A stretch of DNA of 64,000 nucleotides from Desulfatiglans anilini DSM 4660 (GTDB lineage: Bacteria; Desulfobacterota; DSM-4660; Desulfatiglandales; Desulfatiglandaceae). The notes under the pieces were generated by a model. It was not told where the DNA came from, searched no databases, and saw only the letters and a list, made by a program, of their open reading frames with translations. Where the stretch lies: positions 1 to 64,000 of the forward strand of contig NZ_AULM01000004.1 of the NCBI RefSeq assembly GCF_000422285.1. Direction: 5' to 3'. The number at the start of each line of letters is the position of its first letter. Positions within the stretch are counted from its first letter, which is position 1. Positions 1-64,000 of this stretch are shown here, in pieces. Position numbers and translations under genes: made by a program.

Positions 1-1574
1 AAAACCTCCGATTCCTGAATATCACGAACACCCCATATAAATGTCTGAGAATATGCGTTGCGCACCGTCAATACGTTTGCAGCACTGTCGCTCACGTAGC
101 TATCCGGAAGCGTGATATATTTAATCCCGCTCCAGCTGTTATTTCCCGTCCGCGGTGCATACCCCACCGGTTGGCCATTGATCAGAATCTCGATCTCATC
201 CCCGTAATCCGCATCGTAAAATTCGCATTCTATTACGACATCCCCCGTTCTGCCCCCAAACCAGAAATCCACTGATGATTGATTCGTCAACACTCCGGGG
301 GCCTTATAGCCGTAAGATCCGGCAGCCGGCAGCTCGATCGCATCCGGGGGTACCAAAGGCGGAGGGGGAGTGGACTCGGCCACTGTAATATAATCCGTCT
401 TGACGATTATATCCGTACTGTCCGGTCTTGAAGCTTCCAGGGAGACTGAGTAGGTTCCGGGACTCGCATAGGTATGGGATGGATTTTTGAGCGTGCTGGT
501 CTGTCCGTCGCCAAATGTCCAAAACCATGCTGTCGGATTTCCGGTGGAATGATCTGCAAACTGGACCGTCAGCGAATCGGTTCCCGTGGTGGGATCGGCG
601 CTGAAATCGGCCTGTACGGGGGGCGGATCATATACCACGTAGGAGGCACCGTAGCCCACCCGGGAGGCCCCGTACTCTATCTTCATGTAGCCGTTTTCAC
701 CCCATCCAGTCCCCCAGGAATTCCTGAGTATCCACACTCCATTCGCACCCTGGTTGTCATCCCAGCCGACCAAAACGATGCCGTGGTTGACGGCAGCATC
801 TATGTTTGTGTTGAAGACACCGCTTCGATAATACTGAAAGGCGCTTCCCACGTAAACCGCTGCCGTGACCGGGCCATATGTCATGATAGCGCGCTTGATA
901 TCCTCTGTCGGAGGAATACCAAAAGGCGAGCTGACATAGGCCCAATCCGTGATTTTGTAGGGATGATCATAGGGGCTGCCGCATGCCGTATCCCGTGCGG
1001 TATAGGCAAAGTCAGCTTCCAGCACAGCACCGGCCTCAGTCTCCGATGCATTGTATTTCCACTCATGGTAATCGTGTGCCCACCAGCCGCCCCCGCAGCT
1101 CCATCTGTTCACATTGCAGGAAACCAGGTATTGCTCGGAAAGGTCTACAGATTTTCCTTCGTAAAGCAGGATGTTGCTCTCTAACGGCCCCACCGTCGCG
1201 AAGGCCCAGCAGGAACCGCAGGAGCCCTGGTCCCTGATCGGGGGGCAGGCGCCTTGTGAACACCAATTAAAAGCGGAGGGCAATGCCACCGTGCCGGAAG
1301 CGCCTCCTATCGGATCCTGTGCATGCGACCGGAGCCGGTATGCCATTTCAGGAGTCCACCGGGTGGGGGCCATCAGGCCGCACAGTTCGCGCAATGAGCG
1401 ATCGGTAGCCTGGTTGGCGCCGATCTCATAGGTCGCGCCACCCGCCTGCAGTTGATGTTTTAACTGCAGGAATTCAAGCGAACCCAGCTGCGCATTCACG
1501 GTTCCGCTGAAAACCAGCAGCAGGATCAACCCATGCCCTAGAAAGGTGAGCGCCTTCCATCCGCCTTTAGACAT
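1..1574 (-). CDS. exported papain-family (C1A) cysteine protease with PKD domain, 3' end beyond the window
   Basis: Read on the minus strand from ATG at 1574, preceded by a purine-rich GGGGG ribosome site; the reading frame is open to base 3, so the C-terminus is missing. Residues 1-28 form a signal peptide ending near VNA. A propeptide-like stretch follows. The catalytic domain shows QGSCGSCWAF with the nucleophile near Cys122, then VNHGIVLVGW carrying the catalytic His, then RNSWGTGWGENGYM carrying the Asn. This is the complete papain triad. After it comes a PKD-type beta domain (PTAWFWTFGDGQTS) and part of another extracellular beta-rich domain. Inference: a secreted or surface-bound endopeptidase. 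It stands alone and no partner gene is visible. The substrate is unknown. Confidence 0.9.
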   Translation of the reverse strand, partial: MSKGGWKALTFLGHGLILLLVFSGTVNAQLGSLEFLQLKHQLQAGGATYEIGANQATDRSLRELCGLMAPTRWTPEMAYRLRSHAQDPIGGASGTVALPSAFNWCSQGACPPIRDQGSCGSCWAFATVGPLESNILLYEGKSVDLSEQYLVSCNVNRWSCGGGWWAHDYHEWKYNASETEAGAVLEADFAYTARDTACGSPYDHPYKITDWAYVSSPFGIPPTEDIKRAIMTYGPVTAAVYVGSAFQYYRSGVFNTNIDAAVNHGIVLVGWDDNQGANGVWILRNSWGTGWGENGYMKIEYGASRVGYGASYVVYDPPPVQADFSADPTTGTDSLTVQFADHSTGNPTAWFWTFGDGQTSTLKNPSHTYASPGTYSVSLEASRPDSTDIIVKTDYITVAESTPPPPLVPPDAIELPAAGSYGYKAPGVLTNQSSVDFWFGGRTGDVVIECEFYDADYGDEIEILINGQPVGYAPRTGNNSWSGIKYITLPDSYVSDSAANVLTVRNAYSQTFIWGVRDIQESEV

Positions 1575-2001
1575 AACCAACCCCCTTTTCAAATCATGTC
1601 TTTACAACTATTTGATTTATATTATTTTTTTAAATAGAGATTCGATTCGGCCCTTTTTGGGCACGATGTTCGTTCTAGATTTATGCAAGAATAAAACCAG
1701 GGTGACCATGGGGGAGAGTCGTGTGCCGGTTCGGCTAAGGTGGTATTCAGCGGGGAGCCTGCAATACAGGCCCGCGGGGGGTAACGGTTGGCTCCAGGGG
1801 TCTTCCGGCTCCTTTCGATCTGGCTCCATTGGCACCAGGCACCTGGTGCCAATGGAAACAACGGCCACATGTCCCTGCGGGTGAGGCCGGCTGAGGGTAG
1901 GCTCAGTTACGAGTTGAATGGATCATCTGGTGGCTTGCGTTACAGAATGGTAATTGCGAGCGGAACAGAACTAGAGCGGGGAAAAGGGGGATGCCTTTCG
2001 A
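1575..2001. other. intergenic region without a convincing gene
   Basis: Several short overlapping ORFs occur on both strands but none has a recognisable protein or a good start. The part next to the protease gene is AT-rich and probably holds its promoter. The only clear structure is the palindrome at 1826-1855. Confidence 0.6.
1826..1855. repeat. 30-bp palindrome with 14-bp perfect arms
   Basis: CCATTGGCACCAGG and its exact reverse complement are separated by two bases. With a two-base centre it is a cruciform or protein-binding palindrome rather than an ordinary RNA hairpin loop. It lies between the starts of the protease gene and the end of the oligosaccharyltransferase gene. It resembles REP-type intergenic palindromes in form, but no second copy was found in this window. 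Confidence 0.7.
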
Positions 2002-4179
2002 TCAAAGCTTCAGTTTATAGACGCGGACATCGGGTGCGCGATTCAGCACGAGCTCGAAATAGAGCTCAAAATCAGCCGGATCCCCCAGCAGCAGTTGCAC
2101 CAGGTTGGATCGATACGCTCTCTCTTGCATCAGAACGGTGATCCCTTTTTGGGTGTCGATCACGGCGAAAACCCCGGAAGTGGCTCCATAATCCAGCTGC
2201 TCGATTCCATTCTCCGTGACGAGGGTGAGACCGGAGAGCCAAACGGCCTGGTTCCGCACCGTCACAGTGCCCGCCACCTTGTTGAACTCGAGGACTTCCT
2301 GGTGCAGTTCGAAGGGCGCCTGTTCACCCTCGCCCGCCGAGAAATCCCATGTGCCCAACCGCAGGATGGCCGGGGCTATCTTGACATGATCCCAGGACAG
2401 GACCAGATACTGCTCAGGCAGGGGCTTCTTCTCAGGGAGAGGAAGATCGGCGATCCCATCGAGAAAGGATTGCACCTCTGAAGGGGCTTTTTTTCGGAAT
2501 ATCCAGGCAAAGGAGTTCCGGTAACTGGGCAGCTCCGCACACCTGACGCGATAGGGCCGGGCCTTTTGCGCGGCGTACGCCATCAGATGAACAGCATATG
2601 CGGGGGAGTCGGACGCATAGATCCGGGCCAGGGGAACCGCATATTCCGCCCTCACATGCCCCCCGTCCGAAAACGTGCCCGCTCTCGCATAATACTGGGC
2701 CGTGTAACCATAATCCCACCAGATCCAGAACTGGGCGCCCGGGGTTATCTTGCCGCGCATGTCGTTCAGCGCTTCGATCGTCTCCGGAGCGGCGGTCGTC
2801 ATGGGGGCCTTGTTTCCCAACAAGGGGACCGCTGTGACGACCAGAAACACCGCCAGCAGCAGGACTTGACACACGAAGCCGACGCGCCGCCACCCGAGCC
2901 AGCGCCGCAAAATCTGTGTGAGTCCGAACCCGAGCCCCAGCCCGATGACGACTCCGCCATACATCGTAAAGCGCTCGCCCAGGCGAAGAGAGGCCAAACC
3001 CAACAGGAGAAGGGGCAGAAAGACCCAGGCCGCCGGGCGGCGCCAGAGCAGCGCAGCGTATCCGCAAACCCCCAGCCCAAAAAGAAGCCACCCACCGGAA
3101 ATGGCATGAAAAACGGAGCGTAGATCGATGTCTTTCGCTTCGACAACGGTGTCCAGGACGGCGGGATGCAGGACATCGGGCCCGCGGGCAGCCCATCCAC
3201 CATACCTGGCCACCTTTCTCAAGGCTCCGCTCACCCAGCTCTCGACCCCCGAAAAGGTGAACACCGCCGCGCCTGTAACCAGCAAAGCCAGGACCAGGAA
3301 CAGCGGATGCGAGGCCAACCAGTCGTAATAACGAGGCTTCAAGAACCCGACCAGACAGAGGCCCGCACCTGAGGCAAGGCCGATCCAGCCGCCGGAGGCC
3401 GCCAGGACCACGATCGCAAGACCCAGGATCACCAACAGGCGCCCGCCCCTGGATGCCGTCAACAGGCCGAGGATCCCCGCCGTGGCGAGGATGGCCAGAA
3501 GGATGGCCGAACCCTGCGGGTAGAGCAGCAGATAGAGTTTGCTGATCAACCCCATACCGAGGGGCCAGAGGAGGGTCCATCCGTGCGTGAGGCGGCGATC
3601 ACTTCCCCACGGTGGCCGCATCCGGCCTTCGAGCCAGCAACAGAGAAGGACACAGATCAAAACGGGGAAAAACAGGGCAAAGAGATCGGTGTCGAAATAG
3701 CCGAGCCGGGTGCGCCACAGGAACCCGGGCGCAGCACCCGCCAACACACCGGCGGCCACCGTCCCCTCCGGGAGGCGCCAGCGGGCGCCGAGCCATGCGA
3801 GGGGCACAGCCACAAGGGGAGCCATGATCATGGGAAGCCAGAAGGCGATGTCGGCCAGGTTGAACCCCGTAGCGGTGTGCAGGAATCGCAGGAAGCCGGC
3901 GACGGGGGAGCAGCTCTTGTAATTGACGCGGTCCGCGCCCGCCAGCCAGGCGTAGGCGTCATGGGTGGCGAGGACCCTGTGGCCGTCCACCAGAAAAAAC
4001 TTTTCGGGGGCGTGGATCAGGTCGACCAGGCGAAGGGCGGCGCAAACGAAGACCGCCACGGCGCACGGCACTATCCAGTCCCGGTGTCTGAAAGCAACGG
4101 GGGGCGGGGGCTCAGGCGTAGAATGGTTGTCTGGAAGATGGTCCGGTTTTCTCTTTGCTGGTCTTTTGGAACGCTTCAC
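2002..4179 (-). CDS. STT3/PglB-like oligosaccharyltransferase
   Basis: Integral membrane enzyme predicted to transfer a lipid-linked glycan to asparagine in exported proteins. The N-terminal two thirds hold many hydrophobic segments. The family's acidic metal/catalytic motifs are visible as THDAYAW near residue 72 and GYFDTDLF near residue 160. The STT3 signature WWDYGY lies near residue 487, at the start of the soluble periplasmic domain. I chose GTG at 4179, giving about 725 residues, close to the roughly 710 of Campylobacter PglB. An in-frame ATG at 4383 would add 68 Arg/Pro-rich residues that look like translated intergenic DNA. A divergent Wzz-like gene fits a surface-glycan context. No glycan assembly genes are visible here. 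Confidence 0.85.
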   Translation of the reverse strand: MKRSKRPAKRKPDHLPDNHSTPEPPPPVAFRHRDWIVPCAVAVFVCAALRLVDLIHAPEKFFLVDGHRVLATHDAYAWLAGADRVNYKSCSPVAGFLRFLHTATGFNLADIAFWLPMIMAPLVAVPLAWLGARWRLPEGTVAAGVLAGAAPGFLWRTRLGYFDTDLFALFFPVLICVLLCCWLEGRMRPPWGSDRRLTHGWTLLWPLGMGLISKLYLLLYPQGSAILLAILATAGILGLLTASRGGRLLVILGLAIVVLAASGGWIGLASGAGLCLVGFLKPRYYDWLASHPLFLVLALLVTGAAVFTFSGVESWVSGALRKVARYGGWAARGPDVLHPAVLDTVVEAKDIDLRSVFHAISGGWLLFGLGVCGYAALLWRRPAAWVFLPLLLLGLASLRLGERFTMYGGVVIGLGLGFGLTQILRRWLGWRRVGFVCQVLLLAVFLVVTAVPLLGNKAPMTTAAPETIEALNDMRGKITPGAQFWIWWDYGYTAQYYARAGTFSDGGHVRAEYAVPLARIYASDSPAYAVHLMAYAAQKARPYRVRCAELPSYRNSFAWIFRKKAPSEVQSFLDGIADLPLPEKKPLPEQYLVLSWDHVKIAPAILRLGTWDFSAGEGEQAPFELHQEVLEFNKVAGTVTVRNQAVWLSGLTLVTENGIEQLDYGATSGVFAVIDTQKGITVLMQERAYRSNLVQLLLGDPADFELYFELVLNRAPDVRVYKLKL

Positions 4180-4516
4180 GATGATCGCTCGAGTTGGATG
4201 TCTATTACCGATGGGCGCCCTCTGCCCATGACGGTCAGTCAGGCGGCTTCCACCCGGATCGAACCAGGCATCACGGCGCGGCACCGAGGCCCACGAACGG
4301 GACTGCGATGCACCGCGGACCGGATCTTGCAGCCGTGAGGCAGCCGCAGGGCCAACATATAAAGAGCCGGCGCATCGAGTCAAGTGAAAGAAGGCCGGCG
4401 AAGCCGCAAATGCGCCGGAGGAGCCTTCATGGATTTTTCATTGACCCATCCAGTGATCTTTATTAAGCTCGCCTCGGTGCCACCCGGACTACATTTTTCT
4501 GCGAAGGAGTCAGCGA
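4180..4516. other. divergent intergenic region between the STT3-like and Wzz-like genes
   Basis: This stretch must carry the promoters for both genes. I see no conserved structure except the Shine-Dalgarno sequence GAAGGAG just before 4517. Confidence 0.5.
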
Positions 4517-6136
4517 TTGAGTACGATGGATGCACATCAGCGGCCGCAGCAGGACGAACGGTTTTACGAAGACTATGACAGCATTTCCATCAAGGAACTG
4601 ATCCTCACCATCTGGGGGTTCAGACGGTGGATCGTAATCCTGGGGTTTGCAGCGACCCTGCTGGTCGTCGGGGTGGGCGCGGTCCTTTATCTCTCGCAGG
4701 AGAAGTATCCGGTCACCAAGCTGTCCTTTCAACTGGAGTTCGACAGCGCGGAAAAGGGGCAGTACCCGAACGGAACGCCGTTCAGTTCATCGGACATTCT
4801 GGTGACGCCCGTGCTGAAGGAGGTCTACCAGACCAACGGCCTCGAAAAATACATGAGCTTCTCGAACTTCAAAGGATCGCTGTCGGTCATCCAGCGAAAC
4901 GACGAACTGCGGCTCCTCGAGTACCGCTATGCCGCCAAGCTGGAGGATCGCAAACTTTCCGTGGAGCAGAGGGAGCGCCTCGAGGCCGAATTCCGCGAAA
5001 AGAAGAAGAGCCTGATGACCGCCAACTACGAGCTTGTGTTCGCCGGGGATGAATCCATTACACCCTTACCGCCGACACTGCGGGCGAAGGTCCTGAACGA
5101 TCTGTTGAGCACGTGGGCGGAGTACGCCCAATCGGTCAAGGGAGTCACCCAGTACGATATCGCGCTGGTCTCGAGAGACATTCTCCGCCCCGAGGACATC
5201 GAGACCGAGGATTATCCCGTGGTCATGGACATGCTCCGGTCCACACTCAAGCGTGTGCTCGACGACATCGACAAGGTCATGAAGGTCCCCGGCGCTTCGG
5301 TTTTCCGACTGCCCGAAAGCGGCCTGTCGCTGCTCGATCTGCGCTACCGCACCCTCGACATCGAAAGCTACCGGCTGAATCCGATGCTCGCCATCGTGGG
5401 GGCGGCCTGGGCAAGCGGGAACGGACGACACACCGGGGAGTATCTCCGGCACCGGATCACCGAACTCAAAATGAAGGCCCAGGGCGCCGACACGCGCATC
5501 AAGGTGTACGAGAAGGCGCTGAGGACCTACGTTCAAGGGGGCGGCATCGACGCCGTCGGCAGTGAGATCGCGGGGGCCTTGCAGGCGCCGCCTCCGGGCG
5601 CCGGCGTGCAGCCGTTCGGATCGAATGTCATGCCGCAGATCGGTGAATCCTTCCTCGACAACCTCATCAGCATAGTCAAAGCGAACCTGGACATCGAGTT
5701 TCGGCGTAGCCTGACGCAGAAGACCATCGAGGTCGGGCTTGAAAAAGCCATGGCCGACTCGGACCTGAACTATTATGCGCAGATACTGAAAAACATCGAG
5801 GAGGCGGAAAAACTCGGGCCCGGGAAGCTTGCCGCCGACGGCGCACGGCAGGAGATCCGAAGGAGCATCGCAGCGATCTACGACAACCTCATGCAGACCA
5901 TCAGCCAGATCAGGGCCATCTACGAGGGGTTGAGCCAGGCCAACCTCAATGCGGCCAGCACCCTCTACGGCCTGACGAAGCCGGTCTATTTCACGGTCGA
6001 GAAGGCGCTGACGACCCAGAGGCTGATCCCCTACCTCGTGGTCGCCTGGGTGCTGCTCCAAGGCTGCATCCTGCTGGGCGTCCTGATCGCCAGCGCTTTT
6101 ATGAAACCCGGGGGAAAACAGCCGGCAACTTTATAG
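4517..6136 (+). CDS. Wzz-like polysaccharide chain-length determinant / co-polymerase protein
   Basis: 539 residues with the Wzz architecture: a cytoplasmic N-terminus, a transmembrane helix near residues 37-60 (WIVILGFAATLLVVGVG), a long mainly helical periplasmic domain, and a second transmembrane helix near 505-530. Such proteins set the length of surface polysaccharides, or form the inner-membrane part of export systems. The start is probably TTG at 4517, because GAAGGAG sits eight bases upstream; the in-frame ATG at 4526 is further from it. It lacks the C-terminal tyrosine-kinase domain found in some relatives. Family assignment rests on topology and length, not on a sharp motif. Confidence 0.6.
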   Translation: MSTMDAHQRPQQDERFYEDYDSISIKELILTIWGFRRWIVILGFAATLLVVGVGAVLYLSQEKYPVTKLSFQLEFDSAEKGQYPNGTPFSSSDILVTPVLKEVYQTNGLEKYMSFSNFKGSLSVIQRNDELRLLEYRYAAKLEDRKLSVEQRERLEAEFREKKKSLMTANYELVFAGDESITPLPPTLRAKVLNDLLSTWAEYAQSVKGVTQYDIALVSRDILRPEDIETEDYPVVMDMLRSTLKRVLDDIDKVMKVPGASVFRLPESGLSLLDLRYRTLDIESYRLNPMLAIVGAAWASGNGRHTGEYLRHRITELKMKAQGADTRIKVYEKALRTYVQGGGIDAVGSEIAGALQAPPPGAGVQPFGSNVMPQIGESFLDNLISIVKANLDIEFRRSLTQKTIEVGLEKAMADSDLNYYAQILKNIEEAEKLGPGKLAADGARQEIRRSIAAIYDNLMQTISQIRAIYEGLSQANLNAASTLYGLTKPVYFTVEKALTTQRLIPYLVVAWVLLQGCILLGVLIASAFMKPGGKQPATL

Positions 6137-6174
6137 GAGGCGCAACGTAAAAGGAAGCTCTGGTCCTTTCTTGG

Positions 6175-6381
6175 TTACTCATCTTGCGATCCAAACACCT
6201 CGGCAAAAAAGACCTCTTTATCTAGAGCTTTCTGCCATTTTCTATGCCTTTGCACACCTTCTTCACGCAAACCCCTCGGCATGGAAAGAAATCGGATAGC
6301 GTCAGTAGACCCAAGTTCTCTAAACAAAACTTTTAATCCTTTTTCCATAAGATCTTTATCGTTCATATCTTTTAACATCAT
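6175..6381 (-). CDS. small protein, putative antitoxin partner of a PIN-domain remnant
   Basis: 68 residues starting MMLKDMND and rich in charged residues, with no motif I recognise. Its ATG overlaps the stop codon of the upstream PIN-domain remnant as TAATG, the translational coupling usual in toxin-antitoxin pairs. The local DNA is clearly AT-richer than its neighbours, which suggests acquisition by transfer. Because the adjacent PIN gene is broken, this may be a surviving antitoxin or an accessory protein. The function is inferred from position only. Confidence 0.5.
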   Translation of the reverse strand: MMLKDMNDKDLMEKGLKVLFRELGSTDAIRFLSMPRGLREEGVQRHRKWQKALDKEVFFAEVFGSQDE

Positions 6382-6640
6382 TATTTCAAATCCTCCTTAT
6401 CACAGAGTGCGATAGGATTTCCTGACCATATTTCCAAATTCATTTTTAAGCATTTTTTGATTAGTTTGTCGTCACAGCTAATAAAATCCGCGTTCACTGC
6501 TTCAGCAAATGCAACATGAGCAGCATCCGCAGGAGCCATTTTTTCATTTCAATCGAATATTCCTCCTACAAATCCTTCAGAATTCGTAGCGCAATTGTGC
6601 CTAAATTGAGAAAGGAAATACGTTTCGGCAACATAATAGC
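6381..6640 (-). pseudogene. decayed PIN-domain ribonuclease toxin
   Basis: The 3' half is an intact 52-codon ORF (ATG at 6539) encoding APADAAHVAFAEAVNADF and ISCDDKLIKKC. This is the C-terminal acidic core of a PIN nuclease, with the Asp of DAAH and the pair in CDDKL. Upstream, plausible continuation (FLNLGTIALRILKDL, then EEYSIEMKK) is found in another frame. It is interrupted by a TAG stop and joined across a run of six A by a one-base frameshift. The N-terminal part with the first catalytic Asp is missing, and the sequence runs into the end of the formate dehydrogenase beta gene. The remnant is therefore unlikely to be an active nuclease. Confidence 0.65.
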
Positions 6641-6645
6641 ACATA

Positions 6646-7377
6646 TCAACTCCAAAAGGACGATGAACAAATGGACCGCAGGATGCGGCGGAGGGCGAGG
6701 CTGCGGGTGAGGCCGTGGTTGACTCGGGCGACGGCGTTTTCGTGGTATCTTTGAGGGTCGTCGACGACGACGAAGATCACGCGGACGTAGTCTTCATCGA
6801 GGAGGCGGGTCTTGGGGCAAGCCGGTTTGAGGGCGTCGACGCGTGCGTGGCCCAGGCGAAGGATCTCGTCCCGGTCACCGAAGCGGATCGCGCCCGTGGG
6901 GCAGGCAACGGCGCAAGCAGGGAGCAGGCCGTTGGAGATGCGGTCGATGCAGAAGGTGCACTTGACGATGCGCCCGTCGGCGGTCCGGCGGGGGATGTCG
7001 TAGGGGCAGACGTCCCGGACATCCTGGAATGCCGCCAGACGGGCCTTTTCCGTGTAGACCACGGCGCCGGTCTCCAGGTCCTGGATCACGCCGCCCGAGA
7101 CATACCCTTCAATCGCGTCCTTGCAGTCCGGTGAGAGGCAATGCCGGCACTGGTCCGAAAAGAAGTACCAGACGGGCGCGCTGTTGGGCGCCTCGGCCGG
7201 ACGCTCCTTGAACCGCACCAGTTTGAAGGTCTGGCCGTCCAGGTCGCCCGGGTTTTGATGGCTGCCGCGGTTTGAGGGGCTATCGGCGCCGTTCTGGTTC
7301 CAGCTCTTGCAGGCGACCTGGCAGGCTCGGCACCCGGTGCAGCGGGTCGTATCGATCAGCATAGCCTTCCCATCCAT
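6646..7377 (-). CDS. formate dehydrogenase iron-sulfur (beta) subunit
   Basis: 243-residue ferredoxin-like electron-transfer subunit with four [4Fe-4S] Cys motifs: CTGCRACQVACKSW, CRHCLSPDCKDA, CPYDIP followed by CTFCIDR, and CAVACPTGAI. This is the FdnH/FdhB arrangement, which carries electrons from the molybdenum or tungsten active site toward a cytochrome or quinone partner. The C-terminal transmembrane helix of E. coli FdnH is not evident, so the protein may be wholly periplasmic. It lies four bases downstream of the catalytic subunit, hence one operon. No cytochrome b subunit gene follows. A periplasmic cytochrome c, as in sulfate reducers, is a likely acceptor. Confidence 0.9.
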   Translation of the reverse strand: MDGKAMLIDTTRCTGCRACQVACKSWNQNGADSPSNRGSHQNPGDLDGQTFKLVRFKERPAEAPNSAPVWYFFSDQCRHCLSPDCKDAIEGYVSGGVIQDLETGAVVYTEKARLAAFQDVRDVCPYDIPRRTADGRIVKCTFCIDRISNGLLPACAVACPTGAIRFGDRDEILRLGHARVDALKPACPKTRLLDEDYVRVIFVVVDDPQRYHENAVARVNHGLTRSLALRRILRSICSSSFWS

Positions 7378-7381
7378 TGCA

Positions 7382-10300
7382 TCAACCGTCCTTTCGCTGC
7401 AGACTCACCATGAAGGCCTTGGTCTCCGGGATGCGGGTGTTCGGATCCCCGGCCGACGGGGTGAGGAGGTTGGCGCTGTCTCCGCCGGCATGGGGCCAGA
7501 GCCAGCCATAGTGCCAGGGCAGCCCCACCACATGGACCTCGGCGCCGTTCACCCTGAACGGCCGGAGGCGCGAGGTCACCATCGCGACGGCCTCGAGCGA
7601 GCCGCGGGCCGAGGCCACCACCACTTTTTCCCCATTGCGGATGCCCTTTTCCCGGGCGAGTTCCCGGCTCATCTCGACGAACATCTGCGGCTCGGCCTCG
7701 AGGAGCCAGGGCATGGAGCGGCTCATGGCGCCGCTCTGCCAGTGCTCGGCCACCCGGCAGGTGGTGGCGACGATCGGGAAGCGCGGATCGGCGGCCGGCC
7801 GCCGCAGCCCGCCGAAATCGCAGGCGCGCAGAAGAGGGTTCACCTGCTGAGTGTTTAGCAGGTTGGCCGCGGCCGGTCCTTCGACCGGTTCATAGTGCTC
7901 GGGAAAGGGCCCGTCCAGCAATCCGGGGCCGAAGATGCCCCCAAGGCCATCGGCGCGCATGATGAACGGGTAGCGGCTGTCGGCACGCGACGACCCGTCG
8001 GGGTTCTGCATGGGAAACCAGCCGCCGTCCGGCACATCCCCCTCCCATTGATTGGCGACGTAGCGGCCCCCTTCACTCGCCCCGGCAAACCGGATGACGG
8101 GCCGCTGCCGGTCCCAGGGGCGGCCCTGCAGGTCAACGGCGGCGCGGTTGTAAAGGATCCGCCGGTTCATGGGCCAGGACCAGGCCCACTGCGGATAGAG
8201 GCCGATGCCGGTTGGGTCTTCCCTGCCGCGGCGGGCCATCTGGTTGCCGTCGGCGTTGTAGCTCTGGCAGTAGAGCCAGTTGCCGCTTGCCGTCGAGCCG
8301 TCCTCCTGGAGGAGTACGAAGGAGGGCACCGGGTCGCCCTTTTGAAAGGCCTCGCCCTGGATCGTTGCATCGCTGGTGAAACAGCCGTTGATGCCGCGCG
8401 CCACCTTGTGGGCATCGAAACGGCCGTCGGTCCGGTAATCCCAGGCGAGATGGGTGATGGGCTCGGGGAAGACGCCGCCCTCGCTTTGGTAGAGCGCACG
8501 GACAGCGGCGAAGAGCTCGGTCAGGATATCCCCGTCGCTGCGGGCCTCTCCGGGCGGCTCCTGGGCCTTCCAGCGCCACTGGGCCCAGCGGCCGCTGTTG
8601 GTGATGGACCCCTCCTTCTCCATCGAGGCCGCGCAGGGGAGCAGAAACACCTCGGTTCGAATGGTGCGCGGGTCCATACCCGGACCTTTCCAGAAGGCGG
8701 CGGTCTCGGTCTCGAAGAGATTCGCCGACACCATCCAATCGAGCTTGGCCATGGCCGCGCGGGTGCGGCCGGCATCCGCCCCGCTGCAGGCCGGGTTCTG
8801 GCCCCAGGCAAAGAACCCGCGGAGTTCTCCCCGGTCCATGGCGTCGAAGAGGTCGAGCCAGGTGTATGTCCGGTTGTCGGCGAGCTTCGGAAGCCAGGCA
8901 TAGCAGAAGCCGTTTTCGGGGGTGGCCGCCTCGCCGAAGAGGGCCTTCAGGAAGCTGACCACGTATTTCGGGCGGTTTTGCCACCAGTTGGCGCTGAGGG
9001 GATCGGAGGAGGACGGCGTGTTCTCCTTCAGGTAGTCGGAGAGGGTCGCCATGGTGGCCCTGGGGACCGGAAGGTATCCCGGCCAGTCGCCATAGAGCAG
9101 CCCGTGGTCCGTGGAACCCTGCACGTTCGACTCCCCGCGCAGGGCGTTCACCCCGCCGCCTGCCATCCCCATGTTGCCGAGGAGGAGCTGGATGATCGAC
9201 ATGGCGCGGATGTTCTGGACCCCCACCGTGTGCTGGGTCCAGCCCATGGCATAGAGGATGGTGCCGGCCCGGTCCGGCCTGCCGGTGGCGGAAACGCATT
9301 CGTAGACGCGGAGCAGATCCTCTCGGGGGGTACCGGTGACGGCGCTCACCTTCTCGGGCGTGTAGCGCGCGAAATGGGTCTTCAGGAGCTGGAAGACGGT
9401 GCGCGGATGGGATAACGAAGGGTCCTTCCGGACGGCGCCGCCCGCGTCCGTCTCGTAGGCCCAGAAGCTCCGGTCGTAGGCGCGGGCGCGGGGGTCGAAG
9501 CCGCTGAAAAGGCCGTCGTGGAACGCGAACTTTTCGCTGACGAGGCAGGCGGCATTCGTGTAGTGGGCGACGTAATCCCGGAAGCAGCGGTTTTCGGAAA
9601 GGATGAAGCGGATCATGCCGCCGAGGAAGGCGATGTCGGTCCCGGGGCGGAGCGGGGCGTAGATGTCCGCCTTGCTGGAGGTCCTGGTGAAGCGCGGGTC
9701 CACGTGGATCACCGTGGCGCCCCGTTCGCGCGCGGCCTCGACCCATTTGAAGGCGACGGGATGGTTTTCGGCCGGATTGCTCCCCATGATGAGGATGCAA
9801 TCGCTGTTGCGGATGTCGATCCAGTGGTTCGTCATGGCGCCTCGTCCGAACGACTCTGCCAGAGCCGTCACCGTGGCGCTGTGTCAGATTCGGGCCTGGT
9901 GCTCGATGTAGACCAGGCCGAGGGCGCGGAGCATGGCCTGGTAGATCCAGCACTCCTCGTTGTCGAGCGCGGCGCTGCCGACCGAGGCGATCGTGGCGCA
10001 GCGGTTCACGGTCCAGCCGTCGGGGTCGACCGATTCGAAGCCGTCGTCGCGGGTCTTCTTGATCCGCCGGGCGATCGTGGAGAGCGCCCAGTCCCAGTCT
10101 TTCGTCTCCCAGTGGTCGCTGCAGGGCGCCCGATAAAGGACGCGGGTCAGGCGGCGCTCGTTCGCGGCCAACTGGTCGAGGGCGGCGCCTTTCGCGCAGA
10201 GCGCGCCCGCGTTGATCGGGTGTTCGGGGTCCCCTTCGGTGTAGACCACCCGGCCGGTTTGAGGATCCGTGTGGCAGATCACCCCGCAGCCAACGGCGCA

Positions 10301-10465
10301 AAAGGGGCAGATGCTGAAGGTCGCCACCGTTCCCGCAGTCCGGTCGGGCCAGTCGGCGGAGGCGGATGCGGGCTGCTGCGAACCCAAGGCCTTGCGGCCG
10401 CCCATCGCCACTCCAGCCGCCACAGTCCCGCTCAACTGCAGAAACTTGCGTCGCGTTACGTCCAT
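7382..10465 (-). CDS. formate dehydrogenase catalytic (alpha) subunit, selenocysteine- and TAT-dependent
   Basis: A 1027-residue molybdopterin (bis-MGD, Mo or W) enzyme oxidising formate to CO2 in the periplasm. The twin-arginine motif RRKFLQL is at residues 5-11. The [4Fe-4S] cysteines are 53, 56, 60 and 90. The frame is broken by a single TGA (9884-9886), codon 194, in the context EHQARI-U-HSATV followed by AESFGRGAMTNHW. That is exactly where FdnG-type enzymes carry active-site selenocysteine, and a SECIS-like hairpin follows. Both halves are otherwise intact and the total length matches the family, so this is one gene and not a pseudogene. It is co-transcribed with the beta subunit. Selenocysteine machinery must be encoded elsewhere. 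Confidence 0.95.
9849..9869 (-). promoter_or_regulatory. bacterial SECIS hairpin for UGA recoding
   Basis: Fourteen bases after the TGA, on the coding strand, GACGGCTCT pairs with AGAGTCGTT (nine pairs including G-U wobbles) around a GGC loop. Distance and apical G residues fit bacterial SECIS elements recognised by SelB. It lies inside the coding region, as expected. Confidence 0.7.
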
Positions 10466-10724
10466 AGCTCACTCAGCGATATGATTTCTTGCACACGGAT
10501 GCGGCTTTGCCCAAGCCGGCAAATGCGAAAAAGGATCATCAGGGTATTTCAGATCGGGTTCACTGGTTTTAGGCCCATTCGCAACACCTTCAAACGTAGA
10601 AAATGATTTGAAAAATTTTTCGCCAAGACCGGTTGGCGTAAATGAATAACAGAAGAACCCGGGCAGAACAATAGTATATTTCAGAAGCCTATTTGCAGGG
10701 ATGTCTTTGCACTTCCAAAAACAC
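10466..10724. other. upstream region of the formate dehydrogenase operon
   Basis: No gene is visible. This must hold the promoter of the operon starting at 10465. I see no clear consensus promoter. Confidence 0.4.
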
Positions 10725-10756
10725 AAAAAGGGTTCAAGCACATAGCCCAAACCCTT
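10725..10756 (-). terminator. Rho-independent terminator of tRNA-Leu
   Basis: On the minus strand AAGGGTT pairs with AACCCTT and is followed by a T-rich run, just downstream of the tRNA-Leu CCA end. Confidence 0.75.
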
Positions 10757-10764
10757 GAGTCTAC

Positions 10765-10852
10765 TGGTGCCGGAGGTCGGAATCGAACCGACACGGACGG
10801 GAAGTCCACTGGATTTTGAGTCCAGCGCGTCTACCAGTTTCACCACTCCGGC
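10765..10852 (-). tRNA. tRNA-Leu (anticodon CAA)
   Basis: 88 nt including an encoded CCA. The seven-base anticodon loop CTCAAAA is flanked by CTGGA and TCCAG, giving anticodon CAA (codon UUG). A long variable arm typical of class II tRNA-Leu is present, as are the GGTTCGATTCC T-arm and a paired GCCGGAG/CTCCGGC acceptor stem. Confidence 0.97.
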
Positions 10853-10872
10853 GTTTTGGAGGAATGATAGGG

Positions 10873-10902
10873 ATTATAGGGAAAATGCCCCCGGCCTGTC
10901 AA
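10873..10902 (-). promoter_or_regulatory. consensus sigma-70 promoter of tRNA-Leu
   Basis: On the minus strand the sequence reads TTGACA, 18 bases, TATAAT: a full match to both hexamers. The tRNA 5' end lies about 20 bases downstream of the -10. The -35 box is inside the palindrome at 10893-10919. Confidence 0.85.
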
Positions 10903-10919
10903 TATGATATTGACAGGCC
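10893..10919. repeat. 27-bp perfect palindrome carrying both -35 boxes
   Basis: GGCCTGTCAATAT and its exact reverse complement flank one central G. Each arm contains one TTGACA, pointing outward to tRNA-Leu (minus) and tRNA-Ala (plus). Confidence 0.9.
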
Positions 10920-10939
10920 TTTGCGGCCTTTGCTATAGT
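10910..10939 (+). promoter_or_regulatory. sigma-70 promoter of tRNA-Ala
   Basis: TTGACA at 10910-10915, an 18-base spacer, TATAGT at 10934-10939, and the tRNA begins at 10953. It mirrors the promoter of tRNA-Leu across the palindrome centre. Confidence 0.85.
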
Positions 10940-10952
10940 CTTTCAATCCTTT

Positions 10953-11028
10953 GGGGCTGTAGCTCAGTTGGGAGAGCGCATGACTGGCAGTCATGAGGTC
11001 GTCGGTTCGATCCCGATCAGCTCCACCA
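10953..11028 (+). tRNA. tRNA-Ala (anticodon GGC)
   Basis: 76 nt including CCA. The anticodon loop CTGGCAG lies between CATGA and TCATG, giving GGC. Acceptor GGGGCTG pairs with CAGCTCC and contains the G3-U70 pair that identifies tRNA-Ala. Confidence 0.97.
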
Positions 11029-11044
11029 GAAGAAGATAATTATT

Positions 11045-11085
11045 AGAGGGGCTTACCGGTGTGCTGGGAGCCCCTCTCGCTTTTC
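11045..11085 (+). terminator. Rho-independent terminator of tRNA-Ala
   Basis: AGAGGGGCT and AGCCCCTCT form a perfect nine-pair stem followed by CGCTTTTC, sixteen bases after the tRNA. Confidence 0.8.
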
Positions 11086-11241
11086 AGGATGTCCCGGTGC
11101 GTGACTTTTCGCCATGTCGATTCCGCGCCGCCTCGTAAAAAGATTGAAAACAAAAAAGGCAGGACCATAAATGAACCTGCCGGTAAATTGCACTACGAGT
11201 GTTTATATCACTTTACCTTTTTTTCCAATTATTGTTTCGGA

Positions 11242-11265
11242 TTGCCTGTATCTAAAGACAGGCAA
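11242..11265. terminator. stem-loop downstream of the 190-residue exported protein gene
   Basis: TTGCCTGT and ACAGGCAA form an eight-pair stem with an eight-base loop, thirty bases beyond the stop codon of the minus-strand gene. There is no T-run, so a terminator role is only likely. Confidence 0.4.
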
Positions 11266-11294
11266 CCCGATTTATAAGATTTCATTTATGGTTA

Positions 11295-11867
11295 TTATTC
11301 CGGCAATGGAGTTACGACCAAGGGAACTCTCACTTGCAAAGCACCCCCTATCTCATAGGTTGTAAATTCAGCAGTGCTCAAATTCATTGGTAAAACCTCT
11401 CCCTCCGCAATATCAAAATGGTAGTAGATGACAGCTGTGTCGCAGTTAGAGACGGTCAGGTCATCAAAATCTTTTAGCATGGCGACTCCACTAACCCTAA
11501 TGGTGCATCCTATACTCCCATCAGCACGATTAATGGCATAAGCATACCATGTATAATCATAATCGCCATCACCATTCAATTGCCAGACACCATGCCCCGG
11601 AGTTAGCATATATCCAGAATTAATACTACCAATAAAACTAGATTTGATATAGGTCCAGTTCATTATCATTTCGCCCTTTGTAGGGTCCAAACTGTCTGAT
11701 GTGTGAGTTGCCAACCAATGTATATCACCCCCTGCAGCACCAACCCATGTTCCTGTCAACCCAGCAGGGCAAGCCGTTTTTACCTTTTTTGCCCACGCGG
11801 TGGTACTAAATACTGCAATAGAGAGCAATGCAATTATCGCAATAGTGAAAGTTTTTTTCGTATTCAT
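11295..11867 (-). CDS. exported protein of unknown function
   Basis: 190 residues from ATG at 11867, chosen because GGGGGAGGG lies just upstream; an earlier in-frame ATG at 11915 lacks such a site. Residues 1-24 (MNTKKTFTIAIIALL and on to TTAWA) are a signal peptide. The mature protein begins KKVKTACPAGLTGTWVG, rich in Trp, Tyr and Gly and probably beta-rich, like small lipocalin-type exported proteins. I do not recognise a family. The DNA is AT-richer than the surrounding genome and the gene stands alone. Confidence 0.7.
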   Translation of the reverse strand: MNTKKTFTIAIIALLSIAVFSTTAWAKKVKTACPAGLTGTWVGAAGGDIHWLATHTSDSLDPTKGEMIMNWTYIKSSFIGSINSGYMLTPGHGVWQLNGDGDYDYTWYAYAINRADGSIGCTIRVSGVAMLKDFDDLTVSNCDTAVIYYHFDIAEGEVLPMNLSTAEFTTYEIGGALQVRVPLVVTPLPE

Positions 11868-12079
11868 TTTTTGACCCTCCCCCATTAAGTGTTTTGTTAT
11901 TACTACCTCTTCCACAATTTATTGTTCACACCAAGTTGCAATTGTTATTAAACCTCATTCGTGGACGTGACTAGCCCTGCATTCCTATTTTTTCGAGCGT
12001 TTGTGGCCACCCCCTTTTTTTTTCTTTAAATCTTAGGACGTAAATGTGCGGCTTTGGATAGATTTGCGTTGTTTGTAAA

Positions 12080-12463
12080 CTACCTTCCACTAGGACGAAC
12101 TTCATTGCCACCTGGTTCGACCGGCGAATCCTTTGCCTCGCTCGTTATCATTTTAAGCAAATCCTCCATGGACACCTCTCGCAATTCCCTGATAGACCAG
12201 ACCTTAACCAGATTGATGCCCGGGCTGATGCCAATCAACTGAAGCTTGGGATTCGTTTCCAGCCATGATAAAACAGCTTCAGGATGGGTGGTTTCCAAGT
12301 CGAAGAAAAGGATATCCGTTTTGGCGGCATCAGACATTTGCGTTTCTTGCAGCGGAAGGGCCAGTTTCTTCACTTCAAACTGCGAACAGAGTCCCAGGCT
12401 GATCCCAAGCGTTCCAAGAATGACCGAATTGCCGTAAAGGAGAATCCGCTTGTTCGTTTTCAT
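12080..12463 (-). CDS. conserved small protein of unknown function next to a two-component system
   Basis: 127 residues beginning MKTNKRILLYGNSVILGTLG. A GGAAAGGA ribosome site precedes the ATG. The pattern of a beta strand with GNS, a central DILFFDLETTHPEAVL segment and LIGISPG looks like a Rossmann-type alpha/beta fold similar in shape to receiver domains. It lacks the phosphorylation signature in usable form. I believe similar proteins recur near NarL-type regulators in anaerobes, but no function is known to me. It follows the two-component operon on the same strand after a 154-bp gap holding the GGGACAGT repeats, and may be a target of that system. Confidence 0.6.
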   Translation of the reverse strand: MKTNKRILLYGNSVILGTLGISLGLCSQFEVKKLALPLQETQMSDAAKTDILFFDLETTHPEAVLSWLETNPKLQLIGISPGINLVKVWSIRELREVSMEDLLKMITSEAKDSPVEPGGNEVRPSGR

Positions 12464-12523
12464 AAAATCCTTTCCCTTTTTGGAACAATTGTAGTGGGGA
12501 AAAAATCTCTGCGCAATGTCCCC

Positions 12524-12601
12524 AAGGACAGTTAAAGTACAGTCTATAAAAAAAATGACGGCACTGAGGGACAGTGTGGGAGACTGACCTTAGGGACAGT
12601 G
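12524..12601. repeat. three GGACAGT repeats upstream of the 127-residue protein gene
   Basis: AGGGACAGTG occurs at 12567-12576 and 12592-12601, 25 bp apart, and a partial copy AAGGACAGT occurs at 12524-12532. They are candidate operator sites for the adjacent LuxR-type regulator. They may also be remnants of a REP-like element. Confidence 0.45.
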
Positions 12602-12617
12602 CAGGTGGCAAAAAGCG

Positions 12618-13307
12618 TTATTCGGTGGGTTTGTAGGACGTCAATCCCATGCGCCCGGCAAAGGCCAGAACCTGCGCACGGTTTTCCAGGTGCAGCCGGT
12701 GCATGATCTCTCCCATGTGGTATTTGATCGTACGTTCGCTCAAAAACAATCGTGCCCCGACTTCTTTGTAGGAGAGCCCCTCTGAGATGAGCCTCAGCAC
12801 TTGCATTTGCCGGGCGTTTAATCTGCCCCAGGATGGAGCTTCGTTCTTTTCCGCTGAACTTTTTGAGGAAAGGGGTTCATTGGTGGGATTGCTGACACGC
12901 TTGAACTCCTCCAGAAGCTTGACGGCCAGTCCGGGAGAAAAGGGAGGCGTCCCCTGCCGGGCTTCATGGAGGGCCTGCACCAGCGCATCCGTGTCAATGC
13001 TCTTGAGCAGGTAGCCGCAGGCGCCTGATTTAATCGCCTCAAACAGGTCGTCGTCCTCGGTGGAAGTGGTCAGTATGACGATCTTTGCCGCGGGGTTTTC
13101 CGCCTTGATCAGGCGGGTGGCGGTCAGGCCGTCACAGCGGGGCATGCGGATATCCATCAAAATCACGTCGGGTTCAAGCTCCCGCGCCATTTTGACGGCA
13201 TCCAGGCCGTCATGGGCAACACCGGCCACTTCGATCGTGTGGGCATCGAGCAGGTTGTGCAGACCTTCCAGCATCAACCGGTTGTCATCAACCAGCAGTA
13301 CTTTCAT
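12618..13307 (-). CDS. NarL/LuxR-family response regulator
   Basis: 229 residues: an N-terminal receiver domain with acidic pocket Asp7-Asp8, phospho-acceptor Asp52 (VILMDIRMP) and a conserved KS near residue 100, then a C-terminal LuxR-type helix-turn-helix near residues 165-225 (LSYKEVGARLFLSERTIKYH). DNA-binding transcription regulator. Its ATG overlaps the stop of the sensor kinase gene as ATGA, so the two are co-translated. The target is unknown; the small gene just downstream is a candidate. Confidence 0.92.
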   Translation of the reverse strand: MKVLLVDDNRLMLEGLHNLLDAHTIEVAGVAHDGLDAVKMARELEPDVILMDIRMPRCDGLTATRLIKAENPAAKIVILTTSTEDDDLFEAIKSGACGYLLKSIDTDALVQALHEARQGTPPFSPGLAVKLLEEFKRVSNPTNEPLSSKSSAEKNEAPSWGRLNARQMQVLRLISEGLSYKEVGARLFLSERTIKYHMGEIMHRLHLENRAQVLAFAGRMGLTSYKPTE

Positions 13308-15013
13308 AGGGAGTCCTCCGGTTGTTTCCGGATCGGCACATCCAATTTCAGCATGGTGCCGCTTCCAGGGATCGAGTCAATCGTCAGAGAACCGCCGATC
13401 TGCTCCATTCTCTCCCGCATGAATCCCAGGCCAAAATGACCGCTCTGTCCCTGTTCAAACTGGCCGGCATCGAATCCCTGTCCATCGTCGCTTATGGTGA
13501 CGAGTGCCCTGCTTCCGGCCAACGCGATGTCCACTTTCAAACTATGGGCACCGCTGTGCTTGCGGCAGTTGGTCATGGCTTCCTGGATCACGCGGAATAC
13601 TTGAACTTCTGCTGCGGGAAGGAAGGTCGTGTCTCCCATCCTGTCGGAAATCGAGAGCTCGGTTCGAATGCCGTAGTTGGCCTGGAATCTGTCGATGTAT
13701 TTTTTGAGAGCAGGAATCAAAGACCAGTTCTGGTCGGGGCCGATCCGCAGGCTCAGGATTGATTCCCGCACTTCGGCATGTGCATCCTTGGATACTTCCG
13801 CAATCCGTCCCAGGAGAGACTCGGCTTTTTCCTGGTTGCCGTCACGGAGCCATTTGCGAGCGGTTTGTACCTGCATGCTCACATAGCCAAGGATCTGACC
13901 GATCCCGTCATGGAGCTCGCGGGCCAGATGATCGCGCTCTTGCAGTGTGGCGACGACTCTTTGCTGGTCCAGGAGATTGGCTTGCGCTCGCTTCTGCCCG
14001 GTCACATCGCGTAACAAGAGCAACTGGCCAATGACCTCTCCCTGTCGCCCTTTCAAATTTGTCAGATTCAGGTGGTAGTGCCGCGCAGATGCATCCTTTC
14101 CCACGATTATTTCTGTCGAGCCTCCTTCCTCATTTTCCGGCTGTTTCAAAAACCCCGGATCGACCGGCATGACCTCTGTGAGGGGCTTTCCCCGCAGAGT
14201 GCGCTCAGGGGTTCCCAATATCGCTGCGGCCATGGGGTTCACGTCCACGATACGTCCGTCCAGATCGAGCACGAACAACCCTTCGTCCATCTGGTGAAGA
14301 ACGGCGTTCCGCGCCGCTGCAACCGGATCGATTGCGTGGAACCTCAGAAAGGCCAGAGCATACGCCACCGACGCCACCCCCACCACGAAAAACACCGACT
14401 CTCCCGGCCCGATCAGACTAGAAGAATCAAGCTTGTCCAATGTATATGCGAGGCGTCCTATCATTTGGCCCGCGAGCATGATTGCCACCGGCCAACGGTG
14501 CCCGGGTGAACGAATGGCCAGCCAGACAAGAACCGCAACATTAAAGAGAACGATAAGAATGCCGTAACTGACAAAAATCCAGAAAACTTCGCCGGGGGAC
14601 ACAGTGACATAGCCGTTCAACCTGAATTCGGTCCAAATGAGGTGGTGGAGATTGTTGGTCACCATCATCAGGACACACAGCAAAGGAAACAAGAATAGAA
14701 GAATATAATTGCGACGAGTTAACCATCGTCCAAGGCCCGCATATTGCAGAACAAAACAGATGATCGTAGCTGCAACCGGAAGTTGCCAGACTGCCTGGAA
14801 CTTTACCCAGAAAACCTTCGACGAAAAATCCACTGCTGAGAGTTCCAGGATTGTCCCAAAAGCCCAAAGGGCACCTAGAAAGCATGCCACGGTAAACGGC
14901 CTGGCGGCAGGTATCTCACGGCGGCGCCAACTGTACACGCCGAGATAAACCACCAGGACGAGTGTCGTCACTGCCGGCCAGATATCCGGACGGTAAGAAT
15001 AGGTGCCAATCAT
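13304..15013 (-). CDS. membrane sensor histidine kinase with seven-helix N-terminus, PAS and HisKA_3 domains
   Basis: 569 residues. Residues 1-230 hold about seven hydrophobic helices, the arrangement of the HisKA_7TM-type sensor. A PAS domain (LDLDGRIVDVNPMAAAILG) follows, then the NarX/DegS-type dimerisation helix with ARELHDGIGQ, phospho-acceptor His near 367. The C-terminal ATPase domain carries EAMTNCRKHS (N box) and DDGQGFD (G1 box). It phosphorylates the overlapping response regulator gene product. The signal is unknown; the membrane part resembles sensors of small or lipophilic compounds. Confidence 0.9.
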   Translation of the reverse strand: MIGTYSYRPDIWPAVTTLVLVVYLGVYSWRRREIPAARPFTVACFLGALWAFGTILELSAVDFSSKVFWVKFQAVWQLPVAATIICFVLQYAGLGRWLTRRNYILLFLFPLLCVLMMVTNNLHHLIWTEFRLNGYVTVSPGEVFWIFVSYGILIVLFNVAVLVWLAIRSPGHRWPVAIMLAGQMIGRLAYTLDKLDSSSLIGPGESVFFVVGVASVAYALAFLRFHAIDPVAAARNAVLHQMDEGLFVLDLDGRIVDVNPMAAAILGTPERTLRGKPLTEVMPVDPGFLKQPENEEGGSTEIIVGKDASARHYHLNLTNLKGRQGEVIGQLLLLRDVTGQKRAQANLLDQQRVVATLQERDHLARELHDGIGQILGYVSMQVQTARKWLRDGNQEKAESLLGRIAEVSKDAHAEVRESILSLRIGPDQNWSLIPALKKYIDRFQANYGIRTELSISDRMGDTTFLPAAEVQVFRVIQEAMTNCRKHSGAHSLKVDIALAGSRALVTISDDGQGFDAGQFEQGQSGHFGLGFMRERMEQIGGSLTIDSIPGSGTMLKLDVPIRKQPEDSL

Positions 15014-15682
15014 TGTCTGGTCACCTGGATCGCCACTGAATCATTATCTGATTAGAAGTCTCTTTTTCGAGGATGAAATAAATCGAAAATCAGTCGTGTC
15101 CGGTCAAGTCCTGCCGGCGATTGATTTCGCCAGGTGTTTGCGGCCCCTTGGATATCGATGGAGCCTTCAGGAAGATTCGAATTCGGAAGACTGTGAATTT
15201 TGGCCATTTGGACCAAAGGAAATGGGCCTGAATCATCCATTTCAGGTGAGGCCAAACTCAGTTTATACGTGGGACGATCTCTGGACTATAACAGAGTTCC
15301 GACTTGTAAGGAAGTCCCGCCGATATTCCTCCGGGCACGTGGACAGGCGTTCACACGGGGATTTTTCCTGCTGCCACTCCTGGGAATCGCTGCATGCTGC
15401 CTTGTCAATGGACCGGCTTGTCATCCATCTTGCTGAAGCCCGACGGAACGGTGTCCTGGTCATCGGCCGCCGCAACAGCGGCTGCCAGGTTCGGGCCATG
15501 CTCTTCATCAACCGCATCGGACCCGCTCCTCATCAGGCTGACGAAGTCCGGCCTGTGCCAACCCGTGGCGGCAGCGGCAAACCGGCAACGGACCAGCTGT
15601 TACCCAAGTTTGCAAAAAATGAGTTCTTTAGAGGGGCAAGACCTTTGGTGCATTTTTGTATTCTATAGGATACTCTCGATTC
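15014..15682. other. 650-bp region with no convincing gene
   Basis: Overlapping ORFs exist on both strands, the longest (plus strand, about 220 codons) without a ribosome site, a recognisable family, or codon bias like its neighbours. It probably holds the promoters of the sensor kinase gene and of the toxin-antitoxin locus, and may include decayed sequence. Confidence 0.5.
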
Positions 15683-15960
15683 ATGATCGAAGTCCGCGAA
15701 ACCGATGAGCAGGCTGAATGGTTCAAGCGCCTGCGAGATCGGCAAGCGCGGGCTCGGATCAATACGCGCATTCGTCGATTGACATCGGGCAACCCCGGTG
15801 ACGTGAAACCAGTGGGAGAGGGCGTCTCGACTACGATCCCGGCTATCGAATCTATTGTACCCGGCACGGAGAGACGGTTGTGATCCTGCTCGCCGGCGGC
15901 GATAAGCACAGTCAGAATCGAGACATCAAGACAGCGTTGGAACAGGCAAGAGAACTTTAG
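15683..15960 (+). pseudogene. RelE/HigB-type toxin gene, frameshifted
   Basis: The first frame encodes MIEVRETDEQAEWFKRLRD through GNPGDVKPVGEGV, the N-terminal half of a RelE/ParE-superfamily addiction toxin. After base 15827 the homologous sequence continues in another frame as DYDPGYRIYCTRHGETVV and ILLAGGDKHSQNRDI, ending at TAG 15960. About four residues typical of the family at the junction are absent. This fits a small deletion, about 13 bp by comparison with the usual sequence. As read, translation stops near 15883, losing the RNA-cleaving core. The toxin is probably inactive. The ribosome site of the antitoxin gene begins right after its natural stop. Confidence 0.8.
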
Positions 15961-15969
15961 GAGGCTGGT

Positions 15970-16266
15970 ATGCCCAAGAAAACCAAAACGCGACCCTGGG
16001 ATGCTGCAGAACATTTAGAAAGCAAAGAGGACATGGCCGCCTATCTGGAGGCTGCCCTGGAAGACGGTGACCCTGCCCTTGCTGCGGCTGCTTTGGGGGA
16101 CATCGCGCGCGCCAAAGGAATGGCTGATATCGCACGTGAGACGGGACTTGGCCGCGAAAGTCTCTACAAGGCATTGTCGCCCGAAGGGAACCCCGAATTC
16201 GCCACGGTCATGAAGGTCGTCAGGGCGCTTGGCCTGAAATTGTGCGCCACGACCGGTGAACCCTGA
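15970..16266 (+). CDS. HigA/HI1420-type antitoxin with helix-turn-helix
   Basis: 98 residues starting MPKKTKTRPWDAAEHL, the addiction-module antidote family that accompanies this RelE-like toxin group. An N-terminal toxin-binding segment is followed by an HTH near residues 47-75 (AKGMADIARETGLGRESLYK). The gene starts nine bases after the toxin frame with GAGG as ribosome site. It likely autorepresses the operon. With the toxin frameshifted, it is an orphan antitoxin that could still neutralise related toxins elsewhere. Confidence 0.85.
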   Translation: MPKKTKTRPWDAAEHLESKEDMAAYLEAALEDGDPALAAAALGDIARAKGMADIARETGLGRESLYKALSPEGNPEFATVMKVVRALGLKLCATTGEP

Positions 16267-16306
16267 GCCCGGCTGAACGGACCTTGCAGCCGACTTCCCT
16301 GGTTCT

Positions 16307-17146
16307 TTAAAAGTCGAAGACGCGCCCTACGGCGGCGATGGTGAAGCGGTCGCCGAGGAGGCGGGCCAGTTCGAGCGTTGGGCCGAGGCCGGTGCAGTGC
16401 GAGACCGCCAGAAGGGACACGGAAAACTGTCGGATCCTTTCGGCGAAGGCCGGGACCATCTCGGGCCCGTAGAACATAAGGTGGGTGCCGCCGAGAATGG
16501 CGTGGAGTTGATGGATCCCCATGTCATGCTCCAGGTAATCGAGGATGTTGAGCACCCCGGCATGGGCGCAGCCGAGCAGCAGGATCGGGCCCGTGTCCGT
16601 CTGGATCAGGAGGCTTGCATCGTCCGGGATGAGATCGGGGCCAATCCCGCCTTCCTGTTCGAGGAGGAGCCGGTCGTCCTTCGGCCGCCGCTCGACCGGC
16701 GGGTTCAGTCCGGCCAGGAACCAGATGCCGGGGGCCGCTTCCTCGGTGTGGTCCAGAAAGCGGAATCGGGCGCCTTTCGCCTCCAGGCTCTCGCGCGTGA
16801 ACGGGCAGCCGATGTAGCGGGGTGCGGTGTCGCCGCGAGACGGGTCCTCCACCATGTGGCGGGCGAAGACATCGGGGTGCGCGACGATCTCGACGGGTCC
16901 GGCCTGGCCGACGGCGTATTCGAGCCCCCCCGTGTGGTCGTAGTGTCCATGGCTGATGAAGATCCTGGAGAGGCCTTTCAGGTCGGTCTTGAAGCGCTTC
17001 AGATTGAGGGGCAGCGAAAGGCCCGGCCCCGTGTCGAAGAGGGAGCGTTCCCCGTCGCGTTCGATCAGGACGCTGAACCCATGCTCCCCAATGAAGCCCG
17101 AGCCCAGGATGCAATTGTCACAGAGGATGGAGAGTCTCGTTTTCAT
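16307..17146 (-). CDS. metallo-beta-lactamase-fold hydrolase of the methanopterin-synthase-like family
   Basis: 279 residues, one MBL domain. The metal site HGHYDHTGG gives His66, His68, Asp70 and His71, and later ligands are seen near GCAHAG and in the C-terminal SHCTG. The N-terminus (RLSILCDNC) and GEHGFSVLIE resemble COG1237, proteins often annotated as RFA-P (dihydromethanopterin) synthase-like. That specific reaction is unlikely in a bacterium without methanopterin. Cytoplasmic, with no signal peptide. It stands alone between the antitoxin locus and the RND operon. Confidence 0.75.
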   Translation of the reverse strand: MKTRLSILCDNCILGSGFIGEHGFSVLIERDGERSLFDTGPGLSLPLNLKRFKTDLKGLSRIFISHGHYDHTGGLEYAVGQAGPVEIVAHPDVFARHMVEDPSRGDTAPRYIGCPFTRESLEAKGARFRFLDHTEEAAPGIWFLAGLNPPVERRPKDDRLLLEQEGGIGPDLIPDDASLLIQTDTGPILLLGCAHAGVLNILDYLEHDMGIHQLHAILGGTHLMFYGPEMVPAFAERIRQFSVSLLAVSHCTGLGPTLELARLLGDRFTIAAVGRVFDF

Positions 17147-17242
17147 GGCTTGTCCCTTTCTTTTCCAACCGTGTCCCTCCGGATATGTATATCGAGCATC
17201 GACAGATAATCAACCTGGAAAATGTGATTCGTGTCCATCAGC

Positions 17243-17432
17243 TTCCCCTCCCAGTCCCATCCTTGCGGGATAGATCCTGATCCTTTCACACGCGGCGGCT
17301 CCCGCTCCGGTCGCATTGCAGGAAATCGTCCTTCCGTGTGGAGCCAACCTCACAGACCGCCGTGCAGGCAAACGTCCAAATCCATGTCGATACCGGCTGG
17401 GAAACCTCTTGCCGGATGGAAACCGGCAACGA
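17243..17432 (+). repeat. dispersed repeat, copy E
   Basis: Diverged copy of the intergenic repeat described at 55985-56153. It starts with the hairpin-forming CAGTCCCATCCTTGCGGGAT. A 56-base block ending in GGATGG (from 17364) aligns without gaps to copy A, including CCGGATGG at its end. No gene is evident in 17147-17579. Confidence 0.5.
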
Positions 17433-17579
17433 TCGGGGGAATCCGCTGATTTATAGACCGACGCCGCGGGTCCTGTCCAGGCAAGAAATTCATCACTGGG
17501 GAACCGAACCGGCAGGATCGATGGGAACAGTGCGGCGGACCGGTGTCGTTCGGCGGCGGGCTCAATTTCGACGAATGTG

Positions 17580-20500
17580 CTACGCGCCCAGCCCGGGGCG
17601 TGAATCCGCAGGGGACTCGGGCTCGAGGCGCCCTTCCGGTGCCCGGCGCGCCGGGCTGAAAAGCCGGACCACATCATCGACAATCATATAGAGGCAAGGC
17701 ACCAGGATGAGGGTGATGAACGTCGCGAAGACGATGCCAAACCCGAGAGAGATGGCCATCGGTATCATGAAGCGAGCCTGTCTGGAGGTCTCGAAAATCA
17801 TAGGGGCCAAACCGCCGAAGGTGGTCAGCGTCGTCAGGAGGATCGGCCGGAAACGCTGGATGCCGGCCGCCTGAACCGCGTCATGGGCGGATGCCCCCGC
17901 CCGGCGCAGCCGGTTGGTGTATTCGATCAGAACGAGGGAGTCGTTCACGACGACGCCCGAGAGGGCGACGACGCCGAACATGCTCATGACGCTCAGGCTG
18001 TAGCCCATGAGCATGTGCCCCAGCACCGCCCCGACGATGCCGAAGGGGATGCTCACCATCACGATCGCCGGCTGGACATAGCTCTTGAACGGGACGGCAA
18101 GGAGGGCGTAGATCGCCAGCATGGCCAGCAGCAGACCCTGCACCAGGCTCTGCATGCTCTCGGTCATGTCCGCCTGTTTTCCCTCGAGGCTGTAGCGCAG
18201 CCCTGGATACCGGTCCATCAGCATCGGCAGCGTATCGGCCTTGACGGCGTTCAGGACCCAGCCCGCCTGGCTCTGCGGCTCCACGTCCGCCGTCACGTAG
18301 ATCACACGCCTACCGGCGCGCCGGTCGATCTCCGTATAGGCCCGGCCGCGCTCGACGTCCACCGCCTGGCGAAGGGGCACCTCGGCGCCGCCGTTCGGAG
18401 TCCGCAGCATCAGTTCCTCGATGTTGTACTCCGAGACGCGCTCCTCGAGCGGCAGTCGCACCATCACCTTGACCTCGTTCCTGCCCCTCTGCTGGCGCAG
18501 GACCTCGGCCCCGTAGAAGGCGTTGCGCACCTGCCGGGCCACTTCCTGGGCCGTCAGACCGAGCGCTCTCCCTTCCGGCCGGACCGTGAAATCCAGCTGC
18601 TGCTTCCCGGGCGAAAACCCGTCATCGATGTCCTTGACGATTGCGAAACCCTGCAGGGCGTCCGCCAGGTCTTCCCCGGCCTTTTCGAGGACCCCGAGAT
18701 CCGGGTGGGTCAATTCGACGGTGAGGGCCGCCCCCGAACCGGGCCCTCCCCGGTCGGACTGGAGGGACAGGCTTTCGAGCCCGGCGATCTCACCCACCTT
18801 CTTCCGCCACTCTTCGATGAACCGGGCCGTCGAGATCGGGCGGACCTCGGGGTCCGTTAGATACACGCGGACCTGGAGCGAATGTCCGCCGCCCACGCCC
18901 TCGTCGCTGCTGCCGATCTCGGCATAGATCCCTTCCACGAGCCGGTCGCCGCCATTTTCCTCCGCCACCTCGCGCGCCGCCCGAATCAGGTGGTCGCGCA
19001 CGGCCTCGGTCCGCGACACCGCGGATCCGTAAGGCAGCGCCGCCTCAACAAAGGCGTAGTCCGCTTCGATCTTGGGGAAAAGGGTCATCCCCATCCGCCC
19101 GCTCATGATATAGCTGACCGTCAGCAGGAGAACCGCCGCCCCGACAGCCAGCGTCAGGTAGCGGTTTCTCAGGGCCGCGTCCACAAACGGCCCGTACCGG
19201 TCCCGCACATTCCTCGAAAACCACGCGCTGAAGCCCTGCTGCCGGTCGTGAAACCACCCGAAGAAGCCTTTCGGTGCGCGCTGACGCTGGTGGCCGAGGT
19301 GGGCCGGCAGGATCAGCAGACTCTCCACCAGGGAGACGATGAACACCGTGATGACGACAAGCGGAATCGTCATGAAGATCTTCCCGATGATACCCGGGAC
19401 GAAAGCGAGCGGCAGAAAGGCCACGACGTTCGTCAGGATGCTGAACGTCACGGGCATGGACACCTCCCGCGCGCCTTGGACCGCCGCCGCCATCATGGGC
19501 ATCCCTTCCTGGCGGTTATGGTAGACGTTTTCCCCGACAACGATCGCATCGTCCACCACAATGCCCAGGGCCACGATGAACGCGAACATGGACATCATGT
19601 TGATGCTTACGCCCAGGGTCGGCAGAAACAAGAGGCCCCCCAAGAATGAGATCGGGATGCCCAGCGCCACCCAGAAGGCCAGGCGCGCCTCGAGGAATAC
19701 GCCCAGCAACAGGAAAACCAGGCTGAGCCCGATCAGGCCGTTGGTCAGAAGCAGTTCGAGGCGTTGACGGTAGATGTCCGAGCGGTCATTGAGGACGGCG
19801 ATGGAAAGGCCGGGCGCGAGGCTGGGACGATAGCGGTCCAGAAAGCTGTTCACAGCCGAGGAGACGCTGATCGGCGTCTGGTCCCCCACGCGGTAAGCGG
19901 CCACCATGATCGCCGGTTTCCCGTCGTAGGTCGCGTAATAGTCGGTGTCCTCGAAGCCGTCGATGATCACGGCGATGTCTTCGAGCCGCACCTGCGTCCC
20001 GTCGTTGGTGGTGATCACGGGGATGCGGGCAAACTCGCGCCCCCAGTCGCGCCGCTCCTTCATCCGGACGAGGATCTCGCCCCCTTCGGTCTTGACCCCG
20101 CCGCCCGCCACCTCCACTGCGGCCGTTCGCACCCGGCGGGCCACCTCCTCCAGGGTGAGGTTGTAGTTGCGCAGGTTCTGCTGCGGGACCTCGATACTGA
20201 TCTCGAGATTGCGCGCGCCCGAAAGCTCGACCTGGGTGATCCCCGGCTCCTGCAGGAGACCGTCCCGAATCTTCTCGGCCGCATCCCGAAGGACGCGCTC
20301 TTCCTGCTCGCCGTATATGATCAGGGTGACGACCTCACGGCGCCGGGTGGCGATTTCCACACGCGGCTCCTCGGCCTCCTCGGGGAACGACGTGATGCGG
20401 TCGACCTCGTTCTGGACGTCCTGGGCAAGTTTCTGGATGTCGGCACCCACGAGGACCTCGATGGTCACCGTGCCGACGCCCTCCCGGGCCGTGGCCGTCA

Positions 20501-20780
20501 CCTTGTCGACCCCGTCGAGCCCGAGGACCGCCTCTTCGACTGCAAGAACGATCCCCTGTTCGACCTCCTCGGGGCTCGCACCGGGATAGAGCACGCTCAC
20601 GGTCACGATGTCCAGATCGAAGTCCGGGAAGACCTCCTGCTTGATTTGGCGGCCCCAGATCAGGCCGCCCACGAGGAAGACCACCATCAGCAGGTTGGCG
20701 GCGACATGGTTGTGCGCCATGTAGGCGATCGGGCCGCGCTTCGTCGTAGGATCCAGGTCTTCCGTCATCTTCGGACTCAT
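17580..20780 (-). CDS. RND efflux pump inner-membrane transporter (AcrB/HAE1 type)
   Basis: About 1066 residues in the RND layout: twelve transmembrane helices and two large periplasmic loops. Helix 4 carries the paired aspartates of the proton relay (ALGIVVDDAIVVGENV). The N-terminal YPGASPEEVEQGI motif is typical of the AcrB/MexB porter domain. It exports drugs or other amphiphiles across both membranes with the adaptor and outer-membrane factor encoded upstream. ATG at 20780 was chosen over one at 20819, which would overlap the adaptor gene by 32 bases and add residues unlike the family N-terminus. Last gene of a three-gene operon. The substrate cannot be told from sequence. Confidence 0.92.
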   Translation of the reverse strand: MSPKMTEDLDPTTKRGPIAYMAHNHVAANLLMVVFLVGGLIWGRQIKQEVFPDFDLDIVTVSVLYPGASPEEVEQGIVLAVEEAVLGLDGVDKVTATAREGVGTVTIEVLVGADIQKLAQDVQNEVDRITSFPEEAEEPRVEIATRRREVVTLIIYGEQEERVLRDAAEKIRDGLLQEPGITQVELSGARNLEISIEVPQQNLRNYNLTLEEVARRVRTAAVEVAGGGVKTEGGEILVRMKERRDWGREFARIPVITTNDGTQVRLEDIAVIIDGFEDTDYYATYDGKPAIMVAAYRVGDQTPISVSSAVNSFLDRYRPSLAPGLSIAVLNDRSDIYRQRLELLLTNGLIGLSLVFLLLGVFLEARLAFWVALGIPISFLGGLLFLPTLGVSINMMSMFAFIVALGIVVDDAIVVGENVYHNRQEGMPMMAAAVQGAREVSMPVTFSILTNVVAFLPLAFVPGIIGKIFMTIPLVVITVFIVSLVESLLILPAHLGHQRQRAPKGFFGWFHDRQQGFSAWFSRNVRDRYGPFVDAALRNRYLTLAVGAAVLLLTVSYIMSGRMGMTLFPKIEADYAFVEAALPYGSAVSRTEAVRDHLIRAAREVAEENGGDRLVEGIYAEIGSSDEGVGGGHSLQVRVYLTDPEVRPISTARFIEEWRKKVGEIAGLESLSLQSDRGGPGSGAALTVELTHPDLGVLEKAGEDLADALQGFAIVKDIDDGFSPGKQQLDFTVRPEGRALGLTAQEVARQVRNAFYGAEVLRQQRGRNEVKVMVRLPLEERVSEYNIEELMLRTPNGGAEVPLRQAVDVERGRAYTEIDRRAGRRVIYVTADVEPQSQAGWVLNAVKADTLPMLMDRYPGLRYSLEGKQADMTESMQSLVQGLLLAMLAIYALLAVPFKSYVQPAIVMVSIPFGIVGAVLGHMLMGYSLSVMSMFGVVALSGVVVNDSLVLIEYTNRLRRAGASAHDAVQAAGIQRFRPILLTTLTTFGGLAPMIFETSRQARFMIPMAISLGFGIVFATFITLILVPCLYMIVDDVVRLFSPARRAPEGRLEPESPADSRPGLGA

Positions 20781-20787
20781 CCCGGCG

Positions 20788-22059
20788 TCATTCCTCGCTT
20801 CGAGCCTTCCCGGAGGCATCCCCCCGCCCCTCTTCCACCCTGACCGCCATCCCCGGCACCCCGGAGGCCAAGTCGGAAACGATCAACCGGCCCCCCTCGC
20901 TCAAGCCCCCATCCACCAAAACGAAGTCGGCCTCGCGCCAGATCGTCCGCACCCGCCTGACCTCCATCAGCCCGTCCTCGCCCACCAGCCACACCTGATC
21001 CCCGTCCCGCAGGGCGGACCGGGGGATGCGCACGACCTCCGCAAGCTCATTGCCGACAATCTCGGCCCGCACGTACTCCCCGATCAGAAGAGGCGGTCTG
21101 CGCTCTGCACCGCCCTCCAGGTCGAGGGGATCATGGACAACCAGCAGAACGCGCGCCATCCGGCCCTCGGCGTCGAGGTCGCTCAGAAGCCGGAGGACCC
21201 AAGCCTCCCGCTCGTAGCCGCCCGAATAGCTCACTTTGGCCGCAGACCCACGTTCTCTGTCCTTCCCCGGAAAGTCGATCCACTTCAGCCGGTCGACCGG
21301 AACCGAGACCTGCACCCAGTAGACATCCGTCCCGACGAGCCGTGCCAACTCCTCCTGCGCCGACACCTGCGATCCAATGGAGACGCTTCTCGCACGGACC
21401 ACCGCATTGAACGGGGAGCGGACGACCGTCCGCTCCAGGTCGAGCTTCGCCTGGGAAAGCTCCGCCTCTACAGCCTCGAGGTCCGCCTTCGCCTTCGCCA
21501 GGTGCGGTTTCCTGAGCGCCAGCTCCTCGTCCAACGGCTCCGCCGGCCGGCCCTGGTTGAGGATCTCCCACTCGCGCCGCGCCACGGCCTGCCGCCCTTC
21601 CTCGACCCGCAGCTGATAGCGCGCATCGACCACGGCGCTTTCCCTGCGGGCCACGGCAAGCTTGTAGTCGGTCGCATCCAGCCGCAGGATGACGTCCCCT
21701 TCCCGGAAGCGCCCCCCCTCGACGAAGTTCGGCGCCACGAAGACCACTTCGCCCGCCACGCGGGCCTCGAGGGAGATCTCCCGCGCCGGGATCACGGTCC
21801 CCATAACGGGCAGGATGACCGGTTCGCGCGACGGCTTTACATCCATCACCTGCACCAGGGGCGCATGCGCTTCTGGCGGCTTCCTGGGCGCCTTCGGTGC
21901 GGTGTTCTTGATGTAGGTCGCGCCCGCAATCCCGGCGGCCAGGATCAGAAGCGGCAAAAATACCCGGATCGCCAGCCGCCCCCGCGACCCTGCAGCAGCC
22001 TTGGACGCCCCCGGGGCCGATGCGCCCCGATCCTCCCCGGATGTCGGTTCAACTCTCAT
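20788..22059 (-). CDS. RND efflux periplasmic adaptor (membrane fusion protein)
   Basis: 423 residues. A cytoplasmic N-terminus is followed by one membrane anchor near residues 33-52 (RVFLPLLILAAGIAGATYI). A lipoyl-type half motif (VMGTVIPAREISLEARVAGE), a coiled-coil hairpin near residues 140-215, the second lipoyl half and beta-barrel domains follow. It bridges the RND pump and the outer-membrane channel. The start overlaps the end of the outer-membrane factor gene by 11 bases. A TTG nine bases further up has no proper ribosome spacing. Confidence 0.9.
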   Translation of the reverse strand: MRVEPTSGEDRGASAPGASKAAAGSRGRLAIRVFLPLLILAAGIAGATYIKNTAPKAPRKPPEAHAPLVQVMDVKPSREPVILPVMGTVIPAREISLEARVAGEVVFVAPNFVEGGRFREGDVILRLDATDYKLAVARRESAVVDARYQLRVEEGRQAVARREWEILNQGRPAEPLDEELALRKPHLAKAKADLEAVEAELSQAKLDLERTVVRSPFNAVVRARSVSIGSQVSAQEELARLVGTDVYWVQVSVPVDRLKWIDFPGKDRERGSAAKVSYSGGYEREAWVLRLLSDLDAEGRMARVLLVVHDPLDLEGGAERRPPLLIGEYVRAEIVGNELAEVVRIPRSALRDGDQVWLVGEDGLMEVRRVRTIWREADFVLVDGGLSEGGRLIVSDLASGVPGMAVRVEEGRGDASGKARSEE

Positions 22060-23539
22060 GCCTGTCAACCTTTCCAGCGCCTTGCGTTCTCAACCCCTCG
22101 TCAGGGTCGAGGTCCGTCGTCCAGCCCCCGCCAAGGGCGCGATACAGATTGACCCTTGCCGTCAGAAGTTCGCTCCTTCGCCTAATCAGATTCAACTCGA
22201 GCTCCTGGGTGCTCAGGATCTGCGTCAAAACGGGCAGATAATCGCTCAACCCTTTCCGGTAACGCTCCTGCGCCTCCCTGAGAGCGCGCTCCGCCGTCAC
22301 GAGCTGTTTTTCCACCGCGCCGATGTGCTCCCGCAGGGCAGCCTCCGTCACGAGCGCGTCCTCGACCTCTCGGACGGCCGTCAGCACGACCTCCCTGTGC
22401 CGGGCGAGCGCCTCCTCGACGACCGCACGCGTGCGGTCCACTTCAGCTGCGCGGCGCCGTCCGTCGAGGATGGGGGCCGCGAGGTCCGCCGCCAGGCTGA
22501 AAAGCCATTGATCGAAGAGCCGGTTGAGGTCGTCGGAACCAAAGGTGAAGTCGGCCCTCAGGGTCAGGTTCGGCAGCCTGTCGGCGCGCGCGGCCGCCAC
22601 CTGCCAGTCCGACGCTTCGAGCCGCAGCATGGAGGCGCGGACATCCGGGCGCGCCGCCAGAAGATCAGCCGGTAGCCCGGTGGCCGGGACCGAAGACGGC
22701 GCGGGCAGGCCCTTGCGGCCGATCTCCATCGCGGCACCCGGCGCCTTTCCGAGGAGCACCGCCAACTGGTTCAGACTCAAACGCTCCTGCTCTTCCACGA
22801 GCGGGATCTCGGCCCGGACGCGATCGATGATCTGCTGCTGCTGATAGACATCGAGGGCGGAACCGAGCGCCATGCGGAAGCGCAGATTCACCAGTTCGAG
22901 ATAGATCCGGTTAATCCGCAGCTGCTCATCGAGAAGCTCCCGCTGCATCCGCTGCGCAATCACGGCCGCCCAGAGCCGGGTCACCTCCGCAGCAAGCGTC
23001 ATGGCGGCCGCGTGGACATCCTCCCGTGTCGCATCCACCTGCAGGAGAGCGGCTTCACGCTCGGACCGGATCTTTCCCCACAGATCGACCTCGTAGCGGC
23101 TCATAGCCCCGAGGGAATAATCGTCGCCGCTGGTGCGCAAGGCGCCGCTGCGCTCGCCGTGGGCATGGGAATACCCGGCGCCCGCACTCACCGTCAGGTC
23201 CGGGTAAAGGCTGGAGCCGGCCTGCACCGCCACCGCCCGGGCCTGATCGAGCCTCGCCCAGGCCTGCCGCAGCGTCGGGTTCGCGGCCAGAGCCCCTTCC
23301 ACCAAGGCGTTCAGTTCAGGATCCTCGAAGCTCTCCCACCAGCGGCCAGGCAGCGCTGCGACGGCCTCGCCGAGCGTGTAGCGCTCCGGCAGAAGCCCGC
23401 TTTCAGGCGCCCTCGGATCCGGGCGGAAGGGTTGGCAGGCCGCCAAGGCGAACAGGCAGCAGAACCACGCCAGGACCTCGGCCGCCCGCGTCGTCCAGAC
23501 CTTCGAACCCTTCGACATCCTGTATAGCGCCTGCGGCAT
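22049..23539 (-). CDS. outer-membrane efflux lipoprotein (TolC/NodT family)
   Basis: 496 residues from ATG at 23539, which follows GCAGGGG; an upstream extension to 23713 is Arg-rich and unlike the family. A lipoprotein signal with lipobox LAAC follows (VLAWFCCLFALAACQPF). Two OEP repeats follow, with the usual WWESFEDPELNALVE start and long helical hairpins. It forms the exit duct of the pump encoded by the next two genes. First gene of the operon. Confidence 0.92.
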   Translation of the reverse strand: MPQALYRMSKGSKVWTTRAAEVLAWFCCLFALAACQPFRPDPRAPESGLLPERYTLGEAVAALPGRWWESFEDPELNALVEGALAANPTLRQAWARLDQARAVAVQAGSSLYPDLTVSAGAGYSHAHGERSGALRTSGDDYSLGAMSRYEVDLWGKIRSEREAALLQVDATREDVHAAAMTLAAEVTRLWAAVIAQRMQRELLDEQLRINRIYLELVNLRFRMALGSALDVYQQQQIIDRVRAEIPLVEEQERLSLNQLAVLLGKAPGAAMEIGRKGLPAPSSVPATGLPADLLAARPDVRASMLRLEASDWQVAAARADRLPNLTLRADFTFGSDDLNRLFDQWLFSLAADLAAPILDGRRRAAEVDRTRAVVEEALARHREVVLTAVREVEDALVTEAALREHIGAVEKQLVTAERALREAQERYRKGLSDYLPVLTQILSTQELELNLIRRRSELLTARVNLYRALGGGWTTDLDPDEGLRTQGAGKVDRHES

Positions 23540-23728
23540 CGACCCCTGCTCTATCCGCGTTTCCGTGCGGTCCGGCCTGTCCCGGCGGCTCCCGAACCGT
23601 TTCCACCCGCGCACCCGCCGAAAACCGAGGGCAGCCCCTCGATGCCTCTCCGCGCTTCCGGCGCTCGAGAGGCACTCCCGTTCATGGAGCAGTCCAGGCA
23701 AGCGGTTTTCCAACCCTTCAATCGAATC

Positions 23729-23757
23729 AGTCTAAACTTTCCCCGACGGCAATTCAA
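23729..23757 (-). promoter_or_regulatory. probable sigma-70 promoter of the RND efflux operon
   Basis: On the minus strand TTGAAT, 17 bases, TAGACT, about 190 bases upstream of the outer-membrane factor start. No operator is obvious. Confidence 0.4.
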
Positions 23758-24000
23758 CCGGCTTTCACACGGCGGCCGCCGGTGGAGAACGACGATCATC
23801 CCTTGCCGGAGCGGCAACCTTCCTCCGCCGCTTGAATCAAAACCGCTGCTGGTGTATCTTCAATCGGGGTGCCGTTTCCGATCTCACGCCCGGGCCCCGG
23901 GGCCTTCGGCATTCTGGAAACGCGCCGAGCGCAGCGCAAGGCGAACGCGGCAATGAAAACCGATTGGGCGACCAATCCTTGACGATCAGGAGGTTTGAAA

Positions 24001-24684
24001 ATGGCCATCAAAGTGACCTGGTACGGACATGCCTGCTTCATGATAGACACCGGCGACGCGAGACTGCTCATCGATCCGTTCATCACCGGCAACCCGACAG
24101 CCCCCGTCACAGCGGACCAGCTGAACCCGGACTTCATCCTGGTCTCGCACGGCCACGGCGACCATGTGGGCGATGCCGTGGCGATCGCGAAACGCACCCA
24201 GGCCACGACGATCTCCAATTTCGAGATCCAGAACTGGCTCTCTTCCCAGGGCGTCGAAAACACGCACCCGATGCACATCGGCGGAGGGTTCGACTTCCCA
24301 TGGGGGCGCGTCAAGTTGACGATCGCCCACCACGGCTCCGTTCTGCCGGACGGCACCTACGGCGGCAACCCCTGCGGCTTCCTCCTGATCATTCAGGGCA
24401 GGAAGATTTACCATGCCTGCGATACGGGTCTTTTCTACGACATGAAACTCATCGGCGAGGAGGGCCTCGATCTGGCCATCCTGCCGATCGGAGACAACTT
24501 CACCATGGGGCCCGACGATGCCCTCCGGGCGGTGAAGCTGCTCCAGCCGAAACGGGTCATCCCCATCCATTTCAACACGTTCGACGTGATCCGCCAGGAC
24601 CCGCAGAAGTGGGCCGAGCGGGTCAAACGGGAAACGGCCACCGAAGCGATCGTGCTCGAACCCGGCCAATCCATCGAACTGTAA
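24001..24684 (+). CDS. UPF0173-type metal-dependent hydrolase (metallo-beta-lactamase fold)
   Basis: 227 residues; ATG at 24001 with AGGAGG seven bases upstream. The N-terminus MAIKVTWYGHACFMID and the metal motif HGHGDHVG (His50, His52, Asp54, His55) are characteristic of the UPF0173/YtkL family, as are the later HHGS, ACDTG and PIHFNTF motifs. The length matches the family. Cytoplasmic; the physiological substrate of the family is not established. Confidence 0.88.
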   Translation: MAIKVTWYGHACFMIDTGDARLLIDPFITGNPTAPVTADQLNPDFILVSHGHGDHVGDAVAIAKRTQATTISNFEIQNWLSSQGVENTHPMHIGGGFDFPWGRVKLTIAHHGSVLPDGTYGGNPCGFLLIIQGRKIYHACDTGLFYDMKLIGEEGLDLAILPIGDNFTMGPDDALRAVKLLQPKRVIPIHFNTFDVIRQDPQKWAERVKRETATEAIVLEPGQSIEL

Positions 24685-24692
24685 GGGTTCGA

Positions 24693-24722
24693 ACCGGCCC
24701 CGAAAACCGGTTCGGGGCCGGT
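24693..24722. terminator. strong stem-loop between convergent genes
   Basis: ACCGGCCCCGAA and TTCGGGGCCGGT form a perfect twelve-pair stem with a six-base loop, nine bases after the hydrolase stop and before the end of the convergent msr gene. There is no T-run on either strand. It may limit transcription in both directions. Confidence 0.55.
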
Positions 24723-24767
24723 CCTCGACATTCGGGAACCCCCCGCGAATGGGCGGAAAAAGGGTTC

Positions 24768-25820
24768 TTATTCGTCGAAGAGCGGCAGAAATGCGCCGTA
24801 CCCTTCCTTCTCGAGATCCTCGACCGGGATGAACCGCAGGGCCGCCGAATTGAGGCAGTAGCGCAGACCGGTCGGCGGAGGGCCGTCCGGGAACACGTGC
24901 CCGAGATGAGAGTCCGCCCGGCGGCTGCGCACCTCGGTCCGGACGGTGAACAGCTTCCGGTCTTCCCTTTCCACAATGTTCCCGGGCGCCAGGGGCTGTG
25001 TGAAACTGGGCCACCCGGTGCCCGAATCGAACTTGTCGCGCGAGCTGAAGAGCGGCTCGCCCGAGACGACATCGACATAGATCCCCTCGCGGTGATTGTC
25101 CCAATAGGCGTTGTCGAACGGGGGTTCCGTGCCCTCTCCCCGGGTGACCGAGTATTGAAGGGGCGTGAGCTTCCTCCGCAGCTCGGCATCGCTCAAGGGC
25201 GCGGGGTCCCCGCCCCAGACCTCCTCGAGAAATGCGTCCCGGCCCGATCCCTGGCGATAGTACCGGTAGTGGACCGGGTTTTTCCGGTGATAGCCCTGGT
25301 GGTACTCCTCGGCCGGGTAGAATTTCCCGGCGGGCAGGATCGGCGTCACGATGGGCCTCCGGAAGACCCCGCTCCGCTCCAGTTCGGCCTTGGATGCCTC
25401 CGCCGCCCGCTTCTGGTCTTCATCGTGATAAAAGACGGCCGTCGCGTAGTGCGGCCCGCGATCGACGAACTGGCCCCTGGCGTCCGTGGGGTCCACCTGG
25501 CGCCAGAAAACTTCCAGGAGCGTCTCGTAGGAGACCACCGCCGGATCGTAGAGCACCTCGATCACCTCCAGGTGTCCGCCCTCGGCATAGGTCTCGTAGG
25601 TCGGATCCTCCGTCGTGCCGCCAGCGTACCCCGGCATGACGGAGGCGACTCCGGGCAGCTCCTCGAAGGGTTTTTCCATGCACCAGAAGCAGCCGCCCGC
25701 GAAGGTCGCCCTCTTCAGGCGCTCCGACACGCCCCCCGCCAGCCCCGGGCCGTTCGCCAGCAACACCATGCAAAGCCCCGCAAACAGGCTCATGATCAGG
25801 TACCATTCCATGCCTTTCAT
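24768..25820 (-). CDS. msrAB: exported methionine sulfoxide reductase, MsrA-MsrB fusion
   Basis: 350 residues from ATG at 25820 with GGGAGG upstream. An N-terminal hydrophobic signal (residues 5-30) suggests a periplasmic or membrane-anchored enzyme that repairs oxidised methionine in envelope proteins. The MsrA domain carries catalytic Cys44 in GGCFWC. The MsrB domain follows with SGTGWPSF and the catalytic Cys in RYCLNSAAL. The usual zinc-binding CxxC pairs of MsrB are replaced (DVVSGEPLF), so this is the zinc-free form. It repairs both S and R sulfoxides in one protein. Confidence 0.92.
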
Positions 25821-26015
25821 ACGATCACCCTCCCGAAAGGATAAAGTCGCCGCCGGGCGGCGGCGCTCCAGTGGTTTCGAAAATCCATGCCCGTGGTCTT
25901 CCGGATGCGACCAACTCGCATCTATCCGAAAACGATCCATCGCCATCGGGTTTCCCATCCGGAAATGAGGACTTTCCCTTCACACGCTTCGCGTGCCCGG
26001 CCCGCCTTTTCGCGG

Positions 26016-26148
26016 AGGGATCCCGGTTTTTTTCAATATCAAGGAAATCAAGCGCTGGCGGTCAGGCGGCCAACCGGCCGCCCCGCAAGTGAACACGCGC
26101 TTGGATGCCGAGATCGGCCAAAAAGGCGCTTTCCGGATGGGATCAAGG
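26016..26148 (+). repeat. dispersed repeat, copy A
   Basis: Matches copy B (55985-56153, minus). Shared words in the same order are TCCCGGTTT, CAATATC, AATCAAGCG, GATCGGCCAAAA and TTTCCGG. No gene is visible in 25821-26216, and ORFs through it are not conserved between copies. Confidence 0.65.
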
Positions 26149-26216
26149 TAAGCATGCAGGGCATGGAAGGCAACAACGTCGCAGGAGGGTTCTGCAGGCG
26201 GGACCGGCGCCGTCCG

Positions 26217-26654
26217 CTATTCCAGCAGACCGCTGGCGTGATTGAAGCGCTTCGAAAAGACGGCGCCCTTGCCGCTGAACATGCCGCACTGCGTGAGAAT
26301 GTACTCGGATGTCTCAGCCCGTTTGGCATCGTCGAGGCTGTTGAAGGCCAGGATGAAATCCTCCTCGCCCGGCATCTTCGAGAGGGCGGCCCAGATCTTT
26401 TCAGGGGGATCCTGGGGATTCAGCCCGGCCGCACCGCTCTTGGCCGCGCCGGAGAGGAACCGCGTGCCCTCTTTGAGAAGCCCGTCCAGCGCATCCTGGA
26501 GGGCCTTGATCTCGGCGGCGAAAGACCGCTCGTCAAAACAGGTCTCGGTGCAGGGGCAAGGCATCGCCTTTCCGCCCACCGCAATATCGATGTCGATCCG
26601 GAGACCGGGTTTCCGTTCCCCGCCCGCCTGATCCATCCTGATCAATTTGAACAT
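26217..26654 (-). CDS. conserved protein of unknown function
   Basis: 145 residues starting MFKLIRMDQAGGERKPG with AAGGAAGG just upstream. It has a short Cys-containing stretch near residue 33 (CPCTETC), a helical middle region, and a C-terminal segment with one further Cys (YILTQCGMFSGKG). No known domain recognised. Acidic, soluble, no signal peptide. It lies downstream of cobU on the same strand but 200 bases away with an intervening hairpin. Confidence 0.6.
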   Translation of the reverse strand: MFKLIRMDQAGGERKPGLRIDIDIAVGGKAMPCPCTETCFDERSFAAEIKALQDALDGLLKEGTRFLSGAAKSGAAGLNPQDPPEKIWAALSKMPGEEDFILAFNSLDDAKRAETSEYILTQCGMFSGKGAVFSKRFNHASGLLE

Positions 26655-26674
26655 GGTTCCTTCCTTTCGTTTTT

Positions 26675-26698
26675 AGCCGGGGGTTCACCGCCCCGGCT
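26675..26698. other. GC-rich hairpin between cobU and the 145-residue protein gene
   Basis: AGCCGGGG and CCCCGGCT form an eight-pair stem with an eight-base loop about twenty bases ahead of the start codon of the downstream gene. It may attenuate or terminate transcription from cobU; no T-run follows. Confidence 0.35.
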
Positions 26699-26863
26699 AT
26701 CAGACTCTCCATCCAAGGATGGATGTTTTCTCCATGCCGGCGCCGAGCTGCATACCGGCGCAAGGCAGGCCCGCCCGCAAGGCCCCCTCACAAGAGAGCC
26801 GATGGACACCTGCATTGCAGGCGCAACGTCAGGGACGGAAGAACCGCCCCTTCCGTCCCGCGT

Positions 26864-27463
26864 TCAACGGTCTCCAAGGCCGAAGGGCGGCGGAACGGCC
26901 ACCTTGCCGGCCCCTTTGAGCACCAGCGGCAGCCCGGCCACCGTCAGCACCACCCGGTCGGCCGCCGCGGCGACGCGCTGATTCAACCAGCCCGCCAGGT
27001 CCCGGAAAAGACGCCCCAGGGGGTGCGCGGGCACCACGCTCATCCCCACTTCGTTTGCAACGGCCGCAACGAGGCAGGACCGCTCCTCCAGGGCCTGCAT
27101 CAGCCGGGCCTCGTAAGCCGGGACTGCATCTTCGCCCTTCTTGAGGAGGACGTTGCTGAGCCAGACGGTGAGGCAGTCGATCAGGATGCCGTCGACCTCC
27201 GGCGGCGCCGAACGGATCGCCCGTTCGAGCTCCAGCGGCTCTTCGATCAGGCGCCAGCGGGCGCCGCGGGCCTCCTGGTGCAGGCGGATGCGTTCGGCCA
27301 TCTCATCGTCGGACACCTCGGCGGTCGCAATGTAGAGCGGCGCCCTGGAACAGCTTTCGACGTGCCCCTGAGCCCACCGGCTCTTGCCGCTCCTCGCCCC
27401 GCCAAGAACAAGGATCAGATCCCGCGGTCCACCCTCAACCAAGTCCCCTTCACCTCCATCCAC
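26864..27463 (-). CDS. cobU: adenosylcobinamide kinase / adenosylcobinamide-phosphate guanylyltransferase
   Basis: 199 residues. The P-loop GGARSGKS lies at 21-28. The conserved RIRLHQEARG carries the guanylylated His62, and DCLTVWLSNVL plus VANEVGMSVVP complete the CobU/CobP family. It phosphorylates adenosylcobinamide and attaches GMP, making the GDP-cobinamide that joins the lower ligand in coenzyme B12. No other cobalamin gene is next to it, and I found no convincing cobalamin riboswitch in the short gap upstream. It follows an MBL-fold gene at 110 bases. Confidence 0.93.
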   Translation of the reverse strand: MDGGEGDLVEGGPRDLILVLGGARSGKSRWAQGHVESCSRAPLYIATAEVSDDEMAERIRLHQEARGARWRLIEEPLELERAIRSAPPEVDGILIDCLTVWLSNVLLKKGEDAVPAYEARLMQALEERSCLVAAVANEVGMSVVPAHPLGRLFRDLAGWLNQRVAAAADRVVLTVAGLPLVLKGAGKVAVPPPFGLGDR

Positions 27464-27572
27464 CTCTTCAAGATGGCGTTCATCCGGACCTGTTCATCCA
27501 GCGCGGACACGTCTCCCGAACCCGGTGACGCACGCCCTTCACAGACCCGGCCCCGAAGCAGCCGAGGAGGCT

Positions 27573-28424
27573 CTACACCCCGACCCGCACGTGCGCGCCC
27601 TCTCTGGCGGCGTCGATTTCAGTGCCGGCCCCCCGGTCGCGGAGGAAGCGCCGGGAATCATCTAAAATCGCTGACAACTCCGCATCCGCCCGTCCGGGAT
27701 CGTGATGAAAGAAAAGCAGCCTCTTCGTCCCGGCCTCTATCGCAAGGTCGACCACGGCGGCATGGTCCGAATGCCCCCACCCGCAACGTTCCGCATGCTC
27801 GGCCGGTGTGTACTGGGCGTCATGAACCAGCAGATCCGCCTCCCGGCAGAAGCGCACATAGTCGGAAGGCTTCCTTCCTGCCCAGGCGTCTTCGCGCAGT
27901 TCGTTGTCCGTCAGGAAGACAAAGCTCCGCCCGTCCTCCCTGAACCGGAATCCCACGCCGCCCTGCGGATGCTGAAGCGGCATGGCATCGATCACCACGT
28001 CATCCCACACGAGAGGCCCCTTGCCAATCCGGTCGATGAAGCGGATGTCCGCCTTCAACGCCTCGAAGGCGATCGGAAAGAACCCGTCGCCCATCCGGTT
28101 GTCGAAAATGGCCCGCAGCCCCTTCATGCAGGAGTGGAAACCGTCCACCCTGATGGTCCACTCCTTGAGGTAGGCCGGCTTGAAAAACGGAAACCCCTGA
28201 ACGTGATCCCAGTGGTTGTGCGTCATCAGAAGAAGGACTTCATGCCCCCCTTCCCGGGAGGCAAGCTTCTCCCCCAGGGGCCGGATGCCCGAACCGGCGT
28301 CAATGACGATAGTCCGCCCGCCGGCCGTGGTCACTTCCACGCAGCAGGTGTTGCCTCCAAAAACGACGGTATCCCGGCCGGGCGCAGCGATGGACCCCCT
28401 CGTTCCCCAGAATGTGATTTGCAT
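27573..28424 (-). CDS. metallo-beta-lactamase-fold phosphodiesterase-like protein
   Basis: 283 residues. The MQITFWGTRGSIAAPG N-terminus and the metal motif THNHWDHVQGF (His69, His71, Asp73, His74) place it in the RNase Z/PhnP-like branch (COG1235). Later HDAQY and HSDHAAVVD motifs supply further ligands. Probably a cyclic-phosphate or nucleotide phosphodiesterase, but the substrate is unknown. It has its own sigma-70 promoter about 200 bases upstream and may be transcribed with cobU. Confidence 0.82.
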   Translation of the reverse strand: MQITFWGTRGSIAAPGRDTVVFGGNTCCVEVTTAGGRTIVIDAGSGIRPLGEKLASREGGHEVLLLMTHNHWDHVQGFPFFKPAYLKEWTIRVDGFHSCMKGLRAIFDNRMGDGFFPIAFEALKADIRFIDRIGKGPLVWDDVVIDAMPLQHPQGGVGFRFREDGRSFVFLTDNELREDAWAGRKPSDYVRFCREADLLVHDAQYTPAEHAERCGWGHSDHAAVVDLAIEAGTKRLLFFHHDPGRADAELSAILDDSRRFLRDRGAGTEIDAAREGAHVRVGV

Positions 28425-28627
28425 GGTTCTCCTTGCAGACCAACGGACAAGAAGGGGCCTTCACGCCCCCAGGCAAACCTTCGAACCCTCGGCCGACCGC
28501 TTGAAGCGCCGCGTCGACACCGCCGCCGCCGCATCCCGCATCGCAGGATCGCCGACGGCCTCCACGGACACAATCCCGTCTCCATCCGAAGCCCGGATTT
28601 TACGGGAAAACCCTTATGAATGGACAC

Positions 28628-28656
28628 AATCTACGGAATCCGCCCGGTTGTGTCAA
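28628..28656 (-). promoter_or_regulatory. sigma-70 promoter for the MBL-fold gene at 27573-28424
   Basis: On the minus strand TTGACA, 17 bases, TAGATT. The predicted transcript has a leader of nearly 200 bases. Confidence 0.6.
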
Positions 28657-28710
28657 TCCTGAAATACAAGTAAATCGGAGATGATAGCGAGGGGCCGCAC
28701 CGTCCGGCCG

Positions 28711-30789
28711 CTACGCCCGCAGCTCGCACCCTTCCATGATCCTGCGCGCCTCCGCCTCGAGACGGTGCGCAAAAGGATCCCCCTGCTCCAAGGCCTTCTC
28801 GAGCGCATCGAGGAGATCATAATAGTCGTTCCAGGCGCGCCTCTCCGTCGCAACCCGCTCGGCAAGGAAGTTTCGCCCTCCCCCGGGCGGATCCCCCATC
28901 CATCGGGCGAGGCGGGCCGCACCGCCCTCGAGGAGCTCGCAGGCGGTCCTCGCATCCCCCTCCGTGAACATCCGCGCAGCCTTCAGGGCCAGCCGCAGGA
29001 CGGCCGCCGTCACGGGGATCCGGGATATGAAACAGCCCGTAAAGGGGTCCACCACGCCCTTGGTCTCTTCCACCGGCCACGGAAGCGCCCTCGCGTATTC
29101 CGTGAAGAGCAGCATCCGGATGTAATCGCCCACCTGCTTGCCGGCAGCCGCGGCGCGAACGGCCTCGGCGGCAAAGACCGCTTTGTCGTGGCGCATGATG
29201 AGACCCGGCTTGTGGACATAGCGGAGAAACTCCCCGCCTGATGCGAAAAGGCAGGACAAGAGATAAGCCTGGTCTTCCGCCCTCCCGATGAAGGTCGGCG
29301 TAAAGGGACGGTGGCGCCGCAAATCCTCGATCCATGCGCCGCAGGTCCCGCCGGTCACATGGATGCGCTGGATGCAGGTTCTGCGGCCGTCGAGGTCCTC
29401 CCGGTCATAGCGCGCCAACATCTCAGCCCGGGTGGACACGGCCTGGGGCAGGGCGCTGCAGAAGATCCACTCGTCCCCTCTCAGGGCGGATGTCTCCGGC
29501 ATGGGCACATCGGGCTCGAAAAGCGACCGGTGGGCATCCTCGGCATTGACCAGGGCCCCGGCGATCAGCCCCAGGCGGACCTTCTCCCCCCGGGCGTCGA
29601 TGCCCGCGGCGCCCCACAGGGGGGTCTTCAGGTGGGCGAACGCCGAGCATCCGGTCTCCCTGAGCAACTGCTCCTGCGGGAAAACCTGGTCGAGGTCGAT
29701 CTTGAAGGTCGCCCTCACGCGGCGATCGATGAGGACATGCCAGAAGGCCGCCAGGGCGCGCAGAAACGTGTAGTGGCGGCCGTATTCGCCGTTCACCCCG
29801 TAAACCGCCCGCAGGGCATCGAGATCGGCGCCCCCCCGATACCGCTCGGCGGCCGGCGCCAGGACCGCTGCAAAAAGCCTTTCGGCGTCCGCCTCCGTCA
29901 GGGCGTAGACCCGGAGATGCGGCAGCCCGTCGAGGCCTTCCCGCAGTGACTCTTCGAGAACCTCCCGCGCGAGCGAGGCGAGCCCCTCGTGGGTCACGGA
30001 AACCGAAAGGACACAGCTCAGGCGTTCGTCGGGCGAGGCGACCCCCTGCCCCTTCTCGAAGGCCACGGCCTGGTCGAGCGCCCGAAGCCCGTAGATCACC
30101 TCGCTCTGTTCAGGATCGACCCCGATCGGCATGGGATGATCGTACCAGAAGAGCTGCGGTTCGTCCCGGAGCTCCGCCAGCCGCTCCCGGATCCGGGCGC
30201 TGCAGTGCGGCTCCCCCGATGGCCTTGTCAGAAGGACATTCGAGGCGAAGAGGACCTCGCTCACCGGACGTTCAATGGGCCGTTCATTGAGGCCGGTCAG
30301 GGCGATCGTCCGCACCCCGCGAAGGTCTTCGACGGCGCGCGCCGCGTCCTTCAGCGACTCCACCCCCTCAGGAAAAAAAACCCGCCAGCATGCCTCCAGG
30401 GCATCGAGGCCGCTGAAGGCCTCGCCTGCATTCGCGGCCAGGCCGTTCAGACGGGCGATCTCCTCTCCGAACCCTCCGCCGCTGCGCCGGATGGCATCGT
30501 CGAGTTCGAGGGGGAGCCGCTTCAACGCCTTTTCGTAGAAGTCCGCGACGGGCGCCCAACGTGGATCCCCGGCAAGCTGCGCAAACCAGGCGCGTGCGCG
30601 GCTGCGCTGCGGCTCTCCCTGCCTTCCGCAGAGGCGGATCAGAAAAGCGGCGTTTAGATTCCTGCCCGCCGCCTCCGCATCCCGCTCCTCCGGCCTGAAC
30701 TGTGCGTCTGCGTCGATGCCGCTCAGCGGCGGCAAGGCGCCTGTCCGCCGGTACAGACGGGAAAGGATGAAACCAAGCCTCTCTCTCAC
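28711..30789 (-). CDS. large protein of unknown function, possibly glycosyltransferase-like
   Basis: 692 residues, MRERLGFILSRLYRRTGALPP at the N-terminus, no signal peptide or membrane helices. Around residue 365 FKIDLDQVFPQ holds a DxD motif of the kind that binds a metal-sugar nucleotide. Other conserved-looking blocks are FIGRAEDQAYLLSC and RHDKAVFAAEAV, where a glycosyltransferase-A enzyme would have its acceptor acidic site (ED). The ending is helical. The first 300 residues match nothing I know. The reading frame is clean and long, so it is a real gene. The glycosyltransferase idea is weak inference. Confidence 0.55.
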   Translation of the reverse strand: MRERLGFILSRLYRRTGALPPLSGIDADAQFRPEERDAEAAGRNLNAAFLIRLCGRQGEPQRSRARAWFAQLAGDPRWAPVADFYEKALKRLPLELDDAIRRSGGGFGEEIARLNGLAANAGEAFSGLDALEACWRVFFPEGVESLKDAARAVEDLRGVRTIALTGLNERPIERPVSEVLFASNVLLTRPSGEPHCSARIRERLAELRDEPQLFWYDHPMPIGVDPEQSEVIYGLRALDQAVAFEKGQGVASPDERLSCVLSVSVTHEGLASLAREVLEESLREGLDGLPHLRVYALTEADAERLFAAVLAPAAERYRGGADLDALRAVYGVNGEYGRHYTFLRALAAFWHVLIDRRVRATFKIDLDQVFPQEQLLRETGCSAFAHLKTPLWGAAGIDARGEKVRLGLIAGALVNAEDAHRSLFEPDVPMPETSALRGDEWIFCSALPQAVSTRAEMLARYDREDLDGRRTCIQRIHVTGGTCGAWIEDLRRHRPFTPTFIGRAEDQAYLLSCLFASGGEFLRYVHKPGLIMRHDKAVFAAEAVRAAAAGKQVGDYIRMLLFTEYARALPWPVEETKGVVDPFTGCFISRIPVTAAVLRLALKAARMFTEGDARTACELLEGGAARLARWMGDPPGGGRNFLAERVATERRAWNDYYDLLDALEKALEQGDPFAHRLEAEARRIMEGCELRA

Positions 30790-30887
30790 GATCAGAACTC
30801 CCCGATTCTTGCAAAAGGCCCAAAAATGCCCCGGAACGGCCTACCGCATCCGGGACCCGAGATAAAGCGGGGTGGATCTCTATCCAC

Positions 30888-30928
30888 GATTATTTGTATT
30901 GGATCTTGATCCTCGATCATTTGTAATT
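30888..30928. promoter_or_regulatory. two direct repeats, candidate operator
   Basis: GATTATTTGTATT at 30888 and GATCATTTGTAATT at 30915 are 27 bp apart in the AT-rich divergent region between the 692-residue protein gene and the two-component operon. The TTGTAAT core recurs in the inverted repeat at 33433. Confidence 0.35.
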
Positions 30929-30999
30929 AGTTTAACATATAAAATTCCTTTTTCCTTTCGATCCGGAAAAGGGAGGCGGCTTCATCCGCTGCGATGCCC

Positions 31000-31135
31000 A
31001 CCCCCGGTGCTGCGCGGCGGACCCGGCGCGGCCGCTGTGAAGCAGATCGGGCGCCTGCCCGGAGTCGGTCTGCAGGTCGGCCCACAAGCGAGGCTGAAGT
31101 TTGACACCGGGATCGGCGGTAAGATCGTTTCCCTA
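31000..31135 (+). repeat. dispersed repeat, copy D
   Basis: Aligns to copy B. In the 40-base block starting GCGCCTGCCCGGAGTCGG, 34 positions match by eye; CACAAGCGA and CCGGGATCGGC follow in the same order. It also shares the leading CCCACCCCC. It lies between the 692-residue protein gene and the response regulator. Confidence 0.65.
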
Positions 31136-31304
31136 TCGGAGACGGTCCCGAGCGGTTCGCTTCTTGTCATGAATACCACACATCCCCCTCCAAAGGCCAC
31201 CTCATGAAGAGGTGTCTGCAGGGGGGGCCATCCTCCAAACCGTGCGCCTCCATGCGCCGGGAATCGGGGCAGGCCCCTGGAGGGATGCACAGCAAGGACG
31301 GTTC

Positions 31305-31982
31305 ATGCGCATACTGGTCGTTGAAGATGATGAAAAGATCGCCGGCTTTATCGCCAAAGGATTCAAGGAAGCCGGGTTTGCAGTGGACACGGCGCCCGAC
31401 GGCCTGGCCGGGCTCGATCTGGCCCTGACCGAAGACTACGATGCCGCGGTCATCGATATCATGCTGCCGCACCTCGACGGCCTTTCCCTGATCGAAAAGA
31501 TCCGCGCGGAGGGGCTCAACACCCCTGTCATCATTCTAAGCGCCAAGCGCTCGGTGGATGACCGCGTGCGCGGGCTGCAGACCGGCGGCGACGACTACCT
31601 GACCAAACCCTTCGCCTTCACGGAGCTCCTCGCCCGGGTGCAGGCCCTCCTCCGGCGGGCCGGCGGGCATTCGGAGGCCTCTTCGCTCTCGATGGGCGGG
31701 ATATCCGTGGACCTCCTCAAACGGGAGGTCTGCCGCGACAACCAGAAGATCGACCTTCAGCCCAGGGAATTCAGCCTCCTCGAATACCTCATGCGCAACG
31801 CGGACAAGGTAGTCTCCAAGACCATGATCCTGCAGCACGTCTGGGACTACAGCTTCGACCCCCAGACCAACGTGGTCGACGTGCTGGTCTGCAGGCTGCG
31901 AAACAAGATCGACAAGGATTTCCAGAAAAAATCGATCCAGACGATTCGGGGCGTAGGCTATGTTTTTAGACCGGATGCGTAG
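31305..31982 (+). CDS. OmpR/CusR-family response regulator
   Basis: 225 residues from ATG at 31305 (AAGGA upstream). Receiver domain with Glu7-Asp8-Asp9 pocket, phospho-acceptor Asp51 (VIDIMLP) and Lys in LTKPF. C-terminal winged helix with PREFSLLEYLM and TIRGVGYVF. The relatives closest in feel are the metal-responsive CusR/CopR regulators. Its 3' end overlaps the kinase gene. The tandem Deg proteases on the same strand suggest an envelope-stress or metal-stress regulon. Confidence 0.92.
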   Translation: MRILVVEDDEKIAGFIAKGFKEAGFAVDTAPDGLAGLDLALTEDYDAAVIDIMLPHLDGLSLIEKIRAEGLNTPVIILSAKRSVDDRVRGLQTGGDDYLTKPFAFTELLARVQALLRRAGGHSEASSLSMGGISVDLLKREVCRDNQKIDLQPREFSLLEYLMRNADKVVSKTMILQHVWDYSFDPQTNVVDVLVCRLRNKIDKDFQKKSIQTIRGVGYVFRPDA

Positions 31983-33366
31983 GATCACCCGGACGATCGG
32001 CTTCAGGCTGACGGCCTGGTATTCGACCGTCTTCATCCTGAGTTCCTTCTGCCTCTTCGTGCTGACCTATTTCTTCCTGAATGCCAGCTACCGCGCGCAG
32101 AACCAGGCCTCCATCAACTCCCAGATGCTCAAACTGATTTCCCTCTATCAAGCGGGAGGCGCGACCCTCATCGAGCAGGAAAACCGCGTCGAAAAGAAAT
32201 TCGCGCAGGAGGACCGGTTTTTCATCCGCATCGCCGACCCGCGGAACACGACCCTCTTTCTGAACATCCCCTATCAGTGGGCCGATTTCGACATCAAACG
32301 GCTCGAGAGCACCGATCCCTCCTCGATCGAGGAATGGTTCCGCCTGCCTCCATCCAGCGGCGGCCCCAATTACCTCGAGCTCGCCCGGGTGCGGCTCCCC
32401 GACGGGAACTGGCTCCAGGTCGGGAAGACCGCCGAAGAGCAGGTCAAACTGCTGCAGCGCTTCCGCAAGACCTTCATGATCGTCGTCGTCCCGTTCGTCC
32501 TTTTCGGCCTGATCGGCGGCGCCGCCTTTTCCTTCAGGGCGCTCAGGCCCATCCGCCACCTGATCCAAACGGTCCGCTCCATCGACCTCGACACCATGAC
32601 CGCCCGGGTGCCCAGTCCCCATTCCAACGACGAACTCGACGAACTGGTGCGCCTCTTCAACGAAATGCTCTCGAGGATCGAGGCGCTCATCCTCGCGATG
32701 AGGGGCTCTCTCGACCATGTGGCGCACGACCTGCGCACACCGATGACCCGGCTGCGGGGCATCGCCGAGATGGCCCTCCGCCGGGAGACATGCGACCCCG
32801 ACATCCTGCGCGAGGCCCTGTCGGACTGCGTCGAGGAGTCGGAAAAGGTGCTGACCCTGCTCAACACCCTGATGGATATCTCCGAGGCAGAGACGGGCGC
32901 CATGGCGCTCAGGAAACGCTCCTTCAGTGTGAACGAACTGATTGAAAGGATCGTGGAACTCTATGAAGTCGTCGCAGAAGAAAAAGGCATCGAGGTAAGC
33001 GTTTCCGCCCCGGAAGACCTCGTACTGACCGCCGACCCGACCCGGGTCGGGCAGGCCCTGGCGAATCTCCTGGACAACGCCCTCAAGTACACGCCCGATG
33101 GGGGGAAGATCCACCTGGAGGCCCGGGTCGAAAACGATGAGATGGTCATCGGCATCACGGACACAGGCGTCGGCATCCCTGAGGAAAACCTCTCGAAGAT
33201 CTGGGACCGCCTCTACAGAGGAGACAAGAGCCGCTCCCAGAAAGGACTCGGACTGGGGTTGAGCCTCGTGAAGGCCATCGTGGAAGCGCACAAGGGACGG
33301 ATCCAGGTCGACAGCCGGACGGACAAAGGGTCCTGTTTTACGATATCTCTGCCCATCCGTGCCTAA
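31960..33366 (+). CDS. sensor histidine kinase with HAMP domain
   Basis: 468 residues. A first transmembrane helix near residues 20-42 and a second near 168-190 enclose a periplasmic sensing domain of about 125 residues. HAMP, HisKA (SLDHVAHDLRTPMTR, phospho-acceptor His near 255) and HATPase (NLLDNALKYTP, DTGVGIPEENL, GLGLGLSLVKAI) follow. CusS-like architecture. It overlaps the response regulator gene by 23 bases; a later ATG at 31975 would reduce this to eight. It phosphorylates the preceding regulator. The signal is unknown. Confidence 0.92.
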   Translation: MFLDRMRRITRTIGFRLTAWYSTVFILSSFCLFVLTYFFLNASYRAQNQASINSQMLKLISLYQAGGATLIEQENRVEKKFAQEDRFFIRIADPRNTTLFLNIPYQWADFDIKRLESTDPSSIEEWFRLPPSSGGPNYLELARVRLPDGNWLQVGKTAEEQVKLLQRFRKTFMIVVVPFVLFGLIGGAAFSFRALRPIRHLIQTVRSIDLDTMTARVPSPHSNDELDELVRLFNEMLSRIEALILAMRGSLDHVAHDLRTPMTRLRGIAEMALRRETCDPDILREALSDCVEESEKVLTLLNTLMDISEAETGAMALRKRSFSVNELIERIVELYEVVAEEKGIEVSVSAPEDLVLTADPTRVGQALANLLDNALKYTPDGGKIHLEARVENDEMVIGITDTGVGIPEENLSKIWDRLYRGDKSRSQKGLGLGLSLVKAIVEAHKGRIQVDSRTDKGSCFTISLPIRA

Positions 33367-33432
33367 CCCCTGGACTTGAACGCGCGCGTCATCGGCGGAC
33401 GGGAGCAAAGAAATGGCCATCCATAATGGAAT

Positions 33433-33448
33433 ATTACACTATTGTAAT
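33433..33448. promoter_or_regulatory. inverted repeat ATTACA-N4-TGTAAT, candidate operator
   Basis: Perfect six-base arms with a four-base spacer, about 85 bases before the start of the 108-residue protein gene. Related TTGTAAT words lie upstream of the response regulator, as expected if the regulator controls both. Confidence 0.4.
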
Positions 33449-33531
33449 TTTTCGGCAATCCAGCTGAAATACTCCATCTGTATACTGTCTCGCGAAAGAT
33501 AGGCTTTCACCTCGAAAAAAGGAGGAGCAAC

Positions 33532-33858
33532 ATGTCGGCAGTCCGCAAATCCGTTTTGGAACAAGGCCCATACCAGCTGGAAGTGATTCAGTGCACCCGG
33601 CAGCCTGGGAGCCTGCGCATTACGAAGCGGGCTTGCGCCCTGCGTTATCGCATGGCGCAGAAAGACGATCTGAAGATCCCCAATGACGAATACGGGATGG
33701 CGCGCCGGAGCGGTCTGGATATATGCCGCAAGTGCCCGATCGGCAGACGTTTTTCAAAGACGCTGGCCAACCAGCTGGACAGCGAGGAGTCGAAGCGCCG
33801 CGTAGCCATCCCCTTTCAGAAAGAACCGTTCGACATCCCGCTTGAGGAACTCTCCTGA
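33532..33858 (+). CDS. conserved small protein of unknown function with CxxC
   Basis: 108 residues, MSAVRKSVLEQGPYQLEVIQ, preceded by AAAGGAGGAG. Four cysteines: one near residue 21, one near 35, and a CRKC pair near 65, which could bind metal or form a redox site. Basic and soluble. It lies between the two-component system and the first Deg protease, same strand, so it may belong to the same regulon. The family is not recognised. Confidence 0.6.
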   Translation: MSAVRKSVLEQGPYQLEVIQCTRQPGSLRITKRACALRYRMAQKDDLKIPNDEYGMARRSGLDICRKCPIGRRFSKTLANQLDSEESKRRVAIPFQKEPFDIPLEELS

Positions 33859-33907
33859 GCATTTCGGTGATGCCCGGACGGTCTTTCGGATATCGGGACG
33901 ATCAGAT

Positions 33908-33928
33908 GATCGAGGATCGAGGATCGAG
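33908..33928. repeat. three tandem copies of GATCGAG
   Basis: Seven-base units at 33908, 33915 and 33922, ending ten bases before the start codon of the first Deg protease. The array supplies the AGGA ribosome site and could be slippage-prone. Confidence 0.6.
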
Positions 33929-33938
33929 GAAAAGAACG

Positions 33939-35384
33939 ATGGTAAACGCGCGCTCCGTTTGTTTCGGCACTGTCTGCCTGCTGGTCACATGCCTTTCGAC
34001 GGCTGCATTTATGGCGGCACCCGGCGGCGTTTCAGCGGAAACGGCGATCATTTCCAGCCCAATAGACTTCTGCAAGGCCATCTCCGCCGTCGCCAAACGA
34101 AACATCCCGGCGGTGGTGCACATCGAGGTGGTCCAGCGGCAAAGCATTTCCAACCCGTTTTTCCCCTTCGAAGAAGAACCTTTTTTCCGGTTCTTCTTCG
34201 ACCTGCCCCGCATGCCGCGTGAATTCAACCGGGAGTACAAAGGAATCGGCTCAGGGATCCTCATGGATGCCGACGGGCACGTCCTCACCAACAACCACGT
34301 CGTTTCAGGGGCGACCGAGATCAAAGTCCTGATCGCAAGCGGCGAATCCTACCCCGCCAAGCTGATCGGGACCGAACCTCAGACAGACCTGGCCGTACTC
34401 AAGGTCGAGGCCCCGAAGCCTTTCACATACGTCACCTTCGGCGATTCGGACAAGATGGAAGTCGGGGACTGGGTGGTGGCGATCGGACATCCCAGGGGAC
34501 TCGACCACACCGTGACCCAGGGGATCATCAGCGCCAAACACCGGCGCGGGATTCTCAGCCCCAGCAGCTATCAGGACTTCCTTCAGACGGACGCGGCCAT
34601 CAACCCGGGCAACAGCGGCGGGCCGCTCCTGAACCTGCAGGGAGAAGTGATCGGCGTCAACGCCGCCATCGTCTCCCAATCGGGGGGATTCGAAGGCATC
34701 GGCTTCGCCATACCGAGCAACATGGCACTGCATGTCGCCCGCCAGCTCATCTCACACGGCAAGGTCTCGCGGGGCTGGATCGGGTTGAGCCTTCAGGATA
34801 TCACCCCGCTCCTCGCCCAGTCCTTCGACCTGCCTCAATCCAAAGGCGCCCTCGTCGCCGATGTGGCCGAGAAGAGCCCGGCCGGCGTGGCCGGCCTCAG
34901 ACGCGGGGACGTGGTCCTGAGCTACAGCGGAAAAGCTGTCACCGATTCTGCAGACTTGAGAAATCTCATCGCGGGCAGTACAATCGGGTCGACAGTCCAA
35001 CTGAAGATTTGGCGGAACGGCGAGGAAATTCCGATATCGGTGCCGGTGGGCAACCTGCAGGAGGCCCATGACATGAAATTAGTGTCCTTGCGCGCCAAAC
35101 TCGGAGTGGACCTGCGCCCCCTCAGACCGGAGGAGAGCCGCAAATACGGGCGGAAGATCCGCCAGGGCCTCGTGATCGAGTGGATCGATCCGGCCGGCCC
35201 CATGGGGCAGGCCGGCTTCGAGGTGAACGATGTCATCCTCGAGGTCAACGGGAAGGGCGTAAGGAGCCTCGAAGCGCTTTGGGAAGAACTCAGCGCCACC
35301 CATCCGCGGCACCGCCGGATCACCTTTCTGGCGATGGACCATCGCAGCGGGCGCACCGGGTACGTTCAACTCCCGCTTAACTGA
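33939..35384 (+). CDS. periplasmic HtrA/DegP-type serine protease, first copy
   Basis: 481 residues from ATG at 33939, chosen because the earlier in-frame ATG at 33867 runs through the GATCGAG repeats. Signal peptide about 1-36. Trypsin-like domain with catalytic His near 120 (TNNHVV), Asp near 150 (TDLAV) and Ser near 225 (NPGNSGGPL). Two PDZ domains follow (about 260-350 and 380-470). It degrades or refolds misfolded envelope proteins. The second PDZ is less typical than in the paralogue directly downstream. Confidence 0.92.
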   Translation: MVNARSVCFGTVCLLVTCLSTAAFMAAPGGVSAETAIISSPIDFCKAISAVAKRNIPAVVHIEVVQRQSISNPFFPFEEEPFFRFFFDLPRMPREFNREYKGIGSGILMDADGHVLTNNHVVSGATEIKVLIASGESYPAKLIGTEPQTDLAVLKVEAPKPFTYVTFGDSDKMEVGDWVVAIGHPRGLDHTVTQGIISAKHRRGILSPSSYQDFLQTDAAINPGNSGGPLLNLQGEVIGVNAAIVSQSGGFEGIGFAIPSNMALHVARQLISHGKVSRGWIGLSLQDITPLLAQSFDLPQSKGALVADVAEKSPAGVAGLRRGDVVLSYSGKAVTDSADLRNLIAGSTIGSTVQLKIWRNGEEIPISVPVGNLQEAHDMKLVSLRAKLGVDLRPLRPEESRKYGRKIRQGLVIEWIDPAGPMGQAGFEVNDVILEVNGKGVRSLEALWEELSATHPRHRRITFLAMDHRSGRTGYVQLPLN

Positions 35385-35458
35385 AGTTGACCCTGGAAGA
35401 AACCGGTCAGAAGTCTGGTCCAAACCTCAACCCCTATGAATCGGAGGAGAACAAAACC

Positions 35459-36907
35459 ATGATCCATCCTGTAAAAATGCGTATCCGCGCGGTCTTACAG
35501 TTGTCTCTCGCCCTTCTCGCAACGGTCTTCCTTGCCTCGCCCTCGAGCGCCGCCTTCCCCGGCTTCGGCAGCAAGATGCCGACCTCCTTCGCGGATCTGG
35601 CCAACGAAGTCAAGAGCGCCGTCGTGAACCTCTCGACCACCCAGGTGATCAAGGAATCCCCTCTGCATCCGTTTATGGGCCCGGACTCCCCCTTCCGCGA
35701 ATTCTTCGGGGACGAATTCTTCAAACGCTTCTTCGGCAATCAGGGCGACACCGAATTGAAGACCCACGCCCTGGGCTCGGGCCTCGTCATCAGCGAGGAA
35801 GGCTATATCCTGACGAACAACCATGTCGTCGAGAAGGCCTCGGAGATCAAGGTGAAGCTGGAAAACGGAAAGGAGTACGACGCCAAGATGATCGGCCGCG
35901 ACCCGAAGACGGATCTGGCCCTGATTCAGGTCACGCCTGACGGCGACTTTCCGAAGCCGGCGCGCCTGGGGGATTCAGACAAGATCCGGGTCGGGGACTG
36001 GGTGATGGCCGTGGGGAACCCCTTCGGCCTCGGGCATACGGTGACGACCGGCATCATCAGCGCCAAGGGGCGCGTGATCGGGGCCGGTCCTTATGACGAC
36101 TTTCTGCAGACCGACGCCGCGATCAACCCCGGCAACAGCGGCGGCCCGCTGTTCAATATGGACGGAGAGGTGGTCGGAATCAACACGGCCATCGTAGCCC
36201 ACGGGCAGGGCATCGGCTTCGCCATACCGGTCAACGTCGCCACCGCCCTGCTGCCGCAGCTCAAAACGGGCAAGATCGTGCGCGGCTGGCTCGGCGTCAT
36301 GATCCAGGACATCACCCCCGAACTCGCCCAGTCCTTCGGGCTTCAGAATACGACCGGCGTCCTGGTCTCCGACGTGCTCGCCGACAGCCCGGCCGAGAAG
36401 GCGGGCCTGAAGCGCGGGGATGTGGTCCTGCAGTTCAACGGCAACAATGTCCTGGACGCCAATGCCCTTTCGCGGGCCGTCGCGGCCACCGCCCCCGAAA
36501 GCAAGATCCCCATGCAGATCGTCCGCGGCGGGCAGCAGAAAAATATCGACGTGGTGATCGGGACCATGCCGGATGGCGAGCAGGGTGAACCGGTCAAGGA
36601 AGGGCAAACGGAAGAGACCCGTTGGGGCATCACCGTTCAGGAGGTGACGCCTGAAATCGCCAGGCATCTCGGGCTGGACCCCCAGGAAGAAGGGGTCGTC
36701 ATTTCGAACGTGAAGGGCGGCAGCCCGGCACAGGAGGCCGGCCTTCGGTCAGGCGACCTCATCAAGGAAATCAACCGCAAGCCGGTCAAAAACCTGAAAG
36801 ACTACCAGGAGGCCCTCGAAACGGCCACCCGGGAAGCGGGTCTCCTCCTGCTGGTCAAAAGGAGCAAAGGAACGTTTTATGCCGTCCTGAAGCCGGCGAA
36901 CAACTAA
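35459..36907 (+). CDS. periplasmic HtrA/DegP-type serine protease, second copy
   Basis: 482 residues from ATG at 35459 with GGAGGA upstream. Signal peptide about 1-33. Catalytic His near 122 (TNNHVV), Asp near 154 (TDLAL) and Ser near 225 (NPGNSGGPL), then two well-formed PDZ domains (GWLGVMIQDITPELAQ; GITVQEVTPEIARHL). It is a closer match to classical DegP/MucD than the preceding gene. The tandem arrangement, 74 bases apart, points to duplication and divergence, with both probably controlled by the two-component system upstream. Confidence 0.94.
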   Translation: MIHPVKMRIRAVLQLSLALLATVFLASPSSAAFPGFGSKMPTSFADLANEVKSAVVNLSTTQVIKESPLHPFMGPDSPFREFFGDEFFKRFFGNQGDTELKTHALGSGLVISEEGYILTNNHVVEKASEIKVKLENGKEYDAKMIGRDPKTDLALIQVTPDGDFPKPARLGDSDKIRVGDWVMAVGNPFGLGHTVTTGIISAKGRVIGAGPYDDFLQTDAAINPGNSGGPLFNMDGEVVGINTAIVAHGQGIGFAIPVNVATALLPQLKTGKIVRGWLGVMIQDITPELAQSFGLQNTTGVLVSDVLADSPAEKAGLKRGDVVLQFNGNNVLDANALSRAVAATAPESKIPMQIVRGGQQKNIDVVIGTMPDGEQGEPVKEGQTEETRWGITVQEVTPEIARHLGLDPQEEGVVISNVKGGSPAQEAGLRSGDLIKEINRKPVKNLKDYQEALETATREAGLLLLVKRSKGTFYAVLKPANN

Positions 36908-37035
36908 GGCTGCATCCGTCCGGCGGCAGCGATCAGGGCGACGGGAATCTTCTGCCCGGAGGTGATGCCTCGGCGCAAACCGGGTGCTGCCTGATCCGCC
37001 GTTTGCTCCATCAAAACCCAAATTGGAGGGTTGCC

Positions 37036-37398
37036 ATGACAAAGCAGATCTCCTTCACCAAATACGAAAACCTGGTCCTGCCCCATTTCAGGGACAAATT
37101 GAACAAGGCGGAATCGACCGAAGACGTGAAGAAGTTTTTCGTTCAATCGGCCGCCGATCTGATGGACAAGATTTTGGAAGGGGCGGTCGAACTCGAGAAT
37201 GAAGACATCGCCCTGCTGCCCGACCAGCCGCCGCATTACAAGATCAGCAAGCGTCTTTTATCGTTTGCGCCCTTCAAGGATATCTGGGGCGAATCGGACC
37301 TCGCCCGCGTCTTCGAACGGCTGAGTGAATCAGCCATGAACCGTTACCGGCATCTGCAGAAGCATCCCGAAAAGACCGATTCCAAGATCAGGATGTAG
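37036..37398 (+). CDS. conserved protein of unknown function
   Basis: 120 residues from ATG at 37036 after GGAGGG. Sequence MTKQISFTKYENLVLPHFRD, largely helical, acidic centre, no Cys pairs or membrane segments. It follows the Deg proteases by 130 bases on the same strand and ends at a strong terminator. No domain recognised. Confidence 0.6.
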   Translation: MTKQISFTKYENLVLPHFRDKLNKAESTEDVKKFFVQSAADLMDKILEGAVELENEDIALLPDQPPHYKISKRLLSFAPFKDIWGESDLARVFERLSESAMNRYRHLQKHPEKTDSKIRM

Positions 37399-37418
37399 CG
37401 GAACCAGGACAAAAAAAC

Positions 37419-37464
37419 AAAGGCGCCCCGCTCTCCCGCAACGGGAAAACGGGACGCCTTTTTT
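37419..37464. terminator. bidirectional Rho-independent terminator
   Basis: AGGCG...CGCCT with an inner CCCG/CGGG stem, followed on the plus strand by seven T and preceded by A-runs that serve the minus strand. It separates the Deg region from the convergent DsrE-like gene. Confidence 0.8.
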
Positions 37465-37504
37465 GCTTCACGAAAAGGGCATCGCTGTAAGGGAGAGAGG
37501 CCGG

Positions 37505-37876
37505 CTAATACACCACGACGTTCTTGGCATCCAGCATCCCATCCACGAGGGTCGCGCCCGCCACCACTTCCGCCCCGTCGATCAACTCCTCCGGCGAGAT
37601 CTGCCTCGCCTGAATACAGGGATCGCAGACCCACAGCTTCCCCCCGTGCTCCAGGAACAGGTCCCGCAGATCCTCTAGCGCCGGGAGCCCCGACGCCTTG
37701 ACATGGCGCGCATACTGCTTCATCGCCAGGTAGACACCCATCGACTGGAGCACGACGATCACCTCCACATCCATCGCGAGCGCAGCGTTTCCAAGCACAA
37801 ACGGGAGGGTGGCCTTGTCCGGGTTTTCCTCTGCGCAGGTCGTAATAAACAGCAGCCTTTCCTTTTTCTCCGTCAT
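37505..37876 (-). CDS. DsrE/DsrF-like family protein
   Basis: 123 residues from ATG at 37876 with GGAG upstream. An alpha/beta DsrE-type fold: RLLFITTCAEENPDKATLPF, then AMDVEVIVVLQSMGV, then a conserved Cys region (KLWVCDPCIQARQI). DsrE-like proteins carry sulfur on such cysteines or act in thiol relay reactions. Short and cytoplasmic. No other dsr or tus gene is adjacent, so the role is inferred from fold alone. Confidence 0.75.
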   Translation of the reverse strand: MTEKKERLLFITTCAEENPDKATLPFVLGNAALAMDVEVIVVLQSMGVYLAMKQYARHVKASGLPALEDLRDLFLEHGGKLWVCDPCIQARQISPEELIDGAEVVAGATLVDGMLDAKNVVVY

Positions 37877-38121
37877 CAGTCCGTCTCCTTTTCTCTGATT
37901 ATGATGCGTCTCGATCAAACAGAACGACTTCTCACGCCGCTTCAAATGAGGCCGTCAACTGAAATACATTTGTCATAAAAGAGCCAGTTTGTGCTGAAAG
38001 GTTACTGGAAAGGGGAGGAAAAGTGAAGCGGAGAAGGCGCTCAAGCCCCTGCCAAGAGGCCCTCGGCGTCAGGAGGGGAAACGGGCCCACCCTTATTCGG
38101 GAGCGAGGAATTCGGCAGCCG

Positions 38122-38571
38122 CTAATTGATCTCGAAATCCACTTTGATCTTGAACATTTTTTTGGCAGGAAGGTTCAGGATCTCGACCCCGCCGGTCTCG
38201 GCCGATATCTCGGCCAGCGCCTGCTCGATGCGATCCATGTCCTCGGCGATGAAGGTGAACCAGATATTGTAAGGATGGTTTCTCAAGTAGTTGTGGGTCA
38301 CCCCGGGGTAGCGGTTCACCACGTCCACGAACCGCTCCACGTGCTCGGCCGGGACCCTGGCCGCGCAGAGGGTGCTGGTGAAATGGAGCCGGTTCGAGTG
38401 GAAATTGCCCCCGATCCTGCGGATGACACCGGCTTCCTTGAGCCGTTGTACGCGCGAGATGACTTCTTCCTCGCCCAGATTCAATCGTTCGCCGAGGTCC
38501 CGGTAAGGCCTTGATGTAATCGGAAAATCAGACTGAATCTCGTTTAAAATCGCCTTGTCGGTGTCGTCCAT
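38122..38571 (-). CDS. siroheme decarboxylase subunit (AhbA/AhbB, Lrp/AsnC-like)
   Basis: 149 residues. An N-terminal winged helix (DKAILNEIQSDFP, VISRVQRLKEAGVIRRIGG) is followed by an AsnC-type ligand domain with HNYLRNHPYNIWFTF. AhbA and AhbB together decarboxylate siroheme to 12,18-didecarboxysiroheme, the first step of the alternative heme route. Only one of the two is visible here, so its partner must be elsewhere. It lies 193 bases downstream of ahbD on the same strand. The family call is strong, but whether it is A or B is not decided. Confidence 0.85.
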   Translation of the reverse strand: MDDTDKAILNEIQSDFPITSRPYRDLGERLNLGEEEVISRVQRLKEAGVIRRIGGNFHSNRLHFTSTLCAARVPAEHVERFVDVVNRYPGVTHNYLRNHPYNIWFTFIAEDMDRIEQALAEISAETGGVEILNLPAKKMFKIKVDFEIN

Positions 38572-38764
38572 GTCCGTTCCACGAACCCGTTGGCTTTCGT
38601 CCGAAACCGGAGAGCCCTTGTTTCACCGGCCCCATCGCCGGGCTTTATCCTCCAGCCGGCCTCCCCTCTGTCGGGGCGTTTGGACAAGAGCGCAAGATGA
38701 CGCAAAAGGCCTCCGTTCATGAGAAGGAGACGATCGGGGTTGACATCTCTTTTCCGGGTGAAAA

Positions 38765-39901
38765 TCAATCGTGGGGCGCAGCCCCTGCCGAACCGGTGCG
38801 GGCGGGCGGCTGGTACGCGCAAAGCGGCTCCTCGGCCAGGAAGTTCCCCGTCGCCTCGTAGGCCCGTGCGCGGCAGCCGCCGCAGACCCGCAGATATTCG
38901 CAGCGGCCGCATTTGCCCTCGTAGGCCGAAAAATCCCTGAGCTTCAGGAATACGGGCGAATGCTGCCAGACCTGCTCGAAGGACGACTGCTTCAAATCCC
39001 CGCAGTTCAGCTCCAGATAACCGCAGGGCTGGACGATGCCGTCGTGCGAGATGAAGCAGAACGCCGTCCCGCCCAGGCACCCGCGGGTCACGGCGTCGAG
39101 GCCGTACGTCTCGAAATTGACGGTCTCACCCCGGGCATGCGCCTCCTGGCGCAGGATGCGGTAGTAGTGGGGCGCGCAGGTGGCCTTCAGATGCAAGGGA
39201 ACCTGGTCCCGCATCCGGTAGAACCAGTGCAGGAGTTCCTCGTACTGGTTGGCCTCGATCTCCTGGTTGACCATCTCCCGCGCGCGACCGGTCGGCACCA
39301 GCAGGAAGATGTGGTGCGCAGCCGCGCCCAGCTCGACCGCTAGATCCAGGATGCGGTCGATCACGTGGACATTGTGGCGGGTGACCGTCGTGTTGACCTG
39401 GAACTCGATCCCGCCCTCCCGCAGATATCGGATCCCGCGCAGGGCCTGATCGAAGGCCCCCGGCACCTGGCGGAAGGCGTCGTGCTCGGCGGCGGTGGCC
39501 CCGTCCAGGGAGATGCTCACCCGCTGGATGCCGGAGCTGCGCATCCGTCCGACCATGGACGGGTCGAGCAGGGTCCCGTTGGTTGCCATGACCATCCTGA
39601 GCCCCAAGTCGGTGCCTTCGCGCGCGAGGTCGAAGACATCCTCCCGCATGAGCGGCTCCCCGCCGGTCAGGATGATGATGGGGCTGCCCACTTGGCTGAT
39701 CTGGCGCAGAAGGTCGCTGCAGGCCGCATGGTCGAGTTCCCCCCCGTAGGGGCCGCGCTCGGCCGAGGCCCGGCAGTGGACGCAGTTCAGGTTGCAGCGC
39801 CGTGTGATCTCCCAGGCGACCAGGCGCAGCTGGGACCCGGGGCCGGCCGGCCTTTGCCCGGCACGCATTTTCTTTCCGTGGGATGGCTTATCCGGATGCA
39901 T
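38765..39901 (-). CDS. ahbD: radical SAM heme synthase AhbD
   Basis: 378 residues. The SAM-binding [4Fe-4S] cysteines 36, 40 and 43 lie in RRCNLNCVHC. A C-terminal SPASM-like Cys set (GGTAFCFISHDGIVQPCGY, then CGRCEYLRVCGGCRAR) binds an auxiliary cluster. AhbD oxidatively decarboxylates two propionates of iron-coproporphyrin III to vinyls, giving heme b, in anaerobes lacking HemN/HemF routes. It follows hemB by ten bases. Confidence 0.92.
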   Translation of the reverse strand: MHPDKPSHGKKMRAGQRPAGPGSQLRLVAWEITRRCNLNCVHCRASAERGPYGGELDHAACSDLLRQISQVGSPIIILTGGEPLMREDVFDLAREGTDLGLRMVMATNGTLLDPSMVGRMRSSGIQRVSISLDGATAAEHDAFRQVPGAFDQALRGIRYLREGGIEFQVNTTVTRHNVHVIDRILDLAVELGAAAHHIFLLVPTGRAREMVNQEIEANQYEELLHWFYRMRDQVPLHLKATCAPHYYRILRQEAHARGETVNFETYGLDAVTRGCLGGTAFCFISHDGIVQPCGYLELNCGDLKQSSFEQVWQHSPVFLKLRDFSAYEGKCGRCEYLRVCGGCRARAYEATGNFLAEEPLCAYQPPARTGSAGAAPHD

Positions 39902-39911
39902 CGCGGCAGCC

Positions 39912-40874
39912 TCAGCGCATCAGCACGGCGGCGTCGCGCGCAAAATAGGTCAGGATGATGTCGGCCCCCGCCCGCTTGATCGCGGTCAGGCTCTCGAACA
40001 TGACGCGCCGCTCATCGAGCCAGCCATTGGCGGCCGCCGCCTTGATCATCGCGTATTCCCCGCTCACCTGATAGGCGGCAAGCGGCAGGTCGGAGATTTC
40101 GCGCACGCGCCGGATAATATCGAGATACGCCAGGGCGGGCTTGACCATGATCATGTCCGCCCCCTCCTCGATGTCGAGCCGGGCCTCTTTGAGGGCCTCC
40201 CGCGCGTTGGCCGGGTCCATCTGGTAGGTCGTCCGGTCGCCGAACTGCGGCGCCGAATCGGCCGCCTCGCGGAACGGGCCGTAGAAGGCGGAGGCGTATT
40301 TTACCGCGTAGGAAAGGATCCCGGTGGACTGGAAGCCGGCCTCGTCCAGGGCGCGGCGGATGGCCGCGACGCGGCCGTCCATCATGTCGGAGGGGGCGAC
40401 GATGTCCGCGCCCGCCCGAGCATGCGACACGGCCTGCCGGGCGAGCAGGTCCAGGGTCGCGTCGTTGTCGACCCCGCCCCCGCGGATCAGGCCGCAATGC
40501 CCGTGGTCCGTGTATTCGCAGAGGCACACGTCCGTGATGACGACCAGGTCGGGCAGGCGCTCTTTCAAGGCCCGCACGGCGATCTGCACGATCCCGTCAT
40601 CGGCCCACGACCGGCTTCCCGTCGCATCCTTGTTGTCCGGCAGTCCGAAGAGGATCACCGCCGGGATGCCAATCTCCCAGAGGGCTTCCGCCTCGTCTAC
40701 CAGGGCGTCCACGCTGAACTGGTACTGGCCCGGCATCGATCGGATCGGGTCGCGCACCCCCTCCCCCGGTTTGACGAAAAGCGGGGCGACGAGGTCTTTT
40801 ACCGAGAGGGTCGTCTCCCGCACCATGTCCCGCAACGCGGCCGATTTTCTCAGCCTCCGTGGTCTTACGATCAT
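39912..40874 (-). CDS. hemB: porphobilinogen synthase (delta-aminolevulinate dehydratase)
   Basis: 320 residues. The zinc site [14 protein letters not shown] and two active-site lysines, in [13 protein letters not shown] and [10 protein letters not shown], are the family signature. It condenses two aminolevulinate molecules into porphobilinogen, upstream of uroporphyrinogen and siroheme. The start overlaps the ahbC stop as ATGA. Confidence 0.97.
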
Positions 40875-42097
40875 AACGCTCTTTCCGTTCCTGTCGCCCG
40901 CACGCCGGTCTCAGCCGCGGGGGCGATCTCTTCGTCCGTCAGGTAACAGGCCGGATCCTCCGCCCAGACGTTCCCGGTGACCGCCTCGGCCCGCACCCGG
41001 AAATTCCCCCCGCAGATGTCCAGCCACCGGCACCGGGCGCACCGCCCCTCGACATAGCGCTTCTTGTCTTTGAGCCTCGCCATGAGGGGGTTCGACAGAT
41101 CCGACCAGATCTCGCTGAAGGGCCTCTCGCGCACGTTGCCGAAGGAGTGATGCCGCCAGAACTGGTCCGCATACACCTCGCCGTCCCAGCTCACGCACCC
41201 GATGCCCCGCCCCGAGCTGTTGCCCTCGTTCATCTCGAGCAGCCGAAGAACCTCCGGGGCCCGGGGGCTTCCCTCCCGCAGCATCCGCAGATAGAGGTAG
41301 GGGCCGTCGGCGTGGTTGTCGACCGTCAGGACCTCCTTTTCAAGGCCACGGTCGAAGAGGTCGCGCGTGCGGTCGATGATGAGGTCCACCGCGCGGCGGG
41401 CCTCGCTGCGGTCGAGATCCTCCTCGACCAGGTTCGAACCGCGCCCGGCGTAGACGAGGTGGTAGAAGCAGACCCTCGGGATGCCGTGTTTTTCCAGGAG
41501 ATCGAAGATGGCGGAGATCTCCTGGACATTCATGCGGTTGATCGTAAAGCGCAGCCCGACCTTGAGGCCCACGTCCTGGCAGTTCCGGATCCCCTCCATC
41601 GCCGCCCGGAAGGCGCCCGCCTTGCCGCGGAAGCGGTCGTTGACCTCCTCCATCCCGTCCAGACTCACGCCCACATAGGACAGTCCTACATCCTTCAGCC
41701 GCGCCGCCTTTTCCTTCGTGATCAGCGTGCCGTTGGTGGAGATCACGGCGCGCATCCCGCGCTTGACCGCGTACTCGGCCAATTCGGCCAGGTCGGGGCG
41801 CACCAGCGGCTCCCCGCCGGAAAAAAGCAGCACGGGCGCGCCGAATGCCGCCAGGTCGTCGATCAGGGCCAGCCCCTCGGCATGCGACAATTCCCCTTCG
41901 CGCCGGCTGTCGACAGCCTTTGCGTAGCAATGGACGCACTTCAGATTGCAGGCCTGGGTCACATTCCAGACGACGACAGGCTTCTTGTCGGCTGAAAACT
42001 GCAGCAGGTGCGACGGCAGATCCTTTGAGCGCCGTCCGTAACGCAGCGCATCGGAAGGCTCAACGCTCCCGCAGTAGAGCTTCGATATACCGATCAT
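40871..42097 (-). CDS. ahbC: radical SAM 12,18-didecarboxysiroheme deacetylase AhbC (NirJ-like)
   Basis: 408 residues. The N-terminus [20 protein letters not shown] is characteristic of AhbC. Radical SAM cysteines are 50, 54 and 57 ([11 protein letters not shown]). The C-terminal SPASM-type Cys region ([28 protein letters not shown]) binds a further cluster. AhbC removes the two acetate side chains of didecarboxysiroheme, leaving iron-coproporphyrin III for AhbD. It overlaps the ClpX-like gene upstream and hemB downstream by four bases each, so all are translationally coupled. Confidence 0.92.
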
Positions 42098-43974
42098 CTC
42101 TCGTCACTATCCTCCTCGGAACCCGCTGCGCGATCGCGAACGGCGTTTCCGGGGATCTCCGTCTCATCCGGCGATCCCGGTTGAACCGATGAGCACGAAC
42201 GGCTGTAGGTCCTCTTGATCAGGTCGTTGATGAAGCCCTCCATATCCGTCACGGCCTCGCGTGTCAACGTGAACCGCGCCATGTCCGAGCGGTCCCGAAC
42301 GAGCTTCAGACCGTATTCCAGCCGCTTGGCGAGCTGGAATGCCAGCGGACCGACCTCCTGACCGGAGGCGATGGCCTGGAGAATGATCTCATCCACCGCA
42401 CCCTCGTCCAGTTCGAGGCCGACCTCGAGCTTCTCGTGCCAGTGCGCCTCCTCGTCCCGAATCTCGCTGACCATCTCCACGAACGCCTCGACGGCGCTGT
42501 TTATATCAGAGAGCGTCTCGAAATACAACGCCGCGATGACCCCGGTCCGCGCTTCGGAGATGCTCAGCCCGGTCCGGACGCCCAGTTCGTCGGCGCGCCC
42601 CATGATATAGTTCTTGATCTCCTGGAGTTCCCTCTCCCGCGCACGGTCATAGCGGTCGCGCACGGCCTGCTCGTGCGGGGCCGCCAGCAGCTTCCGGAGT
42701 TCGGCCTCAGGGTCTGTCACCACCTCGGACGTCACCAAAAAACGCTTCAGGCCGGTGGAGGGAAGCCGCTTTTCGAAAGGGATCAAGACCTTCTCGATGA
42801 CGCTCACCAGGCCGCGCGCGCCGGTCTTGTGGGCGGCGGCCATCTCGGCGATCTTCTCGAGCGCTCCGGCCTCGAAGGCGATGTCGATACCGTAGGATCG
42901 GAAATCCAGCCGCTTGCTGATGATAATGGGGTTGTTGGGGTTGTTGAGGATCTCGACCAAATCGGGCTTCGTCAACTCATCGAAGACGACGATCACCGGC
43001 AGACGCCCTACGAATTCGGATTCGAAGCCGAATTCGATCAGGTCCTGGGCCGTCACCTCCTTGAGGATCTCCCAGGGCACATCGGTCGGAGAGACCTTGG
43101 CCTCGAACCCCAGCCCCTGCTTCTGGAGGCGCTTCTTGATGATCTGAGCGAGGTCGCCGAAGGCGCCGCTCATGATGAAGAGGATGTTCCGGGTGTTGAC
43201 GACCTGCTTCTCCTTCTTCCCGGTCTTGCGATACTGCTCGATCGCCTGGATCTGGCTGATGGGGTCGTGCGGGACCTTGAGATCGACGTCCGTCTCCTCC
43301 ATGGGTTTGAGGAGCGCGCGCTGGACCCCGGTCCGCGATACGTCGTGCCCGATGATGTTCCGGGATGAGGCGATCTTGTCGATCTCGTCGACGTAGATGA
43401 TCCCGTTTTCCGCCAGGGCGATGTCCTCCCCGGCTTCGTAGACGAGATCCCGCACCAGGTCCTCCACATCGCCGCCGACATACCCCGTTTCGCTGAATTT
43501 GGTGGCATCGCCCTTGACGAACGGGACCCCGAGTTTTTCGGCGATCAGCTTGACGATATAGGTCTTGCCGACGCCCGTCGGGCCGATCATGAGTACGTTG
43601 TTCTTGATCATCCCGACGCGGGAGGATTTCCCCCCCTTGCGAAAGGCGGTGTGCTTGATGCGGTTGAAATGGGTGCAGATCTTGGTGGCCAGCACGGACT
43701 TGGCCTGCGACTGCTTGACGACGTAGCTGTCGAGGTATTCCTCGAGATCCTCCGGAAGCATGTTGAACTGCCCTTCACGATCCGGCCCGAAGCCGACCGG
43801 GGTCTGATCGGTGCGGTCCTCGCCGGGCCGTGGAAAAACCAAGGGGGACACGATCTTGATCCTGCTCCCGTATTTCTTGGAAAGGTACTCGCTCAACTCC
43901 TTTTCGAGTTCCTTCTGGTTCGGCACCTTTCCAGTGTCCTTCTCCGCCTGTCCCAATGTATCATCCATTTTCAT
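42094..43974 (-). CDS. ClpX-like AAA+ ATPase, leading the heme operon
   Basis: 626 residues from ATG at 43974 (AGGA seven bases upstream); a GTG at 44007 with AAGGA upstream is an equally possible start adding 11 residues. The AAA+ core has Walker A GPTGVGKT at 131-138, Walker B IIYVDEID, and the ClpX features GYVGGDVEDLVRDL and ARGLVSVIEKVL. It lacks the N-terminal zinc-binding domain of ClpX and instead carries an N-terminal helical region and an unusual C-terminal extension of about 200 residues. It is thus a ClpX paralogue, not the housekeeping ClpX. Its stop overlaps ahbC as ATGA. Inference: an unfoldase or maturation factor, perhaps for the heme enzymes. Confidence 0.8.
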   Translation of the reverse strand: MKMDDTLGQAEKDTGKVPNQKELEKELSEYLSKKYGSRIKIVSPLVFPRPGEDRTDQTPVGFGPDREGQFNMLPEDLEEYLDSYVVKQSQAKSVLATKICTHFNRIKHTAFRKGGKSSRVGMIKNNVLMIGPTGVGKTYIVKLIAEKLGVPFVKGDATKFSETGYVGGDVEDLVRDLVYEAGEDIALAENGIIYVDEIDKIASSRNIIGHDVSRTGVQRALLKPMEETDVDLKVPHDPISQIQAIEQYRKTGKKEKQVVNTRNILFIMSGAFGDLAQIIKKRLQKQGLGFEAKVSPTDVPWEILKEVTAQDLIEFGFESEFVGRLPVIVVFDELTKPDLVEILNNPNNPIIISKRLDFRSYGIDIAFEAGALEKIAEMAAAHKTGARGLVSVIEKVLIPFEKRLPSTGLKRFLVTSEVVTDPEAELRKLLAAPHEQAVRDRYDRARERELQEIKNYIMGRADELGVRTGLSISEARTGVIAALYFETLSDINSAVEAFVEMVSEIRDEEAHWHEKLEVGLELDEGAVDEIILQAIASGQEVGPLAFQLAKRLEYGLKLVRDRSDMARFTLTREAVTDMEGFINDLIKRTYSRSCSSVQPGSPDETEIPGNAVRDRAAGSEEDSDER

Positions 43975-44053
43975 AAGCTTTTCCTGTAGGTTCGGACCCC
44001 GATCCACAGGGGTCCTTATTCATGCCATTTTTTTCCTAAAATAATTTATTCAT

Positions 44054-44081
44054 AATATATCCATTACCCGGACCATTTCAA
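44054..44081 (-). promoter_or_regulatory. probable sigma-70 promoter of the ClpX-like/heme operon
   Basis: On the minus strand TTGAAA, 16 bases, TATATT, about 80 bases upstream of the start at 43974. Confidence 0.45.
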
Positions 44082-44238
44082 GCGCCGCCTTCAGAAAGGA
44101 ATCGGTTGACGGGCCGGGCCGTTTTCATTAATGTCACCGGTAAGCGCAGCCGGCGCCCTTCGAATGAGAGCAAGCGGGATGCCGGCGGATTGTTCGCTCG
44201 ATGAAACGCATCAAACCTCTCCTGTTCAGGAAGATCCC

Positions 44239-47235
44239 ATGGTCAGCAGACTCGAAATCAGACTCAAACCGGAATTGACCGACGCCGAGGGGGAAAAGAT
44301 CCGCCGAAAGGCCCGCGCCTACTTCGGATACGACGTCGCGGATGTCCGGACCATCCGCGTCCTCACCTGCACGGCAGACCTCTCCCGGGATGCGCTCGAG
44401 CGGGTACGGACGGAGATCTTCACCAACCCGGTGACGGAGGAATCCGCTTTCGCACCGATCGCGCGCGGCTTCGACTGGCTGATCTGGGTCGGGTTCCGCC
44501 CCGGGGTCCGCGACACCGCCGGCAGCACCGCCATCGAGGCGATCGAGGACCTCCTCGGCATCCGGTTCGGCGAGGGGGAGGCAGTCTACACCTCGACCCT
44601 TTACGAGCTCCGCGGGAGCCTTCGGGCCGGGGAGGTCGACCACATCGCCGAGGGGCTTCTCGCCAACGGCATCATCCAGCAGTGGCGGATCTATTCGAAG
44701 ACGGAGTGGGACCCGTCGGAGGGCATCGGGTTCCCGGTCCCGCGGGTCCTGCTGGACCACGAACCGCAGGTGGACGTGATCCCGCTCGACAGCGACGAGA
44801 CCCTTCAGCGGATCTCGGATGCCCGCAATCTCGCCCTCAACGCCAAGGACATCCCCGTCATCCGGCGGTATTTCCTGCGGGAGGACGTGCGGGCCGAGCG
44901 CGCCTCGGTGGGGCTCGACCTGCCGACCGACGTGGAGCTCGAGTTCATCTCCCAGGCCCGCAGCGACCACTGCAACCACAACACCTTCCGCGGACGTTTC
45001 CACTATAAGGATCTGGCGGCAGGAACGACCGAGGTCGTCGACAACCTTTTCAAGACGTGCATCGAGGCCCCCACGCTCGAAATCCAGAAGCGGAAGGACT
45101 GGGTCGTGTCCGTGCTCTGGGACAACGCCGGGGTCGGCCGCTTCGATGCCGATCACAATTACGTCATCACGGGGGAGACCCACAACAGCCCGTCCAACAT
45201 GGAGGCCTACGGCGGATCCTTGACCGGGATCGTGGGGATTTACCGCGACCCCCTCGGCACGGGAAAAGGCGCCAGACTGATCCTCGGGATGTACGGATTC
45301 TGTGTCGGTCCGCGCGACTACGCGGGCGAACTCAAACCGCACCTGCACCCGAGGCGCCTCCTGGACGGCGTCATCGAGGGGGTGCGCGACGGCGGGAACA
45401 AGAGCGGCATCCCCACGCCATACGGCATCCTGCTCTTCGACGAGAGCTACCTCGGAAAGTGTCTCGTCTTCGTGACGGCGCTCGGCATCATGCCCGCCCT
45501 GGTGGCCGGTGAGCCTTCCCACCTGAAGACGACCGAACCGGGCGATCTGATCGTCATGTCCGGGGGGCGTGTCGGGAAGGACGGGATCCACGGTGTGACG
45601 GCCGCCTCCGAGAGCTACAGCGAGCACACCCCCGCGGGCCATGTGCAGATCGGGGACCCCTACACCCAGAAAAAGATGCACGACTTCCTGCTCGAAGCGA
45701 GGGACGAAGGGCTCATCGCCTTCATCACGGACAACGGCGGCGGCGGGCTGTCCTCATCGATCGGGGAATCCGCCCGATTCAGCAACGGGTGCCGGGTGGA
45801 TCTCGACAAAGTCCCGCTGAAATACGCGGGCCTCGATCAGTGGGAGATCTGGGTGTCCGAATCGCAGGAGCGGATGACCATCGCCGTCAAACCGGAGCGC
45901 ATCGACCGCTTCATGGAGCTGTCGGCCACCCACGCCGTCGAGAGCACCGTGATCGGGGAATACAACGACTCCGGCTACCTGCGACTCGATTATCACTCCC
46001 GCCCCTGCGCCTACGTCCGGCTGGACCTGCTGCAGGAGGACTTTCCCCAGTGGGAGTTCGAGGCCGAGTGGATGCCGCCCGAGCAACGGGGTCTTTTCGA
46101 GCCCGTCATCACCGAACCGCAGCGGCACGGGGCGCTGTTGAGGGCCCTTCTGGCGCGGCCGAATCTCTGCGCCCGCAACTGGATCCCCAGGCAGTACGAC
46201 CACGAGGTCCAGGGCGGGAGCGTCATCAAACCCCTGCTCGGCGTAAACGGCGACATCCCGACGGACGCGGCCGTCGTCCGGCCGATCCTGGACAGCCCGA
46301 AAGGGCTGGCGGTCGCGCAGGCCCTCCATCCGACCTATGCGCCCATCGACACCTACCCGATGGTGGCCGCCACCATCGACGAGGCGGTCCGGAAGGTCAT
46401 CGCGGTCGGGGCCGACCCGGAGCAAATCAGCGGCGTCGACAACTTCTGCTGGCCGACGGTCCAACACCATCCTGTGGACAACCCGGACGGAAAATACAAG
46501 GCGGCGCAGCTCGTGCGCGCCAACCAGGCCCTCCGGGACACCTGCCTCGCCTACGGGATCCCGCTCCTCTCCGGCAAGGACAGCATGTACATCGACGGAA
46601 AGCTGGAGGGCCCTTACGGGGAGCGGCGCAAGGTCTCCGGCCTCCCCACCCTGCTCTTCACCGCCTGCAGCGTGGTGGAGGATGCGGCGGCCTGCGTGAC
46701 GATGGACTTCAAGGCCGCGGGCGATTTGATTTACCTGATCGGGCGGACCGCCGACGAGCTCGGCGGAGGGGAGTTCTATCAGATGATGGGGACCACAGGC
46801 CTGCACGTCCCCCGCCTCGAGGCAGCCGAATCCCTGGAGGCCTACCGGAGGCTTCACCAGGCGATCCGGGAAGGGCTCGCGGCCTCCTGCCGCGCAGTCT
46901 CGCGAGGCGGGCTGGCGGTGCATCTGGCCCTCTGCGCCATGGCGGGAGGCCTGGGGCTCTCGCTCGATCTCGCGAAGGTCCCCGCCGCCGGTGAGGTTGC
47001 ACCTACCCAGCTTCTCTACTCGGAATCGTGCGGCCGCATGATCGTCACAGTGGCGCCCCGGAACCGCGAGCGTTTCGAGCGCTGCCTCGGCCCCGGGGTT
47101 CCGTGGTCGCCGGCGGGTCAGGTCCAGGAAGACCGCCGGATGACCGTAACGTGGAAGGGTGAGGCGATCGGCCTCGACGAACCGCTCGAGGCCCTTTACG
47201 AAAGCTGGCACAGCCCGTTCAAGGATTTGCGATGA
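44239..47235 (+). CDS. purL: phosphoribosylformylglycinamidine synthase, PurS-PurL fusion
   Basis: 998 residues from ATG at 44239 (AGGAAG upstream). The first ~190 residues contain PurS-like sequence (MVSRLEIRLKPELTDAEGEK). The rest is PurL: QARSDHCNHNTFRGRF, the ATP/substrate motif GETHNSPSNMEAYGG, GGGLSSSIGE, and a second AIR-synthase-like half with SGKDSMYIDG. It makes FGAM from FGAR, ATP and ammonia in de novo purine synthesis. Ammonia comes from the glutaminase PurQ, encoded immediately downstream with a four-base overlap. This long form differs from the 730-residue PurL with separate PurS of many bacteria. Confidence 0.93.
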   Translation: MVSRLEIRLKPELTDAEGEKIRRKARAYFGYDVADVRTIRVLTCTADLSRDALERVRTEIFTNPVTEESAFAPIARGFDWLIWVGFRPGVRDTAGSTAIEAIEDLLGIRFGEGEAVYTSTLYELRGSLRAGEVDHIAEGLLANGIIQQWRIYSKTEWDPSEGIGFPVPRVLLDHEPQVDVIPLDSDETLQRISDARNLALNAKDIPVIRRYFLREDVRAERASVGLDLPTDVELEFISQARSDHCNHNTFRGRFHYKDLAAGTTEVVDNLFKTCIEAPTLEIQKRKDWVVSVLWDNAGVGRFDADHNYVITGETHNSPSNMEAYGGSLTGIVGIYRDPLGTGKGARLILGMYGFCVGPRDYAGELKPHLHPRRLLDGVIEGVRDGGNKSGIPTPYGILLFDESYLGKCLVFVTALGIMPALVAGEPSHLKTTEPGDLIVMSGGRVGKDGIHGVTAASESYSEHTPAGHVQIGDPYTQKKMHDFLLEARDEGLIAFITDNGGGGLSSSIGESARFSNGCRVDLDKVPLKYAGLDQWEIWVSESQERMTIAVKPERIDRFMELSATHAVESTVIGEYNDSGYLRLDYHSRPCAYVRLDLLQEDFPQWEFEAEWMPPEQRGLFEPVITEPQRHGALLRALLARPNLCARNWIPRQYDHEVQGGSVIKPLLGVNGDIPTDAAVVRPILDSPKGLAVAQALHPTYAPIDTYPMVAATIDEAVRKVIAVGADPEQISGVDNFCWPTVQHHPVDNPDGKYKAAQLVRANQALRDTCLAYGIPLLSGKDSMYIDGKLEGPYGERRKVSGLPTLLFTACSVVEDAAACVTMDFKAAGDLIYLIGRTADELGGGEFYQMMGTTGLHVPRLEAAESLEAYRRLHQAIREGLAASCRAVSRGGLAVHLALCAMAGGLGLSLDLAKVPAAGEVAPTQLLYSESCGRMIVTVAPRNRERFERCLGPGVPWSPAGQVQEDRRMTVTWKGEAIGLDEPLEALYESWHSPFKDLR

Positions 47236-48074
47236 ATACGGTAAAAGCGCTGGTTCTGACCGGCTACGGATTGAACTGTGACTACGAGACCCACTACTCC
47301 CTCCAAAGGGCCGGTGCCCAGCCCCACCGCGTGCACATGAACCGGCTGATCGGGAATGCCCCTTCCGGAGCGGAAGTGCGGCTGGAAGACTATCACATAC
47401 TGGTCCTCGGCGGAGGATTCAGCTGGGCGGACGATCACGGGGCCGGCGTCTTGATGGCCGCCAAGCTCCGCAACCACCTCGGCGGGCAGATCCTGCGGTT
47501 CGTCGCGGACGGGCGCCTCGTGATCGGGATCTGCAACGGCTTTCAGGCGCTCGTCAACCTCGGTCTCCTCCCCGCATTCGATGCCAATTACCATGAGCGC
47601 AGGGTCGCCCTCATCTCCAATGACCGGGGCAACTTCATCGACACCTGGGTCAGGCTCCGGGTCGACCCGGATTCCCCCTGCGTCTTCACCCGGGGAATCG
47701 ACGCCATCGAGATGCCGGTGCGCCACGGCGAAGGCAAGTTCTACGCGACCGGGGAGGATCTCGAGAGGCTCAGGGAAAACCACCAGATCGTCCTGCAATA
47801 CAGCGGCCGGGACGGGCAGACGGCCGATGGTCGATGGCCCCTCAACCCGAACGGCTCCCTGATGGACATCGCCGGCATCTGCGATCCCACCGGCCGGGTC
47901 TTCGGGCTCATGCCGCACCCCGAGGCCTTCAACCACTGGACCAACCATCCCCATTGGACCCGCTCGAAAGAGGAGCGCCTCAGGCGCGGAGAAACGCCCT
48001 GCCCGAATCCGGACGGCGACGGGATCCGCCTGTTTGCGAACGCCGTGGCCTATATCCACGAGGCCTTCGGTTGA
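47232..48074 (+). CDS. purQ: phosphoribosylformylglycinamidine synthase glutaminase subunit
   Basis: 280 residues, class I glutamine amidotransferase. Nucleophile Cys101 in GICNGFQALVNLG, and the His-Glu pair in MPHPEAFNHW. It supplies ammonia to PurL. It starts inside the purL stop (ATGA) and is longer than short PurQ proteins, as usual for this clade. No terminator directly follows. Confidence 0.94.
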   Translation: MNTVKALVLTGYGLNCDYETHYSLQRAGAQPHRVHMNRLIGNAPSGAEVRLEDYHILVLGGGFSWADDHGAGVLMAAKLRNHLGGQILRFVADGRLVIGICNGFQALVNLGLLPAFDANYHERRVALISNDRGNFIDTWVRLRVDPDSPCVFTRGIDAIEMPVRHGEGKFYATGEDLERLRENHQIVLQYSGRDGQTADGRWPLNPNGSLMDIAGICDPTGRVFGLMPHPEAFNHWTNHPHWTRSKEERLRRGETPCPNPDGDGIRLFANAVAYIHEAFG

Positions 48075-48127
48075 TGGATTTCTCCAGAGGGAACCGGCCT
48101 CCGCAACCCGCCGGTCTCGCTTTCCAC

Positions 48128-48157
48128 TTGACAAAGGCAAAAATTTGCGGCTAACTA
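48128..48157 (+). promoter_or_regulatory. probable sigma-70 promoter of the 45-residue protein gene
   Basis: TTGACA, 18 bases, TAACTA, placing the start about 30 bases before the ATG at 48196. Confidence 0.5.
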
Positions 48158-48195
48158 GATCGTTGAATGTTTCACTGAACCTAAGGAGCGCTGTC

Positions 48196-48333
48196 ATGGC
48201 ATCGAATTCGAAAAGAACATCAAGCATCCGCAAGAAAAAGGACAAGCCCAACAAGAGAAACATGAAGGCCGATCAGAAAAGGCTTCAGGAAAACGCCAGG
48301 CGCCTGAAGGAACTGGCCGCCGACCAAGGTTGA
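48196..48333 (+). CDS. 45-residue highly basic protein of unknown function
   Basis: MASNSKRTSSIRKKKDKPNK followed by a Lys/Arg-rich helical tail ending ELAADQG. AAGGAG lies seven bases upstream of the ATG and a sigma-70-like promoter precedes it. The composition suggests RNA or DNA binding. No family recognised. Confidence 0.6.
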   Translation: MASNSKRTSSIRKKKDKPNKRNMKADQKRLQENARRLKELAADQG

Positions 48334-48508
48334 ACCCGCTTCGATCGCCGGCCTCTTTCAAACAGGAGCTTCCCCCAAAAGCTGGTTCACCGCGGCATCG
48401 GACCGCAGCACCAATCCGGGCCTTCGGCAGGGGAATGGGCCTTCCGCGCGGCCGAGCGATTTTTAGGATGCTGACTGAAGCAGGGTCCCCTGCTTTGCCT
48501 CTCCCCTC
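48334..48508. other. intergenic region after the 45-residue protein gene
   Basis: No gene. Contains an inverted repeat AAGCAGGG-TC-CCCTGCTT at 48478-48495 just before the terminator. Confidence 0.4.
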
Positions 48509-48537
48509 AACCCGCTCATTCGGCGGGTTTTTTCTTT
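48509..48537 (+). terminator. Rho-independent terminator
   Basis: AACCCGC and GCGGGTT form a seven-pair stem with a seven-base loop, followed by TTTTTC. It isolates the thiolase promoter from upstream transcription. Confidence 0.8.
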
Positions 48538-48563
48538 ACATCATATCCAGATTCATCTATATA
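48535..48563 (+). promoter_or_regulatory. probable sigma-70 promoter of the thiolase gene
   Basis: TTTACA at 48535-48540, 17 bases, TATATA at 48558-48563, directly before the operator-like palindrome at 48569. Confidence 0.5.
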
Positions 48564-48568
48564 GAGAA

Positions 48569-48582
48569 TGAATGTTCATTCA
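48569..48582. promoter_or_regulatory. palindromic operator TGAATGTTCATTCA at the thiolase start site
   Basis: Perfect six-base arms around TT, overlapping the predicted +1. The TGAATG/CATTCA halves resemble FadR-type TetR-family operators that control acyl-CoA metabolism genes. The repressor is not in the window. Confidence 0.5.
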
Positions 48583-48798
48583 CCTCCAGCCGCCGGTCTG
48601 CTGGAGGCCTTTTGTTCCCGGATTTCCCCTCGGAGGTGCGAAGGGCTTGCAGCGTGCATCTCTTGGAGCCGGGGACGCACCTTCGGGTTCTGAGGGGCCG
48701 TCCCCCGGAGAGGCAGGGTCTGGGGCCACCCACCCGATGACGAAACGCCTGGCGGCTTTGACCGGGCAAACCACACCTTACAACCAGAGGAGCTGTTT

Positions 48799-50049
48799 AT
48801 GAAAGACGTTGTCATCGTTTCGGCATGTAGAACGGCCATAGGGGCCTTTGGCGGCACCCTGCGGGACATGAATGCAGCGCATATCGGGGCTGTTGCCATG
48901 CGGGAAGCCATCAAGCGGGCGGATATCGACCCCGCCCAGATCGACGATGTCCGCTTCGGATGCTGCCTTGAACCGGCCGATGCCCTGAACGTCGCCCGCG
49001 TGTGCGCCCTGATGGCCGGCATCCCGGATCACGTCACGGCGGTGACCATCAATCGGGTCTGCATCTCGGCCATGGAGTCCGTGATCTCCGGCATGGCCAT
49101 GATCCAGGCGGGCATGGCCGACATCATCCTCGCCGGCGGGGTCGAGCACATGTCGGGGGTCGCCTACACGGTTCCAAGCGCCCGCTGGGGATGCCGGCTC
49201 CAGGACCAGGTCTTCGTGGACACCATGATCCACGCCCTCCACTGCGGATCCCATCTGATCCCCGGCCCGGAATCCGGCCCCCTGAAGGAAGGCATGCCCC
49301 TCGAACTCTTCAAGGGCAAACCCTACATCATGGGTCACACGGCGGAGTTCATCGCGCAGATGCACGACATCTCCCGCGAGGAGATGGACGAGGTCGCCCT
49401 GCGAAGCCACAACAACACCGAGCGGGCCACCCTGGAGGGGGATTTCAGGGAGGAGATCGTTCCGATCGAGGTCCCGCAGAAAAAGAAGCCGCCGATCATC
49501 TTCGACAAGGACGAACATTTCAGGCCGGGCCTGACTATGGAGGCCCTCGCGAAGCTGCCCCCGGCATTCATCCCGAAGATCGGCAAGGTCACGGCGGGGA
49601 ACGCCTCCGGCATCAACGACGGCGCAAGCGCCATGATCATCATGAGCGCCGAGAAGGCGAAGGAACTCGGCAGGCAGCCGATCGCACGCATCCGGGCCAC
49701 CGGCCGGGGCGCCTGCCATCCGTCGGTCATGGGACTGAGCCCCGTCCCGGCGGTGCGGAACCTGCTCGACCGGAACCCCGGCATCAAACTCGCCGATTTC
49801 GAGCTGATCGAACTGAACGAGGCCTTCGCCGCCCAGTACATCGGGTGCGAGCGCGAACTCGGCCTCAACCGCGAGATCACCAACGTCAACGGCTCGGGGA
49901 TCGGGCTCGGGCACCCCGTCGGGTGCACCGGCGCCCGCATCATGGTGTCCCTCCTCTACGCCATGAAAAAGCGCGGGAAGTCCTTCGGCCTCGCGACCCT
50001 GTGCGGCGGAGGCGGGGTCTCCATGGCCTGCGCGCTCGAAATGCTCTAG
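48799..50049 (+). CDS. acetyl-CoA C-acetyltransferase (thiolase)
   Basis: 416 residues with the thiolase fold and catalytic set: Cys88 (TINRVCISAMES), the His in GSGIGLGHPVGCTGAR, and the second Cys in TLCGGGGVSM, plus NEAFAAQY. It cleaves or forms beta-ketoacyl-CoA thioesters, here probably at the end of beta-oxidation or benzoyl-CoA-type degradation. Cytoplasmic. It sits alone under a probable repressed promoter, convergent with the aryl-AMP ligase, and may belong to the same catabolic theme. The chain-length preference cannot be told. Confidence 0.9.
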   Translation: MKDVVIVSACRTAIGAFGGTLRDMNAAHIGAVAMREAIKRADIDPAQIDDVRFGCCLEPADALNVARVCALMAGIPDHVTAVTINRVCISAMESVISGMAMIQAGMADIILAGGVEHMSGVAYTVPSARWGCRLQDQVFVDTMIHALHCGSHLIPGPESGPLKEGMPLELFKGKPYIMGHTAEFIAQMHDISREEMDEVALRSHNNTERATLEGDFREEIVPIEVPQKKKPPIIFDKDEHFRPGLTMEALAKLPPAFIPKIGKVTAGNASGINDGASAMIIMSAEKAKELGRQPIARIRATGRGACHPSVMGLSPVPAVRNLLDRNPGIKLADFELIELNEAFAAQYIGCERELGLNREITNVNGSGIGLGHPVGCTGARIMVSLLYAMKKRGKSFGLATLCGGGGVSMACALEML

Positions 50050-50058
50050 GGGCTTCAA

Positions 50059-50086
50059 GGGGGACGCTCCTCAGGGAGCGTCCCCC
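50059..50086. terminator. strong stem-loop between convergent genes
   Basis: GGGGGACGCTCC and GGAGCGTCCCCC form a twelve-pair stem with loop TCAG between the thiolase and the minus-strand 79-residue protein gene. Likely terminates in both directions although no T-run follows. Confidence 0.65.
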
Positions 50087-50092
50087 CCGCCC

Positions 50093-50332
50093 TTACAGAT
50101 TGCTGTCGACGGCCAGGCCGCCCCATGGGAGGCATTCCGGAAAAAGATCACGCGCCTCCAGCAGGCCGGCCACATCGGAGCAGAGCGCTCCGCTTTCCTT
50201 GATCATGGCACCGTCGGCCCCGATCCACCGCAGGAAGCAGCCGACGGCGGCCCGTTCAATCAGTTGAATCGTCACATCCTCCTTCTTGGCCTCTGCCAGC
50301 AGGACCTCTTCGCTGCCCGGAGCCGGCTTCAT
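50093..50332 (-). CDS. small protein of unknown function, probably in the aryl-acid ligase operon
   Basis: 79 residues from ATG at 50332, preceded by GGATGGAG. Begins MKPAPGSEEVLLAEAKKEDV. It has two cysteines, a possible short alpha/beta fold and no recognised motif. It starts 48 bases after the ligase gene on the same strand, so the two are probably co-transcribed from the sigma-54 promoter. Its role is unknown. Confidence 0.55.
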   Translation of the reverse strand: MKPAPGSEEVLLAEAKKEDVTIQLIERAAVGCFLRWIGADGAMIKESGALCSDVAGLLEARDLFPECLPWGGLAVDSNL

Positions 50333-50380
50333 ACTCCATCCTTTGCACACGGCGCACCCTTCCGGATCCGGGGCGCTCGC

Positions 50381-52048
50381 TCATCGCGCGGCCTGCGCCC
50401 CCTCCTTCTCGATCTGTTCGGTTATCGTGTTCCGGAGGACTACTTTATTCACCTTGCCGACGTTGGTCAAGGGAAGGGCGTCAACGAGTTCGAGCCGCTC
50501 AGGGAGTTTGAATTTCGCTATCCGGCGCTCCTCGAGGAGAAAACGGTTCAGCTCCGCAAGGGTCAGCGCCTGCCCGGGCTTGGGGACGATAAACGCGCAC
50601 ACGCGTTCACCCAGGAGCAGATCGGGCATGGCGACGCAGGCGCAGATGTCGACCGCCGGGTGGGCCAGAATGTGGTTCTCGATCTCCTCGGCGCTGATCT
50701 TTTCGCCCCCGCGGTTGATGCAATCTTTCAGCCTTCCCTCGACGACCACATTGCCGCTCGTATGGAGCCTCACCAGATCGCCCGACTTGTAGTACCCGTC
50801 CGGGCTGAAAGCCCTGGCGTTGTATTCCGGCGCCCGGTAATAGCCGCGGATCGTATAGGGGCCGCGGCACCAGAGTTCTCCCATCTCCCCGGACTCAACC
50901 TCTTCACCTGTAGAGGGGTCCGCTATCTTGAAATCGTCGCCGGGGGATTGCGGCCGCCCCTGGGTCCCGAAGCGCACCTCGTCGGGGTCATCCAGCCGCG
51001 TCCAAAAAAGCGGCCCTTCCGCCATTCCGAGACACTGTTGAACATCGCAGCCAAGCTCAGGCCGAACCCGGAGGGCCACCTCGGGATTGAGCTTCGATCC
51101 CCCCGTTAGGATAATCTTCAGGGATTCCAAATGGTAACGACTTCGATCCGGGTGGTTGAGGACCGCGATGACCATGGCCGGCACCGCGATCCAATGGGTC
51201 ACACGATACTTTTCGATCACTTCGAGGGCAGCGTCCGGGGACGGAACGGCGCTGAGGACCTCGCAGCCCCCGGCTGAAGCGACCCCCATGAACCCGGGGC
51301 AGGCCAGCGCAAAATTGTGCTGCTGGGGAATCGCAAGCAGAAGAACGGTGTGTCCATCGAGCCCGCAGACCCGGGCGTTGCAGAGGAAGTTGTAAATATA
51401 ATCGTTGTGCGTCCTCGGGATGAGCTTCGGGATCCCTGTCGTCCCCCCGGAGAGCTGCAGCACCGCAGGCAGATCGGGATCGGGCCTCGGAAAGGAAGGG
51501 TCCTTTATCCGCTCTTCGATCGGATCGGCGAACAGGGCGTCCAGGGAATAATATCCCGGGCGCGGCTTCCCGCCGCTCACCAACACCATATCGAGGGATG
51601 GCGCTTCCTTCTGGATGTTTTCCGCCATCTGCTGTTTGTCCGCCTTGCGGAAAACGGCCGGGATAACCAGTGCCCTGGCCTCGGCCAGTTTGGCAAAAAA
51701 GCCGATCTCGGCCTCCTGATGCGGAGGGAGGGCCATGATCGGGATCCCGCCGGCTTTGAGGATCGCCAGATACGTGATGAGCACCTCGGGTTGATTCGGG
51801 AGCTGCAGGATCACGCGGTCATAAAGCTTGAGCCCGAGGGACTTGAGATGCAGTGCGAGCCGTGTCGCCAGACGGCCGCATTCCTGGTAGGAGTAGACGC
51901 GCCCGTTTTGCGCCGCGACCAGGAGGGGATTGGATGCAAAGCGCTCGAAGCTTTCCTCCATGACTTCCGTGATCGTCTTGTCCAGCCAATATCCCTCCTG
52001 ACGGTAACGACGGGCGAATTCCGGGGGCCAGGGAACAAATCCTTCCAT
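50381..52048 (-). CDS. aryl-acid AMP ligase (DhbE/EntE-like), salicylate-type pocket
   Basis: 555 residues from ATG at 52048 with GGAGGGAG upstream. The adenylate-forming motifs are SGGTTGIPKLIPRTHNDY (A3), CLGMAEG (A5), YKSGDLVRLHTSGNVVVEGR with INRGGEKISAEEIE (A8) and NVGKVNK with the A10 Lys. The acyl pocket motif HNFALACPG matches the salicylate activators YbtE/MbtA/PchD (HNFPLACPG) rather than the dihydroxybenzoate activators DhbE/EntE, where Ser replaces the Cys. No siderophore synthetase is near, so it more likely makes an aryl-CoA for degradation than an aryl-AMP for siderophores. Control by sigma-54 is predicted. Confidence 0.85.
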   Translation of the reverse strand: MEGFVPWPPEFARRYRQEGYWLDKTITEVMEESFERFASNPLLVAAQNGRVYSYQECGRLATRLALHLKSLGLKLYDRVILQLPNQPEVLITYLAILKAGGIPIMALPPHQEAEIGFFAKLAEARALVIPAVFRKADKQQMAENIQKEAPSLDMVLVSGGKPRPGYYSLDALFADPIEERIKDPSFPRPDPDLPAVLQLSGGTTGIPKLIPRTHNDYIYNFLCNARVCGLDGHTVLLLAIPQQHNFALACPGFMGVASAGGCEVLSAVPSPDAALEVIEKYRVTHWIAVPAMVIAVLNHPDRSRYHLESLKIILTGGSKLNPEVALRVRPELGCDVQQCLGMAEGPLFWTRLDDPDEVRFGTQGRPQSPGDDFKIADPSTGEEVESGEMGELWCRGPYTIRGYYRAPEYNARAFSPDGYYKSGDLVRLHTSGNVVVEGRLKDCINRGGEKISAEEIENHILAHPAVDICACVAMPDLLLGERVCAFIVPKPGQALTLAELNRFLLEERRIAKFKLPERLELVDALPLTNVGKVNKVVLRNTITEQIEKEGAQAAR

Positions 52049-52085
52049 TTTCTCCCTCCTTTGATGGGGTTCTTTCTCGTGAGCG

Positions 52086-52131
52086 ATCTGAAATTTCCGC
52101 CCGGACCCACCCCGCAGGGGTAGGACTGAGC
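52086..52131 (-). repeat. partial dispersed repeat, copy C (5' hairpin only)
   Basis: On the minus strand GCTCAGTCCTACCCCTGCGG followed by GGTGGGTCCGG matches the first part of copy B (CTCAGTCCCACCCC...GGGCGGGTCCCGG), and TACCCCTGCGGGGTGGG can fold. It lies in the leader of the aryl-acid ligase gene. Confidence 0.45.
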
Positions 52132-52199
52132 AAGGGAAACGAGTTTCTACCAGGAAATCCTTTCCGGATGGAAACAGCTCTATTTCAATCACTTCGGAG

Positions 52200-52215
52200 A
52201 GCAAAAGCTGTGCCA
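52200..52215 (-). promoter_or_regulatory. sigma-54 promoter of the aryl-acid ligase gene
   Basis: On the minus strand TGGCACAGCTTTTGCT, with GG and GC ten bases apart, matches the -24/-12 consensus TGGCAC-N5-TTGC fully. The leader to the ATG at 52048 is about 140 bases. A sigma-54 activator is encoded divergently. Confidence 0.8.
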
Positions 52216-52275
52216 CAAGATTTTTATTGCATATCAATAGGTTGGATAACTGAGAAGGTCTTTCTTGCAGAATAT

Positions 52276-52293
52276 TTTCAGTCTTGGTTGAAA
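52276..52293. promoter_or_regulatory. candidate activator site TTTCA-N8-TGAAA for the ligase promoter
   Basis: The inverted repeat centre is about 70 bp upstream of the -24 element. The same half-sites and spacer recur at the same distance upstream of the reductase operon (63232-63249). Confidence 0.6.
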
Positions 52294-52341
52294 GAAAATT
52301 GCAATGCTGACCGCTATACACCTTGCGGAAGGACCTTTTTC

Positions 52342-52368
52342 GAGATAAACTGATTGAGATAACTGATT
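52342..52368. repeat. tandem repeat GAGATAAACTGATT / GAGATAACTGATT
   Basis: Two adjacent units of 14 and 13 bases, between the sigma-54 promoter and the sensor kinase start codon. Possible additional binding site. Confidence 0.6.
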
Positions 52369-52424
52369 CAGACAAGAAGAGGTGCGAGTCCCATAGCCTT
52401 TGAAACCAACCGCCAGGGGGTTCA

Positions 52425-53933
52425 ATGGATGCAAAGCAATTTTTCCACGAGCGACATGAAGAGATCGTATGTTTATGGTTTGACATACTTCATAACGATC
52501 CGTCCACGCGTTACCATCGGGAACCGCCCCAGGATCTCCGCAGATTGATGAACTATGGAGCCCTTGCCCTCCGCCGCGTGATGCTGGAAGATGATTGGAC
52601 CGACCTGAAGGAGTTTATCACCCATATCGCAAAAAAACGCTTCAGTCAAGGCTTCCAGGTTTCAGAGCTTCAGATGGCCTTCGAATTTTATCGTCAAGCG
52701 CTAACTCCCCTACTATTTGCGGAGATCAATTCGCCAAAATTAGAACAGCTGATAATGAAACTCCAGGAATGCATGATTTTCTCCCTCACTAAATTCTCTG
52801 AATTTTTCCAAGGCATCCATGAAAATTTTCTGCGGAACCATACCGAAATCCTGGAAAATCAGATCAAGAGTCGCACCCGTGAACTGGCCGAGTCCCGCCA
52901 GAAATACAAAACCCTTGTAGAGGAAATCAACGAAGGCTTCTTCGTTCTGGCGGAAGGCCTCATTGTCTTTGCCAATCGTATGTTCGCCGAGATGCACGGA
53001 TGCGAGCTGACAGACGTTCTCGAGAAAAAATATCTAGACTTCATCGCAGATGAGCATAAAGAGAAGATCCGAAACGTCTACAAACTGAGCCAGAGAGAGC
53101 CCCATGTGCCAGTCAGAATGGAGTACCTGCGCTTGTGTAGGGACGGCCGAAAGTTGCCGACGGAAATCTTGGCCAAGCGGACGATATTCGGACATCACAC
53201 AGCCAATATCGGGATTTGCAGCGATATCGGCGAGCGGGTGGAACTGGAGAAGAAGACGCGGGAGGCTGAAAAACTGAAGGCCCTGGCTCAGCAGGCCGCC
53301 TCTCTGGCCCATGAAGTGAGAAACCCGCTTTCCACAGTGCGGATCAATCTCCAACTGCTGTACCGAAACGCCACCAAGCCGGAGCAGATCGGCCTTTTGC
53401 AGGCGAGCCTCGATGAAGTCGTTCAGATCGAACGGACCCTGCAGGAGATGATGGATATCAGTTTTCCGGTGAGGTTGTCACTCCAGCCGGTCCATCTCAG
53501 ATCGTTGCTCCAGCACTGTCTCAACAGCATGCGGCAACGCCTGCTCAACAACCAGGTGAAGACGTTCCTCCGCTTGGAACGGGGTGCCGAGGGCATCCAC
53601 GTGGACCCGCACCGGATGGAGCAGGCCCTGGTCAACCTGCTTTTCAACGCCGTCGAAGCGCAGCCTTCCGGAGGCAAGGTAGCGATCTCCGCCCGGCCCC
53701 TCACCAAAGGGGCGGACCCGTGGGTGGAGATCCTGATATCGGATCAGGGCCCCGGGGTGCCCAAGGAGATCCTTCCTTACATCTTCGACCCGATGTTCAG
53801 TCAGAAGGCGATGGGAACCGGATTGGGGCTGCACAACGTCAAAAGGATTGTCGAGGCGCATGGCGGCTCGGTGCGTGTCAAGCTGAACCGAAAGCGCGGA
53901 ATGAGCTTCTACTTGAATCTACCGGCGAGGTGA
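52425..53933 (+). CDS. soluble PAS-containing sensor histidine kinase
   Basis: 502 residues with no transmembrane helix. The first 140 residues are helical and resemble the RsbRD-type N-terminal sensor domain (FHERHEEIVCLWFDIL). A short coiled coil leads to a PAS domain (about 165-275), HisKA with SLAHEVRNPLSTVR (phospho-acceptor His near 295) and HATPase with VNLLFNAVEAQPSGG and GPGVPKEI. Cytoplasmic sensing of a metabolite such as an aromatic acid or its CoA ester is plausible. It is one base from the NtrC-type regulator gene, so the two form a pair. Confidence 0.9.
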   Translation: MDAKQFFHERHEEIVCLWFDILHNDPSTRYHREPPQDLRRLMNYGALALRRVMLEDDWTDLKEFITHIAKKRFSQGFQVSELQMAFEFYRQALTPLLFAEINSPKLEQLIMKLQECMIFSLTKFSEFFQGIHENFLRNHTEILENQIKSRTRELAESRQKYKTLVEEINEGFFVLAEGLIVFANRMFAEMHGCELTDVLEKKYLDFIADEHKEKIRNVYKLSQREPHVPVRMEYLRLCRDGRKLPTEILAKRTIFGHHTANIGICSDIGERVELEKKTREAEKLKALAQQAASLAHEVRNPLSTVRINLQLLYRNATKPEQIGLLQASLDEVVQIERTLQEMMDISFPVRLSLQPVHLRSLLQHCLNSMRQRLLNNQVKTFLRLERGAEGIHVDPHRMEQALVNLLFNAVEAQPSGGKVAISARPLTKGADPWVEILISDQGPGVPKEILPYIFDPMFSQKAMGTGLGLHNVKRIVEAHGGSVRVKLNRKRGMSFYLNLPAR

Positions 53934-53934
53934 A

Positions 53935-55296
53935 ATGGTGATCACACGTGCGCTGATAATCGATGACCAGGATTCGCTCCTGAATTCCCTGAGGATCTTT
54001 TTCGAGCTGCGGGGATGGGAGGTAACCACCGCCTCGACGGGACGGGAAGGGTTGAAAAAGGCGCGCACCTTGCAGCCCTCCCTGGTGATTCTTGATTTGA
54101 GGCTGCCGGATATGGACGGGCAAGAAATTCTGGAACGGCTGCGCCATGAGATGCCCGCAACTCAGGTGATTGTCGTGACCGCCTTCCAGGATATGGACAA
54201 TACGATACGCTGCATCAAGCTGGGCGCTTTCGACTTCATACACAAGCCGATCGATATCGACGAACTGGAAACGGCCTTGAACCGTTTCAGCAACGTGAGC
54301 AAGGCCCAGGGGGCGAAGCCCCCCATCGAGGCGCCGCTGCACTCCGTTTCCTGCGAAGATTCGCCATACATCGTCGGAAAGAGCCAGGCGATGAAAGATG
54401 TCTTCAAGAAGATCGCGATGGTATCCGATTCCAGGGTCACAGTGCTCATCCAGGGAGAAAGCGGGACGGGGAAAGAACTCGTAGCTCGGGCGATACACTA
54501 TCAGGGGGCCTATCGGAGCCATCCTTTCATGGTGGTCGATTGCTCGATACTCGTGGACACACTGACTGAAAGTCAGCTCTTTGGATATGAAAAAGGCGCC
54601 TTCACCGGAGCCGAAATGATGCGCAAAGGGACGCTCGAGTCGGCCGGAGAGGGGACGATCTTCTTCGACGAAATCGGCGAACTGCCACTGCGGCTGCAGA
54701 GCAAGCTCCTCCGGTTTCTCCACGAAAAGGGATACACCCGCGTAGGAGGCACTCAGCCGATGCACTCCGAAGCACGCATCATCGCTGCAACCAATCGAAA
54801 TCTGGAGCAGATGGCATCGGAGGGGCGAATGCGTACCGATCTTTTTTATCGGCTGCAGGTGGTGACGATCTACATGCCGCCGCTCAGGGACCGCCGCTCT
54901 GACATCCCGCTTCTGGCCTCCAGCCTTCTCGAAAAGATAGGACACAAGTTGAGAGTACCGATCAAGAGCTTGACCAACGGGGCGATGCAGGAACTGGAGA
55001 GCTATTCCTGGCCGGGCAATGTCCGGCAGCTTGAAAACACCCTGACCAAAGCAGCGGTTTTAACCAAGTCTTCCGTGCTGGACAAAGAAGATATCATTCA
55101 TGCAAATGCGCACATCGACCGGTCCTCCCCCGAAAAGGGAGGGGTGGACAAGACACTGGCGGAAGTCGAAAAGGAGCACATTCTGCGGGTCCTCAACGCA
55201 AAAGAGGGGCATCTCGGGCAGGCGTGCCGGACGCTTGGAATCAGCCGGCCGACGTTGAGAAGCAAGCTGAAGCAATACGGGGTGAACCAGACTTGA
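53935..55296 (+). CDS. NtrC-family sigma-54-dependent response regulator
   Basis: 453 residues. Receiver domain with Asp10-Asp11 and phospho-acceptor Asp54 (VILDLRLPD). AAA+ domain with Walker A GESGTGKE, sigma-54 loop GAFTGA and Walker B TIFFDEIGELP. C-terminal Fis-type HTH (GHLGQACRTLGISRPTLRSK). It activates sigma-54 holoenzyme. The two sigma-54 promoters in this window, upstream of the aryl-acid ligase and of the reductase-Liv operon, are its likely targets. It ends at a strong terminator. Confidence 0.95.
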   Translation: MVITRALIIDDQDSLLNSLRIFFELRGWEVTTASTGREGLKKARTLQPSLVILDLRLPDMDGQEILERLRHEMPATQVIVVTAFQDMDNTIRCIKLGAFDFIHKPIDIDELETALNRFSNVSKAQGAKPPIEAPLHSVSCEDSPYIVGKSQAMKDVFKKIAMVSDSRVTVLIQGESGTGKELVARAIHYQGAYRSHPFMVVDCSILVDTLTESQLFGYEKGAFTGAEMMRKGTLESAGEGTIFFDEIGELPLRLQSKLLRFLHEKGYTRVGGTQPMHSEARIIAATNRNLEQMASEGRMRTDLFYRLQVVTIYMPPLRDRRSDIPLLASSLLEKIGHKLRVPIKSLTNGAMQELESYSWPGNVRQLENTLTKAAVLTKSSVLDKEDIIHANAHIDRSSPEKGGVDKTLAEVEKEHILRVLNAKEGHLGQACRTLGISRPTLRSKLKQYGVNQT

Positions 55297-55309
55297 AAGG
55301 CCCGAACTG

Positions 55310-55352
55310 CAGGCGGTCGCCGGAGGTCAGTGCTCCGAGCCGCCTGTTTTTT
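55310..55352 (+). terminator. Rho-independent terminator of the kinase-regulator operon
   Basis: CAGGCGG and CCGCCTG enclose an inner GGAG/CTCC stem and are followed by six T. The element overlaps the 3' end of the convergent receiver-protein gene. Confidence 0.85.
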
Positions 55353-55842
55353 CGGACTTTTTCAAGGCTGATTCGAACTCTTTGAAAAATTGATCTTTTT
55401 CGCGCCAGTCGGGGCCGAACTTGCTGTTGAAATAGGCGCCCAGGCCCGAGAACAGTTTCGACCAGACGGATTCCTTCCTGCCGAGGACGACCTCTTCCAG
55501 GAACTCAGGCAATTCCCGCATCTTCTCTTTGGGCAGAAACGACACGGCACCCAGCTTGATGGCCTTCTTCAGGGCCTCGGGCGTGAGGGCGTGGGCCGTC
55601 AGCATCACCGTCGGGAACCCCATGGCGACCGACGTCCTAAGGAGTTCGAAGCCGTTGACACCCATGATATCCAAGATCACGATGTCGTATGTGTAGTTGA
55701 GGAGATACTGCGTAGCCGTGTCGAAGTCGCGTGCTTTGTAAAGGATGCACATGTTCAGGATCTCCTCGATGGTTTCAAGGACATCCGGCTCATCGTCGAC
55801 CGCAAGGATCACCTTGTCTTTCAGTACGCTGCTGTCCATCAT
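55327..55842 (-). CDS. single receiver-domain response regulator
   Basis: 171 residues from ATG at 55842 (AGAGGAAA upstream). Receiver core VILAVDDEPDVLETIEEIL, phospho-acceptor Asp in DIVILDIMGVNG, and Lys in FLPKEK, followed by a helical tail of about 45 residues without DNA-binding domain. Probably acts by protein contact, perhaps modulating the nearby kinase. An upstream in-frame extension to 56124 is translated repeat DNA and was rejected. Confidence 0.85.
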   Translation of the reverse strand: MMDSSVLKDKVILAVDDEPDVLETIEEILNMCILYKARDFDTATQYLLNYTYDIVILDIMGVNGFELLRTSVAMGFPTVMLTAHALTPEALKKAIKLGAVSFLPKEKMRELPEFLEEVVLGRKESVWSKLFSGLGAYFNSKFGPDWREKDQFFKEFESALKKSEKTGGSEH

Positions 55843-55984
55843 CTTGACGTATTTCCTCTTTTCCAGTCTTTGAAACAACGGTTTTCCGGTTATATTAACG
55901 GCTTCGAGGAGCGTTGCCCAGCAAAGATCCTCAGGCGCGGGAAACCTCCGGGAGCGGCCTTCCGGTGATCGAGTTCGAACTTTC

Positions 55985-56153
55985 CCTCGATGAAAACATC
56001 CGCTTGGTTTCCACCCGGAAATGGTGGTTTTGGCCGATCCCGGCATCCACATCTGCCCGTTCGCTTGTGCGGCGACCCGCAGACCGCCTCCGCGCAGACG
56101 CTTGATTCCCTGGATATTGGCCAAACCGGGACCCGCCCTTAAGGGGGTGGGAC
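55985..56153 (-). repeat. dispersed repeat, copy B (reference copy)
   Basis: Minus-strand order: CTCAGTCCCACCCCCTTAAG, GGGCGGGTCCCGG, GGCCAATATCC, GGAATCAAGCGTCTG, GCGGTCTGCGGGTCGC, CACAAGCGAAC, GGATGCCGGGATCGGCC, TTTCCGGGTGGAAACC. The leading CCCACCCCCTTAAGGG part can fold and may terminate the livF transcript. Copies A, D and E and partial copy C share blocks of it in the same order. Confidence 0.7.
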
Positions 56154-56165
56154 TGAGACCACCCC

Positions 56166-56876
56166 TTACATCCCCAGGTACCGGGATTTGATCTCCTCAT
56201 TTGCGACCAGTTCCTGCGGGGTGGATTCATGGACGATATTTCCGCGGCTCATGACGTAAACGTTGTCGGCCAGGCGGGTTGCCATCTGGAAGTTTTGCTC
56301 GACCAGGACGAGCCCCATTCGCTGTTCCCGCAGTCCGGAGATGACGTCGCTGATCTCCTGGACGATCAACGGGGCGAGTCCTTCAGACGGTTCATCCATG
56401 AGGAGGATCTTGGGCCCGCTGACCAGGGCCCGAGCCATGGCCAGCATCTGCTGTTCCCCACCGCTCAGGAAGCGCGCCTTTTGCCCTTGCCGGGTTTTCA
56501 ATATCGGGAAGATGCGGAAGACCTCCTCCATAGCCATCGGTTTGATCGCCGTTTCATCCCCATAGCTGCAGCGGAAAGGAACGACCAGATTTTCGAGGAC
56601 GCTCAGGGATGGGAAGATCCGTCTCCCTTGCGGCACCAGGGCGATGCCGGAGCGCATGATCTCTTGCGTCGTCTTTCCCATCAGTTCGGCGCCTTCCAGG
56701 AGGATGCTCCCCTTTCTCGGTTTGACGAAGGCGACGATGGAATGGATGAGCGTGGTTTTCCCCACCCCGTTGCGGCCCAGGACGGCGACGATGTTCCCTT
56801 TCGGGACCCGGATGGAAACGCCCTGCAGAATGTAACTGTCCCCGTAGTAGGTGTGCAAATCAAGAACTTCAAGCAT
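56166..56876 (-). CDS. livF: branched-chain amino acid type ABC transporter ATP-binding protein LivF
   Basis: 236 residues from ATG at 56876; a GTG at 56885 is also in frame. Walker A LGRNGVGKTT, signature LSGGEQQML, Walker B LLMDEPSEGLAP, H-loop replaced by the usual LVEQNF of the LivF group. It powers import with LivG. The start overlaps the livG stop by eight bases. Last transporter gene of the cluster. Confidence 0.92.
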   Translation of the reverse strand: MLEVLDLHTYYGDSYILQGVSIRVPKGNIVAVLGRNGVGKTTLIHSIVAFVKPRKGSILLEGAELMGKTTQEIMRSGIALVPQGRRIFPSLSVLENLVVPFRCSYGDETAIKPMAMEEVFRIFPILKTRQGQKARFLSGGEQQMLAMARALVSGPKILLMDEPSEGLAPLIVQEISDVISGLREQRMGLVLVEQNFQMATRLADNVYVMSRGNIVHESTPQELVANEEIKSRYLGM

Positions 56877-57621
56877 GATGGTCACCCATACCCAGATAGA
56901 CTTCCGCTACGTCCCGATTGCCGCGGATCTCAGACTCCGTGCCTTCCGCGAGGATCCTCCCCTGATAAAGGACGGAAATCTTGTCCGCTATCTTGAAGGC
57001 CACATCCATGTCGTGCTCGATGAAGAGGATCGTCGTTGCCGGATCGATCCGGTTGATCATGGGGACGACCAAGGCGGTCTCGGCGGGCGACAGGCCCTGG
57101 GTCGGCTCGTCGAGCAGGACGACCTTCGGTCTCCCCGAGAGCGCCAGGATGATCTCGAGCTGTCTCTGCTCGCCGTGGGAAAGATTTCTCACCTGCTGAT
57201 CCTTCTTGTCCCAGATGCCCCAGTCTTTCAACTGCGCCTCGGCATCCTCGATCATCTTCCTTCGGCTGGACGTTCGACGGTAGAACAGGTATTTGGTGGG
57301 GGTCAGCGCCTGCACGCCCATGAAGACATTTTCCCATACCATCAGGTTCGGGAAAAGATTCGTTATTTGAAAAGTCCGCGCCAGGCCTAAAGCTGCAAGT
57401 CTGTGAGCCGGGTAAGCGGTAATTTGCTGATCGAAGAGGCGGATATCGCCGCCGGTCGGCTTGAGGACCCCGCTGATGATGTTGAAGAGGGTCGTCTTGC
57501 CTGCCCCGTTCGGGCCGATGATCGCCCGCTTCTCGCCTACACCGACCCTAAAGGAGCAATCGTAGAGCACCTTGACCCCACCGAAGTTGACGCTGATCCT
57601 GTTTACTTCCAATGCATTCAC
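56869..57621 (-). CDS. livG: branched-chain amino acid type ABC transporter ATP-binding protein LivG
   Basis: 250 residues. Walker A IGPNGAGKTT, signature LSHGEQRQLEI, Walker B VVLLDEPTQGLSP and IEHDMDVAFKIAD typical of LivG. It pairs with LivF under the LivH-LivM permease. It follows the binding-protein gene by 150 bases. Confidence 0.93.
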   Translation of the reverse strand: MNALEVNRISVNFGGVKVLYDCSFRVGVGEKRAIIGPNGAGKTTLFNIISGVLKPTGGDIRLFDQQITAYPAHRLAALGLARTFQITNLFPNLMVWENVFMGVQALTPTKYLFYRRTSSRRKMIEDAEAQLKDWGIWDKKDQQVRNLSHGEQRQLEIILALSGRPKVVLLDEPTQGLSPAETALVVPMINRIDPATTILFIEHDMDVAFKIADKISVLYQGRILAEGTESEIRGNRDVAEVYLGMGDHHA

Positions 57622-57772
57622 GGTCGCTCCAGAGTGTTCCGAAAAAATGGGGGTTCTTCGACTCCCGGAAATAGGCTGTCGCTATGCCGAGGAGTTGCCG
57701 CACCGCTCCTTTCGCGTGCCGGAGCGGCTGCTTTTGGGAGCGGTGCGGACCGGGAGATCCTCTCCATGCCGG

Positions 57773-59023
57773 CTATTGCGCCCATTTCCCCTTCATCTCG
57801 GAATAGGGCGTCATTTTCATATAATCCTCGGCCTTCCAGTTCCAGAACTGATTGACCATGGGGAAGGTCTTGATCGGGACGCTCTCCCATGCACCGTCCA
57901 TTTCTTCCACCTTGCGGATATAGCTGTTCTGGATGGTGGCGCCGTAGTCATCGAATCGGACCGTCCCCCGCGGCGCCTTCAATTCGAGGGAGCGCATCAC
58001 GCGGACGAATTCCGCGCCCTTGATTTCCCCGTTGGTCTTGTTGAGCGCCTCCGCGATCAACATCCCCGTAAGGTACCCCTGTTCGGCATAAAGCGTGGGA
58101 CGATGCCCGTACTTGTCCATGAAGGATTTCTTGAAGCGGTTGTTCTCAGGGGTGTCGAGCAGGTAGCACCAGTGTGACTCCGTCACGATGTCCTTGGCGG
58201 ACGCCCCCTGCTTCGGCAGGATGTTGTCGTCTACCAGATAGCCTTTCCCGATGAGGGCCACCCTCCGGTTGAGGCCGTACTCCGCAAACTGCTTCACTAA
58301 GCGGAGGGCATCCGCCCCGGCGAAGAAGACCATAACGACATCCGCTTCCTGTGAGATCTTAGCCAGGTAGGGGGCGTAATCCTTGGTCCCGAGGGGCGGC
58401 CAGATCTCCTGGACGATCCTTCCCCCCATTTGGGTGAAGGTCCTGCAGATCCCGCCGACGTGTTCGTAGCCGGCGCCATAATCAGCCCCCATGGCAACTG
58501 CTTTCCGGTACCCGTTTTCATAGGCCCAGACCCCGAGCGGGTGCGATCCGGCGCTGTTGACAAAGGCCGGCCGCACGATGAGGGGATTGGATTTGCGCTG
58601 CGTCAGGTCATCGGCCCCGGCGTTCGAAATGACGAGGGGAATATTGTTCTTCTGAACGAACTCAGCCAGCGCATACGCCGATCCCGTCCCGACGACTCCC
58701 GCCAGGATATCGATGTTGTTCTTCTGAACGAGTTTGCGCGCGATATCCATGGCTTGGCTGACCTGGTTGCTGCCGACGTCTTCAACCAACACCTCGATCT
58801 GACGGCCCCCGGCCTGATGACCGATCTCTTCCATGTAGAGGTTGAGTCCATCCCGCAGATCGATCCCGATAGCTGTATAAACACCTGAAAGCGAGATAGC
58901 ATAGCCGATTTTGACAGGTTCTGCCGCCACGCTTTCCCTTTGTGCAAAGGTGAAAAAAGATGCGGCGATCAGAAGACCAAAACACACGCCACTGATCCCT
59001 TTGTGGAAACGACGGTTTTCCAT
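57773..59023 (-). CDS. periplasmic substrate-binding protein of the Liv-type transporter
   Basis: 416 residues from ATG at 59023 with GAGGGAGGG upstream. Signal peptide to about residue 34 (FFTFAQRESVAA). Type I periplasmic binding fold (VKIGYAISLSGVYTAIGIDL). Members of this family bind branched-chain amino acids but also amides, urea and aromatic acids. Next to an aryl-acid ligase and an enoate-type reductase, an aromatic or unsaturated carboxylate is a reasonable guess. It has its own upstream palindrome, so it may be expressed above the level of the permease genes. Confidence 0.9.
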   Translation of the reverse strand: MENRRFHKGISGVCFGLLIAASFFTFAQRESVAAEPVKIGYAISLSGVYTAIGIDLRDGLNLYMEEIGHQAGGRQIEVLVEDVGSNQVSQAMDIARKLVQKNNIDILAGVVGTGSAYALAEFVQKNNIPLVISNAGADDLTQRKSNPLIVRPAFVNSAGSHPLGVWAYENGYRKAVAMGADYGAGYEHVGGICRTFTQMGGRIVQEIWPPLGTKDYAPYLAKISQEADVVMVFFAGADALRLVKQFAEYGLNRRVALIGKGYLVDDNILPKQGASAKDIVTESHWCYLLDTPENNRFKKSFMDKYGHRPTLYAEQGYLTGMLIAEALNKTNGEIKGAEFVRVMRSLELKAPRGTVRFDDYGATIQNSYIRKVEEMDGAWESVPIKTFPMVNQFWNWKAEDYMKMTPYSEMKGKWAQ

Positions 59024-59046
59024 CTCGAATTCCCTCCCTCTTTTTT

Positions 59047-59064
59047 TAAATGATTTATCATTCA
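59047..59064. promoter_or_regulatory. palindromic operator upstream of the binding-protein gene
   Basis: On the minus strand TGAATGATAAATCATTTA: perfect AATGAT-AA-ATCATT core. It resembles TGAATGA-N4-TCATTCA sites of FadR-type TetR repressors and shares the TGAATG half with the thiolase operator. It is 24 bases before the start codon. Confidence 0.45.
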
Positions 59065-59188
59065 TTAAAATGACCCGGCAAGAACGCGCTTTCTTCCGGA
59101 ACGGCCCCTGTTCTTCTTTCATCAAACGCACTGTCGCTAAAGCTAACCGATGAAGACCCTGATCTGGATGGGGGATTTTCGTCCCACA

Positions 59189-60148
59189 TCATCCTTCCTG
59201 TTTCGGCTCGGGGCGTGCCCGTAACATTCGGTTCAGCGCGCCCAGGATGCCTTCCGGGAGCAGCAGAACGACCAAGACATAGACCGTTCCGAGCACCATG
59301 AGCCAGCGATCGGTGATGCCGCTGACGAAATCCTGGAGAAAAACGATCACCAGGGCCCCCAGGATCGGTCCGGCCAGCGTTCCCGGGCCGCCCAGGATCA
59401 CCATCAACAGGGCGGTCGAAGAGAGGATCACGCCGAAATTCACGGGATTCGGCGTCAGATCGTAATAGGCGTTCAGGACCCCTGAAATGCCCCCGATGAA
59501 ACCGGAGGCCATGAAAGCGAGGTACTTGTAAAGCCAGACGTTGAATCCGAGGGCCCTCATCCTGCTTTCGCTGTCCCGGATACCGCGCAGGGCCAGGCCG
59601 AATGGAGAGTTGATCAGAACCCAGAAACCGCTAATGGTCATTAGGAAGATGACGAGCACGAAGAAGTAAAACGCGCTTGTGTCGCTCAGATTGAGCCAGG
59701 GGGCCATGTGCCGGGTTAGGATTCCCGGCAGGCCGTCGTCGCCGCCGGTTATAGATCTCCAACTGAAGGCGATACCGTAAAAGACCTGGCAGATGGCGAG
59801 CATGATCATCAGGAAAAAGATGTCCTTCGTGCGGGTGGTGAGCAACCCGAAAACAGCGGCTGCACCGGTCGTCACTCCGAGCGCGGCAAGGCATGCCAGC
59901 CAGGTGCTGTCAGCTATGTGGCGGGTGAAAATGGCCACCGTGTAAGATGCAATCCCGAAAAAGACCCCATGGCCGACGGATGCCAGGCCCAGATGCCCGA
60001 GCATGAGACTCACGGAGGTCGCCAGGATCGAAAGGATCAATGCCCTGGCGACCAGTCCCACGTAGTATTCCGGCAAAACGAGCGGGACCACGGCAAGCGC
60101 GACGACCGCACCGAAAACCAGGGCTGCAAAGCGAGACTTTCCTATCAT
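59189..60148 (-). CDS. livM: Liv-type ABC transporter permease LivM
   Basis: 319 residues with about nine to ten hydrophobic segments. It carries the LivM signature HLGLASVGHGVFFGIASY and the EAA-like cytoplasmic loop (GLALRGIRDSESRMRALG). The start overlaps the livH stop as ATGA. It forms the transmembrane pore with LivH. Confidence 0.93.
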   Translation of the reverse strand: MIGKSRFAALVFGAVVALAVVPLVLPEYYVGLVARALILSILATSVSLMLGHLGLASVGHGVFFGIASYTVAIFTRHIADSTWLACLAALGVTTGAAAVFGLLTTRTKDIFFLMIMLAICQVFYGIAFSWRSITGGDDGLPGILTRHMAPWLNLSDTSAFYFFVLVIFLMTISGFWVLINSPFGLALRGIRDSESRMRALGFNVWLYKYLAFMASGFIGGISGVLNAYYDLTPNPVNFGVILSSTALLMVILGGPGTLAGPILGALVIVFLQDFVSGITDRWLMVLGTVYVLVVLLLPEGILGALNRMLRARPEPKQEG

Positions 60149-60999
60149 GATTTACCCCACAGACCGGTCGGTTTGAGGGCCAGGATGATCGCCATCGGCG
60201 CGAAGATGGTGAACATCGCCAGTTCGGGGAACAGGGCCTTTCCGAAGTTGTCGAGTAAGGCGACGATCAGACTCCCGAGAAAGGCCCCCTTCATGCTGCC
60301 CAAGCCCCCGACGATGATCACCACCACCGCGAACAGCAGGACCTCCAGATCGACGCCAGGGTAGACTCCGATGAAGGGCCCCCCCAAAACGCCGCTCAAA
60401 CCCGTCAGACCGGTGCCGATAATGAAGACGACCGTGAAGAGGGCCGGAACCTTGATCCCCACGGCGCGGGCCATTTTTTCGTCGTCGACGGAGGCCCGTA
60501 AAATCGCCCCCCACTTGGTCTTCTCCTGAAGGAACCACAGCAGGATTCCGAAGAAGAGTCCGACCCCGATGACGAACAGCCGGTAATAGGGAAAAATGAT
60601 GGAACCGATCATCAAGGAGCCTCTCAGAAACGCCGGTTTGGGGAGGGTCATCGGATCGGCGCCCCAGATGATGATGCTGATGTCCCCGATGATGAACATA
60701 CACCCCATGGTGAGCAGAACCTGCAACAGGCGTTTCCCGTAGATTCGTTGCAGGAGGAATTTCTGCAGGAAAAAGCCGGTGACCGCTGCCGTCGCCACGC
60801 CGGCGAGAATCCCGGCAAGGAAATTCCCGGTGGCATGGATGGCGCTGAGCGCGGCGTAGGCGCCGAGGAGATAACACGATCCGTGGGCCAGGTTCAGGAT
60901 GTTCATCAGGCCGAATATCACCGACAGACCGGCACACAGGAGAAACAGCAGCATCCCGAAAGAGAGGGCATTCAAGGCTTGTATAATCCAGAACTCCAT
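60145..60999 (-). CDS. livH: Liv-type ABC transporter permease LivH
   Basis: 284 residues from ATG at 60999 with GGGGG upstream; an upstream in-frame extension to 61038 is not membrane-like. Eight or so hydrophobic helices, the LivH motif NILNLAHGSCYLLGAY and the loop DEKMARAVGIKV. It lies 44 bases after the reductase gene, so it is very probably in the same sigma-54 operon. Confidence 0.93.
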   Translation of the reverse strand: MEFWIIQALNALSFGMLLFLLCAGLSVIFGLMNILNLAHGSCYLLGAYAALSAIHATGNFLAGILAGVATAAVTGFFLQKFLLQRIYGKRLLQVLLTMGCMFIIGDISIIIWGADPMTLPKPAFLRGSLMIGSIIFPYYRLFVIGVGLFFGILLWFLQEKTKWGAILRASVDDEKMARAVGIKVPALFTVVFIIGTGLTGLSGVLGGPFIGVYPGVDLEVLLFAVVVIIVGGLGSMKGAFLGSLIVALLDNFGKALFPELAMFTIFAPMAIILALKPTGLWGKS

Positions 61000-61043
61000 A
61001 AAAACCCCCGATCGTGGGTGGGGAGGGCCGGGCCGCATTAACG

Positions 61044-63002
61044 CTAAATCCTGGCCCCCAGCTTGAACCCCTCGTGAATGGCGTTGCAGAGGCTTCTGGG
61101 CATCACGGCATCGCCGACTACATAGAGCTCGTCACAGAGATATTCCAGATCCCGGACGAGGGTCTGTTTCGGGGCCAGCGGACCGGCCAGGATGACGGTG
61201 TCGGCCGGCAGAAACTGCTCTTTGCCGTCCTTGTCCAGGAAGCGCACGCCCCCGTTCTCGACGGCAAGAGGCTGCGCCTCGGTGTACACGCCGATGCCGA
61301 GTTCTTTGACCAGCCCCGCATGCCGCCATTTGAACGTCGTCGACACATCGAAGTCCACCCGGCGATTGGTTTCGATCACGATCGGTTTCTTTCCGGCCGA
61401 AGCGAGCACCTCGGCACAGGTAAGCCCCACCTTGCCGCCGCCGAGAAGGATGACCCTCTGCCCGATTTTGGTGATATCGCCGCCGTCCAGCACGGTGTAG
61501 GCGTTCATGATGTCTTTGCCGCCGATGCCTGGAATCTTCGGAGGTGCGATGAGGGCGCCCGTAGCCACGATGACGACATCCGGGAAGAAGTCCGCCGTGA
61601 CCTTGCGGTCGACGAACGTATTCAGCCTGGTTTCGATGCCCAAATCCTTCAGGCGGTAGGTGTAGTACTGCAGGAGTTCCTGCAGGACTTCTCCCCCGCC
61701 GATGTCCTTGGAGGAGGGGTTGAGCGCGCCCCCCAGATGATCATTCGCCTCGAAGACAACGACTTCATGGCCGCGTCCGGCGGCCGCGACGGCCGCTTCG
61801 AGGCCCGCCGGGCCGCTGCCGATCACCATGACCTTCTTTTTGACGGTGGCCGGTTGGATGGTGTACTCCGGTTCGACCTCATGACCGAGGCGGGGATTGA
61901 CGGCGCAGATATAAGGCTGATTGGCGAACATTTTCGCCAGACAGAGCATGCAGCCGATGCAGGGTTTGATCCGCTCCGGCTGACCACGCTCGAGCTTATG
62001 GGCCAGGTCGGGGTCGGTCAAGAACGGCCGGCAGATCTCCCAGTAGTCGAAGACCCCGGTGGCCAGGGCGTGGTCGGCCGCGTAGGGATCCGACAGGCGG
62101 GGGCCGAAGGCCAGGGGGACGTCCCCGATGACCTTTTTCGCCTTTTCGGCCAGGGGCAGCCACTGGGTGCGGCTGACATCCCGCCCGAGAGCGCCCTGGC
62201 GCGACTCGTGCCAGCCGATCACCATGCTGATCATGTCCACCCCGCGGTCGGCCGCAATGCGCATGATCTCGATGCACTCGTCGTTGCTGTTTCCGCCGTA
62301 CTCATCCATGAGTTCGGTCCCGTTCAGACGGATGATCACGAGTCTGTCCGGCCCGACCGCCTTGCGCAGGGCATCGAGGATCTCCACCATGAACCGGGCG
62401 CGCTTTTCGAGGGTGCCCCCGTACGCGTCGGTCCGCTTGTTGGTAAAAGGGGAGAGAAAGGTGCTCATCAGATAGCCAAGAAAACTCGTGACCTCGACCC
62501 CGTCATAGCCAGCCTTGACGCAGCGTTCGGCGGCTTGAGCGTGGTCCTCGATCACATGCGCGATTTCGTCTGTGTTCATGGCGCGCGGCGGGCGAAAGTG
62601 ACGAAGGGTCTGGGGCGTGTCGGATGGCTGGATACAGTAGCCGATATCGATCCCTCCGTAGCGCCCCCCATGGAGGATCTGCTGGATGGCGACCGCATGA
62701 TGGTCATGAAAGAGATCCGCAATCCTCTTCAGCCCGGGAATGTACCGGTCGTCATTGATGCAAAGCTGACGGTGATAGGCCTTTCCCTCGCCCGATTTAT
62801 CCGGGTAGGCGCCCTGGTTGGTCATGATGGAGGCTCCCGTGGATGCGATGACTTCGTCCCGGGCGAATTCCCTTTCGGAGAGGAAGCCGTCCCGCGTATT
62901 GAAGTTGCTGACGCAGCAGGCGGCATATTTGATCCTGTTCCGAACTTTGAAAGGTCCGATTTTCCCTTCACCGAAGATGTGCGAAAAACCGTTTGAATCC
63001 AT
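61044..63002 (-). CDS. old-yellow-enzyme-like NADH:flavin oxidoreductase (2,4-dienoyl-CoA/2-enoate reductase type)
   Basis: 652 residues from ATG at 63002 (AAGGAGAA upstream). The N-terminal TIM barrel binds FMN. The [4Fe-4S] motif CIGCMLC with the fourth Cys after 11 residues follows, spaced more like trimethylamine dehydrogenase than FadH (CxxCxxxC). The C-terminal half binds FAD and NAD(P)H (MVIGSGPAGLEAAVAAAGRG; LLGGGKVGLTCAEVL). Enzymes of this type reduce activated C=C bonds or demethylate amines. Beside an aryl-acid ligase and a Liv importer, reduction of an unsaturated acid or CoA ester is the best guess. First gene of the operon with livH-livM. Confidence 0.85.
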   Translation of the reverse strand: MDSNGFSHIFGEGKIGPFKVRNRIKYAACCVSNFNTRDGFLSEREFARDEVIASTGASIMTNQGAYPDKSGEGKAYHRQLCINDDRYIPGLKRIADLFHDHHAVAIQQILHGGRYGGIDIGYCIQPSDTPQTLRHFRPPRAMNTDEIAHVIEDHAQAAERCVKAGYDGVEVTSFLGYLMSTFLSPFTNKRTDAYGGTLEKRARFMVEILDALRKAVGPDRLVIIRLNGTELMDEYGGNSNDECIEIMRIAADRGVDMISMVIGWHESRQGALGRDVSRTQWLPLAEKAKKVIGDVPLAFGPRLSDPYAADHALATGVFDYWEICRPFLTDPDLAHKLERGQPERIKPCIGCMLCLAKMFANQPYICAVNPRLGHEVEPEYTIQPATVKKKVMVIGSGPAGLEAAVAAAGRGHEVVVFEANDHLGGALNPSSKDIGGGEVLQELLQYYTYRLKDLGIETRLNTFVDRKVTADFFPDVVIVATGALIAPPKIPGIGGKDIMNAYTVLDGGDITKIGQRVILLGGGKVGLTCAEVLASAGKKPIVIETNRRVDFDVSTTFKWRHAGLVKELGIGVYTEAQPLAVENGGVRFLDKDGKEQFLPADTVILAGPLAPKQTLVRDLEYLCDELYVVGDAVMPRSLCNAIHEGFKLGARI

Positions 63003-63154
63003 GGTGTTCTCCTTCGCTCCTTGGCGTTTCCGGCCGAAGGATGCCCGCTTCGATGCCCGCATTTTTTTCCAGCCGGGGATAAAGGTGTAACCAAGCAGAT
63101 GAAGCGCAAGACTCCGGCGGTCCAAAGGAATCCGACCGCCTGGCAAAAAGCTGC

Positions 63155-63170
63155 AGCAACAAGCATGCCA
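63155..63170 (-). promoter_or_regulatory. sigma-54 promoter of the reductase-livHM operon
   Basis: On the minus strand TGGCATGCTTGTTGCT, with GG and GC ten bases apart: full agreement with TGGCAY-N5-TTGC. The leader to the ATG at 63002 is about 140 bases, the same as for the ligase. Confidence 0.78.
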
Positions 63171-63230
63171 GCATGAAACAGCCATATTTCTGCTGTGTTG
63201 GATCTCCGAAGGAAAGCGGTTTGAAACTTT

Positions 63231-63250
63231 ATTTCAATCGGCATTGAAAT
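63231..63250. promoter_or_regulatory. inverted repeat ATTTCAAT-CGGC-ATTGAAAT, candidate activator site
   Basis: Perfect eight-base arms; it contains TTTCA-N8-TGAAA. The centre is about 70 bp upstream of the -24 element at 63170, as at the ligase promoter. Confidence 0.65.
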
Positions 63251-63421
63251 ATTTTTTAAATAGGCCATCGATCTGACGGTTCATTCGGCGCTGAGGAAGA
63301 CTGCATCGAGGACATCGAGGCTGATGGCGGGGCGAGCCAAGGAATACTGAGGGTGGACATGAGGAGACCCGGAAAGGAGCTGCGAAGGGGAACGCCGCTG
63401 AGGAACATGCCCCTCCAAAGC
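63251..63421. other. intergenic region between the recO gene end and the reductase operon control region
   Basis: No gene or clear structure is visible. Confidence 0.4.
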
Positions 63422-64000
63422 TTAGAGCCATGCCAGGCTTTTCGGCCGGCGGCCGAGGCGGTAGTCCATGTGGCGGCGGTTGACGCGTTCGATGGCCTGC
63501 GCCATCTCCCGCGGCAGGGTCATCCGCTCGAAAAGGTCCCATTCCAGGGCTTGAAGGTGTCCAAGGGCCTGAACCCCAAGGGGATCCAGACCCGGATTGA
63601 GCGCGGATTCGGACCCGCACCGCAGACACACAATCCCCCCCTTCTCCGGATGAAAGGCCGCCCTGCCAAGTCCCTCATAGGTCCGGCCGCAGGAACTGCA
63701 TCTTCCGAGTTCGATCCCATAGCCTCCGAGCGCCATGGCTGCAGCCTCGAAAAAGATCTGCACGTGCAGCGGCTGGATTTCCCCTTCCAACAGCTTGAAC
63801 GTCCTGAGCAAAAGGCTGAACAAAGAGGGGTCGGCCGCCTGGGGCGGAGAAAGCATCTCGACCACTTCCACCATGTAGCCCGCCAGAGTCAGGATGCTCC
63901 AATCCCGCCTGAGGCCTTCAAACCCATCCAGCAGCCGGCAGGAGATCATCGTGTGAAGCTCCCCGCCCCTGGGATGCTCGGCGTACTCCACGCGGCTCAG
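63422..64000 (-). CDS. recO: DNA repair protein RecO, N-terminus beyond the window
   Basis: About 192 residues of the C-terminal part; the frame is open to the right edge (preceding codons read LSRVEYAEHPRGG). The helical RecO domain (GYMVEVVEMLSPPQAADPSLF) is followed by a four-Cys zinc motif, CSSCGR and CLRCG. RecO loads RecA onto SSB-coated DNA with RecR. The 5' end, with the OB-fold, is missing here. Confidence 0.85.
   Translation of the reverse strand: MSRVEYAEHPRGGELHTMISCRLLDGFEGLRRDWSILTLAGYMVEVVEMLSPPQAADPSLFSLLLRTFKLLEGEIQPLHVQIFFEAAAMALGGYGIELGRCSSCGRTYEGLGRAAFHPEKGGIVCLRCGSESALNPGLDPLGVQALGHLQALEWDLFERMTLPREMAQAIERVNRRHMDYRLGRRPKSLAWL

Follow-up and report, generated by a model that had tools for sequence, protein, structure and literature searches.

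A perfect palindrome between divergent tRNA-Leu(CAA) and tRNA-Ala(GGC) genes of Desulfatiglans anilini as a probable compact pair of promoters

In Desulfatiglans anilini DSM 4660, the tRNA-Leu(CAA) and tRNA-Ala(GGC) genes are transcribed away from each other, and the region between them carries a perfect palindrome. Does this symmetry serve to switch between the two genes, or does it arise where two promoters are packed back to back? We analysed the first 64,000 nucleotides of contig NZ_AULM01000004.1, called here the window, together with related genomes. The first-pass annotation of this DNA had described a 27-bp palindrome with TTGACA on both strands, and direct reading of the sequence showed that this description was correct to the base. 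The promoters that it had placed there, TTGACA-18-TATAAT toward tRNA-Leu and TTGACA-18-TATAGT toward tRNA-Ala, were borne out by the sequence and by a promoter scan. The distance of 7 bp between the two -35 boxes was also right, and the heptamer TATGATA lies between them (Table 1).

The palindrome is built of two 13-bp arms flanking a single unpaired centre base. An arm of 13 bp is the longest of any perfect palindrome of the window, where the next arms are 10 and 9, and the longest arm in 60 first-order Markov copies of 64 kb was 7 to 11, never 13. The palindromic arrangement is not a matter of chance. The promoter scan gave 12 of 12 consensus matches for the tRNA-Leu side on the minus strand and 11 of 12 for the tRNA-Ala side on the plus strand, with TG ahead of the -10 box on the latter and an 18-bp spacer on both. 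From outer -10 to outer -10 the promoters span 67 bp. In the window and in the relatives, -35 and -10 boxes at 16–19 bp are recognisable on both strands, and the divergent genes sit directly downstream of both predicted promoters. Reading the palindrome as an RNA hairpin was rejected by inference, because it lies upstream of both predicted transcription starts. The terminator candidate of tRNA-Ala had no match in the terminator scan, whose loop limit was 8.

Table 1. Features of the region between and around the two tRNA genes, in positions of the window; promoter boxes are predictions
Feature	Position	Strand	Basis
Intrinsic-terminator-like hairpin and T run, 3' of tRNA-Leu	10728..10756	-	Consensus match only; 2 such sites against 1.8 expected (shuffles)
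tRNA-Leu (anticodon CAA)	10765..10852	-	ARAGORN; also a match to RF00005
-10 box TATAAT of the tRNA-Leu promoter, 18-bp spacer, without TG extension	10873..10878 (ATTATA on +)	-	Direct reading, promoter scan; position kept in relatives
Perfect palindrome GGCCTGTCAATATGATATTGACAGGCC, 27 bp, centre 10906	10893..10919	.	Direct reading, palindrome search
-35 box TTGACA of the tRNA-Leu promoter	10897..10902 (TGTCAA on +)	-	Promoter scan, relatives
Conserved 19-bp core TGTCAATATGATATTGACA, two -35 boxes and the shared heptamer	10897..10915	.	Relatives; unique in own genome within 2 mismatches
Self-complementary heptamer TATGATA, directly upstream of both -35 boxes	10903..10909	.	Putative shared upstream promoter sequence
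-35 box TTGACA of the tRNA-Ala promoter	10910..10915	+	Promoter scan, relatives
-10 box TATAGT of the tRNA-Ala promoter, TG-extended, 18-bp spacer	10934..10939	+	Direct reading, promoter scan
tRNA-Ala (anticodon GGC)	10953..11028	+	ARAGORN
Possible terminator 3' of tRNA-Ala: inverted repeat AGAGGGGCT / AGCCCCTCT, 15-base loop, then CGCTTTT	11045..11077	+	Read by eye

We consider it probable that the region holds two divergent housekeeping promoters of the sigma70 type in a compact arrangement, overlapping at the self-complementary heptamer upstream of both -35 boxes. The tRNA-Leu promoter would have near-consensus boxes separated by 18 bp, and the tRNA-Ala promoter a consensus -35 with a -10 that is weaker but TG-extended in relatives. 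Each promoter would use its own half of the palindrome, and the heptamer, TAT-S-ATA, would be an upstream sequence (-36 to -42 of both promoters) serving both. On this account the region is palindromic because the -35 boxes stand back to back, 7 bp apart, with a self-complementary heptamer between them. RNA polymerase presumably starts at these predicted promoters. Among open-access papers, judged by titles and the beginnings of abstracts, we found nothing on the promoters of this tRNA pair.

To compare the region among relatives, we used a DNA search with the tRNA pair (61 genomes, among the matches listed, and then 85 genomes of the class, the same set as the order). Named genomes were additionally scanned for the core, and the pair regions were confirmed by ARAGORN. 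This gave 34 confirmed regions, which span two families (f1 and f2) where the family is known; one identical region is common to genomes G001 and G004. In 33 of the 34, the region includes a locus found by tRNA similarity and not by the palindrome alone. Locus L076 was found only through the palindrome scan, and its order was assumed from likeness. Locus L126, which has lost the heptamer, was kept out of this set because its tRNA-Leu was missed by ARAGORN. Each count is a number of distinct regions, taken without a species tree, and does not stand for a number of independent events. In many genomes of these two families no contiguous pair was found at the E-value of the search, owing to loss, divergence or contig breaks.

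It turned out that the -35 boxes stand back to back in all 35 distinct divergent copies, with a gap of 5–8 bp. TTGAC is present on both strands in 34 of 34 confirmed regions, and the gap is 7 bp in 31 of them, 6 in two and 8 in one; it is 5 in L126. Where the gap is 7 (31 regions), every letter of TGTCAATA...TATTGACA is conserved in 30 or 31 regions, as is the TA adjoining each -35 box, and the centre of the heptamer is G or C in 30. Outside the core, most bases in these regions are near-random. The exceptions are the -10 boxes, an A-rich run next to the Leu -10 and, with a weak preference, the two positions that follow the Ala -35. The inner symmetry is perfect in 23 of the 34 regions. GGCC on both flanks, on which the length of 27 bp is based, is found in this genome alone among the 34. 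Thus, the near-invariant part is the 19-bp core TGTCAATATNATATTGACA, and the outer arms vary. With the -10 box taken as the script's best score over spacers of 16–19, which favours TG and consensus letters, the Leu side has an 18-bp spacer in 30 of 34 regions, TATAAT in 21 and a TG extension in one. By the same scoring, the -10 of the Ala side is weaker and variable; 31 of 34 regions have the TG extension there, and the spacer is 17 in 16 regions and 18 in 16. The halves of the palindrome thus lead to two differently built promoters, and therefore two promoters fit better than one symmetrical operator.

We also assessed how specific the core is. With the window's own genome left out, the pattern was found in 46 stretches in 84,980 species genomes, and 20 of these lie between tRNA-Leu(CAA) and tRNA-Ala(GGC). 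Each of the 20 comes from a record labelled Deltaproteobacteria, Desulfobacterales, Desulfobacteraceae or Thermodesulfobacteriota. No tRNA lies within 400 bp of the remaining 26, which are scattered over many groups, with two in Desulfobacteraceae or Desulfobacterales (L061 and L066). The centre is G or C in 20 of 20 tRNA-linked copies and in 9 of 26 elsewhere, where related genomes are not independent. Of 395 genomes taken from the phylum, 17 belong to the order; TGTCAATANNNTATTGACA is present in 10 of these and in 1 of the 378 others. A search of the own genome within 2 mismatches of the core found no further site, and a regulon of like sites in this genome was rejected. Some relatives have several extra 2-mismatch sites among the matches listed, and a backwards control pattern yields such matches too.

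In most of the 85 genomes of the order, the looser pattern TGTCAAN{4,10}TTGACA outnumbers its reversed control. The idea that every back-to-back TTGACA pair is a promoter of this kind was rejected on the basis of twelve stretches with a spacer of 4, of which four (the TGTCAAGGGTTTGACA type) lie within a long open frame and four (the TGTCAAGATCTTGACA type) within a longer inverted repeat. The latter was seen in family f4 (L215–L218, around position 800; genomes G067, G054, G060 and G046), where a perfect TGTCAAGATCTTGACA is enclosed in the inverted repeat GAGGCAGATGTCAAGATCTTGACATCTGCCTC; by its sequence this looks like a terminator or operator. The own genome has four other back-to-back sites, and only L181 has 4 of 6 matches to a -10 box on both sides. 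There, around position 1500 (C4:225484-225502), a second back-to-back TTGACA pair has a 7-bp gap, with the -10-like boxes TTTAAA and TAGAAA (4 of 6 each) 17 bp away on both sides.

Genes that are not paired show which part of the palindrome goes with a single promoter. We collected 27 distinct upstream regions of tRNA-Leu(CAA) or tRNA-Ala(GGC) from families of the order in which the genes lie apart, and from G008 and G078, which belong to pair-bearing families. L142 (another tRNA-Ala), L214 (no tRNA-Ala), three duplicates and three paired loci were omitted. In the set, L146 has no TTGAC, L211 is cut short, and L211 and L212 come from the same genome. The gene's own TTGACA is kept in 25 of the 27 regions. 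TGTCAA at the position of the partner's -35 box was found in 0 of 25 testable regions, and in 0 of 26 did the 40 bp preceding the -35 box contain GTCAA. TA stands directly ahead of TTGAC in 19 of 26 regions. Among the other tRNA promoters of the window's genome, 19 have a best -35 that begins with TTGAC, and 0 of these 19 show the TA. Therefore, the half-element TATTGACA goes with a single promoter, and the TA extension is not this genome's general style of tRNA promoter. Separated tRNA-Leu genes match at most 2 of 6 letters of the partner's arm (12 tested); separated tRNA-Ala genes match 4 of 6 letters in 3 of 13 cases and 3 of 6 in 5 of 13. Judged from these letters, the partial likeness may be decay after separation, or it could be residual function.

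Outside the order the genes can be paired without the fused core. In 19 of 19 pairs examined there, taken from the best-listed matches and a hand-picked set and so not a census, the divergent arrangement is the same. Their -35 boxes lie 8–129 bp apart, none closer than 8, in a measure that depends on the script's choice of the GTCAA/TTGAC pair by the best -10 score, several of these -10 boxes being weak. The Ala -35 is partly changed (TTGACT or TTGACG) in four of these pairs and the Leu -35 in two. In L183, where the Leu -35 half is doubled (TGTCAAGAAAAATA twice in tandem, then TGTCAAGAAAAATGTA), the nearer repeat would make the gap 10 instead of 38. The intergenic region of L191 holds a tRNA-like fragment, GGGGCTGTAGCTCAGCTGGGAGAGCG..., between the two tRNA genes, which from its sequence is perhaps a degenerate tRNA-Ala. 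Gaps of 8–129 bp make the divergent pair independent of the fused palindrome, and the pair is probably the older of the two. The expectation in the first-pass annotation that the palindrome should be conserved together with the gene pair thus held inside the order (35 copies) and failed outside it, where the gap in the 19 pairs examined is 8–129 bp.

The neighbourhood of the pair was compared by the proteins encoded in the flanks of 51 loci, some of which are duplicate views of one region. The flanks were mostly 1.5 kb, and the 12 largest clusters were inspected. No gene is common to all flanks of these 51 loci. The three largest clusters are the tRNA region itself. Representatives of six clusters off the tRNAs were scanned. 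The largest of the six is a metallo-beta-lactamase-fold protein at 12 loci, followed by a sigma54-type response regulator at 10; the other four have 5 loci each, namely a cyclase-domain protein, an integrase and two proteins that match no Pfam family. A regulator gene shared by most pair copies was not found in the flanks, mostly of 1.5 kb, and a distant gene is possible; the sigma54-type response regulator adjoins only a minority of copies. tRNA genes commonly serve as integration sites, and a phage-type integrase gene adjoins the pair in a few relatives (L015, 329-1483, in the cluster of 5 loci). On one side of the pair, the window encodes a small protein with no Pfam match; on the other, it encodes a molybdopterin oxidoreductase (7382-10465, minus strand), which we take to be formate-dehydrogenase-like. 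Its gene has one in-frame TGA at 9884-9886, followed by HSATVTALAESFGRGAMTNHW. From this context the TGA is probably a selenocysteine codon and does not mark a broken gene.

These observations bear on what the palindrome could do besides holding two promoters. One proposal of the first-pass annotation was that a single factor on the palindrome controls both tRNAs. Such a factor would be a dimeric regulator whose site extends over both -35 boxes, with the promoter boxes embedded in that site. The symmetry beyond the -35 boxes, the conserved heptamer and the preference for G or C at the centre of the pair-linked copies (among relatives that are not independent) agree with such a site, as do a weak covariation of the flanks, the partial likeness of some separated tRNA-Ala genes to the distal arm, and the length of the palindrome, 27 bp without a mismatch here and 31 bp with one inner mismatch in L008. 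However, an operator should be whole wherever a regulated gene occurs, and at the 25 testable separated genes it is only the proximal arm that is intact. The spacing of the half-sites, 7 bp in 31 of 35 regions, drifts to 5 (one), 6 (two) and 8 (one) in near relatives and to 8–129 bp in the pairs examined outside the order, which would be unusual for a dimer site. The single copy within 2 mismatches in the window's genome and the lack of a regulator gene common to most of the mainly 1.5-kb flanks also tend to speak against it. On sequence grounds, separated genes and wide gaps in the phylum argue against an obligatory operator, and we consider control of both tRNAs by one factor unlikely. The other proposal was that polymerase at one promoter blocks the other across the 7-bp gap, so that the tRNAs are made alternately; a set ratio between them would go with this. 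The gap is indeed short, and mostly 7 bp, in near relatives. Passages of PMC4207663 describe polymerase competition at overlapping divergent promoters. At bidirectional promoters of E. coli, as described in parts of PMC12825309, competition appears only once transcription is strong on one side, and five tested promoters showed little of it at basal activity. Moreover, the gap takes every value from 5 to 8 in near relatives and reaches 129 bp in other families, and the two genes also occur apart. From the -10 positions the starts would be about 80 bp apart, and therefore exclusion is not certain. By analogy, alternating firing may be physically possible. As the conserved purpose of the arrangement, mutual exclusion is argued against by the separated genes and the gaps of 8–129 bp in the 19 outside pairs, at the level of sequence comparison; alternation as the reason for the layout is thus unsupported, and we regard it as improbable.

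The symmetry might also be partly a by-product of mutation: in replication, template switching at a near-palindrome would rewrite one arm to match the other and invert the centre. Such mutation at quasipalindromes is known (PMC7202029 and others). The centre varies within genera: in g46 it is G in L122 and L060 and C in L123 and L073, and in g2 it is G in L021 and C in L145 and L038. The outer arms differ by genome and match each other in some (GGCC/GGCC here, ATATCA/TGATAT in L008). However, G to C is one point mutation as well, the covariation is weak and limited to two positions, and template switching alone leaves the avoidance of A or T at the centre unexplained. This origin of the symmetry seems to us very improbable. 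A further reading takes the 19-bp core as one indivisible module that ties tRNA-Leu(CAA) output to tRNA-Ala(GGC). The shared TAT-S-ATA would perhaps be gripped by alpha C-terminal domains or another protein, imposing strict alternation or co-recruitment, and the module would have arisen in a common ancestor of the two families and then been held nearly letter for letter. We treat this reading as rather doubtful.

The compact pair of divergent promoters remains the reading that we prefer, and two polymerases at it would presumably merely interfere, rather than form a regulatory switch. It leaves a residue. Judging from the alignment, the heptamer and its G/C centre are conserved beyond what the -35 boxes alone would need. 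At the first two flanking positions, the two sides covary weakly in a complementary manner (P of about 0.01 each, in a shuffle that ignores relatedness), a signal that is absent at the next four and is not predicted by two independent promoters. Conservation of the heptamer and covariation of the flanks could reflect a shared upstream contact, another binding protein or template switching at the palindrome; we infer the first of these, a heptamer acting as a shared upstream element.

The order and its phylum offer a natural series: genes apart, genes paired with a wide gap, and genes paired with the fused core. This series lets one ask what distance between strong divergent promoters is still tolerated, and whether closeness is ever turned into coupling by selection. 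For tRNA supply, the fused core could mean one control point for two tRNAs.

Among known systems, PR and PRM of phage lambda are back-to-back sigma70 promoters with starts about 80 bp apart and known polymerase interference, and the layout described here is similar, with the same predicted distance between starts. In lambda, operators and repressors lie between the promoters, and the two -35 boxes are not a perfect palindrome. In Pc/Pr of pLS20, two opposed sigmaA/sigma70 promoters likewise overlap, and polymerase at one is held, in passages of PMC4207663, to hinder the other. That system has one strong and one weak promoter and the regulator Rco with its operators (PMC4207663), whereas the present pair appears to consist of two strong promoters and faces tRNA genes, and its flanks, mostly of 1.5 kb, yielded no regulator. 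In the bidirectional promoters of E. coli (Warman et al., PMC12825309), DNA symmetry likewise lets one short sequence drive both directions. According to parts of that article, they share a pseudo-symmetrical -10, and the starts are most often 18 bp apart, with 10 and 23 also common. In contrast, the symmetry described here lies in the -35 boxes, the -10 boxes form the ends of the 67-bp span instead of one -10 serving both directions with starts 10–23 bp apart, and the starts would be about 80 bp from each other. Beside these systems, and with the conservation of its heptamer unexplained, the locus looks mainly like a case of conserved promoter packing and not like a novel type of switch.
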